Source of the DNA: Datnioides undecimradiatus
Taxonomy: Eukaryota > Chordata > Actinopteri > Lobotiformes > Datnioididae
Length of the DNA stretch: 64,000 nucleotides
NCBI GenBank assembly: GCA_008933995.1
Contig: WARS01000090.1
Location: 3,274,425 to 3,338,424, forward strand
Direction of reading: 5' to 3'
Below, piece after piece: positions 1 to 64,000 of the stretch. The position numbers and the translations under genes are program-made. Position 1 is the stretch's first letter. Every line of letters begins with the position of its first letter. The notes beneath the pieces were generated by a model. That model saw nothing but the letters and a program-made list of their open reading frames with translations. It had not been told where the DNA came from and did not search any database.

Positions 1-81
1 GCTTGTTTTTGTTCAGAGGGAAGTGGGCGGTTGCTTGACCCCCGAGCTGCAGGGCAAGGTCACAGAGGGAAGCCCAGTCCC

Positions 82-100
82 TTCTGCCATCTGCTGGCGG
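82..100 (-). promoter_or_regulatory. CTCF-like motif
   Basis: On the minus strand the sequence reads CCAGCAGATGGCAG, close to the vertebrate CTCF core CCASYAGRKGGCRS. Binding is inferred from the motif only; similar strings also occur inside fish repeats. Confidence 0.35.
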
Positions 101-980
101 GAGACGCACAGGCACCGAGGATCCGACTTCATCCAGTGAGTCTGAGGAGAATAAAGTGTTGATGGTCTGAGAGTTAACGCAGCGAAAGTTAAAAACAGCC
201 GCTAAAAACAGGCAGCAGCTACAAAAAGTGACTTTCCTCATTCTGAATTGTCATTTAATGATTTTATTTCTCTTTTCTTTTAAATTTTCCGTTGTATTTT
301 GACATAATCGTTTGGTTTGGTTAGCTACACAGAAAATTAAAGTGTTTATCAATAAGGAAATATATTACAAATAGGGAAAAGCAGAATACAAACACAGCAG
401 GCGACAGCTGCTCAGCAGAATTAGTGGAATTACTGCGCACTCTCTGAAACAAATGAAAAGGAGCAAACAGACAAGGAGGGAGGAAACTAAACATTAACAC
501 ATATTGTTATATATTGGGGGAAAGTCTGTGTTTACTTTTGGCAAACGTGGTTTCATTTGAAGATCTGGGACGAAGTGATGCAGAGACTTCAAATGTTGTT
601 GCAGTCGACTCAGAAATGACAGTAAACTGGAGAAAGCAGGTTGCAAACTGGTGAAATTCACGTGTCCGCTCTCGCTAAATGCTTTATAGCTCTATGTAAT
701 ACTAAAAAAATAAATCTCTGAACGTTCGCACCGCTGCGGTTTACGCATAAGAAATGCAGCTGCAAAGCTCTGTCTCTGAGGGAAACATATTTAACCTGAG
801 AAGTGGCTATCGACGCATTTAGGGTGAGCATGTAAATAACAAATAATAATAATAATAACAAATAAATAAACTAAGAGGTGAATGATTATATGCAGCATCA
901 CAAAAGAGAAATATATACAAGCATGCATAAATATAAAACTCCATAGACAAGACGTGGTGTTATCTTTGGCTGCTTTGAGT

Positions 981-998
981 TTTATTAGTATTTTTATT
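981..998 (-). terminator. Polyadenylation signals of the coiled-coil gene
   Basis: Two AATAAA hexamers on the minus strand (plus-strand TTTATT at 981-986 and 993-998) lie 73-90 bases beyond the stop codon of the 1071-3287 gene. This is the expected place for a short 3' UTR. Confidence 0.6.
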
Positions 999-1070
999 AC
1001 AAATTCTTAACTTGCACTCAGTTAATCTCTGTTCACAACAGATAGTAATCTTTGCGTGACACTTGTCAGC

Positions 1071-3287
1071 TTAACTCTGCTGCTCCGCGGTTGTTTTATC
1101 TCCCAGACGTCTGCTGAAGTCTAACATCAGCTGGTGTAGCAGTGCGCTGACGTTCCCTAACTGTTGCTGTCTGGTTTTCAGATTGCTCATGGTGGCACTC
1201 ATCGACGCCAGGACAGCTCTGCCATTGCTCTGATGGCCCTGAGTTACAGAGAGGTCCTCCCCCCACGCCTCCTGTAAACTCTCAAGCGAGGCCTTTACGC
1301 GCTGCTGGAGCAGGTGACTCTCCTGCCGGTATCTGTCTTTGTTGCCCCGGGCGCTGCCAACTGCCTCTGCCATCTGTTTGATACGGAGATGCAGCCTGCT
1401 GTTCTCCATGCCGACCTGCTCCAGTTTCACCCTGCTGTCGTAGATGCTCACCTCTGCGGCTCTCAGCTCTGAGGCCTGTTTGTCGAGTACGTCCACGTAA
1501 CCTTCTCGCATCTCCTGCAGCTTGGCCTTCATTTTCTCTCTGGGCTGGAGCAGAGAGCTGGTTTTCTTCTGCAGCACCTGAGTCGAGAGCTCCAGATCGC
1601 TCCTCTTCCTCTGCAGCTCAGAGGTCAGCGTCTTCAGCCTCTGGTGCCTGGATTGCTCTTCACTCCACATTTCCTCCACCTCCTTCAGCATCTGCTCTTT
1701 CTCATCCAGCTCTCTCTGCTTCTCCTCGTTGCTCCTCTCAATGCTCTCAATCTCTGCGGTGCATTGCTCTATGTCCTGACAGTGTTCCACCTCTTTTTGC
1801 CTGTACTCCTCCTCACAATGCGCGATGTGGCTCACTAGCAAGTCAGCATTGGCGCTCTTGGGCTGCCGCTGCTGGAGTGCAGCCTCCTCTCGTCGAAGCT
1901 CCTGGTACCTGCTCCTGGTGCTGCTGATGTCAGACGTCATTTTTGCCACGTGCTCCTCCTGCTTCCTCTTCGCCTCCTCTAGGAGCCCCATTAGCCGCCT
2001 CTTCTCCTCCTCAAGCTGGCTGATGTTCCTCTTCTCTGTGTCCACATTACCGCACATCTCCTCCTGGTTCCTCTCAAACACGCGCTTGTTGATTGTGTCT
2101 GCCTGCAGGAGCTCTGTGATCTGCTTGTCCATCTCTTTTATCTCCTTGCTGTGTTTGACTATGGAGGCAATGCGCTCCTCCAGCTGGAGCTTGGATCGCT
2201 CCAGCTGCTGGGAGACTCTGAAATGCTCTGCCCTTACTTCTTTCTCTTCATCGTGCTGGAGCTTGAACACCTCATAGATTTGAGCCAGGGAGTCTTGACA
2301 GAGCAACCTGGATGCTCGACCCTCCTCTATTTTACCATCCACTGTATCAATTTCCTCTTTGAGGTGCTGGATGGCAACGCTGAAGGCCTCTCTTAACTCG
2401 CGGAGCTCTGCCTTTAGCGTTTCTCTCTGCTGCCTCAATTCTTGATGCTTACGGTTCTCCTCCTCCAGCTGTTTCTCGTACTGGCACCGAGACGCCATCA
2501 GTCTTCGTAAGCTGCCCTCCAACTTGGCCAGCTGAATCATGAGCTCACCCAGATGGCCATGGGTTTCTCGCTTCTTCCCATTAACTGAGTCCAACTCTCT
2601 TCTGCTCCTTTTGATCGCTTGTTTCTGCTGCTTGATGTTTCCTTCAGCCTGGTCCGCCTCTCTGGACAGGTTGTCTTGTTTTACGGTGAATGCCTCTCTC
2701 TCCAGCGCCATGTTTTGCTGCAGGGTTATTTTATCCTGCCTGACAGCAGCTGTGCAAGACTTCAGCTCCTCTATCTTCTCCCACGTGTGATCCAGCTGCA
2801 TCTGCAAGCCATACTTACAGGTGATTCGGTCATTCAGTGCAGCAACAACCTCTTCGTGTTCAGCCTTTACTTGGTCTCGCTCTGGGTACAGTGCTTCGTT
2901 TTGGCTCAGCAGGGCCTCCTGCCGCTTCACAGTGGCTCCTTGTAGCTGAGTTACAGCGTTGAGGTCTTTGCGCAGCTGCTCTATCTCCTCGGCATTGGAT
3001 GCTCGGGCTGCTGCAACATCAGCCATGATTTCCTGGCTTATTCTTTCCCTTATATTGTTAATTTGGTGTCTTAACTTACTGTTTTCTATGGTCTCCACTT
3101 CTAACTGTTCATGAGCAGCCCGGCGGTCTGCCTCCAGCTCGGTGATGGCAGCAGTTATCTCTGTCAGATGGAGGCTGGCTTCAGGTGAGAATGGTACTCC
3201 GTCCTCTTTCAGCTGCTTGTCTAGTTCCTTTAAATGCTCGAGAGCCACCATGACAGCCGGGAAGTCGGGGACCAGGCAGGAAGCCAT
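1071..3287 (-). CDS. Coiled-coil protein, CCDC175-like, single exon
   Basis: An uninterrupted 738-codon frame starts with MASCLVPDF and ends just before two polyadenylation signals. After a short N-terminal segment almost the whole protein is charged heptad sequence rich in E, K, Q, R and L, typical of a long alpha-helical coiled coil. No enzyme motif, signal peptide or membrane segment is visible. The N-terminal blocks ITELEADRR and ETIENSKLR, and the overall length, resemble vertebrate CCDC175 as I remember it; this is a family guess rather than an alignment. Human CCDC175 has many exons, so an intronless copy suggests either a retrogene or lineage-specific intron loss. The sense ORF is far longer than any of the antisense frames inside it, which are shadows. 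The start is the first ATG of the frame, in the context GCCATGG on its own strand side. Function unknown. Confidence 0.75.
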   Translation of the reverse strand: MASCLVPDFPAVMVALEHLKELDKQLKEDGVPFSPEASLHLTEITAAITELEADRRAAHEQLEVETIENSKLRHQINNIRERISQEIMADVAAARASNAEEIEQLRKDLNAVTQLQGATVKRQEALLSQNEALYPERDQVKAEHEEVVAALNDRITCKYGLQMQLDHTWEKIEELKSCTAAVRQDKITLQQNMALEREAFTVKQDNLSREADQAEGNIKQQKQAIKRSRRELDSVNGKKRETHGHLGELMIQLAKLEGSLRRLMASRCQYEKQLEEENRKHQELRQQRETLKAELRELREAFSVAIQHLKEEIDTVDGKIEEGRASRLLCQDSLAQIYEVFKLQHDEEKEVRAEHFRVSQQLERSKLQLEERIASIVKHSKEIKEMDKQITELLQADTINKRVFERNQEEMCGNVDTEKRNISQLEEEKRRLMGLLEEAKRKQEEHVAKMTSDISSTRSRYQELRREEAALQQRQPKSANADLLVSHIAHCEEEYRQKEVEHCQDIEQCTAEIESIERSNEEKQRELDEKEQMLKEVEEMWSEEQSRHQRLKTLTSELQRKRSDLELSTQVLQKKTSSLLQPREKMKAKLQEMREGYVDVLDKQASELRAAEVSIYDSRVKLEQVGMENSRLHLRIKQMAEAVGSARGNKDRYRQESHLLQQRVKASLESLQEAWGEDLSVTQGHQSNGRAVLASMSATMSNLKTRQQQLGNVSALLHQLMLDFSRRLGDKTTAEQQS

Positions 3288-4670
3288 TTTTTAATCCGCG
3301 TGTGTGTGTTTTGGGTTGAGTTTCCGCGTGTTATTGCGCTCAAGGCGTGTTTGTTTGAAGTTCAGTCAGTTTCCATCATCTGGTGACTTGTGAGTGGGGT
3401 CACCATGGCAACACGTGCCCCACCACGAAGAAGACAGCGTGCTACGGTAAGTCATGGAGGACAATATGTTGTTAGCGGCGGCTAACTATGAGCTAACCGC
3501 TAGTGCGCCAGACGAAGCAGGTGCTTTCACTACAATTAAACAAAATGACAGCAAGAAACCAAGCTAAAGGTAAATGTAGATAAACAAACAAGTCAGGTAA
3601 GGTTCGCGTTTTACTGGTGAAAGTACGCGTGCTTCCAAGGGCAAAGCTTGATGCGACTTCAGTCCCGAAATATAAAACTTAAAAATCATTTTTAAATCTC
3701 ATTCGCAGCGGGTCTAGTGCTTACCTGTAAAAACAACCGAGCAGATACACGAACAACCTCAGCCTCCCAAAATGTGTTTATGAGCTGAAAACAGAGGTCA
3801 GCATCACAGCAAACGCCAAGCTGTGAGCGGCACTAAGGGGTTACGCGGAGCTCCGGTGTTGCCAGATTTGAAGATTTTACGTAAATCGGTCACGAGTGGG
3901 AGAGCGTAGGATTAGCGCGAGATGCTGGTCCATGCTTTCACATGAAGGAATATCTGGTGCAGTGTGTATTATTTATAGGCTTAAGAGTTTAGTCAAAGGT
4001 TTCAGCTTTGGGAAATGTGACACAGTATTTTGATAAATCAAACCCTCTGTAGTTGCGCTTTTCACATACAGCGTACCTCTGCAATTCTGTTTTGATAAAT
4101 GTTCCTATCCCGGAAAGAGGAACCAATCCCAGAAACATCATGAATATTTAGAAGGCATCAGCAGAAAGAGACGACAGCATCCAGGTTTGCATAGCAGCAT
4201 GATGTTTTACTGAAGTTGCTGGTGTGAATCCGTTCAAAAAATATAATCAAAATACATAAACGAACATGTGTTTAAAAACTTTCAGACCATTAAAAAAAAA
4301 ATAAAAAAAAAATAAAGTTAATCCCAAATTATTTTAAATAGTTTGGGCTAAAGGTATATTTTGGACATTTAAAACAGAAATCTGGGTGCAATGTGTATAA
4401 TATTTGGTCTTAAAAGTTTTACAGGTCCATTAATAACGGGATGTGGCAACCCTGATCCTGTGGTGTTGTTTGTCCACAAATAAAGAGGTAGAAAGCACAG
4501 AAACAGAGCACATAGAAGGTGCAAGCAAGGATGGGATTTGAAAGAATTGGTGAGATGGGCGAGGAGAGGTGGTCGATTTCTTAATAGCATATGTTTAATA
4601 AAATGTAGTATGTTTAATTTTCTGATACGTTTATTTTAGATTAGGAGTGTAAATTGAATCGTGTTTCACA
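3288..4670. other. Intergenic spacer between divergent genes
   Basis: About 1.4 kb separates the minus-strand coiled-coil gene from the plus-strand fusion gene. It must contain both promoters. I see no TATA box with a clear position, no RNA gene and no conserved coding frame. A-rich tracts lie at 4290-4315. Small minus-strand frames at 4369-4950 have no family features. Confidence 0.5.
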
Positions 4671-4675
4671 TTTTC

Positions 4676-4745
4676 CGATACAGTAGGTGGCAGTGTGAAC
4701 TTTAAAGTTGTTATTGCAATCCGCCAAAAAACGCAAAGAAGAAGG
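4676..4745 (+). repeat. Dispersed fish repeat at the fusion-gene promoter, with CTCF-like core
   Basis: The block contains CAGTAGGTGGCAGTG (4681-4695), then a spacer, then CCGCCAAAAAACGC and an AAGAAGAAG tail. I recognise this order from a common teleost dispersed repeat (GTAGGTGGCAGT...CCGCCA...AAGAAGAAG), though I cannot name the family. The first part also fits the CTCF core. It ends about 55 bases before the start codon of the fusion gene, so promoter or 5' UTR sequence there is probably repeat-derived. Confidence 0.45.
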
Positions 4746-4801
4746 CGCGGCGCTGCATCCAGCCGACAGCCTGCAGAAAGGCAGAAAAGGGCCATAGAAA
4801 T

Positions 4802-7800
4802 ATGGATCTTGTCAGTAAACCAAGAAGCAAGTCTCTCGTGTGGTTGTATTTCGGCTTGAAAGCAGATGAAAGGGGACAACCTTTGAACTCTGGCGAGGCC
4901 ATTTGTCGTTTATGCCGAAAGATAGTGCTTGCAAAAGGTGGAAATACCACGAATTTAAGAAGTCACCTGAGACGTCGACATCGTGCAGATTTTTTCGAGA
5001 CCACTTCTTCCACGACCTCTGGAGCTTTGTTTGAGGCTCAAGGTGATTTGCCGTCAAAATACAGGGCATCAGTGTGGGTGTTGTAAAGTTGCATTACAAC
5101 GGAGACCAGTTAAAGGTGAAAAATGAGTCCCTGACCCTGCTGTTTATGCATTTGCACACTTTTTTGTTAATTTATTACATGCACTTAGTGTTGCAACTAT
5201 TTTATATTGCAATAACAGACTGATGTAAGTGTATGTAGTGTGGCACACACATGAATGCAACAACTGGTGTGTAGGCTAAGTAATCAAAAACCAATTAGTA
5301 ACACTTAAGAGTCTGAAGTATCACACGTTTTTTAGTCAAATAGTGGCTTTTTCCTTAAACAGTATTTTATATAATGTCATGACTTTTTATAAATAATTAG
5401 GGGTGTGACTTTAACGCGTTAAAAAAAAAAATTAAAAAAAAAAATTAACGCGTTTAATCGCCCTTTTTTTTTCCAAACAACGCGGAACGTTTGTCAGTGC
5501 ACGATTTCCCGGTACACCGATTACACTGATGCACACGTCTTAGCTCGGCTAACGGCTACCAAAATGGAGGAATCGGGTGAAAGCGCGTTGCAAGGACTGC
5601 TGCAAGGCAAATTTTATTTCAAAAAACGACCTGATGGAAGCATTAACAAAAGTGTGGTTTTGTGCAAATTGTGCAAAAAAGAGTTTGCATACCACCGAAG
5701 CACTTCAACCCTGCGGTACCATCTAAATGCAAAGCATTTTGGAGAAACCGCCGGAGCTGTTAGCGCTAGCAGTCCCGGTCCGAGTAAGAACAAGAGGTGT
5801 CGGCAGCCCAAACTCGATCAAATGACTGGCTTCAGGACCAAAATTAGTAAGTGTTGCAGCCTAATGTACAAAATAATTTGTGCTAAGGGTACTTGGAGTT
5901 TAAAGGAGATTTAAGCCTGTCAAACGACCATTTATATTTCTAGTTGTTTCACCAGAAGAAGAAAGAAGTAGAAATTGCACTTTATGTTGAGTTGTTGTTG
6001 TTGTTGTTTTTTTTACCATTTAAAGTCAATACTGTTCTGAAAAAGTACTTTAAGTACTTAAAGTGGCTCTTTAACTTTAGGCCAGGGATATTTTCCATTT
6101 CTTTTTCTACTGTTTTGACTTGAAATGCAATTAAATGCATTTTTCCAGACATTAAAAGAGCTTGAGTTTACAATATTCATGTCTGTGTCTATAATTTGAT
6201 TCAGTCATCCACTAAAATCCTTTTAAATTAAAAAATGCTGCTTTTGGGGCAAACATTGTTGTGCGATTAAAATGCGATTAATTAATTACAAAGCTTCTAA
6301 TTAATTTGATTAATTTTGTTAATCGAGTCCCACCCCTATTTCAAATATAATGTGTTATTTCATGTCTTGTCATTGTCCCACTGGTATGCTACGTCGTGAA
6401 TTACAGTTTTGCGGTTGGTGTAATGAATGGCCATTTGGAGCCGCCATCTTTAGCGTTTTAAAATCCCCATTTCCTCACATCGGCTGAGCCGTCTCCGCAA
6501 TACGGGCCGATAGTAGGCTTGTTCGAGATGAGCCAGGCCTGCGCAGAATCGATCACGCACACACCCTTCTACATATATAATTATAATCAGGCCTGCAGCG
6601 CTGATCAGCCAGAGAAATTCCTGATATATTACTGTTGTGAAGGGGCCGAGAGCCTTGGTTGTTACAGGACTGAAGTCTCTTCATATCTTTGACTAAAATA
6701 AACTGATGATGTCATTGTTGTTGTTTTCTCCAGGAGACTCTGTAAACAGCTGTGAGAACGTTTCGGCTGTTGATTCAGTTCCTCCGTTTCTTTGGTTTAA
6801 GGTCCTGTGATTTTAAAATGACAGCGCTGCGGTCTGCAGGTCAAGGTGCATCATAAAGACCAATATAAATCTCAGTATACATCTATGGTGCAGACGGATC
6901 TGACAGGATGTAAACACCTTTGTGACTTCCTGTAGCCTATTTTCTGTGAAGGTTGCTGAAAACTGTCCGACTCGACTGCAGCTTGTTGTCGCCGCCCCCT
7001 GCTGCCGCCGCCTGGTCTCGTCCACTTTCCAGACAAGGCGCAGTTCATCTCAAACAAGCCATATAGCTCCGCAACCTGACCACTTCAGCGGTATCACTCA
7101 CATCATTTTGCTATTTTATCACAAAGCACAGCTGATTGAGCCACCGGCTGACATTATTAATGCACACGTAGGGGATTCAAGGGAAAACCTGAATTTGTTT
7201 GAACCTGACGTGAAAACTAAGAAGGATGTAGTTCTGAAGGATGAGGGTGAATCTCAAGAGGGGGGAGAGTGTGAGGTAAACGCCACAGAGATTTCTAGAC
7301 ATGCGCTGGTGTCAGACCTGGAACTGGATGAGCTTGAAGACTGCAGGACGGAAACGAGTAAGGTTACAAAGAAGCAGACGACGTGGGCTGTGAATTGCTT
7401 TATTGGCTGCTTGGAGTCCCAGGGGCTCCGGACCGTGGACCTGACCACTGTGGAGAAGACTGAGCTGAATGGGTCGTAAGCAGCAGAGGGAGATATTGCC
7501 TGAGAAGGTTTCAGCTGGCCCAGCAGGTCTGCCACCAGTCGAGTGGGCACCCGCTAGCAGATGTTCATGTTCTTTCACCACTGCTGCAATGGATCTTAGT
7601 AATCACAGTCTGCAGAATGAACAAATGGGATAACTGGATAAAAGTTGCTAAGGAAACACACGTTTCTTGGAAATGAATGAATGAAAAACTAAAATCTTTT
7701 GTCTTTGTTATATAAATAACTAAAATGTAACTTGCCGTCTGTTTACTGCATTGTAATATGTTTAAGTTCTTGTGTTGTGTTGTTGTTTTAAGGCTGTCAT

Positions 7801-10800
7801 CTCCATTTTTTGGCTAAAACTGCACAGAAAAAAGTTTTTTCCTCCTTTCTCACCTTAGTTAACTGATATTTGGCTAATTACCTGCTTTATTGCCTCTCCA
7901 GGTCTGGATTTAAACCATGACGAGTTCTTCGAGGACGTTCCATGTCTGCAGGCTGCTTCAAACCAGAACTATGTCCCAGACGCTGCGTTGCCACCCGGAG
8001 AGCCTTGGGTCCATGGCGGCCCCTCCCGGGCTGTGCTGTCCCTGCCTTCCTGCTTGTGCCTGTGCAGGGATGTTGGGTCGGGACTGTCTGGTTCTGGGTC
8101 ATCTGGTGAAGATCAGATGGCAGACATGAGGGTGTACGCCAAGTGTCAGCTTCAGCAGGGAGTCATGTTTGGGCCATTTGTAGGAGAAGTGTGCAGAGGA
8201 CAAATGCTAATGAATTTCAAATATGCCTGGGCTGTAAGTAGACATTTTAAACAGATATAGATTCACCTTTAAATCCATTCATGGCTAAAATGGTGCTATT
8301 TGCACTGTAGTCACATCTAAAACCTAAAATCTGTGATGTAATTTTTGACTTGTGTAGATAACAACAAGGAATTACATATAGACATTGCTCCCTTCTCCAG
8401 ATCAGGGATGATGCTGCTTTTGTCTACGTCGATGCCTCTGATGAAAACAAATCTAACTGGATGAGGTGGGCAGTTCTTACTCTTAAAGTACACCTCTGTC
8501 TCCGTTCTCCTTTACTTTGCATCACAGCATTTGTTTGACCCGAGATTGCCTCTTGCTTTCCCAGTCACAGTTGCACGCTGTGCACATTTTCTCTTTGTTA
8601 AAGGTATGTAACGTATACCAGCAGCGAGGAGGAGCACAACCTGATTGTCTTCCAGTTTTACAGTCACATCTACTACAGGGTCTCCCAGCCCATCACAGAA
8701 GGAACAGAGCTAAGGGTCTGGATTGGCAAAGACTATGCCACCCTGCTGGGCCTGGGGAAGGGTGAGTTTATTCAATAAAGCATGGAATGGCAGCGTAGAT
8801 CTGTATTGATTTCTCAAAATAAATTAGTTTGTCAACACCTTATGCATTTATTTTTGATGGCAGGTGAAAGTGTGAAATGCGAAGTTGGAGACAAGGAGAC
8901 GGTTTTGCGCCTCCTCCAGGACATCCAGTTGGTCACCCTCCCAGAGCCCAGCAGCTCTTCCTTTTGGTCAGACCACAGCCAATCACAGAGCCCCATGCTG
9001 ATAATCAGCGATGTGACGACAATGTCAAACACAGACACCGGGAGTGATTCAGGCACGATTTCTGGCTCTGCCTTCCCCTCTTCCTCCCTGAACTCCTTCC
9101 TGTCTCCCAGCTCTCAGTCATTCGAAAAGTACGATTTCATGCCCGGGACCGAGAAACTGCTGAGTAATCCGAACGCCACCCAGCACAGCCCGTGGTACTT
9201 TTTTGGGTTTGAGCCAGACCCAACCGGCCGTCCCCTGGACCGGAGCGTGGTGATTTGTAAACTGTGTGGGGAACATGTGGGCTGTGGAGGAGGCGCGGCG
9301 GATCTGCAAAATCACCTGACCAACAAGCACCACATTAAATCCCGTGACAGTAACAAGGATCGGAGTCTTCTGACAATAGGTAACTATTACAGTCCACTGC
9401 CTGCCCGCCTTGCACAATAAACAATCAGTATCCCAAAATGTTAAAATGCATATCTACAGATATATTCTATATATATTTATATTCGAAAAATGCATCAGCA
9501 AACTGTTGCAGCTAAGTTGCTGATTGGAAAATTTCTTCTTTTACACAAAAGGTCAACAGCGCACACAGCCAGTGATGATTAATAGTGGTCTGTTCAGTAC
9601 GCTCCCCCTGGTACTGTCAGCTCATGTGACAGATGCCATCGCCAACTTTCTCATCATGGATCTCCAGCCTCCAGCTCTGGTAGACGGGGAAGGGTTCAAA
9701 CAGTTAATCCACACCCTCCTGCCCTCCTACAAGGAGCTGCCGACGCCATGTCAGCTCGAGAACCTGCTGAAGGAGCACCACACCAAAGGCAAGGCGAGCC
9801 TGGCTCAAAAGCTGAGGAGGCACATGGGAAGCGGAGAAAACGAGGAGATGCTGGATTACACGGCTCCAATTGAGCCCAGGAAACGTGGGCGACCTCCCAG
9901 CCATCCGAGGGAAGTCCCCCACTTTGTTACTTTAAGTGTGGATGTATGGTTCCACAACTGGCAGAGCAACACCGAGAGGTACCTCACCCTCTGGGCACAT
10001 TACATAGACTGTAATTTTAATTTTCAGAACCTGGCCCTGGCAACCCAAAGACTGACAGAGAGCCAGGAGAAAGACTACAGCCTCGGAGCAATCGAGGCAC
10101 AAGTGAAATCGATGGCCCAGGAGTGGGGTATCTCACAGCCTAATTTAGTGTTGCTGGGTGGGGAGGGAAGGAACACGTTGAATCTGAGGCCAATAAAGAG
10201 CGAGAAAGGCGGAGAGGCTTCAGGAAGCGTTCCTCACCCAAACTCTACAACGTTTCTTGAGAAGGATGACTCTGCGTCACTGGAGGAACAACATGGCTCC
10301 GAGCACAGCCACTCCAGTGATGGACCACCGTCGGTGCCATGTTTCTTCAGCACTGTGCAAGGCTGCATCGAGGAAGTGATGTTGCACCCCGTCATCTCCA
10401 AGACCCTCAGTCAGTTCCAGGGTATTGTCTCAACCCTGTTCCTGCCGCTGGCTCAAAACAAAAGCTGCCATCAACACCACACCCAGAGTCTGCTGCAGAC
10501 CCCGACAAAACTGGAGCAGTCAGAGCTAAAGTCATGGGCGCATAGTCGACCAATGTGGAATAAGCTGTACCCTCTCCTGAGCATAGTCCTTAAACATAAA
10601 AGCCTCTTCTGTGAAATGATAAAAGAGATTAAAGGTGATGGCTTGGCTAAAGAGGACACTCCCTCAGAATCAAGCTCATCAAGCAGCTGCCACGCAAACT
10701 CCACCTCCAACACATCCTCAACGCGCATCACAACACTGCGGCCTGAATGGAAGGTCCTGGAGGATCTGTGTCTGGTCCTCAAACCTTTGGACGTGGCGTG

Positions 10801-12631
10801 TCGAACTCTCGCCAAGGAAGCTTTCCCTCGCCTGTCCCTCATCAAACCCATTCTCACTGGCCTGCTCTCTCGACACCTTGTGCCTCGGCCTGGAGATTCA
10901 TCCTCCACCCTGAAGGAGGTGAAGAGGATGATGAGGCGGAACCTGGCGAGTTGCTATGACAACCCCGTCGTCAACAGGGCTCTGTGCGTGGCATGTTCCC
11001 TCGACCCCCAGTTTCATGGGCTGAGGTTCATGGAGGAGAAGGTGAGTCATGAGGTTAAAAAGCTGCTGCTGCTGCTGCTGCTGCTGTTACTGTTGCTGTG
11101 CCTTTCAGATTCTCTCTTTCTGCAGAGCTTGTCTCTTGTCATTGTCACTGTCTCATTGTATTGTTGAGTATAATTATGGAAAAAGTAAGATCAGAGTCTG
11201 TTATTCATCAACATTTCTGTGTTTGAGAGCTTAGCTCACACAGTATTTCTAAACAGTTAATGCTGAGTCCAGGAACAGTAAAAGTAAAGTAGTTAGTCAG
11301 TGATGGCCTTGGAGATAACACTGATTTACTAAGCTGGTTAGACAGAAATGCAAATGATTGCATCTTGCATTAGAGCAGACAAACACACAGTTCCTTTCCG
11401 TTCCTCACGCCTTCGGTCTTGTGTATTTAGCTTTGATGAGGCTAGAAATGCTGGTACTGTTGATGATTGCTGCTCAATGGGACTGATTGAGTAAATGGTT
11501 GTAATTAGTTTGTTTTGTTTGTTTTTAGGTGGCTAAAATACATTTTACTGCTGACCCCATCCCCAGCAGCACATTGCTTTACCTCGTTTATCAGTTTTCC
11601 GGTTCCTTCTCCTCCAAATCTCGGGCGTGCCTACCACCATTATTACTGTCAGCAGTAGACTGTGGATAAATACCTCATACAGCCCCACTTCTAAAGCAAG
11701 GCCAGACACATTTTGGGAGTGGTGGGGTTCACTTGTTTCAGACATATTAATGATTAATATGTACTGCTTTGCTGCTTCTTTCCGTTTCTGGTGCTAAAAT
11801 GCTCATCTGTAATTGTCAAGGACTCTTTAGGTAGCCTTCTTAGTCTGTAGTACAAAAACCCGACTTACCTCAATAACCCAGAATCACAGGTCATAGTTAT
11901 AATAATGTCTGAGGAAACAAAGGCGTAATGTTTGTGTTGTGTTCATTTTCAAGGAGCAGGCAGCCACGTTTGATTGGCTGAAGAAAGAGGCCGTCAGGAT
12001 CGTGAAGGAGGACAGGAGGAGAAGCCAAGGCAAGAAGCAAAGCCAGAGCAAGAGAAGCCCCTCGCCTGCATCACCAGAGTCTGAGAGTGACTTGCTGCGG
12101 AGGAGCAAGCGCTTAAAAGAGTCCCGCCCGATCAACTTCAGGGAGCTTGAGGATGAGGATGAAGCGAGTGATGCAGGGGAAGCTGATGAGAGCGAGGCGG
12201 CGGATCCTGGGTCTCAAGGCAGCCTCTCTGGTATGGAGTTCCTCCTGGGAGACTTGTTCTGCTCTGCCCCCAGGAGCAGGCAGAGCTCCGTAGAGGAGTC
12301 CATAGACATGGAGATGTCTGTCTTCAGAGCTGACAGGGGGACCTCTCTCGGGGTGGAGCCGCTGCAGTGGTGGAGGACAAAGGCAGTGCAGTTTCCGCTG
12401 TTGGCCACGGTGGCACGAGCCTACCTGGCTGCCCCGGCAGTGGCGGGTAACGCTGCGCTGGACTTCATGCAGGAAGGAACCGGAGCCTCGTACAGGAAGA
12501 GAGCGAATATTCCACCAGAGGGTTTGGACTCCATCTTGTTTCTGCACCACAACCACATGCCCACCACTGACAGCGGGCAAACGGCAGTAAGGAGTTATGA
12601 CAGGAACAGTGGGATTGAAAAGACCCCATAA
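4802..12631 (+). CDS. BED - PR/SET - BED - hAT transposase fusion gene, 8 exons, 1236 aa
   Basis: Exons: 4802-5042, 7127-7357, 7902-8233, 8401-8465, 8604-8761, 8864-9379, 9552-11041, 11954-12631. All junctions are GT/AG and phases match throughout (3711 nt including stop). Residues 14-60 form a BED zinc finger (C35, C38, H55, H60). An acidic linker follows. Residues about 195-340 form a PR/SET domain of the PRDM7/9/11 type, with GPFVGEV, NWMRYV and TELRVWIGKDY. Residues about 450-500 are a second BED finger (C474, C477, H493, H498/H499). From about 516 on it is a hAT transposase-like region ending in a C-terminal dimerisation segment (EPLQWW, FPLLATVARAYLAAP, LFLHHN). An RKRGRPP AT-hook-like motif lies before the hAT core. 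PR domains bind or modify chromatin, BED fingers bind DNA and the hAT tail dimerises, so a nuclear regulator is inferred. The first hAT acidic residue survives (SVDVW, about D645), but the second Asp position reads GGEGR and the usual SERxFS-type motif is lost, so transposition activity is unlikely. I do not recognise a named orthologue. Confidence 0.85.
5398..6338 (+). mobile_element. hAT-like element with BED exon, in intron 1 of the fusion gene
   Basis: The 5' end TAGGGGTGTGACT and the reverse complement of the 3' end, TAGGGGTGGGACT, are inverted repeats differing at one position. The inner sequence next to them (AACGCGTTAA on the left, AATCGAGTCCCACCCC on the right) is typical of fish ZBED-type hAT elements. 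The element is 941 bp and encodes only a first transposase exon, so it is non-autonomous or internally deleted. I could not see a convincing 8-bp target-site duplication, which suggests age or an imprecise boundary. Confidence 0.65.
5564..5846 (+). CDS. BED zinc-finger exon of the intronic hAT element
   Basis: An ATG in good context (AAAATGG) opens 94 codons plus one base before a strong donor, GTAAGTG, at 5847. The product has a BED finger: CKLC, then YHLNAKH, preceded by a YFKKRPDG aromatic segment, and a basic tail NKRCRQPK. This is the N-terminal DNA-binding part of a ZBED/hAT transposase. The rest of the transposase is absent from the element. The donor leaves phase 1, the same phase as the host gene's own BED exon (ends 5042) and as the exon 2 acceptor (7127). 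It could therefore act as an alternative first exon of the host gene. No transcript evidence is available here. Confidence 0.6.
7358..7479 (+). other. Crypton/KIAA1958-like (DUF3504-type) coding remnant behind the exon 2 donor
   Basis: The exon 2 frame stays open past the donor at 7358 and encodes KKQTTWAVNCF, then LRTVDLTTVEKTELNG, before TAA at 7477-7479. This matches the start of the Crypton-derived domain found in ZMYM2/3/4, QRICH1 and KIAA1958-type proteins (TKxxTxWAxxxF ... eeLN), from memory of the family. The expected continuation (LRxFYxE) is missing. If intron 2 were retained, the product would be BED plus this extension, 197 residues. A weaker donor at 7476 would leave the wrong phase for exon 3. 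Confidence 0.55.
11062..11086 (+). repeat. (GCT)n microsatellite at start of intron 7
   Basis: About eight perfect GCT units start 20 bases after the GTGAGT donor of the long hAT exon of the fusion gene, followed by imperfect units. Confidence 0.9.
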
Positions 12632-12866
12632 ATAAGGTTATTATTATTATTGTTATTGTTGTTGTAAACCCCTTAAACTTAAAAATTATGTAAACATAAT
12701 TCATTATGCTGTTGCACATGGGAGGGTGCAGTTCACACTCACACCTTCTCCAGGTGGATTAACAGCAGCTAGGACACAAATCAGTGTTGAGGATTGATGC
12801 AGTACACGCAGGGGCCATGCAACAACAGTAAAATCAGTCCATCTTAGGAAGAAAGACTCATTATTC

Positions 12867-12872
12867 ATTAAA
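12867..12872 (+). terminator. Candidate polyadenylation signal of the fusion gene
   Basis: ATTAAA, the second commonest vertebrate hexamer, lies about 235 bases after the fusion gene stop. No AATAAA is nearer. Confidence 0.35.
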
Positions 12873-13811
12873 AGAAATGAGTAATTAACTGTAAACTGTA
12901 TTTAACTTTGCTGTGAGTGTCATGTAGCGCCTAGTGCCTTACCTCTTTTTGGAACACACTCACACAGTAGACTGGAGAGTATTTGTCGTTTTAAGTTTTT
13001 AAGTTTTTGATCCGTGAACTGTGCTGATTGTCCGTCTGTCGAAACACTGATGAAAGTCCTCCACGGTAGCATTGTCTGAAACTGTGAGACCACGTGCCTT
13101 TTTACTTTCGCATTACCACTTGTCTGTTATGGATCGGTAAAATGGGAAAGAAAGCTCCAAAGACTCAATATTAGCTCATTTAATGCTGTTTTTTTCCTCA
13201 GTGAAGCACACGGAGAGCTTCGCATGCACATTGTACACTGTAAACACAGCAAATGAAGCTTATTAGCCGATGTCTGTATCGTCTTAGACTGTGATGATCG
13301 TACTCATGTACGGACAAGCAGAATAATAGTTTGTTTTGGTTATGCAGTAGATATGAAGCGTCTACACACACGTCTGAGATTTCAGGTTTTTGACAGCAGT
13401 GTAAATGTCGGCCTTGTTTTGTATTCTGAGATCTCTTCGCCATTTGAAGGAAGTTCTAATCTTTTGCAAACAGGAGTCGGATAAAATTCAAAAAGTCTAG
13501 ATGTGTGAAGTTAACAGAGACTTCCTGCTGTATTAAACTTATTCAGGGTTTCATAATTTTCCTTTTACCTAAAATGATTTTTATTTACTGTGTATTAGAT
13601 CGCATTAAAGATGCAACAAGGCTGACCTTTACATTATTATTTCTCTCTTTACATTTCAAAAATTACAGTTTCATCCGGGTATGTAGACTTTTTATATCCA
13701 CTGTAGATGTCTTACTGTAATGTAACTGTGTTTTAACAGCACACAGTACAGTAGTAGTATTCGAACTGTAGGTTGTGTACAGTGAATAACACATTTGCAT
13801 TTTCCTTTTTT

Positions 13812-13817
13812 TTTATT
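13812..13817 (-). terminator. Polyadenylation signal of slc43a3
   Basis: Minus-strand AATAAA (plus TTTATT) lies about 210 bases beyond the slc43a3 stop codon. Confidence 0.55.
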
Positions 13818-14028
13818 GAACTATTAAAACATTTTGGATTATACAAAACATTAAAAACGTGTGCATCTGTTCTCACAAGCATTAAAAACATTTAAATGAG
13901 TGCACTTAGATTTAAAAAAAACCAAAAGTTTTACAAAATACTTAAAAAAAACAACAAATTACCTGAAATATAAAACTCATGGACAGACAAAAACACCTAT
14001 TTATCCCTACAACCTCTTATGCCTTGAA

Positions 14029-17000
14029 CTATAACTTGGCTTCAGCCATTTTGGAGCCATTAGTGGCCTCGGTGTGGCTGCTGCCCTCTCTGTGACGGGC
14101 TACTCTCCTGCAGTGGATGAAGACATAGGCGGGATGGATAAACACCAGCAGAGTGAGGAGCGACAGAGCAATGTCCACCTGTAACAGATCAAAACAACAG
14201 CTTCCTCAGCTTTGTCAGTCACAGCATCTTGCTACTCTTTAGTTTTCTATACCGTATATTTTAACACATTCATCTCTCCAATATTTGAGCTCTCTTGGGC
14301 ACTTACAAAAAAGGGGTCTCCGCCCAGAGCTCCTTTGACCAGGGCGAAGCAGGGATACTGCAGCAGAGAGACAACAGCGGATAAAGACATCGCCAGGCCG
14401 TACAGCTTCCCAAAGTGACAGGCTGGAAAACTGAGACGGAGACAGAGAGAGAGAGACGTCATTTCAGTGTTTACAACTGCAGAAAACACAGCAATGACTC
14501 ACAAATACCAAGTGTCGTGTTGTGAGGTGTGTCTTTTTTTATTTCGTCCATCCCCGTCGTGTGTGTACGTGATAGCTACTCACGCAATGCTAATAAACGC
14601 TGCATTTCCCCCGTAGAGGAAGGAGCGATTGAGGACTTGCAGAACAAAGGTGAGGTACTGCAGCGGGAGGACAGGAATGGAGGCGCACACGGAGAACAGC
14701 AGACACTGCAGGGCGGTCAGGAACAGGGACAGAGTGGAGGAGCGCAGGTCTGCCTCCTGCTCTGTTTCTCCTGGAGGGGATAAAATGGCAAAGAAGTAAT
14801 AAGCTGAGATGTTCTGTGGCAAACACACACACACAAACACACATGCATTGATTTACCAGGTGCCAAAGGCTTTCCCTTGTGTCTGTCCATGATAAGTCCG
14901 TTCCAGGGGGCACACAGCACGCCACACAGCTGGGTCATGGCAAAAGCATTGGTGTACTGACTCACTGAGGGAAACATGACAGGAGGGGAAACGGGAGTTC
15001 AGGTGAACTGGCGGCCGTGGTGCGTGTGATAAAGAGTCAGCGATTTTTATGACGAGTTACCCAGGCCGGGGTCGTTGTTGGCCAGCCGGTTGAGCATCGG
15101 GTTCAGCGTGCCGATGAAAAGGTAGTGCCTCAGCTGCATTATGGAAAACCACAAGACGTACCACAGGAAGAACCAGGACAGCACGCAGCTCCGGAAACTC
15201 GCCACTAAACAAATTAAACGTGATAAATTCGTAAGTATTTGCGTTTTATTGATCAACCATGTCATTCAAACCAAACGTGAACGCGGCTGTATTAGCAGCA
15301 AATGAGAGTCATTACCTTTTCCTGAATCTTGAGCCTCTGTCCCGTCTTCAGTTGCTGTTTCCATGTTGCCCATCCCACTGGCCTGCTGTGAATGTGCCAT
15401 CGCACCATCCCTCATCCTCTCGAACTGCTCCACGTTGTATGTGTTGCCCTGTCCGCATTTCAGTCTGCACGCACAGGGAAAGTGAAAGTCGATGTAACGC
15501 GGCAACCGTGGAGACGATCTACGAGTAGCTGCTTCCAAGAGATGCTCACCCGTAGCTGTAGTATTGCGGCAGAGGGTAGGGGATGCGGGATCTGGGCATC
15601 AGCAGGAAGGTCCTTAGCAGGTGTATGATGCTGCAGAACGACAAGACAAGGAAGGAGGTGCGGAGAGAGACGCCCTGTTCATACAGAACCTGGAAAGCAA
15701 GCAGATGGAAAATGGTTAACAGCCTTTATTCATAGACATTTATGCATGTTACATAAATGTAGGCCAATGCCTTTCAAGCACAGAGGCTTCAAATTGTGTA
15801 TTTCACATGCACTTCAAACCACAAGTTAAACTGGATTTAATTCATAAAGATCAAATTAAATGTATTTTTTAATGTTTTGGGAAAAACTTGATAGAATACC
15901 CTGGCAACTGTAATCCTGATATTTGTTTTATGACAGCTGCCCATCTGGTAAATGAGTTCAGATGCTGCACTCTTTTACCTTGAAGATGAGAAACACAGCA
16001 GAGGAGGAGTCAAAGGCGCCGTTGTAGAGGGTGATGATGGTGGAGCGATGAGCGGCGAACAGGTTGCCCACCTTCCCGAAACACACAGATGCATTTCGGC
16101 TTACGAACATGTTGAAATCTAATTTAGTTTGGACACAACCGCGTGTTTTACGCTGAGATGTTCACCTGCATGTTTGTTAGAAGGAGCAGAATTCCTCCGA
16201 CAGCGATGCAGGACAAGGCGGGAAAAAGCATCTCTGAAAATGCTAAAGAACATCCAAAGGCAACCATCAGCAGCCTGAGACAAATAAACCATCTAACTTC
16301 TACTCTAAAGCATAGACTAACATAAAGGTGAACGATAAATCCAAACTATATTGTAATTTATCTTGCCTAATAACATGTTAGGGTCATTTGATTAACTGAT
16401 GTATATAGTGATTGCGTGTGCGCGTGTTCTCCTACCTGCACTGGAGAAGGCCACAAGAAGGGTTCCTGTCGTGTACAAACATCTGGAGAGAGGATCGTTT
16501 AGAGAAGCTACATCAGCATCTCATTTAACATTTCTCATTTATATTTATTTATTGTCATGTATCCAACAAAGCATGCAGGCATTTTCACACTTATCCCATA
16601 AGCAAATACAACTGTAATACCAGTAAGAACACCGTAAACTCATATTTATTATATTTTGATGGACAAATCTTAAATCTGGCTTGGGTCAAACATTCTCAGA
16701 TTTTTCAAGGAGTGGTCTCTTTAACCTGATGACCTGTATCACGTGATCTGAAGATACTCTCTCCTGTCATCCTTTGCAATAAATAAGTAACTTAAGTGTC
16801 AATATGTAACGCCAAAGCTGAAGAAATTAAGATTCCTTACTTTTCAAGAAAAAAGGCTGCAGACAATTGAATAATGCACCCGACACGTGTGACACGTCAG
16901 CCCGTGTTTTTAGTGAAATGTAACAGTAATATGGACAAACAGTCTGGGGACAAAGGGTTCAAAAACAGTCCAGTATAAACTGTTGACACTGACTCTGCAA

Positions 17001-18422
17001 ATGCGAGGGTCAATTAGGTCCATGACGTCAAAGGAGGTGGGCTGTGCTAGAGTGTAATCTCACTGCCTCTGTTAGACACTCCCTACGTTTATCTCTGCAG
17101 CCCTCACCAGTCGCCCTTCATCTTAACTGAAAACTGTGGCAACAACTGAACTGAAGTTATTTCAAACAGTTAGCCACTCATTTGCCTTGTGCTTTTGTTT
17201 CATTATGCCATCTGAGGTCTGACTATTAACTTCTGAAGCACACAAGAGGAATAAAATATGCAATCCAGCGGTTGGCAAGTCAACGGACCACAACTTAATG
17301 TTTATCCATGGGCCAAATGAAAACGTCTGTTCCACTCTGTTGTTAAGATGCTAAATGGTGCAAGGATACCAAGTGCTTGTAACTGACTTCTCGTGCAAAG
17401 TGCCACTCTGCATGCCATATTCAGATTGTGCAAAGTAAGCAATCCTAGAAGTTTAAAGAACATCTCATTGGCCAAACTGAACCTCATGATGGACCAAGTT
17501 GGTGCCCCTCTTTGGGCAGCCCAGTAAACAAGCGTCAGATCTGCTACCACTTGCCTATCCATCCCATTCTTGTGATCACGGTATCTCGGGAACGACTTGA
17601 GGGAATTTATTCAAATTTTACAAAGATGCCTACTTGGATTCCACTTGGATTATTATCTGATTAGGTTGTTGCAATCAAAGGTCAGAGAACGAGGTTGTTG
17701 TCACTTCACAAAACATGTTTTTAGCCGTATCTCAGGAACATCTGGAGGAGACCCCTTGGCACAAACACTCCCCTGGATGTGAGGATAAACTGATTACATC
17801 TTGGTGGTCAAAGGTTAAAGGTCACACTGACTTTTCAAAACATGTTTGGCCTAATTCACATAAATGTCTTGCAGGATAAAATGAGAAAATGTTGTCATTT
17901 ACAGACAGCTACGTGGTTGCAATTCTAGTTTTTAACCGCAAGCATCTAAATTTCTTTTTTTAGATTTTGGGTGCCGAGATAAAAATTAGACAAACTCACA
18001 TTCCCAGTAGCCTGGTCACCATGGTGCCAAATCGATCGAAGAGGTAGCCATTGACGAGATTCAGGAAGTTGTTGAGGAAGGAGGCGATGGTGAAGACCAG
18101 AGAGAACTGCTCGTCCTGCTTACTGCAGTCTGTGAGGACGAGAAACTTGTCTGCCTGAGGTTTTACCAAGCTGGGACACTCACAACCCTGCAACAAGATC
18201 ACCTCTCAAACCCGAACTTCAGAGATGCTCACCTGTACCTGTCATGGTGCCGTTGGTACCTGGGATGCTGGTGCACAGCTGACTGAAGTAGCGATCCTCC
18301 TTCAGCACAAACATCAGAGAGGGAAAACCAAACACCACGCCGGCAAAGCACAGACACTCCAGCATCCCCGAGGCCAGAGTCAGCCTGTAGCGCAGCCTGG
18401 TACCGACCTCGTACCCCTGCAT
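14029..18422 (-). CDS. slc43a3: Solute carrier family 43 member 3 (nucleobase transporter), 12 exons, 509 aa
   Basis: Exons in transcript order: 18422-18233, 18129-18000, 16482-16436, 16233-16166, 16071-15979, 15689-15550, 15464-15316, 15204-15061, 14964-14857, 14770-14584, 14430-14307, 14178-14029. All junctions are GT/AG and the 1530-nt frame closes exactly. The protein is a 12-helix major facilitator. Matches to SLC43A3 include [79 protein letters not shown] and [20 protein letters not shown]. The human protein (491 aa) is the purine-selective nucleobase transporter ENBT1 of the plasma membrane; the same role is inferred here. NGT in the first outer loop is a potential glycosylation site. 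Exon 1 has two donors six bases apart. A non-coding first exon probably lies near 20083-20250. Confidence 0.95.
17560..17930. repeat. Dispersed teleost repeat in slc43a3 intron 2
   Basis: Phrases such as GTATCTCGGGAACGACTTGA, TTGGTGGTCAAAGGTTAAAG and a second ATCTCAGGAACATC copy are diverged versions of a very common teleost dispersed sequence. Two partial units seem to follow one another. I cannot assign the family by eye. Confidence 0.5.
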
Positions 18423-20706
18423 GCTTCACTTCCCCTCTCCAGGTCGCCAACAGCTTTAATTCCGGTTTGAGTTTAGCACTCAGAGAAAGTCTCTCTTTTC
18501 CTCTTTTTCTGTTCCTTTAATTCCTCTTTAAGCAATACTTTAGAGTTCCCTTTAGAAAGTGGTCTAAAGTGTCTAAGATACAGAACAAACAATAAGTAAA
18601 GGTGAGAATTTTTCATTTTTTCATTTACAGCAAAAACAGTAGAATATCAATGCAATATCATTTTTTACAGCAACTTTACCTTGGTTTTAAGGATAACAAG
18701 AGGTAAACATCCCACTCAGTATGTTGGTGTAAAAGTGCAGTTTTATGAGTGTACTTTATGAGAGTACTTTGTCCTCTCCTGCTCTGTTAGAGAGTTCAGT
18801 GTTCAGATTACACACTGCAGAGCGCCAAACTACTTACGATCTTACTATCTTATTATTTTAACTACTTACTATTCAACAGTGCTCCATTGGTCCAGTAAGA
18901 GTGAACTGTTGTTGTGAATTGGTGCTCTATAAATAAGACTGGATTGAAGAGAAACTCCCCTGATTCTACTCTTAATGTTAATTAATATATAAATGAAGGT
19001 CCACCTTTAAAAAAGCTATTTTTGCACAGGTTTAACTAATTCCTCCTCTCCAGACTCGATGACTCTGTCAGCACCCACTGAGATTACACGGGGTCATGGG
19101 AACGCACACATTCAAACACAGTAAAATGAATTTGTCTGGAAAATCTTGAACAGTGACACAAATTCCTCACTCTTGATCATGTCCTCTGAGTTTCTGGGGC
19201 AATGTAGCCAGTAGTGGAAAGTAATTAAGAACGTTTATTTTAGGGTTACAGTGATTAAAATGAAATATTGTAGTTTTTGCATCATTATATCCATCTAACA
19301 GGTGCATTTACTGGTTATTTTGCTGCAGCAGAGGCAGCTCCATGCTGGCAAATGTCAAAATGCTGCCAACACATTATTAATAATCATATAAATTTGCCTA
19401 ATGTTCAAAATACTATTATCACAATATGAAAACTACTATGAAACTCTGGAAAGGACCACTCTGAACTCAAATTATCATTTTTACCAGCAATGCATTAAAT
19501 GCATTTTGCTCACGTTTGTGCACGTTTACTTCAGTAAAACAGTTTTAAATTATGGTGCTTGAATAAAGCATTGCAATACTTCTCCAACCACTGTGTGAAT
19601 TTTGTATATATTATAGGACACGTGTTTTCCTTTGGAAGTTAACAAATGTTTTTTTTATATATAAATAGTATATTTTCATCTCTCTCCATCTCATGTCCTG
19701 CTCACAGTGCAACATGAGGACAGTGCGGCAGTTATCGCCAGGCGGTGTGGACTGTAATCCAGATTAGCTCACTTAATCTACAGGATGTGTACAGACACAT
19801 GGCGCAGCGTGGACAGACATAACTAAACGTAAATTGGACCCTTACAACGTGAGCGTCGCCTGGTTTATTAACTCTTATCATTAAAAACAACACGTGTGGA
19901 CGATTGACACTGTAAATGTGACTATAATGTGACTATAATGTTAATTACAACTATAATCAGTTGTAATTAACATCACTTCTCTTGTCTCCCCCGTGTGCAG
20001 ACGTTGAATCAATTCAGTTGAGTCTTTTAACAATTATTCAGCCAATACTTCCTGTATGACTTAGATTTGAAATTATGTTTACCTTGTTTTTCCAGGTGAT
20101 CCAAACACCCGTTACAGTCCTCGCGCGCAGGGACTCTGCAGGACAGTGACGCACCTTGCACCGAGCCGCGAGCTCGTCTATCTCAGCGTGCACAGCTGCG
20201 CCTCACTCTCCGGATCTGTCTGAGGTCCGGCGGTAATGACAGCAGTTGGACGCAGTGCGGGGAAACCACACCAACATATGGGTCGCTATTATATACACAC
20301 TAATTCCCATTCATTTTAAATTAGCGAATTACAGGCTGATCTAACGGAGTTTAAGTTTCGCTTACATGATGAAATTATTGTAATTAATCCACTGAAGCCT
20401 GGTGATAGAATATGACAATGGAAAACCGATTAAACCAAAAGGCTGCACGATTATTATGATTTCCTATTTTATGTTGAAAACATTATTAAACATTAACTGC
20501 TGTCTTTTGGTGCATTTTGGATTTTTTTCTTTTTCTAATAACACTTGTACTGCACAGTAAACTGTTTTTAGATGGTGAATTGGGTTTGTGATACAAAAAA
20601 TGAATCAGTAGAAGGCCTAAACGACTCTTCTAAGCAAAGGAATAGTTGCAAACTAGTGCTTCCATTGCTTATTACCTCCCTCTGGAGGTAAAAACGTGGT
20701 ATTATT
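18423..20706. other. slc43a3 5' intron and upstream sequence
   Basis: AT-rich sequence without coding frames of note. A minus-strand donor (AACAAG followed by GTAAAC, at 20082/20081) bounds a GC-richer block at 20083-20250, the best candidate for a non-coding first exon and promoter of slc43a3. No other gene is visible. Confidence 0.45.
20083..20250 (-). promoter_or_regulatory. Candidate non-coding exon 1 and promoter of slc43a3
   Basis: This GC-rich, CpG-containing block ends in a consensus donor on the minus strand and lies upstream of the coding start at 18422. The acceptor just before the start codon could not be fixed. Confidence 0.35.
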
Positions 20707-21290
20707 CAAACCCTTGGTTGACTGGCTGTAAGACATACAGCAAGTCATTGGACAGGTGTTCAAGTTTTTCAAACACACTCTCTGCTAACAGCCCTGAAAC
20801 CTCCATAGACATAGAATAAGTCATAAAGACTCGACTACATCTGCCCCGATCAACTGTACGCGCTGTCAATGTTCAATTTATAAGCAACAGCAGCTCAGTC
20901 ACAAAGTGTTGGATCATGCAAACTCAGAGTAGGACCAACTGATCACATAAAAAGCTTCACTACAGAGTTTCAAACTGCTTCTGGAAGCAACATCAGCAGC
21001 ACCTCATCGTCGGCTGGAGTGGTGTAAATCTTGCTGAAACTAAACTAAAAAGTGGAAATGTGTTTTTGGAGGTCCTTTGGCGGTCTCAACTTGCCATAAC
21101 ACTTCTGGGATTTCTTGTCGCTCCAGCATGAATCTCCCCTGTTTACAATGTTAGGCCTGAAAAGAGCTTGAGAACCCCGATTAGCCTGCACCTCACCCCA
21201 ACTGAACACATTTGGGATGAATCAGACTGCAGATTATGAGTGAAGCCTTCTTATTCAACATCAGTGCTTCAACTCATACATGTACTGTAA
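20707..21290 (+). mobile_element. Decayed, internally deleted Tc1-like transposon
   Basis: Collinear blocks correspond to a common fish Tc1-like transposase. One resembles the helix-turn-helix stretch (CGACTACATCTGCCCCGATC, then GCAACAGCAGCTCAG), another the middle segment (GTCGGCTGGAGTGGTGTAAA), and a third the C-terminal stretch (CTGAACACATTTGGGATGAA, then CAACATCAGTGCTTCAACTC). The parts between are deleted and stops interrupt every frame. It has no coding capacity. The match is to the family as I remember it. Confidence 0.6.
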
Positions 21291-21616
21291 TTTACAGTAT
21301 GTCAAGTTGTGCCATTAAATGTAAAAAAAATATACCATCAACACGGCTCAAATACAGAAAATTGACATTAATGTAAAAGGATTTTTATTCAAGACAAATG
21401 TATTGAACGGCAAACAGACAAGATGGAATCTCGTGTAATCTCTTATAAAACACAATCTAACAAACTATAACAATCAGAATCAAAACAAAATTTTAAAACT
21501 GAGAAACACAGAAACAGAGCTCCAATGTTATCAATGAATGTTGCTTTGAGTCTGCGACATGTTTCCGAGTTGTTGGCCAAACAACTTTAAAAGGATAAAG
21601 AAGAAGAAAGAGCTCT

Positions 21617-21633
21617 TCTGCCACCTACTGGAC
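21617..21633 (-). promoter_or_regulatory. CTCF-like motif
   Basis: Minus strand reads CCAGTAGGTGGCAG, an excellent match to the CTCF core. It faces the similar plus-strand motif at 4681, so the two are convergent around the fusion gene and slc43a3. Binding is not shown. Confidence 0.35.
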
Positions 21634-21744
21634 TCATACCTCGTAATACAGCTTTAACCATGACAACATCAGCTGCTTCCCATTAGGAGGCTAAAAACTG
21701 ATAATTAGAAAAGACATTTTGAGAAATACACCTAATGTTATTGT

Positions 21745-21870
21745 CAAGAGTTGGATGAGAAGATAGAAACCACTCTCATCTAGGGTGAAGGCTACTACTT
21801 CCAGATAGTTAGCTTATGGCTTAGCTTGAAACTAGGGGAAACGGCTCAACTGGCTCTCTCCACAGGTGAG
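21745..21870 (+). repeat. Dispersed teleost repeat
   Basis: The segment starting GAGTTGGATGAGAAGATAGA, with CCACTCTCAT, TTAGCTTATGGCTTAGCTTG and a GGGGAAACGGCTC block, is a diverged copy of a repeat very common in percomorph genomes. I cannot name the family. Confidence 0.5.
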
Positions 21871-22057
21871 CTACCCAGCTGCTGGTGGCATCTTCATATC
21901 TACCATCCAGACATGAGAAGGCAACAGTGATAGGACCTGAATACTGGCAGGAGTAGTTGAGCGATTAAAACTTTGGAACGGGCAGTGAAATAAAATAAGG
22001 TATAGATGTATAAAATAGACTGATTAAGCTTTTAAGAGCCATGATCATAACGATACA

Positions 22058-23944
22058 TTATGTCTGGATCTGGGCACGCTGCATCTTGACATGCAGCATC
22101 TCATGGTTCTTCAGGCGGCTGTTCCTGATGAAACTCTTCGCACATTGTCCGCAGGTGTGAGTCCTCTCGTAGCACAGTAGTCACGTGTGTACCTGAGGTG
22201 CCCAGGTGCTTGATTAGTCATGACAGCTGCAGTATCACAGCAGCTTCTTCCACTTTCAGACGGATTTGCTTGGTTGCTGGATGTATCTCTCCCTGCATTG
22301 TGTTTCTTTTTTTTAAAGATGACGCGGGGATGTCAAGTGCTTCTGCTGTGTGCTGGTTTTCTGGTGCATGTAAGTCTCTTAAACATGTGAATACTCAGGT
22401 GACAGGTTGAGCACTGCCCCCAGGAAATGCTCCAGGGCCTGTGGACGTCTGACCCAGAGTCCCTTGTTGGAGCTCAAAGCCCATATTGACATCTCAACCT
22501 TGACTCTGAGGGTCTGGACTTTCTGATTCTCTTTTAATATGAAATTCCAGATCAATGAATTGATTGCTGCTTGGTGAAATACTTAACTGGCACCGCATTT
22601 CCACAGACTGCTCATTGTCCACATGAAGATGTTCCTCTGCAGCTTCACTGCTGAGCTGCTCAGCTGCATCCTGAGACTGAGGACAGTTCCCCACCCGCTG
22701 CCAGGTGGGTGAGTCCATAGCAGGAGCCAGTCAAATGAAAGGAAAGGCAAAGGTCATTATAGTCACAAGAATGATCATTTCTGACATAGCACTGCTCTAT
22801 TAGCCATAATAGCAAACGTTAACCTGTCTGCTCTGGTTGCTCCTCAGGGAATGGCTCAAGTTTCACAGCAATTGCTTCAAGCCTGCAGTCGTCAAAACTC
22901 CAGGTTCCCTGTGACACAAAACAAAACCTCATATCAGATGGTTTGCACTGTCCTACAACCCACAACAACCAGACCCATTACATGTTAATACAAGAGAGTC
23001 ATTTCAACCTCCTGGCGTCAGATATTTTTGGCTAGTGGCACTAAACAAAGCGTTTTTTGGGAAGTTTCTTCAGTACACAAAAGAAAGCTTAAGGGCAGGA
23101 ACGACTGGTGCAACAAAACATTTCAGCCGTGAACGCGATGATGGGCCTGTTTCACAGCCCAGGATGACACGGTAAAGTGTGAAAATCAAATTGCTGGTCC
23201 ATGTGATATCTAATGTCTTCTCTGTTATACTTCTGCTTGAATTGGCGTCCTCTCTAGTCTAAAAACAACATTAAATACCTGTGTACTTTGGTCTGAGTTG
23301 CCTCACCGCATTCAACAACTGAGGAGGATGTACTGTCACAACAAAATACAACAAGTAATGGCCAAAACTTGAACTAGACAAATAAAGATGCAGCACAATA
23401 TTACATAATCATGCTTGGATTTTATTGGTGCTCATTTGTCATGAATTAAATAATGGCAGGGCCAGACCTGAAAGTACCGTTGATGCACATGCCTTAGCTA
23501 TGGCGGCGCACACATGGAGTGCATTTACACATTAGTGACTACAAATGACCAATGAGGTTTTTTGGAAAGTGTTGGTCATATGCAGGTAGACACAGAGTCA
23601 GTTTAGAGTTGGCATGCCAAAATCAATTATCCAGGTCAGAATAATATGTTTGTAGGAATAACGGACAGATGCAGCGGTCAGGGGATAGTGTCTGTGTCAC
23701 AAAGCGGCCCCACACAGAGCTTACCATCTGGAGACCCTGGCGCGAAGCCGATAACAGGCCGGTGCACCTTCAGCTCCTTCGCCAAAGCTTGGTTCACTTG
23801 TTTGTACCTGTCCAGCTGCACGTGCTGGGCGGAGCTGCGCTCCAACACTAACTCCTGGACCTCCATCACGGCAGAATCCAGCGGTTTCTCCATGACGGAG
23901 GACAATTTAGACCTGAACACCATCATTACCTCCATGACTGCCAC
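22058..23944 (-). pseudogene. C2H2 zinc-finger gene remnant
   Basis: Three minus-strand pieces have the order of a typical fish C2H2 zinc-finger gene. The first (23944-23725) has VQELVLERSSA and LAKELKVHRPV, like the usual helical N-terminal exon, and ends in a good donor. The second (about 22908-22826) encodes WSFDDCRLEAIAVKLEPFPEE, the usual acidic linker. The third begins near 22687 with an acidic serine-rich stretch that stops at 22494, then one canonical finger (CGQC, 12 residues, HEMLH) at 22160-22090 and a stop at 22058. A partial finger just upstream of the good one is in another frame. The phases of the apparent splice sites do not join into an open frame, and only one intact finger is left, so the gene looks broken. 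Confidence 0.5.
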
Positions 23945-26231
23945 AGTCAGCTAAATGTCAACTGTAGGAGCTGGCAGTGTTTTCAGAAACCGGCTGGTAT
24001 AGGTGAATTATGTCGCTCATGAACCAGTTGGTGACCCTGGACTGTGTGTGGTCCAGTGATCACTAAGATAAAACCTTTATATTCCACTCAAATGAAATGA
24101 GAAGGTACTAAAGAGGTGAGAAGAAGTGAGGAAAGGAATCGAGGATGTAAAATGAGAAATGAGCAGAGGGGCACAGAGTTGCTGTAACTCTCAGCTGACA
24201 GGAGTGCAGTGCACATGGCCATACGGTTTTACTCTATTAATGAACTATGAGTCGTAAAATTTAAGTTTATGGAAAATTAGCATAAACAGAAATAATAAAT
24301 TAATAAATGATGGTATGATTTTTGATATCAAACAATAAGACTTACGCTACATGAAATAAGACCCAGTCTAAAGTGCCATGATGGCATTACAATAGATATA
24401 TCCACTATTTCTCCGATAAGACAGCATGTTTTGAAATGGTCCAGTTGAAATCTCTGTAAACTTGAAAAAGGGCACAGACAACCTGCAGCAGAGTTTCTGG
24501 CTGAGAGAGCAACTTCCTCTTCTCTCATTGATGCATCTTGTGTAGAGGCAGAAGCGGAAGTGCCAAGAAGACTTTCAAATTGCTGCTATGGTCAGAAAAA
24601 ACACAATATGGCAATCAAGACACAAAATCTGTACCATATTTTCCTTTACACATGTATTTAATGGTTAATATATTTAAAACAATGTTAATAACATAAACTT
24701 TTATGTGTTTAATGGGTGTATGTTTTCTAAGTGAATTATATAAAGGTCATGTGACGTTCTTCATGAGATATGTTGTGGTTTTTCGTTGATGAGGGGGTAA
24801 ATATGTGTCCTGACTAGGGCTTGTTGTCACATTATTAACATTTCAAACACGAGGGCGTGATACTTAAAGGTCAAATGCTAGTTTTGTGTATTTATTTGGC
24901 CTGCTGTCAGAATTGATGAGCTTTTTCATATTTTAAAGTAAAATTATTAGGCTTTCATTTTTAATAATCTTCTAGTTAAAACACCATTGCAATTAAATGT
25001 ATGTACTTTGCCAAGGAGACAATAAATATCCTATTATTATTATTATTATTATTATTATTACATTACATTAGCCAACATGGACTTTTGGTGCAACTTGTCC
25101 CACTGATTTTGGGGTAAGTTGTGATAATTTGCCCAAATTTTGTGTCTGGCAAGATAATCCACACAAAATTTTATAAAATAACTACAGTACACTAAACTGT
25201 AAGACATTCACTGCAGCAAAAACAGAAAGTCAGACAGCCATACCAACTACTGGTTGCCTAAAAATGATCACAGCAGGTCTTTTGTCAAGAGCTGCAGCGT
25301 GAGCGCGGCCTGAAAAGATGACATCTGACATCTATTTTTGTTTTGGTGTGCAGTTTGTCGTCAAGTGAGACAAAAAATTTGCAGTGGCACAGGAACTGCA
25401 GCCTCCACCAGTCTGTGCAGAAAAAGAAAAAAAGACAGCACCAACTGGCTGACATGTTTCTGCACTGACATGATGATGATGTCCCAACCCAACTTGTTCC
25501 CATGTGCAGACTCACTATTTGAATGCCTTTAGCTCTGCACTGAAACAAGAAATGAAAATAAAATTACAACAAAAACTAAAAACTTTAACAAAATTTTGTA
25601 TGATACCAAGATACAGAATGTGAAAACTGTGACAAGACGCCCTGGTGTCTCCATATTAATGTTTTATGTAGTTGTACCTTGTACAGCTTTGAACACAAAA
25701 GGATTATCAACATAATTATAACCATTCAATAGAAGTTTAGAATATAAATGTCCAAAAATGAGGTTCCAGGACAATCTTGGCTTCATGTACCTTAATGTAT
25801 TAAAAATGCTTTTCCCCCACATATATTTTTATGTATGTATTTATTTATTTATTTTCCATTTCAACACTGGTATCACGACAGAACTCAAAGTCAAATTTCC
25901 AGTTGTCATTTTTATTTTTAAGCTTGGGCAGAACACCGTCTCTTTCTTACTTTGATTTTTCTTTTATAGTGCATGGGATATACAAGCAACCAGCAATGAA
26001 AGTATAATAAGGTAACGCTGAAGCAGTAACTCAGAATTTATCCGGCAAGATATTTTGGTCAGAAAAGTGCATTCACCTTGAGCCAAGCCATAGCTAAATC
26101 TGAACACACCTGATGTTGCATGGGAATGCTCTGTGTGCTGCAGCTGTCAAATGTCAAATGATAAACACACAAACTTGTACTGTTGTGCCAATCGCTGCTT
26201 CTTTTTTTTTTTAAAAAAAAGAATATTAATG
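23945..26231. other. Non-coding stretch upstream of the zinc-finger remnant
   Basis: AT-rich spacer with an (ATT)n tract at 25032-25060. No supported gene or RNA. The part next to 26231 is probably the 3' UTR of the lectin gene; repeated TTTATT strings near 25838-25855 give minus-strand AATAAA signals. Confidence 0.45.
25032..25060. repeat. (ATT)n microsatellite
   Basis: Perfect ATT repeat of about ten units. Confidence 0.9.
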
Positions 26232-27508
26232 TTAAAAATCTGTCTTCTTTTCACAGATCCACAAAAAATGTCTGTCACATCTGCTAGCAAACCAGCTTCC
26301 TTGTTGTATGTACCAGTTGTTGTTGTTGACGCAGTTGTGTCGCAGCGTCCCTCTGGGCTGCCCTTCTTTCCAAAACCTGAAGGAGCAGAGATAATCGAAA
26401 CACCGGTTGGGGTTGTTGTTACATGTGATGCACAATATCAGTCCAAAACCTGGTTGCCACACAGCACAGGAGACAAAACATCTTACCCTTCGCTGTTCAG
26501 AACTGAACCATCGACCCATTTCCATGTGCCTTCTTCTTCTTCGTCGGTCAGACCAATCCAGAGCACAATTTTTAAGGAACTGATGAATACCTGCAGCGAT
26601 ACCCGAAGTTCATAAAACTGTGAAAATGTGATTGGAGGCAACTAAACACCCCCCACTGAGCAACAGCTCAGGGGAACAAAATGTTTTCTGTTACCTGCTC
26701 CTCTTTGCTGTTAACAATGACCAGATCTGCCCCTCTGTCTATGCAGTCCTGCCTGCTGTCGTTCCAGGTCTTTTGTTTGGAAGAAATGTAGTAAAAACTA
26801 TGGTTGAACGATTGGCATCCATCCTTACAAAACTCATCTGCAAGCGTAGACAATGTGATTTTTAAAAAAAGTGTTGAACGTCCATCTCAAACACAACAAA
26901 ATCTCTCAGTGAGATGCACACAAATCAAAGTCTGAACTCACTGAGCTCTGCCAAAGTCTGTTTTCTTTCTCCATCCCAGCTCTCGTTCTGGGCCTGCAGT
27001 GTGATTCTGCCTGGACAGTGAATTCACACAATGAGATTCTTCTGGTGCAATGTTCATTTCACAGGAAATCGATAAATGGTGACGTTAGGCTGGTGTTGGC
27101 TGATGTTTAGCAGCTCGAAATGCACTTAGTTACATTAAAATTAAATGTGCATTACTTACAGTAGAGTCCAGTGCCTATTATACCAGCCAGGAGGAGAACA
27201 CAGAGCACCACCAGGCACACAGTCAAAGCACAGACAGAATTCCTGCCTGGGTCTAAAATGTCACAAGGGACGATTATAACCAGCAAGTTAAGCAGCGGAG
27301 GAAATGTAGAAATGTGTGAGTGTTACTCACCTGGCTGCACTGTGGTCTTTGTTACAGCACTGTGGTCCTTGTATGTGTCTGAGCTTTCATAAATATCCAC
27401 TACCATCTCCTCTGTCTCATAAATCTCTCCAGCTGTTTTAAAGCCTATCCCTTCCATCTGCTGTTGTTCACCGGGATCATTACCATATATACACCAAGGC
27501 GATTCCAT
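26232..27508 (-). CDS. Type II membrane C-type lectin-like receptor, 6 exons, 243 aa
   Basis: Exons in transcript order: 27508-27331, 27252-27160, 27010-26942, 26837-26695, 26590-26487, 26376-26232. All are GT/AG and the 732-nt frame closes. Residues 1-60 are cytoplasmic with tyrosines at 8, 30, 40 and 46. Residues about 65-88 are a hydrophobic transmembrane segment (LTVCLVVLCVLLLAGII). A short stalk carries NES, a potential N-glycan site. From about 115 on is a C-type lectin domain spread over three exons: FCKDGC, SFYYIS, the hallmark LWIGLTD, GTWKWVDGS, HNCV and CDRHFLWICEK. The exon plan and topology match the CD209/CLEC4/asialoglycoprotein-receptor group of fish. The Ca2+/sugar motif EPN or QPD is replaced by QPR, and the WND motif by WFASRC, so calcium-dependent sugar binding is doubtful. 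A cell-surface immune or recognition role is inferred. Confidence 0.9.
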
Positions 27509-28640
27509 TTCTGCCTGCCTGAAAGAAATATTAGTTTTCAGTTTGTTTGTTTCATCAAACTAATATTGAATTCCATGTACCAAATTTCTGTTGTTTATTA
27601 CCGAATGCGGTTTGTAGATTTTTTCACTTCCTTGTGTGCTGTAGCGCAGTTTCTTCTCATGTCCGCGTTGCACCTTCTCTTTTACTCAGCCTGTGCCTTG
27701 TGCCTGAGCCACACACTCAGCAGACAGGATGTTTCATCAGTTTCTGTGTGGCAGTAGGACAAAGTTAAAGTTTTTACATGATCATGACCCTTCAGTGATT
27801 TCATGCCCTTAACGTGGCCTTATAAATAAATAGAAAAATAATACATCTAAAAGAAAATATCGCCTTTACATTCAAATAATCAAATGTACCATCAGTACTT
27901 TAAATATAGTGTGCCTTGGAGGGGAATAAGCTTTTGTGTGATGGATGTCTGCCTGAATCACCACAAACTGACTCATGGGAAAATGATCAGAGCATCAGCT
28001 CAGTCACTGCGCTGTCTGCAAGACTCTTTGTCACGAAATATGACGTCAAAATACATACAAACACGACAGATGGTGGGTACGCGGAGTCATGCCATATGCA
28101 GCAGTGTAAAACAGAAATACTTAGGTACCACAGGTATTACATGTACAGGTGATTGGCTGATTATTTGGTTGATTGATCTCTTTAACAATCCTACACAGTT
28201 CAGTGCCCAGCTCATATGGACTCACAAGTCACTAGCCAAATGGTAAAGCGTGACATATTGTTCTGGAAATCCAGCAAGAGTAGTAGTACTGGGTTACTTT
28301 CCCACCACAAGTGCTGCAATATCTGCAAAACAAACCAGAGTCCAGCTGATGTACTGGCTAATATCCTGCTCTGTAATAACGCGTCGGTGACCACATGAGG
28401 GCAATATCGGAGCTATTTACTGTTTGAGAATATTTCCATGTCCACGAAACAAAAAATAATGTAAAGTGTGTCCTGTTAAAGGGCCGGGGGATGAGAAAAG
28501 GAGGTGAATGAATGAGCTGGACGCACATGAGGGGCAATAGGCCTTATTAATTATACCGCAGGTTATGAAATAAAAAAGTTTTCTTTATGCTGGAGGGCGG
28601 CAAATTAATTTCATGATTTAATCTATGTTGTACTGATATT
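27509..28640. other. Spacer between lectin and ctnnd1
   Basis: Lectin promoter side and intergenic sequence. Short open frames (for example 27884-28246) have no family features. No RNA gene seen. Confidence 0.45.
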
Positions 28641-28976
28641 GATTTTAAATTACTTACAACGAAATCAGATTGCCTTTATGCATTTAATGTTTTACCCCCC
28701 TCCCCTGTTGCCTCCTATGCTACTCGCCCCCACCTCTCCCCCCCAGCGGAGAGGAAGAGCAGGGACAAGTGAACAACAAGCCAAGGCAAGGAAGATAGGA
28801 AATTGCAGAGGTGGGTGTTTTCTCTGTCTTCACCGTGAGTGCCCTCGCCCCTTAAGTGGACAGTTCACTCGTTCAGCTGTGGGGTATTTGTGTGACCACG
28901 CCGAGGTGTTTTTGTTGTCTCATCTCAACTCACTTATTCTCCCGAGCCTGCGGGTCGACGTTTGGATCGTGTCAGC

Positions 28977-28977
<1 letters not shown>

Positions 28978-29010
<33 letters not shown>
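28978..29010 (+). repeat. (CAG)n tract in likely ctnnd1 leader
   Basis: About eleven CAG units with one CAA interruption. Confidence 0.9.
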
Positions 29011-29012
<2 letters not shown>

Positions 29013-29015
29013 CTC

Positions 29016-29040
29016 GGCTAGGCTAGGCTAGGCTAGGCTA
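29016..29040 (+). repeat. (GGCTA)5 pentanucleotide repeat
   Basis: Five exact GGCTA units directly after the CAG tract, ending 65 bases before a candidate donor. Confidence 0.9.
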
Positions 29041-29640
29041 GGCCGGAATCCATCTCCCGAGCACTTATGGACTTTGAAAAACAAGCTTAACAGTCTCCAC
29101 GATCGGTAAACCATCACATTTTCGTGCTTTGTGTTCGGTATGGCTGTCTGGGGTTTGTTGTAGGCAGAAATAGGTGTGACCTTTATTTTTAATTCGGCGA
29201 ACTTGATTGTTGCAAACGCAACGTTAGCAGGGCTTGCTGCCGTAGCGCTAGCTAACACAGCTAGCATCGGTGCAGTCCCCTCGTCAGCTTGATGAATAAC
29301 TTATCTAGAGCGAGACTTTGGGGAAAGTTTAACCAAACGTGTGCATGCAGCTAAACATGGCTGATATTAAAACCGCTATAAATAGAAAGTATGCGGCCAA
29401 CGCATCGTCAACTAGCTAACATAGCAGTTTATTTCATGAATGGTCCGGTTTGTGGGTGGCCGGGGAAGTGTAATGTTATAATGTCACAAGGCTGCACGTT
29501 GAGTCTTCGCTGTTTGCTGCCTTTACACACCAAGGCGGCTGGATTTTACCAGACTTATCCGCCAGTTTTCGCCGGGCTGGGAGGAGACGGAGGAGAAGAG
29601 GGAGGAGGAGGGGGGTTGTTCAGGTGAGAGCACACGGAAG

Positions 29641-32600
29641 GGACCGGCCAGCCCGCCGCGTCACAGACCGTAAGTCAGGAGTCAAAGTCCAGTCTCGGCT
29701 TACTTATCAATTTCCTATTATGAATTGTACCTGAGACGCTCACTCTCCGCGGTCGCTGTCGCTGCACGGTGCTTCTCAGGTGACTATGCTCGTGTGGTGT
29801 GTGCTTTTTGGTAGATTACCCTTTGACTCGTGTGTGTTGAGAGTCTGCGGTGGAAACGCGCTGTTTAATGTTTCAGCAGCTGTCTTTTGATGTGGTCTCC
29901 CAGGTAGAGGAGGGAGACTGTGGTGATGGTGGTGGAGTAGCAGCAGCGGAGGGACAAAAGCAAGAACCTGTTGTGTAGGTCTGGATATGTGGGGTGTGGT
30001 GAGTAAGGTGGCAGGCGTGTTTGTTGCTTCATAATTCAGTCCCTTGTGCAAAGGCTTCAAAACGGACACCGTCTCAGCTTACATTATCTCAGTGTGAACG
30101 GATGCTGGATTACTCAGGAGGACTAGGGTAAACCTGCTGTAGTGGATCACTCTTGGCGTAAGCTTGCTGCTTTCAGTTTGCAGTCTTAGTGTTATGTAGT
30201 TTCTGTGTGTGACCTTAAATATCATGGCGTAGTAACAACACACAGACCAGCCAGAGTCATGTTTGACAGCTTGTCTAAAGTAATTGAATTGTTGATTTGA
30301 GTCGGTGCAGTCAGCTGATTGGTGAGTTTCAGTGCAGCATGGACATGCCTATCATTTTCCTCTTGATATCCTGCGGGCACGTCTGCTTTGACCTGCTGGA
30401 ACCGAGATGGAAAAGATTGTGAGCGAGTTTGGACTTGTTGTTTTCTCAGAAACGTCCCTCTTGTGAGATGTAAAGAAGGAGGGGCAAAGAAAAATTTAGA
30501 AGTTGGACATTTCTTTTGCTGCCTTGAATTTGTTCCTAACCATGTTGCCTGTGGGGGCTAAAGTCTTGCTGCTCAGCCAGTTGTTTTAACCAGGGCTATC
30601 ATTTGTGAGCCTGGGTAATGACGGGCTTTCAGAGTACACCACGGGTGTGTCCCTCTGACACACAGAAGCTGGGGTTTTCTTATATTCGCTCCTCCTCCCA
30701 GTCTGTCTTCTCTCTCCCTCTCCGTTTATCTCTCTTCCTCTCCCTCCCTTCAACAGTTACACCTGCAGTCTGTGTTTTTATTTGAATGGTGAGGACATGA
30801 GAGATGTGTGACAGCGCACACAGAGTGAAATCAAAGTGCACAGATTCCTAACGCTGCGAAGCAAAACTGTGCCTCAGTGCCGCTGGTTCACTCTTGCAAA
30901 GGTCCAATGTTGATTTGCACTTTTATGGTCCTCACTGCAGCAATTAAACCAGCTTTCTTGTTAAGTGTTAGTCACAATGTGTCTTGCAAGTCACACGCAG
31001 TAAAGCATTACAGACTGCTGAACATCGGCTTTTAGTTTGTGTGTCAGTATTTCACATAGTGATTGTGCACTAATGTTCATTATTTGTCATATTTTAAATG
31101 CATTTTGAAATATTTTATGGGGAGGTCACTAACTTCACCGATTATTGACAGAGGCTGAAGTGAATATTTGCCAAGATATAGAGCTCACCCATTAAAGTCA
31201 ATACTGATGGATCATGTCTTGTGATTAATACAGTTTGTGACCTGATCAGTGGCCCCAGTCGTTATCAGCATTTGTTGTGTGGAAAAGGCCCATGTTTTTG
31301 TTTTTTTTGTTTTGTGCTGGAAACCCTTTTGTTGAAGATATTCTTACTGAGGTCAAATTCATTACTAACAGGATTTAAGAGTCAAACAGGAAGTGGCATT
31401 CGTTGGATCAACTGAAAGAAAAGTACCAGAAAACAATTTGTTAATAGATATTTAACATCCGTTGTTAAGCAAGTAAAACGGACTTTGCTTGTGTCAAATG
31501 TTTATATCGGTTATAATATAGTTGTAAATTCACTTCACAGGCCCTGTGACATTGTAATGAGCTATTTTCTCCCACTTCTTTGACGCTTGATTGGCTAAAT
31601 GTTGTATTTCAGAAATAAACTGTAGATGATTGTGCCAGTAAAAACAAGCGTCAGGTGTAGTCCTTACACGCTGGATTATATCCCCTGAAACTGGAGGTCT
31701 TTTTAAGGTGACATTAAAGTCTTATCATGACATGACACAGACCAAAAACGCTGACGATATCCAGTCTCATTTCTGTGTTTTACCAGACGGTTGCTGTCGG
31801 TCGGTGTACACGAACTTTATCTCATTCGTTTTTTTGGCTTTTTCGCCCTCTGACTTACAGTTGCCTGCACGTTTCCTTCCTCACTAAGAATAGTAAGTTG
31901 GCGTCCTGTAGATGAGGCAGCTGGCCTTGCAGAGGTCCCTGAAAAGTCTGCGTGGGGTGTGAGTGAATGTGAGCGTGGGTGGGCGTGTGTGCATGTGCAC
32001 TCTGTCTGTCTCTCTCTCTCTCTCTCTGCAGCGACCACACTGTGCCCACATTGTGGGCCACATGGGAGGAAGAGAGAGAGAGATGGAGGGCGCGGAGGGG
32101 GTCATGGTTTCAAATCAGGATGGCAAAGGCGGTAGTAGTTGGATGTGGGCCAAGCCTAACACACACGACACACACATATACACACACACATGCACACACA
32201 GAGGCCAGATCTCTGTGTGACCATTCAAATGAGGCTGAGTCAGCGGAGCACTTGGCCAAGCCACAACAGCATTTTACCATAGCTTCACCTCAGCTGTGTG
32301 TGTGTTTGTGTGTGTGTGTGTGTGCGTGCGCAGACTGGAGCAGAATGCATGTCGGCCTGCCACAACCACCAGTGACTAAGTTGCTGAAATAGCAATGAGA
32401 GCATATGAAAATGAGGGAATGCACTGTAGTGACAATACTCAGTGGGCACTGGGTGACAGACCAACAAACTAGCTGTGAGTGTGTGTACCTCACAGTTTAA
32501 GTTTCTCAAGTTTTAACTGAGCATTGGACACTGATACTAGGGCGTGAGTGTGTGTGTGTTGGCTCAGGATGGTATAAGTGGCTTAACAGTGTAATTCCAG

Positions 32601-35553
32601 GGCTATCCCATTAGCAGATACGATTTAGCGTTGCTGCTAATGGCCTTACAATAGATTAATGACTAATGCCCAGGCTCTAAGTGGCTAAAGCCATTTAAAA
32701 CTCTCGCACAAGCAACTGCTCCCTGCCACAAGAATGTTAGTGGTGGGACTTGCATAGCTGTAGAGCTTGTGTGCCTCTGTCTGTCTGTTGCACGGGGAGG
32801 CACAAGAGACTGCCTTCCTCTGTGCTCTCCAGAAAGTGTTGACGTTTTGACAGAGCCACAAAGAACAACCCAGACTGTGGTATGTTGACTTATCTGATGT
32901 ATGGTGTCAGTGCTCCGTTGCCAAGTTGAAATCTCGGTCCCGAATGTAAAATCTTGACGGCTGCTACAGGCGCCCTTCATGACGCAACAAACGTTTACTG
33001 GTAGCTCGCTGCCACATGTTATATACCTCTTTTTCTTTTTGTGTTGGAGGATCTCAGCAGAGATCTGTCATTGTTGAGTGACGTCAGGGTTTCAGTTGAA
33101 GCTTTAATGCGTTCTTAGCTTTACACAAGGGCTCCATATACCAGCTTGAGATCATCTCAAGCCGTCTTTCAATCTGTGAGCATTATCCACTTCAGAAGCA
33201 CTTTGTCGGTTTGTGGTCGGACCTCCTGATTGGGTCCGAGAAAGTAACGGCGCCCGCTCACTTTCTCCAGGATTGAAGTGTTTTGCCGGGATGGAGGAAA
33301 AGACGTTGGTTTGTGAGACAGTTGAGAGCAGGACAATGAAAGAGTGAAGGGCTCCCTTATTAGGACAGCTTCCAACAGCTGGGACAGGATATGACACGCT
33401 AAATCTCACTGTGGAATGTATGACAATGGCGGTGTGTGTGTGTGTGTTTTTGTGCGGCTCGTGTGCGTTTCTGTGCACAAAGTTGTGTTTTATTTCCGAA
33501 CACAAATGGAAAATGGAAAGAAACGAGGCAGCATTAATATCACCAAAACTTGCCACAGCTCTGTTTCAGTATTCAAGGATATAATAAACGCCACACACAC
33601 ACACACGCACGCTTGCCACCTTTTATTTAGTCTCTGACCTGCATACACAATCACGCTCCCTCACACGCACACTCACAGGGGCGTATGTGTACACATGAGC
33701 TTAATACAGGAGTCTTTGTTCACTCAGCCTGTCGTGTGTGTGTGTGTGCGCGCGCTGTGTTCTGTTTTCAGACGGCGAGCAGACTTGATCTACATGAGTC
33801 AGTGAACTTTGAAGTTAGAAAATGGTTTTTGCCCTGGTTTGGAGATGAGCCATGCTCATATCATCCCGTTATTAGACAGACACTGCTGAAGTCATCTTCC
33901 CCGGATTCCTCATTCCTCCCTCAACAGCGTCCCTGCTGAGGAAGTCAGAGACAGAAAGCACGTTGTCATTGTTTTAATTTGGACTGGAGTGCCATTCGCT
34001 AATTATCATGCCTCAGTAATTTAGGCTGAGGTCATCTCTGCCATGTGTCTAGGCTGAGTTATCTTCTCAATGTCCAGGCTGAACATTTTTAAACCAGCCT
34101 TTTCTGCTTTCATTGCTTTGCTGTCTTACATTTTAAATCCTTGAAAGCACTTTTCTCCATCTCTTCAGAACATGATGTATTTCTTTAATAAGTAACGATT
34201 ATTTAATTCTGTTAGTCATTTTTAAAGTTCCCTTGACGATTCGGGTGACAAGCAGCGGCTCAGCATTTGAATAATAATTAAACTTCCCATGTGGGGAAAG
34301 TAAGGTTTGGACAAAGGTGCAAACAAGTTATACCCAGTTAGTCTGCTAGCCTGCAGAGGGACAAAATGAAACCACTAAGTGTTCAAGATTAAATCTCTGA
34401 ATTTGAACGTGAATTGGTTTTTGGAGTCTGAGATGACTGTAATTTGATTTGTAAACCAGGCGGAAGTAAAGTGAGCTTTGCAGTTGGAATTTGTTCAGCG
34501 AAACAGTGAAACCTGTCATTAACAATGTGAATGTGTGCAAGTCTCCAGTCAGCCTTTTCCCTCCTTAGATTTTAAACAATTAGTGTGATAAATAATTTGC
34601 ATCCTTAAATGGAATAAGAGTTACCGTTATTATTATGCAGTCCTTGGTAACTGTTAAGTCACCAGGTCTTTGCTTCCAGTTTGCAGAGGTAGTAGTTGTC
34701 GGGCTATCAAGAAGCGGTCCTAATTAATGTCTTTTTTTAGTAAGTTTTATTGGGCGGCCTGCAAGTGCGATGCTATCCATATTGCTGAGTAAAAGGCAGA
34801 AGAGAAACGAGGCCTGCCACCTTTTCCCGTGGAGAGCACACCCCCTCAATTCAAAACACCTCTGGCTTTTTAAGTTTGGTGTAGCTTGGCAGCGTGATGC
34901 TGTCTCTTGATAGCTCCTCATAATGCTCTCACACATACTCGTCTCCCCTTTCCCTTTTCTCGTTTTCACTGCATCCGCCAAAAGTGCTAACAAGCTCCGC
35001 GCGGCTGCAGCTGAAAACGTGCTGTAATTGTCTCTTGTCATGTATCTCACTTACTTTCTATTTTTAACTCTGCGTTAGCGGAAGGTGAAGAGACGCATTG
35101 AAAAAGTGACGGCGTTTCTCTGCCATCCCTGCTCTGCTGATGCTGGTCCCACCTTGAATTTGAACTGAATAATCACTTTTGGAGATGAATTCTCATGAAG
35201 CGAGCTCTTTCTTTACGCCCGCTGTTCCTCCTCGCTGTGTTTCTCGTTCTCGTTCTGTCTGTACCTGCTTCTGTATCTCCCAAGTTCTCTCTCTTCCCTC
35301 ATTTATCTTCCCTGGCTTTGCCTTCCTGCGTCAGCTCCTGCAGCTTTTTAACCTCTGAATATCAACTTCATTAGCACTTCACTGTGTGAATTCCTGGATG
35401 GTGCCAGGGGCCCCTCTGCCTTTTTATATCTGCACCCTTTGGTGATTCAGGCTCGCTGTGTATCTGTTCTTTGATTAAATCCGGGTGTTGGTTGAATCTC
35501 TTCTGCTCTGTGGTGTTGACCCTGTCCTGTCCTGTCCTCTGCTCTGCTCTCAG
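29641..35553 (+). other. Large 5' intron of ctnnd1
   Basis: About 6 kb without supported exons. It contains several (TG)n/(CA)n and (CT)n tracts (31998-32030, 32160-32203, 32295-32330, 33430-33450, 33592-33612) and unremarkable sequence between. The intron ends at CTCTGCTCTGCTCTCAG, 35537-35553. Confidence 0.5.
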
Positions 35554-35560
35554 CGTGTGA

Positions 35561-38500
35561 ATGGAGCAGTGTGCAAGTACGGCCTCCCTGCTGGCCTCCG
35601 TGCGGGAGCAGGAGAGGCAGTTTGAGATGCTGAGCCGAGCTCTGGAGGAGGAGCGGAGGTCGTGTGCCGGCACCCTGCCCCGCCCCCTCCCCAACATGCA
35701 GGTAATGCGGAACATCCCCCCCCCCCCCACCTATTTCCAACCACCCTCATGTACTTTTCCATCGAAACGTCCTTCGGATTCAGCCGTGATCCGAGTTCAT
35801 CCAGTGTCATCTCCATGGTCATTTCCATCCCATCTGCTGGATGCTCGCAGAGCATGAACCAAACCTGAGGGGAAAGTGCCTCCTTGGTGGGTTTAAGTCA
35901 GTCTGGACTTTAAAAGTATATTTAAGTTTAGCTTGACCATTGGAGGTTAAGAGTTGAGTCCAATAAAACGACTGAAACACCCAATGTTGCCTTCCCGAGG
36001 AGGTAATTTACGCCCTCCGTTCCTCCGCACAGCTTTGTTCATGCATTTTTCTCCATCGTCCATCGGTTCCCGAGTAACCGTCTCACGTCTCATTTAAAGG
36101 AACAGTCCTCCCATTTCCATCACATCCCTCCACCAATCAAGTTCAACAGCACAGTGTTTACCCACGATGTTTGTCTCGACTTGTCCACGGGATTTTGCAT
36201 GCAGTGTGATGTCTTGCCCGACATTTTGTTCGTTGTCATATTGGGGTTTGCTCGGCCATCATCAAGAGTTTGTCTTTGTGCTTATAGAATGTGAGTCGAG
36301 GTTTATTTAGAGTTTTCTCCGTTTACTAATGGTACAAGGAAGACATTCCTCAGTTCAGTGAAGCAAAATCCATTTAGGTAGGACATGCGTCCAAACCATA
36401 ACTCATATGATCAGTCACGAATTCTCGGTAAAACCTTTATCACTGAGTCTGCTTCATAGCTTTAGCGTGTTGTGTTGAGTTAGGCACCCTCATCATCATG
36501 CATGAGTCAGTTAGCAGGTTAAGAGATTGCAGAATGACTTCATGCTCTGACGTTACCTCACAGACAGTCTTGCACACACACACATACACACACCCCCGTG
36601 CTGGCTCATTCTTTTGCTTCCTTATTGACACAGTTGGTTGCTTGAGTGTGTGTGTATGTGTAAACTGCCATGCATGCACACACAAACACACACTTCTGGC
36701 CCTGAGGCAGCTTCTAAAACACACTCTCATGAACAACCAGGCTCTCCCTTTATCTCACTTTTCAATGTTCATTCGCCGCTCTTGCATGTAGGCCTACGTT
36801 TGCCGGGAACGTGCCCCCGCCCCAGGTGGCTCCAGTGGCCGATAGAGAGCAGAACTATAGGCATGGTGTTTCTCTACATCGAGATCGGGACAGAAATGCA
36901 GCCTGTGCTGGCTCTTATCTCTGCTCTATGTGTTTACATAGCCCAAAGGCTTTGGCATGCCTCTGCCACTCTTCCAGGCTGCGCAACACGACCTGAGTCT
37001 TTACTGACAGGTTCCCACACGCTCACATCTGCCCGACCCTTTGTACTATTCTCTCTGACTGAGCCCTGATCTGAACTAAAGCGTGTGTTCATTCGCTTAA
37101 CCTCTGTCCTGTTCATTTGGCACTTTAAAGGGTTGTCATTGCCTCTCGGTCTTATTTCCAGCTTTCAGCAAGTTATTTCTGTTTGTAACATTTGGATATA
37201 CAACATTACAACTGTAATCCCATCTCTGAATCACTCTTGGGCAATCCCCCCCCTGGCTGCGCTGCCTTTAACCCCCATAGCAGTGGATATGAAATTACAG
37301 ACCTGGCAGTGGAGCTCCCCCTGTGGCTGGAATGGGAAGTGCACCACACCCATTACCAGTCCTCAGAGAGCGATGCAGCTGGTGTTGAGCATTTGCTTGT
37401 CCCTCTCTCTCTCCTTGTGTCATTATTAATTTCATTACTCACTAATTATTTCATCCATTCATTTCGCATCGCAGTTCATTCATGTGTCTGTTGGATGTTG
37501 TGGTCCGTTCAGCTACTTGTTCATATTCGTGTGTGTTTATATTAGAGCCAAACCGATATGGGATTTATGAGACAGGTACTGTTTTAGCTGAACCGATATG
37601 ACTTTCCTCAGATGACTATTCTCTGCAGCGACACACATTATATTACAACAAACTTTATTTCTTCATCGTATATTTGAATAAACAGTTGACATATCTTTGC
37701 ATATTAGGACCATACGCTCCAGTACTGACATGTTTGCAGTCATGTCAATACGCAAATCTTGGCCGATAAAACCGGCTGACCAGTGAATCGATTGGCTCGG
37801 TTATTTACCTACTTTATCAGCCTTTAGAGTTCATTCAGACTTTATTTTGTCTGAACCACAATACAAACTATAACTAAAGTGCTCAATTGCCTCCAATTTT
37901 CACTTTGTTGTTAGTTTTTAGCAAGTTGCATCATAACCGAGCATAAGCAAATAAGAAAAGTCTTTGTGCTGTCAAGTGACGGTCGTCCCAAAGCACCCGA
38001 GCTTCACAGGACTTGGTGCCCTTAAATTCAAAGTCACGCCTGTTGCTGCTTTTGTTTTTGTTTTATTGGTCAGCACCTGCTACTCTGAACGGCTGTCGTT
38101 GAGTGAGTGTGTGCGTGTGTTTGGATTCCCTCATGTCCCTGTCATGTTTGCTCCTCACTGCAGAACGGCCGCATTCCTTGTGATGCAGACATAGAGAGGC
38201 TGACACTCAACGAGGGTTACATCAACGGGACACATCACGTAAGCGCCTTTTTTTTGGGTGTTTAATGTTTTTAACAAGCCAACCCCGTGTGTATCCCGTT
38301 TGTTGAGCTGTTCTTGAAATGTATGCGTATGCTGCGCGTCTAGTTCAGGATGGAGCCTGGTCAGGTGGTGCAGGAGACGTACACGGTGGAGGAGGAGCCC
38401 CAGGAGTCGCCACCTGTTGTCTCTGTGGAGACCAATGACGATGGGACCACGCGGCGCACAGAAACCACGGTAACATGAGTCGATGGCAGGTGGAAATTTA

Positions 38501-41500
38501 CTTAGATTGAGTCTGGAGGGACTTGAAAGTGTGCTGTACGAAATGCAAAAAACAAAAACTGGTTAATCTCGCCTCCGTCCTCCCTTCTTTTGCGCTTTAA
38601 GGTAAAGAAAGTAGTGAAGACCACCACCACTCGCACGGTCATTCCCTCTGTGTCAGACACACTTTCCCTGGATGGTGGGGGTTCAGTGACGGGTATGGGG
38701 GGCTACCCTGCACCCATGGGCTACAGGCAGGCACCTGGACTCGCCGTGCCCATGGACTACCCCACAAACACTGTGCCCCGCAACTACCACTACGGGCCTC
38801 CAGGCTACGACGACTATCGCACCGGACCCCCATCTGAGACCTACGCAAGCCTTAACAGGGGAGCGCGCATGGATGATCGTTACAGGTCCGGTGACTTTTC
38901 AAATTCATGTTTGTTTCATGTTGGCACTGCTCATTTTCGGTTCAAGCCTTACCCTCAGTCCCTACCCTTTCTAGACCGGTCCATCCAGACGGTTACAGAA
39001 CTCTGGATCCAAACTACAGAGCCCACAGCAGGAACCAGCTGGACCCCTATGCTGCTCAGCCACAGGTATGTTGCTCTGATGTTATATGATATATTATCTG
39101 ATGATAGTCAGATTGTAACTGGGTCTGTTTCAAAGCTCACTTCCAGACTATATATTCAAAACTGAATGTAATGAATTCTTATGGGGCTGACCTCTGCTCA
39201 GGTTGGGCGTATGGGAAGTGCCATGGAGCTATCCTCCATCCCAAGGTTTGTCCCAGAGCCGTACGGTCTGGAGGATGATCAGCGCAGCATGGGTTACGAT
39301 GAGCCCGACTATGGCATGGGACACCCAGTGCACTACAGCACCGTGCCCCGCAACCACCATGCATTCCCCCCTGGGCTCCCACGCAGGACTGGGTAAGTTG
39401 TGTGTTTTTCGTAGTAACTAATCTGTTTTAGGGATACATAGTGCCTGGATGCCTGCTCTGTGTGTATGCAGTCACACATGTTCTTCTCCTCCCTCCCCAG
39501 GAGTTACGAGGGCACATTGGACGGTGACATGAGCGGTCCAGGGGACATGTACTATTGGGGCGGAGGGGCACCACTGGCCCAGGGTGAAAGAGGTAGCATG
39601 GCTTCGCTGGACAGCACCCTAAGGAAAGGTCCTGGCCCTGGAGGGTGGCGTCAACCAGAGCTGCCAGAGGTCATCGCCATGCTCAACTACAGGCTGGACC
39701 CCGTCAAGAGCAACGCAGCTGCGTACCTGCAGCATCTCACCTATAAGAACGATAAAGTAAGAGTTCCTTATGTGCATGAGAGCCCGGTATTCAGTGTAAC
39801 CAGGAGAAAACATAAATTAAAAGCAAGTGAGTGCTGAATTCACAGAAAGCACAAAGAAATACAGGAAGGCCATTTAAATCTTGGCAGACAATGTGTGTTT
39901 TTATTGAGCTGGAACGTTTTGTTAACTCGACCTGTAGGTTATAATCAGCATGGCAAGAACCTGTGACTTTTATGCTCGCGTTAAACAGACCGGTCGACCG
40001 ACCGCGATCATAATTCCACTTAAGCTCTTTCAGACAAGACAAATGTGTCAGTGTTGGCAAAAGGAACGAGAGGGAACAGGCAGCGTTGCTTTGTGCAGTT
40101 CTACTAAGAACGGAAAGCAAGAAGGCAAAATACTAATATGGAGACGCAGATGGCAGGAGGTTGCAAACAATATGTTGTTTGTTCTGTACCAGTGTTCAGT
40201 TTTAAATGACACCAGACTCAAGATGACCTTTCCACCAAAACATCAAAATGACCACTCTGATAATATAAAAACACGCGGCTTCATCACAGTTTATAATGAA
40301 TCTTCTGACAGCAGCCATGCGTGACCGTGGAACTGCTCAAACTTTCTGACATGCAGTCATTCAGTCGGCCACTCGGGCGCCTGGAGCCTCCTCAAACTGC
40401 ACGAAAACCAATCTGGCTGCAGTTCAGCCCGAAACCAAAAATTAGTCAGGGGTGTCCAATCTGGGGCCGAAATCCTGATTTAATATGTGCAGAGTCTGCC
40501 CGACTCGACGTCATATATGGCGATCCATAACATGAGCTGCAGCTGTCTGCGCGGTTTTTGATGCTCGCAGTTGTTGACATAGCAACATTTGACGTGCGAA
40601 GCAGAAAAGAGAGAGGGAGAGAGAGAGAGTATTTACGTTTGTTTTGATTTTACCTTTAAAAAGTGCATATAGTATATTTTAGTTAATGGATTATAGATTT
40701 TTACGGATCACTGAGGGTCTTCCAGCTTGTTATCCTGTGTCCCCTGCTTTGCTTTGTTTCCTTGATGCTCTGATTTATTTATTTTTAGCATCATTGTATC
40801 TTTGACTGGTCCTTATTTGACACCCCAGTCCACATCACAGCTCATTCCCCTTTACTTTCCAGGTGAAGTCTGATGTGCGTCGTCTGAAAGGCATCCCGGC
40901 ACTGGTCTCTATGCTCGACAACCCAAACAAAGAGGTCAGTTTGCTTACTTTTCTCCGCGGCTTTCTGTTCCTTCTTTACCTTACTTGACGTGCGTTATGA
41001 TCCGACTAGGTGGGGTAGAACTGAGGCTTAAGGGATGAAGTGTGTTTTTTTGTGTAATACCGGGACAGTTTGTCGGCCTGAGACAAGGTGAACTTGAGAC
41101 TCACAACTAATACCGAATGAAAGGGAAATAAAAATAAGCATTACGTATTTGACTTCACCTCAAATCCTGTAGGTCAACATTTGCGCTAAATATGGTTTCG
41201 GCCAAAACAGTCGGTGGTTTTTCTGCGACTCCCTTTCATTTAGCGCAAGCTGTGGCAAAGTTTTGCTGATGTTTGTACGGGCATTACCAGACAAACCACA
41301 TCATGCATTCCACTCTCGGGGCAAAGAGGCATCTTAATTTCACATTTCATGCTCTGCGGCCCGGTGACAAGTTTGAAGTCTGGTGTGTGCCGGATGACTT
41401 GCTGGCTGGACAAGTGGGTCAAACAGCGACTGCATCCTCTTAACGCTTTCAAGCGGTTCCAAAAGCTCCACGCACTTCTTGCGTGTGCGTGTGTGTGTGT

Positions 41501-44500
41501 GTGCGCGTCTGGAGTCTAGTATCATGAAAGCGATCTTAACAATTTACATCGCGCAATGCAAATGCGTTAAAGTGTTTAAACGTTGACATTGCTTTGTAGT
41601 GCAAATATGTATGAAATGTGGCCGGCTAATTCTCCATTAATTACAGGCAATTACTTGCATGAGTAGCAGCAGCATGTAATTTGCGTCTTACAATCTAACG
41701 CTGACAAGGGCCTGACACGGTTTTCCACGACTACAAGAAATCCACTTATGTGAAATCGGCGCTCTCTTTAATTGATACTCCATCACGACTAAGAGCTCAT
41801 TAAGCCGTTACCGCGCCTTTTGTTATAGGTCCACTACGCAGCCTGCGGTGCACTGAAGAACATCTCGTATGGCAAAGATCCAGACAACAAGATCGCCATC
41901 AAGAACTGTGACGGAGTGCCTGCCCTGGTCCGGCTGCTGAGGAAGACTCATGACCAGGACCTCACAGACACTATCACAGGTTAGGGGCACAGTGCAAAGA
42001 GACAAACTGTGTAAACACGACTTTGTTAATAAAAAACAGGGACTGTGGTTTGATTGGTTGGTTGAACTTCTGCATGTTTTTCCTCAGGGACACTTTGGAA
42101 CCTGTCGTCCCACGACTCTGTAAAAATGGAGATCGTGGACCATGCGCTGCACGCCCTCGCCGACGAGGTGATGGTGCCCCATTCGGGCTGGGAGCGGGGG
42201 AGCAACGGCGCGGGTGGAGGGGAGGAGAACTGCAAGCCCAGGCATCTCGAGTGGGAGACGGCCCTCACCAACACAGCGGGCTGCCTGAGGTACGGATGGA
42301 AGGAGGTGCGGTGATACGGAGAAGATGGAAGGAGGCAGGGTTCATGCAGGCGAGAGAGGAGACATGGAAACACGCCAGCTCAACAGACTGACAGAGCTGT
42401 GGGATGTATGAGGGAGGGAGCGAGCAGCGACGAGTTAACAGAGCAGAAGATAAGGGAAAGCAGTGAGTGGGTCTGGTTGACGGTAGAGGAAAGAAGCTCC
42501 ATCGTTCTCCACCCTTTGTGATGAGTTTCTGACAAAATATGACTTAATTGCTGCTTCATGTTGCTTTTCTGGTTCCTACATTATCCTTCTAATAAACGCA
42601 GTAGATATATATTTTAATAAAACCGCTCTCTCAGCAAGAGCTAAACAGCGAATAAGCCCCACATGCTCGTCCATCATATTTAAAAGTTTAGTGTTGGTGT
42701 CAGAGGCTGTCACTCTGGTCGCTGGTCACCAGAATTAAAATGATAATTCATATGTAATTTTAATACGGGGCTCATTAAAGATTGCAGGGTTAAATGTCAG
42801 GTATTCATGAACTGCAGCCAGTCAGTAACTCCGTGAGAGCGGGGGAGGTCGAAGAGGGGAGTTTCAGTGTGGACAGGGAGGGGGCAAGCAGAGGACAGAG
42901 GGGCATTGACACATACAGTGTAAACAGTATGTTCCAGCCTGCTCGCCTGTTATCTATGCATTCCCCTTGACCACACGGTTAATTACAGTGTTCATTTGCA
43001 GGTCTGGAAAAGTATGTGTGAATAACGTGGCGTTGGCGTAGACTTAAGAAGTTTGGTATTCCCAGAAGTGGTCTGGACAGTGTCGTCCCATGACTCAGCA
43101 CTGGATAAGAAGATCTGCGCTGCCATTCGAAATACAGTATATCATCATTTTTACAGATATTGTTTAAAAGACAGTAAATTTTACTTCAGATGACTTATTT
43201 TTACCTGCTCGGCCGGTCTTTGAGAAAGAGGCAGAAGGTCCAAACACAGATTAGTCCACCTCTCTCTCTCTCTCTCTGTTGAGAAGTTCAGCTTTCACTT
43301 CACTCTCTCTCCCTGTGAACGGAGGTGATTTCCTGTGGGTGACCGCACCTGACACCACGGTCTTACAAATATAGCAAATTTAAAGCTCTTCCTGTTTTTG
43401 AGAAGTGCGGCCCTCTTTTGTGCCGCAGTGCCGATTTCATTTAGTCCGCGTTTTACTTTCTAAATGTTTGCCTGCTTCAGCAAATAAATAAACTCCCCGA
43501 ACCGTTCGGCGCAGTGGAATCGGTGCCCCCATGCTGTGGAAGGCGCTGTGTCCTGGTATTGTGTGAGAGGGCGTTTCTGTCACGGGCGAAAACAAACTAG
43601 CACAAAAGGTCAAGGGTGACCATCACTCCACAGAGTCGCTCCTTTCTTTACCTGCCGTCTGTGCCAGTGAAGAGCTGGGTCTCAGTCTCCACACGTTTCC
43701 ATCCTTTCCAGTCCTGTCAGAACTGAGCCAGAGAGCGGTTGAAGACATCGGTCGAGAGCTGTAACTCGATCCCACTCAGCTGTACTCTCTTTGTAAACCA
43801 GTAGATTGAACAGGAGTTTCACTCTAACTCTTGGGGGTGTGTTGAAGCATTGTGCGCTGGAATCCTTTTGTAGTCACTAAACTGACTCTTTCCTCCCCCC
43901 TTTAACCTCTCATCCGCCTCTTTTCTCTCTCCAACCCATTCAGGTCGCTAATCCTTGTTGTGTTTTGCATTCTTGTCTCTCCCCTTCTCACCTGTACGCC
44001 CGACCAAAGAAATGTCAGTTCAGAGCGAAGTGAAGCGAGGAGGAAGCTGAGGGAGTGCACAGGATTGGTGGATTCTCTCATGTACATCGTCCAATCCCAG
44101 GTTGACTGTAAAGACGTCGACAACAAGGTGAGAGTAACTCTGATTTGTCTGACATTTAGAGGGGTCTCGCACAACTGCTTACCTGTGTTGGTGAGCCCTG
44201 GTGTAGATGTTAACACCTGTCCTCGAGTGACGTCACATGAGTCAGACTACACGCTGTGAAATTGAGTAATCTTGTTGGTGTGGAGTTAGAAAGAGAGAAG
44301 CTCACTAGGCCTCCACAGCTGGAAGTTGCAGACAAACTAGTTGCTACTCGCATAACCCACATGAATCTCTGGTTGCATCGTGGGTAATACATGCAGCGCT
44401 GCAGGTTTTGTGAAGGAAGAAAAACAGGGGAAAATGGTGCCGTGCTCTTTTTTTTTTTTTTTTTTTTTTTTAAATTTGAAAAACAAACTGCCCGTTGTAA

Positions 44501-47500
44501 GTGGCGCTCATGTTTTTTTTTTTTTTTTTTAAAGACCGTATGCATAATTGAAACAAGTGGGCGTGTGATGCACCACGGGGAGGGGATGTGATGTACGGGA
44601 AACTTGACAGGTTGGTTTCACTTTTCCCCTAATCTCTCTCCTCCACGCCACCCCACGCTTTTCCCTGCATCCGTGCAGTTGATAGAGAACAGTGTGTGCC
44701 TGCTGAGGAACTTGTCCTATCAGGTGCACCGCGAAATCCCCGGCTGTGAGCGCTACCAGGAGACCGTGCCCCTCAACCAGGGCCCTGCCCCGTCCGGCCA
44801 GAAGGGCGGCTGCTTCAGCTCCCGCAAGGGCAAAGGTCAGTGTTAGAGCGAGCGAGAGAGAGAGAGCGAGAGCGATAGAGACGTAGCACACATCTGTTCA
44901 GTCAGCAGGAGCAGCATTTGAGATGATGTCACTGTTGACAGCAGTGTCCCACTGGGCTGATACCCACACACGCAAACACACTCACACTCGCACACACTTG
45001 CGCAAACAAAACCACTCGTTCACACAGGAATGTTAACTATTCCCCCAGCTGCGAGAAGAGACTCATCCTCTCTCCTGCTGCTCTCTGTTTGTGTTTCACT
45101 GAGAGTATTGATTCGTTGTTTCTTTCAGCTACAGTCGACCACACCCCCTCACTACTGTTCAGTGGCTCATTCTGTGCTACGATAAACCTTTCGCAGGAAA
45201 AATAAACAAATATCAGTATTTATATAAATAAGTCAGATATTGCATATCCGTGATAACAATATACAGTGTTGACCAAAGGCCTGAGACCACTCTCCCAGTA
45301 ATTGATCAGTCGTTTTGCGAGGTGATTGCTCGTACGTTGTATTTTCAGATGTGATGCACAGAGCAACAGTCAGTCAGGCTCATGCTGTACAGTGCGGTCA
45401 TGATGTGTGTGTGTGTGTGTGTGTATAAAACGATAACACGAGCTGCTGTGTTACCTCCATTTATCCCTCATACTTAGCATGTCACATTGCTGATCGCTGC
45501 GTGGTGGCAGCAGTGCTGATGGGATGTAAGCAGGTGTTAACAGGGTGGCTCAGTTATGGCTGCTTTCCTCTTACTCACTGTAAATGCTCTCTCTTCCTCC
45601 TGCTCTGTCGTTCTCTCTCTCTCTCTCTCGTCCCTTCTTCCTACTCCTCCCTCCTCTCCTCCTCTCCTCTCCTCTTTTCGAGCTGGGCTACAGATGAGTG
45701 GTTTTCCAAAGGTAAGCGCTTTACCACTGTACGACTGCACCTCGCTGCTGCTGCTGCTGCTGCTGCCTGCTGTCAGTGTTGTTGTAGTGTTAGCAGTAGA
45801 GTAGCTAACAGGTCGGCGTAACTGTCTACTAACATGCACGTCTTCCTCTCACAGTGAAAGAGCTGCAGCGAAATACCTAACACGCACCTCAGTCGCACTA
45901 AACTAGAACAAACCATACTAACAGTAGAACTAATTATTTAAATGATTTCAGTCATATTGGGATTCTGTGTGTCGTTTCAATATTAAAAACGCTGATTCCA
46001 GGTAGAAGAGATGAGGATGCAGCTGCAGATGCAATAGACATTCCAAAGAGGACCACACCTGCTAAAGGTAAGCTCTACTTTAACTGTGTGCAGCACGCAG
46101 TCAAGACAAGCTGCGTGATAAAAATAGGCATTTGTCCTCACCTTTTTTTATATTTGTCTGCTTCAAACCATTTTCACCATCCCACTTTCTGCACTCTTCC
46201 CCTCTCTCTCTCTCTCCTCCTCTCCTGTAGGCTATGAGCTGCTGTACCAGCCGGAGGTGGTCCGCATCTACACCTCTCTGCTAAAGGAGTCCAAGAACCC
46301 CACGGTGCTGGAAGCCTCGGCCGGAGCCGTACAGAACCTGTGCGCTGGACGCTGGACCGTAAGATCCACCGTTCTGTTATTCTCCTATTTATATTCACAG
46401 CAGCACACGCTCCCTGAGTAAACACCCTAGTCAGGGAAGCGTTGTTCCAGACTGTGGGGGTCTGATCAAACAAGAACATAGATGTATGCACAGCTCTTAC
46501 AGCACGGTATGTGCTCATGTGTCTTTCCATATTTACTACGGTCTTGACCTTAAAAAACCCAACTTACCGAAGGCACGTCGAGTCTTGACTGACGCTTTCA
46601 GAGTACCGGGGCTGAAAGGGTTAGGCTGCCACATGTAAGATTAGTGAATGGAATAATCAGAGCAAATGGGAGGTTTGAATACCAGTTGGCGTGGGAGAGA
46701 TGCCTGCTGCCATGCTTACCAGCTGTTCATGCAAATTTAACCTGAATTCTTTATTTGAATACTTTTGATAGTAGGTCCTTGCAAAGTGAAACCACCTGGA
46801 AAATGACCGTGCAGTTGGTGTGTTTGTACCTAATAGATGCAGACCAGGCCCTTGTTGAACATAAAAGCATGCGTCACCAAGCGAGCGGATTTGGTTTTGT
46901 GTCACAAAATGACAGCAAAACTGAACTCAGAGGATGTCAGAGGAAGGGTAGCTCCTCCCCTTTTAATGGAAATTATAATTTGTTTGCTGTAGTATGGGCG
47001 ATACATCCGTGCCATGCTGCGCCAGGAGAAGGGTCTCCCCATGATGACCGAGCTGCTGGCCCACGGCAACGACCGCGTCGTCCGCGCCATGTCTGGAGCC
47101 CTCCGCAACCTGGCCATTGATGCGCGCAACAGAGATCTACTAGGTGCGTCTCGTAGCGCTCTGTGACTTCGCGCGAGTTGTTCTTTTCAAAAAGTATTTC
47201 AAAATGCATTTTTAAACAAGTACAACCAGAAGGATTTATTGCGTGAACTAGAAATATGCTCTTATTGTTTCAGGTAAGCATGCAGTACCTCACCTGGTGG
47301 CCAGCCTGCCCGGTGGTGGTCAGAGTCAGCCGTTGCGAGCGCTCTCGGAAGAGACGGTTGTGTCGATATTGAGCACACTCCACGAGGTGCTGGGGTCCAG
47401 CATGGAAGCAGCAAAGACCCTCAGGGCATCACAGGGGATTGAGAGGCTGGTGCTTATTAACAAGGACGGGTAAGGGTCGATACGGAATCCGCCTGAAATC

Positions 47501-49877
47501 ATTTTTGTCCACGTCTTTGAGTTTGTAGCCTGTTAGAACTACGGTTTTGAATCCCTTCTGTTGTAAATCCCGTCTTAATTTCGATCCCTTCTCTGTGCCA
47601 CCTCCGTCCCCCGCGAATCTCCAGTAACCGCTCTGACCGGGAGGTGCGCGGTGCGGGCCTGGTGCTGCAGACCGTGTGGGGGTACAAAGAGCTGCGGCGC
47701 ACTTTGGAGAAGGACGGCTGGAAGAAGACGGACTTCATGGTCAACCTTAACCCTCCCAGCAACAACACCAGGGCCAACGGGGGATACGAGGACAGCACTC
47801 TGCCACTCATAGACAAAGGTCAGGGAGCGAAGAGTCACATGTTTATCTTTAAAGTAAATCAGAACTGTTTTTCACTGTTAAATCCCCGCATACACTTCTC
47901 CTCTCTTATCATTTTACTTTGCACGCAGGCCTTATGTTGATGCTCTTTGTGTTTCTGAGTCTTACATTTTGGTTAAGCTCCGTAGAGCTCTGCTCCAAAT
48001 CTCGCAGCCTTAGCTGTGGCAGTCGATCAGATATCGTCACTCTCGCTCTCCTTGTGTCTCTGCGCGCTGTAATTGGTAGGTTGTAGTTCTGTTTGCAGAC
48101 TTCAGAGAATTAAATAGGACTTGCAGTGAATTCTTACATGTTTCTGTCAATCTGCCTGGTGAGTAAAACATTAAAGGCTTTATCACACTGAGACGTTGTT
48201 TCCAACAAAGGGAGTTTTCCTCTTGGTTTACATTTTTAAAAACATTATGAAACCCCACCCGTCACACGGCAAAGTGGCTTCAAGTTTGCAGTGCATTTGC
48301 AAATACAAGCTTGGCTTATGTCTGACACTAGAAACAGTTACAAAACACCCGCACACCTACACACGACTCTATCTTTGGCTGGACATGTTGTAGCTGGTAA
48401 CGCGGCCTCTCAGAGAGAACAATGACTTCTAACAGCACGGCGTGATGCTCATTGTTTTTGTTTCTGTAAAACACAGGGGGCAAAGGGGACCGGGAAATGA
48501 TTCCAATGAATGACTTGGGACCAGGCAAGTGTGACAACTCTCACACCCACAGACACATGCATGCACGCACACACACACACACACGCACATGCATGCACAC
48601 ACACGACTGGTTTAACATGTGTTTCCCTTCTTCAGATGCCTACTCCACACTGGACCAGAGAGGGAGAAGGAACACTCTGGATAACACGCTCGAACCTGCT
48701 GACAAAGATGCAGTACAGGTAAAGCAGACGCATGTGTGTGCGCGCACTTACACACACGCGCACACACACACACCCTTTCCATACACATAACACTGGAAAT
48801 ACGTAGAAAACGTTAATGCGTGAGACTAATGTACAGAAGTGAACATCACTCATTTTTGTCAGTTATATTATTAAGCTCTTTGCCTCTATTGGATAGGCAT
48901 AGAGGCACACAGGAAATGGGGGGAAAAAGGGGTATTACACGCAACAAAGGTTGCCCGCCATGACTGACTGACCATGCAGCATGCGCTGTGACCATTGAGC
49001 TACCAAGGCTAGCAGGATCATCATTTGCATCATTCAAGCCTGTTTTTAAACCGCTCTTGCTGTGGCACAGTCCTTCACAGGATGTTACTTTCTGTTTTCT
49101 TATCACGTGCTAACACTGTGTAATATATCACATTATCCCTGTGGGGGGGAGACACCTGCGCAACGACTGTGCCACTACAACGCCGAATAATGTCTCTTTG
49201 GATTGGACGTTGTTGCACATCATCGCCCTGCTAAAATGATTTTTTTGAACGAATATTCAAAACGCACACACACACACACACGCCTTTCGGAGGTCCCAGA
49301 TTTCGGGATGATACACAGGCCGATATGTTCACTTCCTGCTAAAAATGTTACCGTGTGAGCGGACATGCTCTCACACACACCCACAGACAGCATGTTGCTG
49401 CATGCCGTGTTAAAGCACTACGGTTGATCTGTCTTGCACATAATTTCTCACCCGTGTCCCCCCTCCCCTCCCCCCGACACATGACCTAACATTAAACTAA
49501 CCTTTTGTAACCCCTCTTTCTTTTCTTATCTGTTGTCCTCACTTCCCTCCAAACTTATCTTCTTTCTCTCTGTTCTTTTTTCCTCTTTTCGTGTCTCCTC
49601 ACCTTCTCCTTTTGGATTTCAACACTCAACGATCTCACTTCTTTATTTACCCCATCCTCGCTGTGTCATGTCTCTTGTTTGTATGCCACCTTTGGTCTCT
49701 CGTCACTCGACACTCCTACACTTTCTTTTTCTCTTTCTTTCTCTTTTTCTTTCTCTTTTCCTTTCTCTCTTTCTTTCTCTCTTCCTCTCTCTCTCTCTCT
49801 TTCTCTTTCTCTCTCAGGGAGGGATGTATGGGGAGAGGCAGGCCTCTTTGCCTCTAATGGATTCTTATGATGGTTAG
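35561..49877 (+). CDS. ctnnd1: p120-catenin (catenin delta-1), 21 coding exons, 935 aa
   Basis: Exons: 35561-35701, 38164-38238, 38344-38469, 38602-38885, 38975-39065, 39202-39392, 39501-39756, 40863-40934, 41829-41979, 42088-42289, 44010-44127, 44679-44835, 45694-45711, 46002-46067, 46231-46358, 46993-47143, 47274-47469, 47625-47818, 48477-48524, 48636-48718, 49818-49877. Phases match at every junction; all introns are GT-AG except one GC-AG at 48525. The N-terminus is a short coiled coil ([20 protein letters not shown]). It is followed by the regulatory region with [20 protein letters not shown] and [20 protein letters not shown], conserved in p120. From about residue 355 ([13 protein letters not shown]) to about 825 come the armadillo repeats ([65 protein letters not shown]). 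p120 binds the juxtamembrane region of classical cadherins, stabilises them at junctions and regulates Rho GTPases and Kaiso. A glycine-rich insert lies at 42194-42230. Human protein is 968 aa. Confidence 0.96.
37545..37798. mobile_element. MITE-like element in ctnnd1 intron
   Basis: The left end GAGCCAAACCGAT and the reverse complement of the right end, GAGCCAATCGAT, are imperfect inverted repeats. The interior has GCCGATAAAACCGGCTGACC, a phrase I know from fish non-autonomous DNA elements. No coding frame and no clear target duplication. Confidence 0.45.
40447..40827. mobile_element. Possible hAT-type MITE in ctnnd1 intron
   Basis: The left end is CAGGGGTGTCCAAT; the reverse complement of the right end is CTGGGGTGTCAAAT. 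These are short hAT-style terminal inverted repeats over 381 bp. No 8-bp target duplication could be seen, so the call is tentative. Confidence 0.35.
42290..44009 (+). other. ctnnd1 intron, 1.7 kb
   Basis: No supported exon. Contains a (TC)n tract near 43261-43278. The acceptor is preceded by a clear pyrimidine-rich stretch. Confidence 0.5.
44449..44530 (+). repeat. Two long poly-T runs
   Basis: Runs of about 22 and 18 T residues (44449-44471 and 44513-44530) in a ctnnd1 intron, separated by ordinary sequence. Could be tails of minus-strand retro-insertions, but no body is recognisable. Confidence 0.8.
48871..49013 (-). mobile_element. tRNA-derived SINE in ctnnd1 intron
   Basis: On the minus strand the sequence starts with a tRNA-like head, including GGTAGCTCAATGGTCACAGC, which contains an RNA polymerase III A-box-like motif (TAGCTCAATGG). 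It continues GGGCAACCTTTGTTGCGTGT, CCATTTCCTG and CCTATCCAATAGAGGCAAAG. That body is a common teleost SINE as I remember it. The B box is decayed. The insertion lies between the last shared ctnnd1 exon (48718) and the terminal exon (49818). Confidence 0.65.
49720..49816 (+). repeat. CT/TTTC-rich tract before terminal ctnnd1 exon
   Basis: A nearly pure pyrimidine stretch of about 95 bases runs straight into the CAG acceptor at 49817. It forms an unusually long polypyrimidine tract. Confidence 0.85.
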
Positions 49878-50368
49878 GCTACACCCACTGTCACACTGCA
49901 TGTCAGCGCATGGTATGTGTGCCCCACCTGCTGCTCCTCTCAACTCACTGCATGGCCTAATAATTAGTTGTGTATTATGAAACTGTGACTCTGCGTGTTT
50001 GACAGTGGCCAGTGTTGTCAATGAGCTTCCATTGTACTGTATTTGGACTGTTTTTGCCCCCCCCCCTGCTGGTGAAACGTGTCAGTGATTTTTTTTTTTT
50101 GTTTTGTTTTTATGGGATGTGATCACATTTTATTTTTCTCTCTGCACAGTTTGTATATTTTTGTGTCTAATGTGTGGTGACTTTGTTGCCAGCAGCCACT
50201 GTTGTGTATTGTATTTTGTGCTTTTATTCTTGTTTTCTTTTTTTTTTTAAATCCACTGCTGTGAATCTGAATTTTAAATGTGCTACTATTCCCGCCTAGG
50301 CATGATCGCCTCACGTTGGCTGCTCCACATGATCAGCTCCCACACTTGTGCCTCTTCTTGTCTTGCAG

Positions 50369-50377
50369 AAAAACTGA
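50369..50377 (+). CDS. ctnnd1: Alternative last coding segment of ctnnd1 (Lys-Asn-stop)
   Basis: An acceptor (TCTTGTCTTGCAG) at 50368 is followed in the right phase by AAA AAC TGA. Joining exon 48636-48718 to it gives a protein of 918 aa ending in Gln-Lys-Asn. Human p120 also ends in a tiny last coding segment (Gln-Lys-Ile), so this is probably the ancestral end, and the 49818-49877 exon the alternative one. Confidence 0.55.
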   Translation, partial: KN

Positions 50378-52001
50378 TTGTGTGCATCACTAGACGACAG
50401 CCTCCTCCCACCTACTGCCCTTGCTGAACTGACAATGGGGGACCACCACACTACAGATGGGACTAAACTCCATCCTTAACACTCAACTCTCTGTCTCTTG
50501 CAGCTTCTCGTCTCTCTCTCTCTCTGTCTCTCTCTCTCTTTGTTACATTCCTCCATTGCAGCTGACAAACTATTGAAAACCACATGGAAAAACTGACGTG
50601 GATCTACGCTCCCTGTGGACAAACCGGACTAGACTCTATGACCACTTTGTGCTCCGCCAGTCCCTGAACTCCAAAACACTAACCACTTGTTCAGATACCA
50701 AGGCCACAACGCTACATTTCCGCGCAGCAGCACTACGATTTGCCTGGACGACACTAATGCTCTCTGCCTTGAAAAAGCAGAGACTGTGGCTTCATCTGTG
50801 AACTTTTCTAATTCTTGGATATCGGAGCGTAGACTTAGACTAATTAAACTAATCAGAAAGAACTGTGTCGATCAGAACGGGACGCTCTTGGGTGAAATTT
50901 TACATAAATTACACTGTTTCAAAGAAATCAAGGGAATGTGTCATTATTTTGTCTCCCTGACAGTAAAACATTACAAGAAAAAATATTTCCTACCACTAAG
51001 AACTATTGTTTAACGATCTAATCAGATACGTGTAAAGCTTCTGCTTCAGTTTTTTGGTAGTTATTCCTTCTCCTTGCTTTGCTCTGTACCACAGTAATGC
51101 ACATGTGCCAAATGACACTGCTATTGCTACGACTGCCAACGTTGAATGCAAGAACTTTACACACTCAGACTTTTTACAGCAGGCACACTGAAATCTGTCA
51201 TCTGCTTAGTTTCTGTGCGCAGTTTGTGTCTGTGACAGTCCATCGCCAAGATGCATGGGGATGCTGCATTTTCTGTATTTGATTGTGATCCGCCGATATA
51301 TGAGTGGAGGGCCCAGTGATATTCCCTCTGAAAGAAATAGAGAAACTGATTACTTTCCACCTAGAACAGATGATATAGTCCTTATGTTCCTACAGTGATG
51401 ATTCTCTTAACTGTAAGCCTGTTAACTTTAACTTAACTTTTCTTGGGAGATGTCACAGGATTCAGTGGGTGCATTTTCTTTTAATCTGCAGGTCTGTAAT
51501 CTTATGAATGTGTATATACAAGGCCGTCTCTAAAAGCATCTGTGTGGGCCACCTGGAGTGCCTCGCTCACTCAGGATAGGTCTGATCAGTTTGTCCAACA
51601 CGACGGGGGTAACCAATCAAGGTGTCTTGTTATTTCTCAGCAGGTATCTAGTGGGGAATACTGTATATGGAACTCAGCAGTTTTCTATTCTGCAAGTTAA
51701 TGGAGTATGTGAACTTGTATGTATGTAAGAGTTGATTCTTGTCATTGGGATTGTTTTTTTTTATAAGATATAAAACTCTTGAGTTCTGTATAATTTACTA
51801 CTATGTGACCCTTAGTCTACCTGTCTGTAAGACTACAGAACAGTACATGGGAGAAGACGCAGTATTGTCTGTCTGTTTTTTTGCCCACATTTCTTAAGTA
51901 CAGCGCTTGTCCTGTAGAAGAATGCATATTCTTAGTGCCGAGTGAGATGTAGATACTTACTGAGTGGATGATTAAAAGAAGCACTAGGGGGGTATAATGT
52001 G

Positions 52002-52034
<33 letters not shown>

Positions 52035-52572
52035 AAAAAAACCACCAATCTTTTGTTTTCCATGCCAGTCGAAACACGGCAGAGGATGCCTCGTTTTCTC
52101 AAAGTAACAAGTTGCCTTCAAGAGTGGACTGACTAAAAGAGGAGAATAGAGGAGAGCAAGGGTTTGTGATAGAAAATCTGTGTGTGGAGGCATAGACCAG
52201 AAATTATTTGATAAAAGGTGGAGGAAAAAAATAAAAGCACATTTAAACTATATATACAAGAGAATATTTGTTAATTTTAATGGTTTTATGTATTTCTTTT
52301 TTTTATATTGATTTGGGTTTAATTGTTTTGGGTGCTCTGGGTGAACGCATATGCAATCAGTTTTTATGTTTTGATTGAAAACATTCAGTTAATGTCTTAA
52401 TTAAATGCAAAACAAGTTAGCGAAATAAAATCCTCCAACACCGTCATTAGATACTGGAACACTAATGGAAAACAAATCTGATTCTGGACTACACCATAAT
52501 CTCTTTGCCTTGGCTCTTAAAGTTGCACATTTTCATTTATGAATGAATTATGTAACTAGCAATACTGTTTTT

Positions 52573-52578
52573 AATAAA
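52573..52578 (+). terminator. Polyadenylation signal of ctnnd1
   Basis: AATAAA followed 20-40 bases later by a T/GT-rich stretch (CTGTTTTTTTTTGTC), the classic downstream element. Confidence 0.6.
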
Positions 52579-52639
52579 AAAGAAAATGATTTCTAAGAGC
52601 CTGTTTTTTTTTGTCTCTTGTTGATCGCCCTCTTGAATG

Positions 52640-53656
52640 AATCAGGAGCAGGCAATCGTGGAGGTGGTCCCTCAGGATAAACCTTTGCTTGTCTGTCAGA
52701 GCAGTTTACCACGTTGTGATTTGACATAGCGGCCAGCAGGTGTCGTCATTAGTAAGCGACTTTTTCAGATGAGACTGCTTGGGACAAATGTGTTGCATCA
52801 TGTGAGTTGAATCTAGTAATCTAAAGCTAGCGATATTTAAAATACTTGTTGAAGTGGCCGAAACACTTGTTGCTCGTGCAACAGAAAGCTACCGGTGAGT
52901 GTGCTAATGCTAAGTTACGTCACTTTAGCAACAGTGAGCAACTGTTAGCTAAACTGAATTTCAAATGGTTTAAATTGAAATTTCTTTTTATAAAGCAACA
53001 TCTCTTTCTTTTCTTTTTATAAACTTTGTAGATGTTACAAGTTTATTTTGCTGGATCAATATTTATTTTTTCGTTTTTTTGCGAATAATTAGCTAGCTTT
53101 TAGCAACAACGGCCAGAGAAGCACCCTCTAGCTGTTGTGGTTAACCAGTTCTTGGTTAAAATAAGTCAACTAAGTTAAATACCATTTTCTAAATAGAATA
53201 AATGAAAGCTGAAGGAATACAACGCTAATGTTACCTCTCTAAAGTAAAAGTGTTAGACATTTAGCTAATGTTAGCATGAACTTGAACGGTCCGCGAGCGC
53301 AGTTCTGCTGCGCGGGTGACACCGACCCACGAGCTCAGTGTGAAGAAAGCTGATGCACGAGCCTGAGCGGTGCTATGCTGATGCTAGGCTACGCAGCTAT
53401 TGCGCAGTTGCGGTTTCGAATATAGTCACAATAATTAAAATGAATTTAGCAATAAACTGCAACTATAGACAGTAACGTAAGAGGCGTTTAACACGACAGT
53501 TAGAGGTGCTTTAACCTTTGTCCACACTTTAAGAGGTGGACAAAGTTTAAACAGTGGCTGTATTTTTCTGTTTTATGTGTATCCATGTACATCCATATGT
53601 CCATATCTGTATTCCTTCATGTTTTCTTATGTCTTGCTCCCAGTGCCCATGAGGAC
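52640..53656 (+). promoter_or_regulatory. btbd18 promoter and probable non-coding exon
   Basis: A consensus donor, CTACCG followed by GTGAGTG, at 52895 suggests a non-coding first exon ending at 52894. The first coding exon has its acceptor at 53643 and the start ATG at 53657. A partial CTCF-like string (CCAGCAGGTGTCG) lies at 52733. The remaining sequence is AT-rich. Confidence 0.45.
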
Positions 53657-56600
53657 ATGCAGAGATACTGGTGGCCAGGTTATGAGATTCAGCTTCTTGA
53701 GGAGCTGCAGAGACAACAGCACAATGCCCAGTTCTGTGATACCCTGTTGCAAACCGAGGGTAAGCCGTGTTGCTGATTGCAGTATCAAAATAAAGTACCG
53801 TCGTTGCATATTTATTGTTTAAAATTGAAGGGAAATTAAAAAAGAAATTTTCTCTGACAATTTTTAAGGTATCTCAGTCCCAACCCACAGCTGCATCCTC
53901 GCAGCTCTCAGTCCCTACCTGTCACAGAGGCTGTCAGCCTCCCGGTCTCCTCCACTGGGTCAGAAGCGCCAGCTACAGCTCCAGGCTGTGAAGGCCCAGA
54001 CCCTGCTGAAGATTGTTGGTCTTCTGTACTCTGGGGTGCTGGAGGTGAAAGGAAGCATAGAACAAGATGACGTGCTGTCTGCAGCTCGCCAGTTTGGGAT
54101 CACAGACCTTGTTGAAGGACATAAAGATTGGGGGATGAATGAGGGAGAACTGCAGGAAAAGAGATTTGAAAGTGTCAGAGAGAAGGACGACAAATGCAAA
54201 GAGAGAACTGAAAGGAGAAAAATGCAGGATGCACAAGTTCAGGCCGAGATGGTGGGAAGGAGAGCTACAGATTGTCCATCTGAAAAGAGAAGCTGTGTAT
54301 CCACAGGCACACAGACGGGCAAAGCTGGTGAAAAGGAAGCGGGCAGTTCGTTCCCTCACTCCAGCCAAACTAAGCCTCTATCCCAAGAGCCAGCCTCGTC
54401 TGTAGCTGAAAGCTTCAATTTTTCTGTCACGTGGCAACCTCAAAACTTCACACTTCATAAAGATATTTACTCCACCTGTTTTCCACCCAGTGCCAGCATA
54501 CCCAGTGGTGTGCCTAGCGATGGAGAGTCAACGTTAGACCAGTCTTCTGACAGTATTACAGACCCCACATCAACTTCTGCGTGGCCCAGTGATGTGATGA
54601 ACTTCCCCATTTCCCTTAATGACAGCTCTAACCAGCAGTCTTTTGAGTCTGGGGACAAGACTGGGACGGGAATTGAGGATGAACAAACAAATACCAAGAG
54701 ACGTGACAACAGAGAAAACGCAGAACAGTCAAATCACGCCAGCAGAGCTGAGACACCAGGCGAGGGAAGCGAAAACTTTACAGAGAAGAAGCATGCGCAT
54801 GCAAAAGTAGGGATGAAGAGCCTGGCTAAGATGAAAGAGCTGATGCAGACACAGATTTCTATAAAGGTAGGCAGATGTTGTTAAATGTTCCAGTAGAAAA
54901 TAACCTGAAATGTGTTTATTTCATAGTCGCACATGGACGTAAACCAACAAATCTGAATCAGGTGAGACAGAGGTTTAGAGGTGAGGATACTGACCATGAA
55001 CTGCAGCATCCTCACCTTTGTTCTCGGATCCTGTCACATCTCTCTCTCCCTGTCTTTCTTTCAATTCCTGTTAGTTCTCTATTTACGTAAAAAAAACAAA
55101 ACAAAATATTGTACAGTAGGAGAAAAAGCTGCAGAATCTCCGTCTACCTTTGGGACAGCAATCAGAGTCAGGCTTTGAGGCTGCTGTGAGCGTTTTACTG
55201 GAGTCTTGTCACACGGCATTCTGGGAATCGCATCCAGTTCAATCATTTTGTGACGTTTCTATTTTCTTTTAGTACCCAAGGCTGTCGAATGATTAAAGAT
55301 CATATTTCTGCTTTGCAGCCCGCCCGCTGTGGTGTATGGTTCATTTTCAACCAAGAAAATCTCTCAGGGCATCACAATCACTCAACTGCTGTTGCTTAAC
55401 ATTTTGAGTCATGTCTCCTTCCCCCCCCCCCCCCCCCCCGGCTGTTAAAATGACTTGTCACCTGTATTTTTCACATGCGGAGAAACAAGAAAGGAAATAA
55501 AAGTTTTGGGGATTTAGTGTCATAAGAGGATTGTCACATGTCTCATCTGTGATGCGTTTGTGATGTCGTCAGGCTGTCGCACCAGCCGTGGTGGAAACCC
55601 ACTCGTTTTTATTCTTTGCGTCCTCATTGTCTGCAGCTTTTCTTCCGTCTGTGCAGGTGAAGCTGAGGAGGAGGACCAAAGGAGAAGTGTGGGAGGTCGT
55701 GAGCGTGCAAGACACAGATGAGAGGTTGTCAGTCCTTAACTCCCTGAAACAGGTAGATAAGTAAGATGACGTCTTTATAAACAGACATGCTTGTCATCCA
55801 CTTCACTTAGATTTTGACTGGGTGTTCTGATGTGTTGGGAAAATGAATATAGTGCAGTTAGAATCACGTAATCCGCCAGGGGCCTTAAATACTCCAGTAA
55901 TTTGTCTTGGTGATGTGTGGCAGTGCAGAGATAGACTGTGATTTCACAGTATTTAGTGAGCGATGATACAGCAAAAGCAAGTCATCACATTTTATATAAA
56001 GGGAGTAACTAAAGTAATAAAAGTAATGCATGACCTCCTTTTTCTCATTAAATGCATCAAAGAAAAACACACGTAGTTAAATAGAAGACGCTGCCCTTGA
56101 TACTAAACTTTGCTTTTGTTTTCTGTGTATTACAACAATACAAATACAATCAGCAGTCCTCATAAATATAATGAATGCCTCTGCATGTAGCAGTGTTTGT
56201 GAAGGTGAAAAGAAAAAGATGCAGCAGGGAGAAAAAGAATAATGCCATAGGCGAATCTATTGCGCAACACACACGGGGCTCCAAAACCCCTGGATGTTGC
56301 TTTGAGGAAGTCCGTGTGGAGCTGATGCACATCATGGGGAGGCGGTGCAGGGGAGAGCGGTGCAGGTTGGTCTGACTGAAGTTTTGGTGAGTTGCTCGGG
56401 CCGTGTGATGCAAACGTTAGGTAAAAACTTGCCGCAGACTGCCAGAGCTGCTGCCCCGAGGCTTGATGGACGGCAGGTCTGTTTCATCATCCGCGCCCAG
56501 TCTCCACCTGAGATCAGCAGCACCAGAGACATGCCAATAACTGTCAGTCAGAAAAGTTTGCCATCGCCAAACAAGCTCGTTCCAAACATGCCTGTTCAGA

Positions 56601-59600
56601 ACACGCCTCCGGGTTTCCGATGTATATGCTCATCTAAACAACATCACAGTTAACCCTCAGCCTCCCTAAGTCTTCACACCAGAGGCCTGATGTAAAAATG
56701 ATGTGAATACACAAAAAAACATGCGTATAGCTTTTCCCAACCGGCGCACACGCAAGTATAAGGTGACATAAGGTGCTATGTGTGATATAAACAGCCACGG
56801 TTGTATGTAACAGCCTGTTCTGTTGGAGAATCTCGCTGATGAAACACAGTCGTTGAAATTGCACTTTCCATTCTTCGCTGCTCTTCACATTGGCAGGTGT
56901 AATGAGTCGGGAGCAGGCAGAAGTATTGGTGTGCCAACGGTGTTTTAATCGTATTTCACTAACTATTAATGGCGAACCATGGGGAACTCAGTCTTGTACG
57001 GTCTATTATTATTATTCAGATAAAATGAGAACAGATTAATTCATTTTTAGCAAACTGCATTTGATAAAAGACACGTAAACTCTTATTTCACAGGCAGACC
57101 TTACAAGCAGTGAGCCTTTTTCTGTCCAGCCAGGCCCAGTTCATAAACCGGAGACCCCGATTCTTCACCCTGCTCCCACCGACTCCGCCGAACCAACAGC
57201 GCACCTCAGCGCCGCCTCTGACATCCAGCTCCTCAGCAGCGACTGCTTCAGCCCAAACCAAAACGATGACCTGGAGTCGGTCCCTCTGTCGCAGCCTCCC
57301 AGCCCTATAGAGGAGTCTGACGAGCAGATGGAGAAGCTGCTGGAGGACATCATGATTGGCCTGAACATCCTGCCAAGCTTGGGGCGCGACCGCAAGAAGC
57401 CTAATCAGCTTCACCCGAGCCACGACGAAGCACCGGCCATTAACCAGGCCCCAGTTACAGAGAGCGACAGGGCTCGGAGTCAAATGCATGCGGGCATCAG
57501 TGCAGCAGGGTGTGTGTGTTACCCTGAATTTGATCACTCTTCATCAGATGCAGGTACTTACATCCATTTCTTTTCAGAATTACTCACCCACTCAGTACTA
57601 AATATACTTTACTTTCATACTTTTTAAATTTAAGATGGATCCCAAACTGTTGCACAGGTGTATTCATTGTTGTTTTACAGCTCAGGACCATCCCAGCTGC
57701 TCAAGCCTTTCATCTGTGTCATCAGTTTCTGTGGCGGTCCAGCAGCAGCAGCTATCTCCTCCGTATCACTCATCTGTCACATCCGTTTGGCAAAGGGATG
57801 AAACAAGCAACCAGGACATGTCTAAAAGTCAACGTCCATATACTCAATTGTCTCCACGAGATGATCAGAGCATCCTCGAGTTCGTACCCCTGATGAATGG
57901 GTATGATGCGGACTTGTCTTTTTCTTTACCTTGCAAGGACGATCTGTGGCTCCCGCAGTGCCTCTCTCCACTGCAGCCATTTGGCTCAGGTCCGAAACAT
58001 GGGCCCGTCTTCACCAACTCGACAAACGGCTGCGACGTATTTCAGCCGCGTCTAAAAGGGCGACCCTGGCTCGCAGAAAACCCACGATCACTACAGTTTC
58101 CTCTCAGTGCCGTCAGGCAGAGTGACGATAAAAGTGCATCCATACCACAGGAAACAAACCACGGCTGTTGGTCAAGTCAACGGCGGGAACATCTGGTGTT
58201 GGATCCACAAGCCAGGGGAGCTAGAACTGAATCCTGTTATGTAAAAGAGGTCAAAGAGGGGGGAACAGTGTCTACTGGTCATCATGACGCTGCAGCCTCT
58301 AAGAAGAGGAAGAGAAAGTGCACAAGTCACCCACAAGATGTCGCTGGTGCTCTCTTGGCATACAAAGATGTGAAAATAAGCGATGGAACAAAAAGGCAAA
58401 TCAGCCTGAACGTTTGTTCAGTTAGTTTGTCGAGCAACAACGTGCTGGCAAAGCAAAGCAAAATGGCCAGCAGTTACAAATGGTTAGGGAAACGAGATGG
58501 AACACGGACTGCGACAGAAAGTTGGAGAGAGAAAACCGGAGGGGCTGTGGATCACAGCACTGACCAAACTCGGATCAAGACCAGGGGATTTTTGAAGAAA
58601 ACCAAGGAGACGCACAGTAAAACAAGCCCAGATAAATCTAAGATTGTGAACAAACAGGACGTCTCACTCCACAAGCGAAAACGTGGGAGGCCGCTGAAAA
58701 CAAAGCTTCAACGCGGCCTTTCGGTCGTCAGTGAAAAAAGCAGCCAGGTTGAGCAACATCAGCAGCAAATGGACAACGATTTGCCGAATGACGAGGGCGA
58801 AACAACGCGCATGTCTAAAAAACGGAAGAGGAATAAACGTGAAGAGGAGTTAGCGCCACAGAAGAAGAACTCAGGCGCTGAGAGCAACAGCGGGGCCGCG
58901 CACAACGATAACAGTGACCCAGCGGCAGCAGAGGGAGGAGTTGTACCAACCAAAAGGCCTCCGATGGTCACTCTGAAGGAGTTTAAAGACCTTTTCAAGC
59001 GTCGGCACTCAAGAGCGAGGATTTCACAAGAAAACCAGGAAACAAATGAAACTGCAAGAGATGAAGAAAGCAAGGAGAAGACGTGTGGCAGCAGATGTGA
59101 AGAATTAATTAAGGAGGCAGAAATGGACTTGGACGTTGCTCAGCCTCGGAGCAGACGCGGGGGTGAGGAGTCTCACGTCACCTCCGGTGTCACCGTTGAT
59201 AAAAATAACAATCGGCCCTTCAACAGATCAACAGCCGAGAATAGCAAAGCGAAGCGAGATGACACGAACACCTCCACTGCTGAGGAGACCGGTCTGTGTG
59301 GCGTTAAATACCATCCGGTGTTTTCCCCTGACGTCTCGGGAGAGGAGGGGGCCAAGTTAGCAGCTGAGAGGGAGCAGCCAGTAAAGCGTCACAATGAAGG
59401 TTTGTTCCTGTGAGCAGTGAGTGAAGAGCAGTCAGCAGAAGAACTGAACTGCAGCTATTGATCCAATGAATATTCACCATTTGATTGGTTTGGCTGGAAA
59501 ATAGCATATTTTCTCAAAGCCACTACAGTACTGTATGTGGTAGTAATAATAATAATAATAATAATAACTGGTGCCCTCCGGAGGTAATATGCAGAACAAC

Positions 59601-60727
59601 AGTGTGTCACAGGAATAAATGCAAGATGCTTGATTTATTTGAATCACTTTAGTTTGAACATGAGCTCTTAAGCTATAGAGACATGCATCCCTGCTTTATG
59701 CTGCATTGTTAGACTGTTAATATTAATGCAGCCATATGTAAAGAGTACTTTACTGTTGTAGCTGCTGGGGGTTGCATGGGTTTGAGCTGCTTTGTATAAA
59801 GGAAGGTTAGAAACTCCCTGAAGGACAAATTCTCAAGTTTTTGACTGTTTTATGAAACAATATAATAATTTTAATTTTAATTTGAGCTCTCTCTTAACTA
59901 TGGACTAAAGCGAGTCCTCTAAGTCAAATTACCTGAGAGGTTTATAGCGCAAATGACTCTAACATTCATCTGGAAAGTGACAAGCAGCCTTATCCACCCG
60001 CTGCTTTGTTAGTAGGTGGGGCCACAAGCCAAAGTAGTCAGCTGTGACCTTAATCAGTGAATGGTATTTTTAACACTCTTAATCTGAAAAGGTGAGTTGT
60101 TTATTAATTTATTGTTGTCAAATACATTTAATGTGACAACATGTTTCCTCAGAATATTAGTGATGTAGAAGTAATTTGGTTTTTGTCTTTTTTACTCCAC
60201 CTTTATTTGCTGAGGCTTTCAGATATTAGCCATGCCAATACAATAGTAGTACACTGATTTTGTCTATGGCGCTCTAAGAATTTAAAAAATGGCCGTTTCA
60301 AATGTCAAAAGCAACTTAAATTTTTTAATTTGAATCCTTTTTTTTCTTTTTAGCAGTAACAACCTGCGATACAACGCAGGGGACTGCTATGATTGATGAA
60401 GGCTCGTCTCACAGCGGCACCCACACGCCGCCTCAGAAAGACAAAATGCCTTCAGGCCACAGCTTGAACCCCCAGACGCCCGAGAGACCTGCTCCACCTC
60501 TGTCAGACACCGCTGGGCTGATCAACAGCTCAGTCTGCGCTCAAGAAGATGACGAAGAAGAGGAGGAGGAGGAAGAGGTGGAGGTGGATGTTCTGCTTTA
60601 CTCCCCAGACAAAGTGTCTCAGTCCAGAGAGTGTGAGGATGAACTGGACAGTATGGATGTAACACCAGAGGAGGAAGAGGAGGAAGATGTGAATGAGATT
60701 GATGTAACCGGAGATGAGGCAGAGTGA
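53657..60727 (+). CDS. btbd18: BTB/POZ domain-containing protein 18, 6 coding exons, 1249 aa
   Basis: Exons: 53657-53759, 53869-54866, 55657-55752, 57094-57553, 57681-59399, 60354-60727. All junctions are GT/AG and in phase (3750 nt with stop). Residues about 5-110 are a BTB domain: LLEELQRQQHNAQFCDTLLQ, then THSCILAALSPYLSQRLSAS and TLLKIVGLLYSGVLEV, then VLSAARQFGITDL. The exon starting VKLRRRTKGEVWEVV and the acidic end (EEEEEVEVDVLLYS, DVNEIDVTGDEAE) match the human BTBD18 layout. Most of the middle is low-complexity, serine- and lysine-rich. KRKRGRPLK at about residues 884-892 is an AT-hook. Mouse BTBD18 acts in the male germ line to help transcription of pachytene piRNA precursors; a similar nuclear role is inferred. 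The human protein is about 712 aa, so the fish protein is much longer. The start is the first in-frame ATG of the exon; an upstream coding exon cannot be excluded. Confidence 0.9.
55421..55439 (+). repeat. Poly-C run
   Basis: About 19 consecutive C in a btbd18 intron. Read length errors are common at such runs. Confidence 0.85.
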
Positions 60728-61250
60728 CCTTTGTAACATATGTATCATGTTTTACTGCGATGTGTGACTAGATCAGCGCGTCGACGTGCCACGCCTACTG
60801 TTCTCCCTGTTCAGGTTTTATGTATGTTCACAGTGATGCCAGATGAAGTCTATTTAGCAGTCAAATTATGTATTATATATATTTTTTTTATGTCCTCCCT
60901 TTTCTGTTTGTATTGTTTTAGTCTGGTGTGCAAAGGCTTTGTGGTTTTCATTTTAGGCTTCATTTAGTTCCTTATGCAGGGTTCAAAGCAGTTTTTGATT
61001 TTCATTAATGATGCGTTGACACATCGGCAGGAATTGGGGAAAGGTTCATATTGTTCATACAATTATGGCGTTTATATTTGTCAGTATTTCATTATTTGAA
61101 ATTGTCAGACTAAAGGACTTCAGTGTTAATTATGTTTCTGTCAGTAACTATTGTAAAAAAAAAAAAAACACCTAATTTTGAGTAAAGTGAAACTGTTTTA
61201 CAAAAAAATAAGGTTTATCAAACGTTCTTAGTTTTTAATCTTCTGACACA
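60728..61250. other. btbd18 3' UTR and spacer
   Basis: No gene is supported. No AATAAA or ATTAAA is seen in the first few hundred bases after the stop, so the polyadenylation site is unclear. Includes an A-run at 61155-61168. Confidence 0.45.
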
Positions 61251-61268
61251 CCAGCAGGTGGCGCGCTG
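61251..61268 (+). promoter_or_regulatory. CTCF-like motif upstream of timm10
   Basis: CCAGCAGGTGGCGCGCTG matches the CTCF core at nearly every position. It lies about 200 bases before the timm10 start codon, between btbd18 and timm10. Confidence 0.45.
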
Positions 61269-61468
61269 TCGCCGTCCTCCCGTTTGAATTCCAACTTTAT
61301 TGACACTGGAGGTGTGAGCGGAAGCGCTACACACGTGCTGCCTCGCAGGTTTTGAAGGTTAAAAGAAGAAGCAGCGCGTTGGTTTCGCGTCGGCTATCCG
61401 CTGCGGAGTGTCACCAGGACGGCGTGTTTGTGGTCAAAGCCGGGCGGGAGCAGCACTGAGGCGGAGAC

Positions 61469-63091
61469 ATGGATCCCATGAAGGCGCAGCAGCTGGCGGC
61501 GGAGCTGGAGGTGGAGATGATGGCTGACATGTACAACCGGTAAAGCCAAACCCGGCTAACCTCTAAGCTAACTCACTAATTAATGATACTTCTGTCGGTT
61601 ATAACATGTCACATGGCTTTCATGCAAAGTCTTTGCATCTGAAGCAGCGATAAATGCTCATCTGACGGTTTGCTCCGCTTTGGAAGTAGCTTTTGTGTAC
61701 CTCCTTGATGCTAACATTAGCTACATCCTATTACTTACAATTACTGTAAGGTAGCTACATGTGACAGCAATTGAGTAATGCCCCATAGCGTCTAATCGAC
61801 ACTGTCACTGCACATACAGCTGCAGCTTTCTGCACAAGGCACCAATAAAACAGCGTTAAACGCGTCCGTAAACAGTCCGTGTTCAGTGAAGGTCTAGGTT
61901 ATGAAAAGTCACTGAATGTCTCAGCTCTCAGGGGTTACAGTGACACATGACCTTACACTGGTTTAGTCACACTGCAGTCAATAGCAGTGTTGACTTCTGA
62001 TTGTCCTCCACTATGAATTGTTTTACCCGACAGTTCATTTTGTCATGATCAGTTTGTTTTCAGCCAGTTATATTTCAAAAGAATCTGTCTCTATTTAAAT
62101 GAATGAGAATGATTTAAAAAAATTGGCCCGACAGTATAAAACACATGTGCTCGGCCATTACTCCACAACTGGAGGAATCTTCCCTGCAAAGAAAGTGAGA
62201 CCTGGAGTTTAATCTGTCAAAACTTAGTAATTAATAACCGCTTGCTATGGCTGGAGTAGATAAACATGCTCACATGGTGCGTGCACCTTTTTCAAACACG
62301 TAATTCAACCACAGGATAAAATATTACATTTCAAATAAATTGATTATATTGGGAGTTATACCAATAATGATAAAATAATCTGTTTAAACAGCAACAAGCT
62401 CATGAATACTCCCATTCATGATAATATCTCCATTTTACTGTAAAATGTTTTTCTGCTCATGAACGGGGCAACAGATTACGTTTATTCAGACCACAGTCTG
62501 GTTAAATTGCAGCTCGGTTTAACTCATCCTCGTCCCCACCTCTGTGCATCTTGAAGATAAGACTGAAATTAGTCACCTGGCGGACAGCAACAAACTGTGG
62601 TGGTCAGCCGTTGGCCTTATTAAACAAGACATTTAATGACCTCACAGTTGATGATGACAGAGACATTACAACAGAGATGTTGTCAGGACATTATATTCAC
62701 AAGGTAACTCTACATGTAGAGGCTTTAAAAGTCTAAATGACTTACATATCCAAGTGATTCCAGCAGATGGCGCTCTAGAGTTAAACTGACTACATGTGAG
62801 TTGCATAATTAGTCAAGTAAAGTGTTTACAGATGGATCAATGTTGTATATAAGTCTCTCAAAACTCAAATGTCTGCCGGCTTCCCTTTCTCCTAGAATGA
62901 CCAACGCCTGCCACAGGAAGTGTGTGCCACCACATTACAAGGAGGCAGACCTGACGAAGGGCGAGTCCGTGTGCCTGGACCGCTGCGTGGCCAAATACCT
63001 AGACCTGCACGAGAGGCTGGGACGCAAGCTGACGGAGCTGTCGGTCCAGGATGAGGAAACGATGAGGAAGGCCGCTGTGGGGAGCGGATAA
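61469..63091 (+). CDS. timm10: Mitochondrial import inner membrane translocase subunit Tim10, 2 exons, 88 aa
   Basis: Exons 61469-61539 and 62896-63091 join in phase 2 with GT/AG sites. The product is almost identical to human TIMM10: it starts [20 protein letters not shown] and has the twin CX3C motifs C29/C33 and C50/C54 that form two disulfide bonds. Tim10 pairs with Tim9 as a hexameric chaperone in the mitochondrial intermembrane space. It carries hydrophobic carrier and beta-barrel precursors to the TIM22 and SAM machines. Length and cysteine spacing are those of the family. The 1.36-kb intron carries a CTCF-like motif near its end. Confidence 0.97.
62760..62774 (+). promoter_or_regulatory. 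CTCF-like motif in timm10 intron
   Basis: CCAGCAGATGGCGCT fits the CTCF core. It has the same orientation as the motif at 61251. Confidence 0.4.
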
Positions 63092-64000
63092 AGACGCTGA
63101 TGAAGGGAATGAGGCCGAGCGTTGCCCGGGGGTTTGCATGGTTACGGGATGGGGTTTGGGGTTTCTAGTTTCTTTAAGATATGAGACTTCTGTTTTTAAT
63201 GAGTGGGTGGGTTATATTGGGAGGGGGGGGTGATGCTGTTGATGGTCCAGAGACCCCTTCCTCCACTGCAGTAGAGGATGAGACAGGATGGGGCCGGAGG
63301 GATCGCCAGAGCACTTGGTGAAGGGAGAGCACGAGGACATCTTCCAGCCTCTCTGGATGTGTCGGATTAGTTTAACATTCAGCTTGGCCTGGACCTCAAG
63401 AAGTCGCCTGAACACTGAGTGAAAAAGAGAAAGACCTGGAGCACGTAATGTTTTTCGTCATCCTCTGTGATTGTTTTTATCTGTTCGGAGCGTAAGAAGT
63501 GTGCCGCGTCCCCTGCAGAAACTCCAACCGTCTGCTGCTTCGGGCAGGTTAAAACAAACACGAAGAATGATCTGCGTTTAGTCTTTGTTCCCAAATCACC
63601 CTTTGAACTCAGGTGATTTGCTTTTCGTTGGAAAAAAGGGGGGAGCCGCAAGTAAACATGTGCCCTCGTCATACGATTGCAACACAGCATGATCTCCAGG
63701 TAGAGACGCATCGTCCACAGTCGCAAGTTGTCTGTTATGCAGACATAGCTGTGTCACTTCTTTCAGAACCTTGAAATACAGTAAATCAAATACACGGATC
63801 AGGGCGCGCACTGAATCGCATATAGCGAGTGTTCATACAAGACGCCGCGCGTAGTTTACTCTCTTTCAGCCCTGGTCGTTGCTGTGTTGTGCTGTGTCAA
63901 CACTCAGATACGAAGCCAGGCCATTCTGGTTAAATGGACTTGTGCTCAATACGGACTGAACTTTGCTCGTTTGTCATGCGCGTGCACAATGTGTTGTATG
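63092..64000 (+). other. timm10 3' UTR and right-edge sequence
   Basis: No further gene could be supported. A G-run lies near 63222-63229. No AATAAA or ATTAAA was seen, so the timm10 transcript end may lie outside the window or use a variant signal. Minus-strand open frames at 63212-63811 have no family features. Confidence 0.4.

Follow-up and report, generated by a model that had tools for sequence, protein, structure and literature searches.

A seven-exon gene joining BED fingers, a PR/SET domain and a hAT transposase-like region in Datnioides undecimradiatus: a probable domesticated fusion

Fusions between host domains and transposases are known, and those of tetrapods were reportedly surveyed by Cosby and others in 2021. 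Concerning methyltransferase-type domains, a zebrafish setmar entry is described as a fusion of a SET domain and a mariner transposase (PMC2200798). Among the ZBED genes, one account describes several BEDs in ZBED4, ZBED6 and ZBEDX and reports the DDE triad as conserved across the domesticated ZBEDs (PMC3606216). In the PRDM family, PRDM11 is given as the only member in which the C2H2 zinc-finger repeats are absent (PMC2082429), and for the Crypton-derived gene KIAA1958 the use of alternative DUF3504 exons has been described (PMC3212892). Among the titles and abstract openings listed in searches of the open PubMed Central library there was no description of a PR-BED-hAT gene or of a fusion of a PRDM-type PR domain with a hAT transposase, in agreement with a preliminary description of this DNA that knew of no gene with this order.

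The window analysed here is a stretch of 64,000 nt of Datnioides undecimradiatus (contig WARS01000090.1, positions 3,274,425-3,338,424 of the forward strand, assembly GCA_008933995.1). The preliminary description had joined eight exons, the seven of Table 1 and an exon 2 at 7127-7357, into one chimera. When rebuilt, this frame gave exactly 1236 residues with no internal stop, and all introns were GT-AG. In Pfam, two stretches matched zf-BED (4.2e-14 over the whole protein), residues 229-339 matched PRDM2_PR (3.4e-34) and residues 1144-1211 matched Dimer_Tnp_hAT (7.5e-5), the last showing an intact dimerisation tail. Homologues match seven of the eight exons, the exception being exon 2, and exon 1 spliced directly to exon 3 leaves a stop-free frame of 1159 residues, which is the predicted product of the corrected seven-exon model. 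We read the locus, with a probability of about 0.72, as a single seven-exon domesticated fusion gene that would encode a sequence-specific regulator of transcription or chromatin, with the PR domain as a docking surface.

Table 1. Features of the proposed fusion gene and of the interval between its exons 1 and 3 (positions in the window)
Feature	Position	Strand	Details and basis
Exon 1: ATG and first BED finger	4802..5042	+	80 codons + 1 base, ends in phase 1; zf-BED in Pfam
hAT-type repeat in intron 1	5395..6341	+ (gene's strand)	imperfect terminal inverted repeats 5395-5410 / 6326-6341
BED reading frame within the intron-1 repeat, possible alternative first exon	5564..5846	+	ATG 5564; zf-BED 3.9e-8
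DUF3504 (Crypton tyrosine-recombinase-derived) alternative first exon, remnant	7135..7528	+	alignment to homologue P0001
Exon 3: linker and first part of PR domain	7902..8233	+	enters in phase 1; Pfam, homologues
Exon 4: PR domain	8401..8465	+	rebuilt frame, homologues, own-genome search
Exon 5: end of PR domain	8604..8761	+	leaves in phase 1; rebuilt frame, homologues
Exon 6: linker and second, divergent BED finger	8864..9379	+	zf-BED 4.6e-4 alone; zinc ligands
Exon 7: main part of hAT transposase-like region	9552..11041	+	
Exon 8: C-terminal hAT region, dimerisation domain, stop codon	11954..12631	+	Dimer_Tnp_hAT

The fusion itself stood, and exon 2 was the part of the earlier model that fell. 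It was dropped because none of the 79 homologues having both the first BED and the PR domain carries these 77 residues between them, and because the segment starts another exon; in 58 of the 79, exon 1 joins exon 3 without an intervening residue. Most of exon 2 falls inside the DUF3504 remnant, the end of which is a donor position taken from homologues. Positions 7135-7473 of the remnant correspond to codons 1-112 of P0001 and adjoin the equivalent of codons 386-404 (from 7475); about 273 codons are gone from the middle, the frame is shifted and a TAA follows at 7477-7479. DUF3504 was identified in homologues P0001, P0002 and P0019, and PF12012 is listed for 16 of the 120 homologues, being N-terminal in those examined. 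In homologous isoforms of about 1450-1480 residues the matching segment is the start of the DUF3504 exon, and in P0002 a 26-residue match to exon 2 lies within a far longer DUF3504 exon. On the homologue junctions and the frame-breaking deletion we reject exon 2 as a coding exon, and the segment is best read as a decayed alternative first exon outside the main frame. The open frame and the GT-AG sites would allow the exact eight-exon, 1236-residue product to be made in this species through a new donor inside the decayed exon, but this is very improbable, considering that no homologue places exon 2 between the two domains, that a different exon, with its donor placed by homologues at about 7528, begins its coding sequence in this segment, and that the acceptor at 7126 is supported by no homologue.

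The BED, PR, BED and hAT parts very probably belong to one gene. Their order was found in 77 of the 120 listed homologues (76 without P0002), a strict count from which P0082 is left out, its match at the second BED being its first-BED match. Seven of the 77, the 'lgn' proteins, carry the whole order on contigs of 3.8-4.9 kb resembling spliced transcripts, a nature judged from the shortness of these contigs. The introns of up to 2.9 kb, the predominance of automated gene predictions among the homologues and the differing N-termini of predictions P0021 and P0045 could be taken to mean that separate BED, PR and hAT genes were merged by the gene predictors and by the preliminary description. However, the order shared by most listed homologues, the exon 1 to exon 3 junction and the short contigs make such a merger extremely improbable, and so does the PR-BED-hAT order, which is also present in an eel, a lungfish and a lizard. 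In this species the parts would be carried by a single mRNA. With 20.8 bits against 21.4, the hAT tail of the eel protein stays just short of the Pfam cut-off, and in the predictions from the lizard and the lungfish the PR domain is missing its first half. The PR-BED-hAT part common to these three appears to be the core, to which the N-terminal BED was probably added later, and the same relatives suggest a very early origin of the fusion.

The architecture is not fixed in one form, as at least one of the four parts is missing from 43 of the 120 listed homologues. Among percomorphs the PR and hAT parts show good conservation, and the conserved intact frames and residues suggest selection on the gene. 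Of the homologues listed by the searches (two with about 8000 scored candidates each, a third with 63, many listed rows being nameless), none bore the name of a zebrafish, herring, shark, frog, bird or mammal, which does not imply absence from these groups. NCBIfam, a prokaryote library, gave no match for two homologues. Where a database name exists, it is E3 SUMO-protein ligase ZBED1-like, which conceals the PR domain, so the gene is easily overlooked.

Both BED fingers proposed earlier were found by Pfam, the second being divergent and just at the cut-off. The first finger (exon 1) is present in 80 of the 120 listed homologues at 49-95% identity, with 41 of the 80 at 82% or more. In the 581 Mb of its own genome it has one place at 100%, the remaining 29 matches being at most 47% identical. 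It is 46-48% identical to the BEDs of repeats resident in this genome, and in a tree with long branches, built on a domain of only about 60 residues, it groups with resident hAT repeats, away from the second BED (93/93). This grouping disfavours an origin of the first BED as a duplicate of the second. Scanned alone, the second finger scores 20.6 bits, against a Pfam cut-off of 20.6; its counterpart in a salmonid homologue is recognised at 1.4e-8, and at 0.01 Pfam did not list it in P0001, P0021 and P0045. The four zinc ligands of a ZBED-type BED are present, and those of the second finger are retained in all 57 homologues with residues there.

The likeness of the first BED to resident repeats, together with an N-terminal finger that varies by lineage and could follow changing transposons, is what a factor for genome defence or transposon surveillance might show, in which the dead hAT part and the BED fingers would bind residual hAT ends and silence or block them. 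We consider this function improbable, since the conserved PR and hAT parts are not fast-changing and the likeness would also be expected from origin alone.

Concerning the variation of the N-terminus, in pipefishes and in a single isoform of a wrasse this position holds a second type of hAT BED; other predictions start with Myb/SANT or Tc5-type helix-turn-helix modules. Exons 3-5 together form a symmetrical 1-1 block, and exon 6 alone is a symmetrical 1-1 exon. The hAT-type repeat of intron 1 has terminal inverted repeats of 16 nt (88%) and at least 39 other copies in its own genome at 86-90% identity, among 40 scored of 279 candidates. Its copy in intron 1 is the sole instance of a complete 96-residue BED frame without a stop among 150 scored matches (288 candidates). 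The intact frame is a weak argument, as chance retention in a young copy is possible, and a phase-1 donor would occur by chance in one case out of three. The frame has two phase-1 donors, GTAAGT after 5846 and GTAAGA after 5783, and joining it to exon 3 gives an open frame of 1173 residues; this BED may already be in use here as one more alternative first exon. It is possible, and proposed only tentatively, that the first-exon slot with its phase-1 end has been filled repeatedly by transposon-derived DNA-binding modules, which would retarget the ancient PR-hAT body through swapped promoters and heads. The modules seem to be the hAT BED of exon 1, the Crypton DUF3504 (decayed here), the second-type hAT BED and the Myb/SANT or Tc5-type parts, with the intron-1 BED possibly next. 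If so, phase-1 modules added, skipped or replaced by lineage would offer a testable case of transposon-supplied DNA-binding heads.

The transposase-like region has the RNase H-like fold of hAT proteins and the C-terminal dimerisation domain. Among 60 homologues, the equivalents of D248 and E572 of Hermes are kept in none and that of D180 is D in 52 and E in eight, these three being the catalytic residues of Hermes. An active hAT transposon has an intact DDE triad and multiple copies, whereas here the triad is broken and exon 1 and the PR exons are single-copy in the genome. With two of three catalytic residues gone, the transposase part is, as far as sequence can tell, catalytically dead.

The PR domain belongs to the PRDM family, and its nearest solved structures are those of PRDM9. 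The fold is retained, according to VIA-align on an AlphaFold model in which the BED parts and linkers are barely covered and whose confidence (mean pLDDT 65, pTM 0.51) is too low to place the domains relative to each other. Identity as PRDM11 itself was rejected, as the homologues form a separate family beside PRDM9/11. A zinc knuckle stands directly before the PR domain in the eel relative P0170; Pfam did not recognise one in the window protein, where the BED exon and linker occupy the spot. The catalytic tyrosine set of PRDM9 (Y276, Y341, Y357) is incomplete in the window protein. The Tyr357 equivalent is I, V or M, never Y, in all 123 mapped sequences, and the Tyr276 equivalent, placed by hand on the alignment, is an F in the window protein (FGPF), although Y in some homologues such as P0087 (from medaka, Oryzias latipes), P0098 and P0170. 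The source of these criteria considers such changes unlikely to preserve the mechanism of human PRDM9. Nevertheless, the loss of Tyr357 does not imply the loss of methyltransferase function, because PRDM7, in which Tyr357 is changed, is reported to remain active on H3K4 (PMC5519329). This report, the kept fold with its PRDM9 relatives and a Tyr341 equivalent that is Y in 123 of 123 would suit a still active histone lysine methyltransferase steered to DNA by the BED fingers in the manner of PRDM9, a reading that we regard as unlikely but not negligible given the changes at the other two tyrosines. The preliminary description had called the domain 'chromatin-type'; the term may stand for binding rather than methylation, since the PR domain is without the Tyr357 equivalent and the transposase without two catalytic residues.

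The history of the gene would have been as follows. In an early bony vertebrate, a PRDM9/PRDM11-type PR domain, initially with the zinc knuckle still found in the eel relative, would have become fused with a BED-hAT transposase. Two of the three catalytic residues would then have been lost, while the transposase was retained as a DNA-binding, self-associating protein. A second hAT BED, apparently a separate capture, would have become the first exon in the ancestors of salmon, pike, smelt, cod and spiny-rayed fishes. The present protein would bind DNA by its BED fingers and dimerise or multimerise by its hAT tail, and its PR domain would dock chromatin or corepressor proteins rather than act as a PRDM9-like methyltransferase. 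We infer the regulatory role and any direction of its effect; a transposon-derived regulator, as suggested earlier, is plausible for a gene uniting PR/SET, BED and hAT parts with an intact dimerisation tail.

Compared with Hermes, the protein has lost D248 and E572 and gained a fused PR domain and an extra BED. SETMAR likewise combines a methyltransferase-type domain with a transposase in vertebrates, but its SET domain is of another class and its mariner transposase of another superfamily. The ZBED genes likewise have BED fingers, the hAT catalytic fold and a dimerisation tail; the protein described here differs in having a PR domain fused in front, and in contrast to the triad reported for ZBEDs, two of the three DDE residues are lost in all 60 homologues. 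PF12012 is shared with the Crypton-derived DUF3504 genes (KCTD1, KIAA1958, ZMYM2-4 and QRICH1), whereas in this family DUF3504 was joined to a PR-BED-hAT protein and is destroyed in the window. With PRDM9 and PRDM11 the protein shares the PR/SET domain family and differs in its BED and hAT parts, in the replaced Tyr357 and in the lack of a C2H2 zinc-finger array among its Pfam matches. The fusion of a PRDM-type PR domain with a hAT transposase appears to span bony vertebrates, has no description in the open-access literature searched and, if the reading is right, would represent an old route by which a relative of PRDM9/11 exchanged its zinc-finger array for transposon DNA-binding parts.

The eight-exon model of the preliminary description, rebuilt from the window, gave 1236 residues, the length stated there, with no internal stops and GT-AG borders at 7/7 introns. 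Its exon 2 found no support among homologues. Pfam recovered zf-BED twice, the PR domain as PRDM2_PR (3.4e-34) and the hAT part through its dimerisation region (7.5e-5). The second BED (BED2) taken on its own was barely at the cut-off (4.6e-4), against 1.4e-8 for that of a salmonid homologue, and is therefore a divergent BED here. The first (BED1) matches ZBED1 (1.3e-8), and among solved structures the PR part comes closest to PRDM9 (5.9e-22) and PRDM11 (7.4e-18). The gene spans 7.8 kb. In the 581 Mb of its own genome, exon 1 was found at one place at 100% and the PR exons as one set, with no other PR match exceeding 42% identity. These parts and other features of the window are displayed in the table.

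Features of the window (exon numbers follow the eight-exon model)
Feature	Position	Strand	Remarks
Coiled-coil-rich protein, open frame	1071-3290	minus	single, 739 codons; no Pfam match; presumably CCDC175-like
Exon 1 (BED1)	4802-5042
hAT-type repeat	5395-6341	coding strand of the gene	intron 1; at least 39 further copies
Former exon 2	7127-7357		dropped
Gutted DUF3504 alternative exon	7135-7531
Exons 3-5 (PR)	7902-8233, 8401-8465, 8604-8761
Exon 6 (BED2)	8864-9379
Exons 7-8 (hAT)	9552-11041, 11954-12631
GCT/CTG trinucleotide run	11060-11090		shortly past exon 7 donor; leucine run if read through
Exon	near 39442-39837		no Pfam match; taken to be delta-catenin-like
BTB/POZ domain exon	53868-54884		Pfam 5.7e-8; perhaps BTBD18-like

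Of 126 homologues from a protein search, 120 were listed, and the window protein was mapped onto these in six segments; the counts out of 120 refer to them. All that bear a species name come from teleosts, and most are labelled uncharacterised, hypothetical or 'E3 SUMO-protein ligase ZBED1-like'. In favour of a single gene, the order BED1-PR-BED2-hAT recurs in 76 of the 120, and also in P0002, a predicted Seriola protein of 1532 residues which joins BED1, DUF3504, PR, BED2 and hAT and is one of seven single cases. PR, BED2 and hAT occur without BED1 in 21. A further 12 have this arrangement and also match the former exon 2 segment, and four have PR and hAT with BED2 unmatched. Seven proteins present the complete order on contigs of 3.8-4.9 kb (P0046, P0048, P0055, P0080, P0091, P0092 and P0098). 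These contigs, whose source bears just the label 'lgn', are most simply read as spliced transcripts since the window gene is longer.

Exon 1 leads directly to exon 3, with zero residues between them, in 58 of the 79 listed homologues carrying BED1 and PR; the remaining 21 show slight offsets, partial matches or other inserts. The 77-residue former exon 2 lies between BED1 and PR in none of these 79, and P0002 contains 26 of its residues. This segment was rejected as a coding exon of its own: in homologues some 1450-1480 residues long, P0001 from Siniperca among them, it forms the start of a DUF3504-coding exon. PF12012 is listed for 16/120. According to PMC3212892, Crypton tyrosine recombinases are the source of DUF3504. 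In the window, 7135-7473 corresponds to P0001 codons 1-112 and directly adjoins the equivalents of codons 386-404 (from 7475). About 273 codons are gone, including the entire Pfam-matched region (200-331), and the frame is shifted and then meets TAA at 7477-7479. An assembly error would be the rival explanation of the missing codons. Our reading is that a module kept by other percomorphs decayed in this species, and the loss looks recent because the surviving 5' part is stop-free. Taken together, the homologue junctions and the gutted exon make a seven-exon, 1159-residue protein the best-supported product of the locus. Outside it, four matches to the DUF3504 exon were found in the own genome, the top-scoring of which (C312:844187-845161) is 33% identical to that exon and stays open for 566 codons.

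The PR exons and the BED2 exon are each symmetrical (phase 1), and the window frame stays open if either is skipped. Such forms are present among the homologues, P0082 being without the BED2 exon and P0119 and P0127 without the PR part. The N-terminus also varies. DUF3504 takes this place in 16 of the 120, and a Tc5-type helix-turn-helix in P0045 (Monopterus). Myb/SANT replaces BED1, PR and BED2 before the same hAT body in three pipefish family predictions, P0118, P0129 (75% identical to P0118 over 91 residues) and P0139 (63% identical to P0118 over 100). A second BED type is found in pipefishes (P0103, P0106, P0112), in P0127 and in P0063, isoform X3 of a wrasse; in isoform X4 from this wrasse (P0039) the usual BED comes first. 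Proteins with other N-termini are automated predictions, P0127 excepted.

The BED frame of the intron 1 repeat (ATG at 5564; donors after 5783 and 5846, both phase 1) shares 44-53% identity with this second BED type. Joined to exon 3 onwards, this frame gives an open 1173-residue product, and the repeat could, judging from sequence, be a possible alternative first exon. Of 279 candidates in the own genome, 40 copies were scored, the 39 others at 86-90% identity; in 35/39 the main match begins at base 300 or beyond, which leaves about 89 bases of the BED frame either absent or without a match. With a 96-residue query, the intron 1 copy was the sole complete, stop-free one among 150 scored own-genome matches, for which chance can suffice.

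Concerning the age of the fusion, a PR-part search was restricted to a protein length of about 255-812 residues. Varanus komodoensis (P0122) and Protopterus annectens (P0123) each gave a protein that combines PR, BED and hAT dimerisation, although both predictions are missing the initial half of PR. The hAT search added a relative from the eel Synaphobranchus kaupii (P0170), whose dimerisation match is slightly below the Pfam cut-off. It carries a zinc knuckle ahead of PR, and both together match PRDM9 (3.1e-41) and PRDM11 (9.6e-36), with PRDM12 far behind (2.6e-14). In a 23-row PR tree, the 15 members of the PR-BED-hAT family form one group (99/96), in which the eel falls with euteleosts, apart from lizard and lungfish (90/87); the family stands beside PRDM9/11 and not PRDM1/12/14 (89/86, with several long branches). 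The simplest account is a single fusion that predates the split between ray-finned and lobe-finned fishes. No N-terminal BED was seen in P0122, P0123 or P0170; it was probably a later addition, because the homologues carrying it are salmonid, pike, smelt, cod and spiny-rayed. BED1 groups with repeat BEDs of the own genome (46-48% identical), apart from BED2, which points to separate capture. The closest relatives of the exon 1 BED found in this genome belong to a multicopy hAT repeat, whose BED frames are almost identical to one another (L002, L003, L004, L005 and L007).

The gene order is conserved, the PR and hAT folds and the dimerisation domain are retained, the zinc sites are intact and the transposase is dead; the PR domain has lost the equivalent of PRDM9 Tyr357. 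In the account we favour, at roughly seven chances in ten, this is a domesticated fusion whose BED fingers would bind DNA, whose hAT tail may self-associate and whose PR domain could dock partners, so that the protein as a whole would regulate transcription or chromatin. Host-transposase fusions have been described before, as have hAT-derived ZBED genes, whereas no PRDM-hAT fusion was found described in the open-access literature searched.
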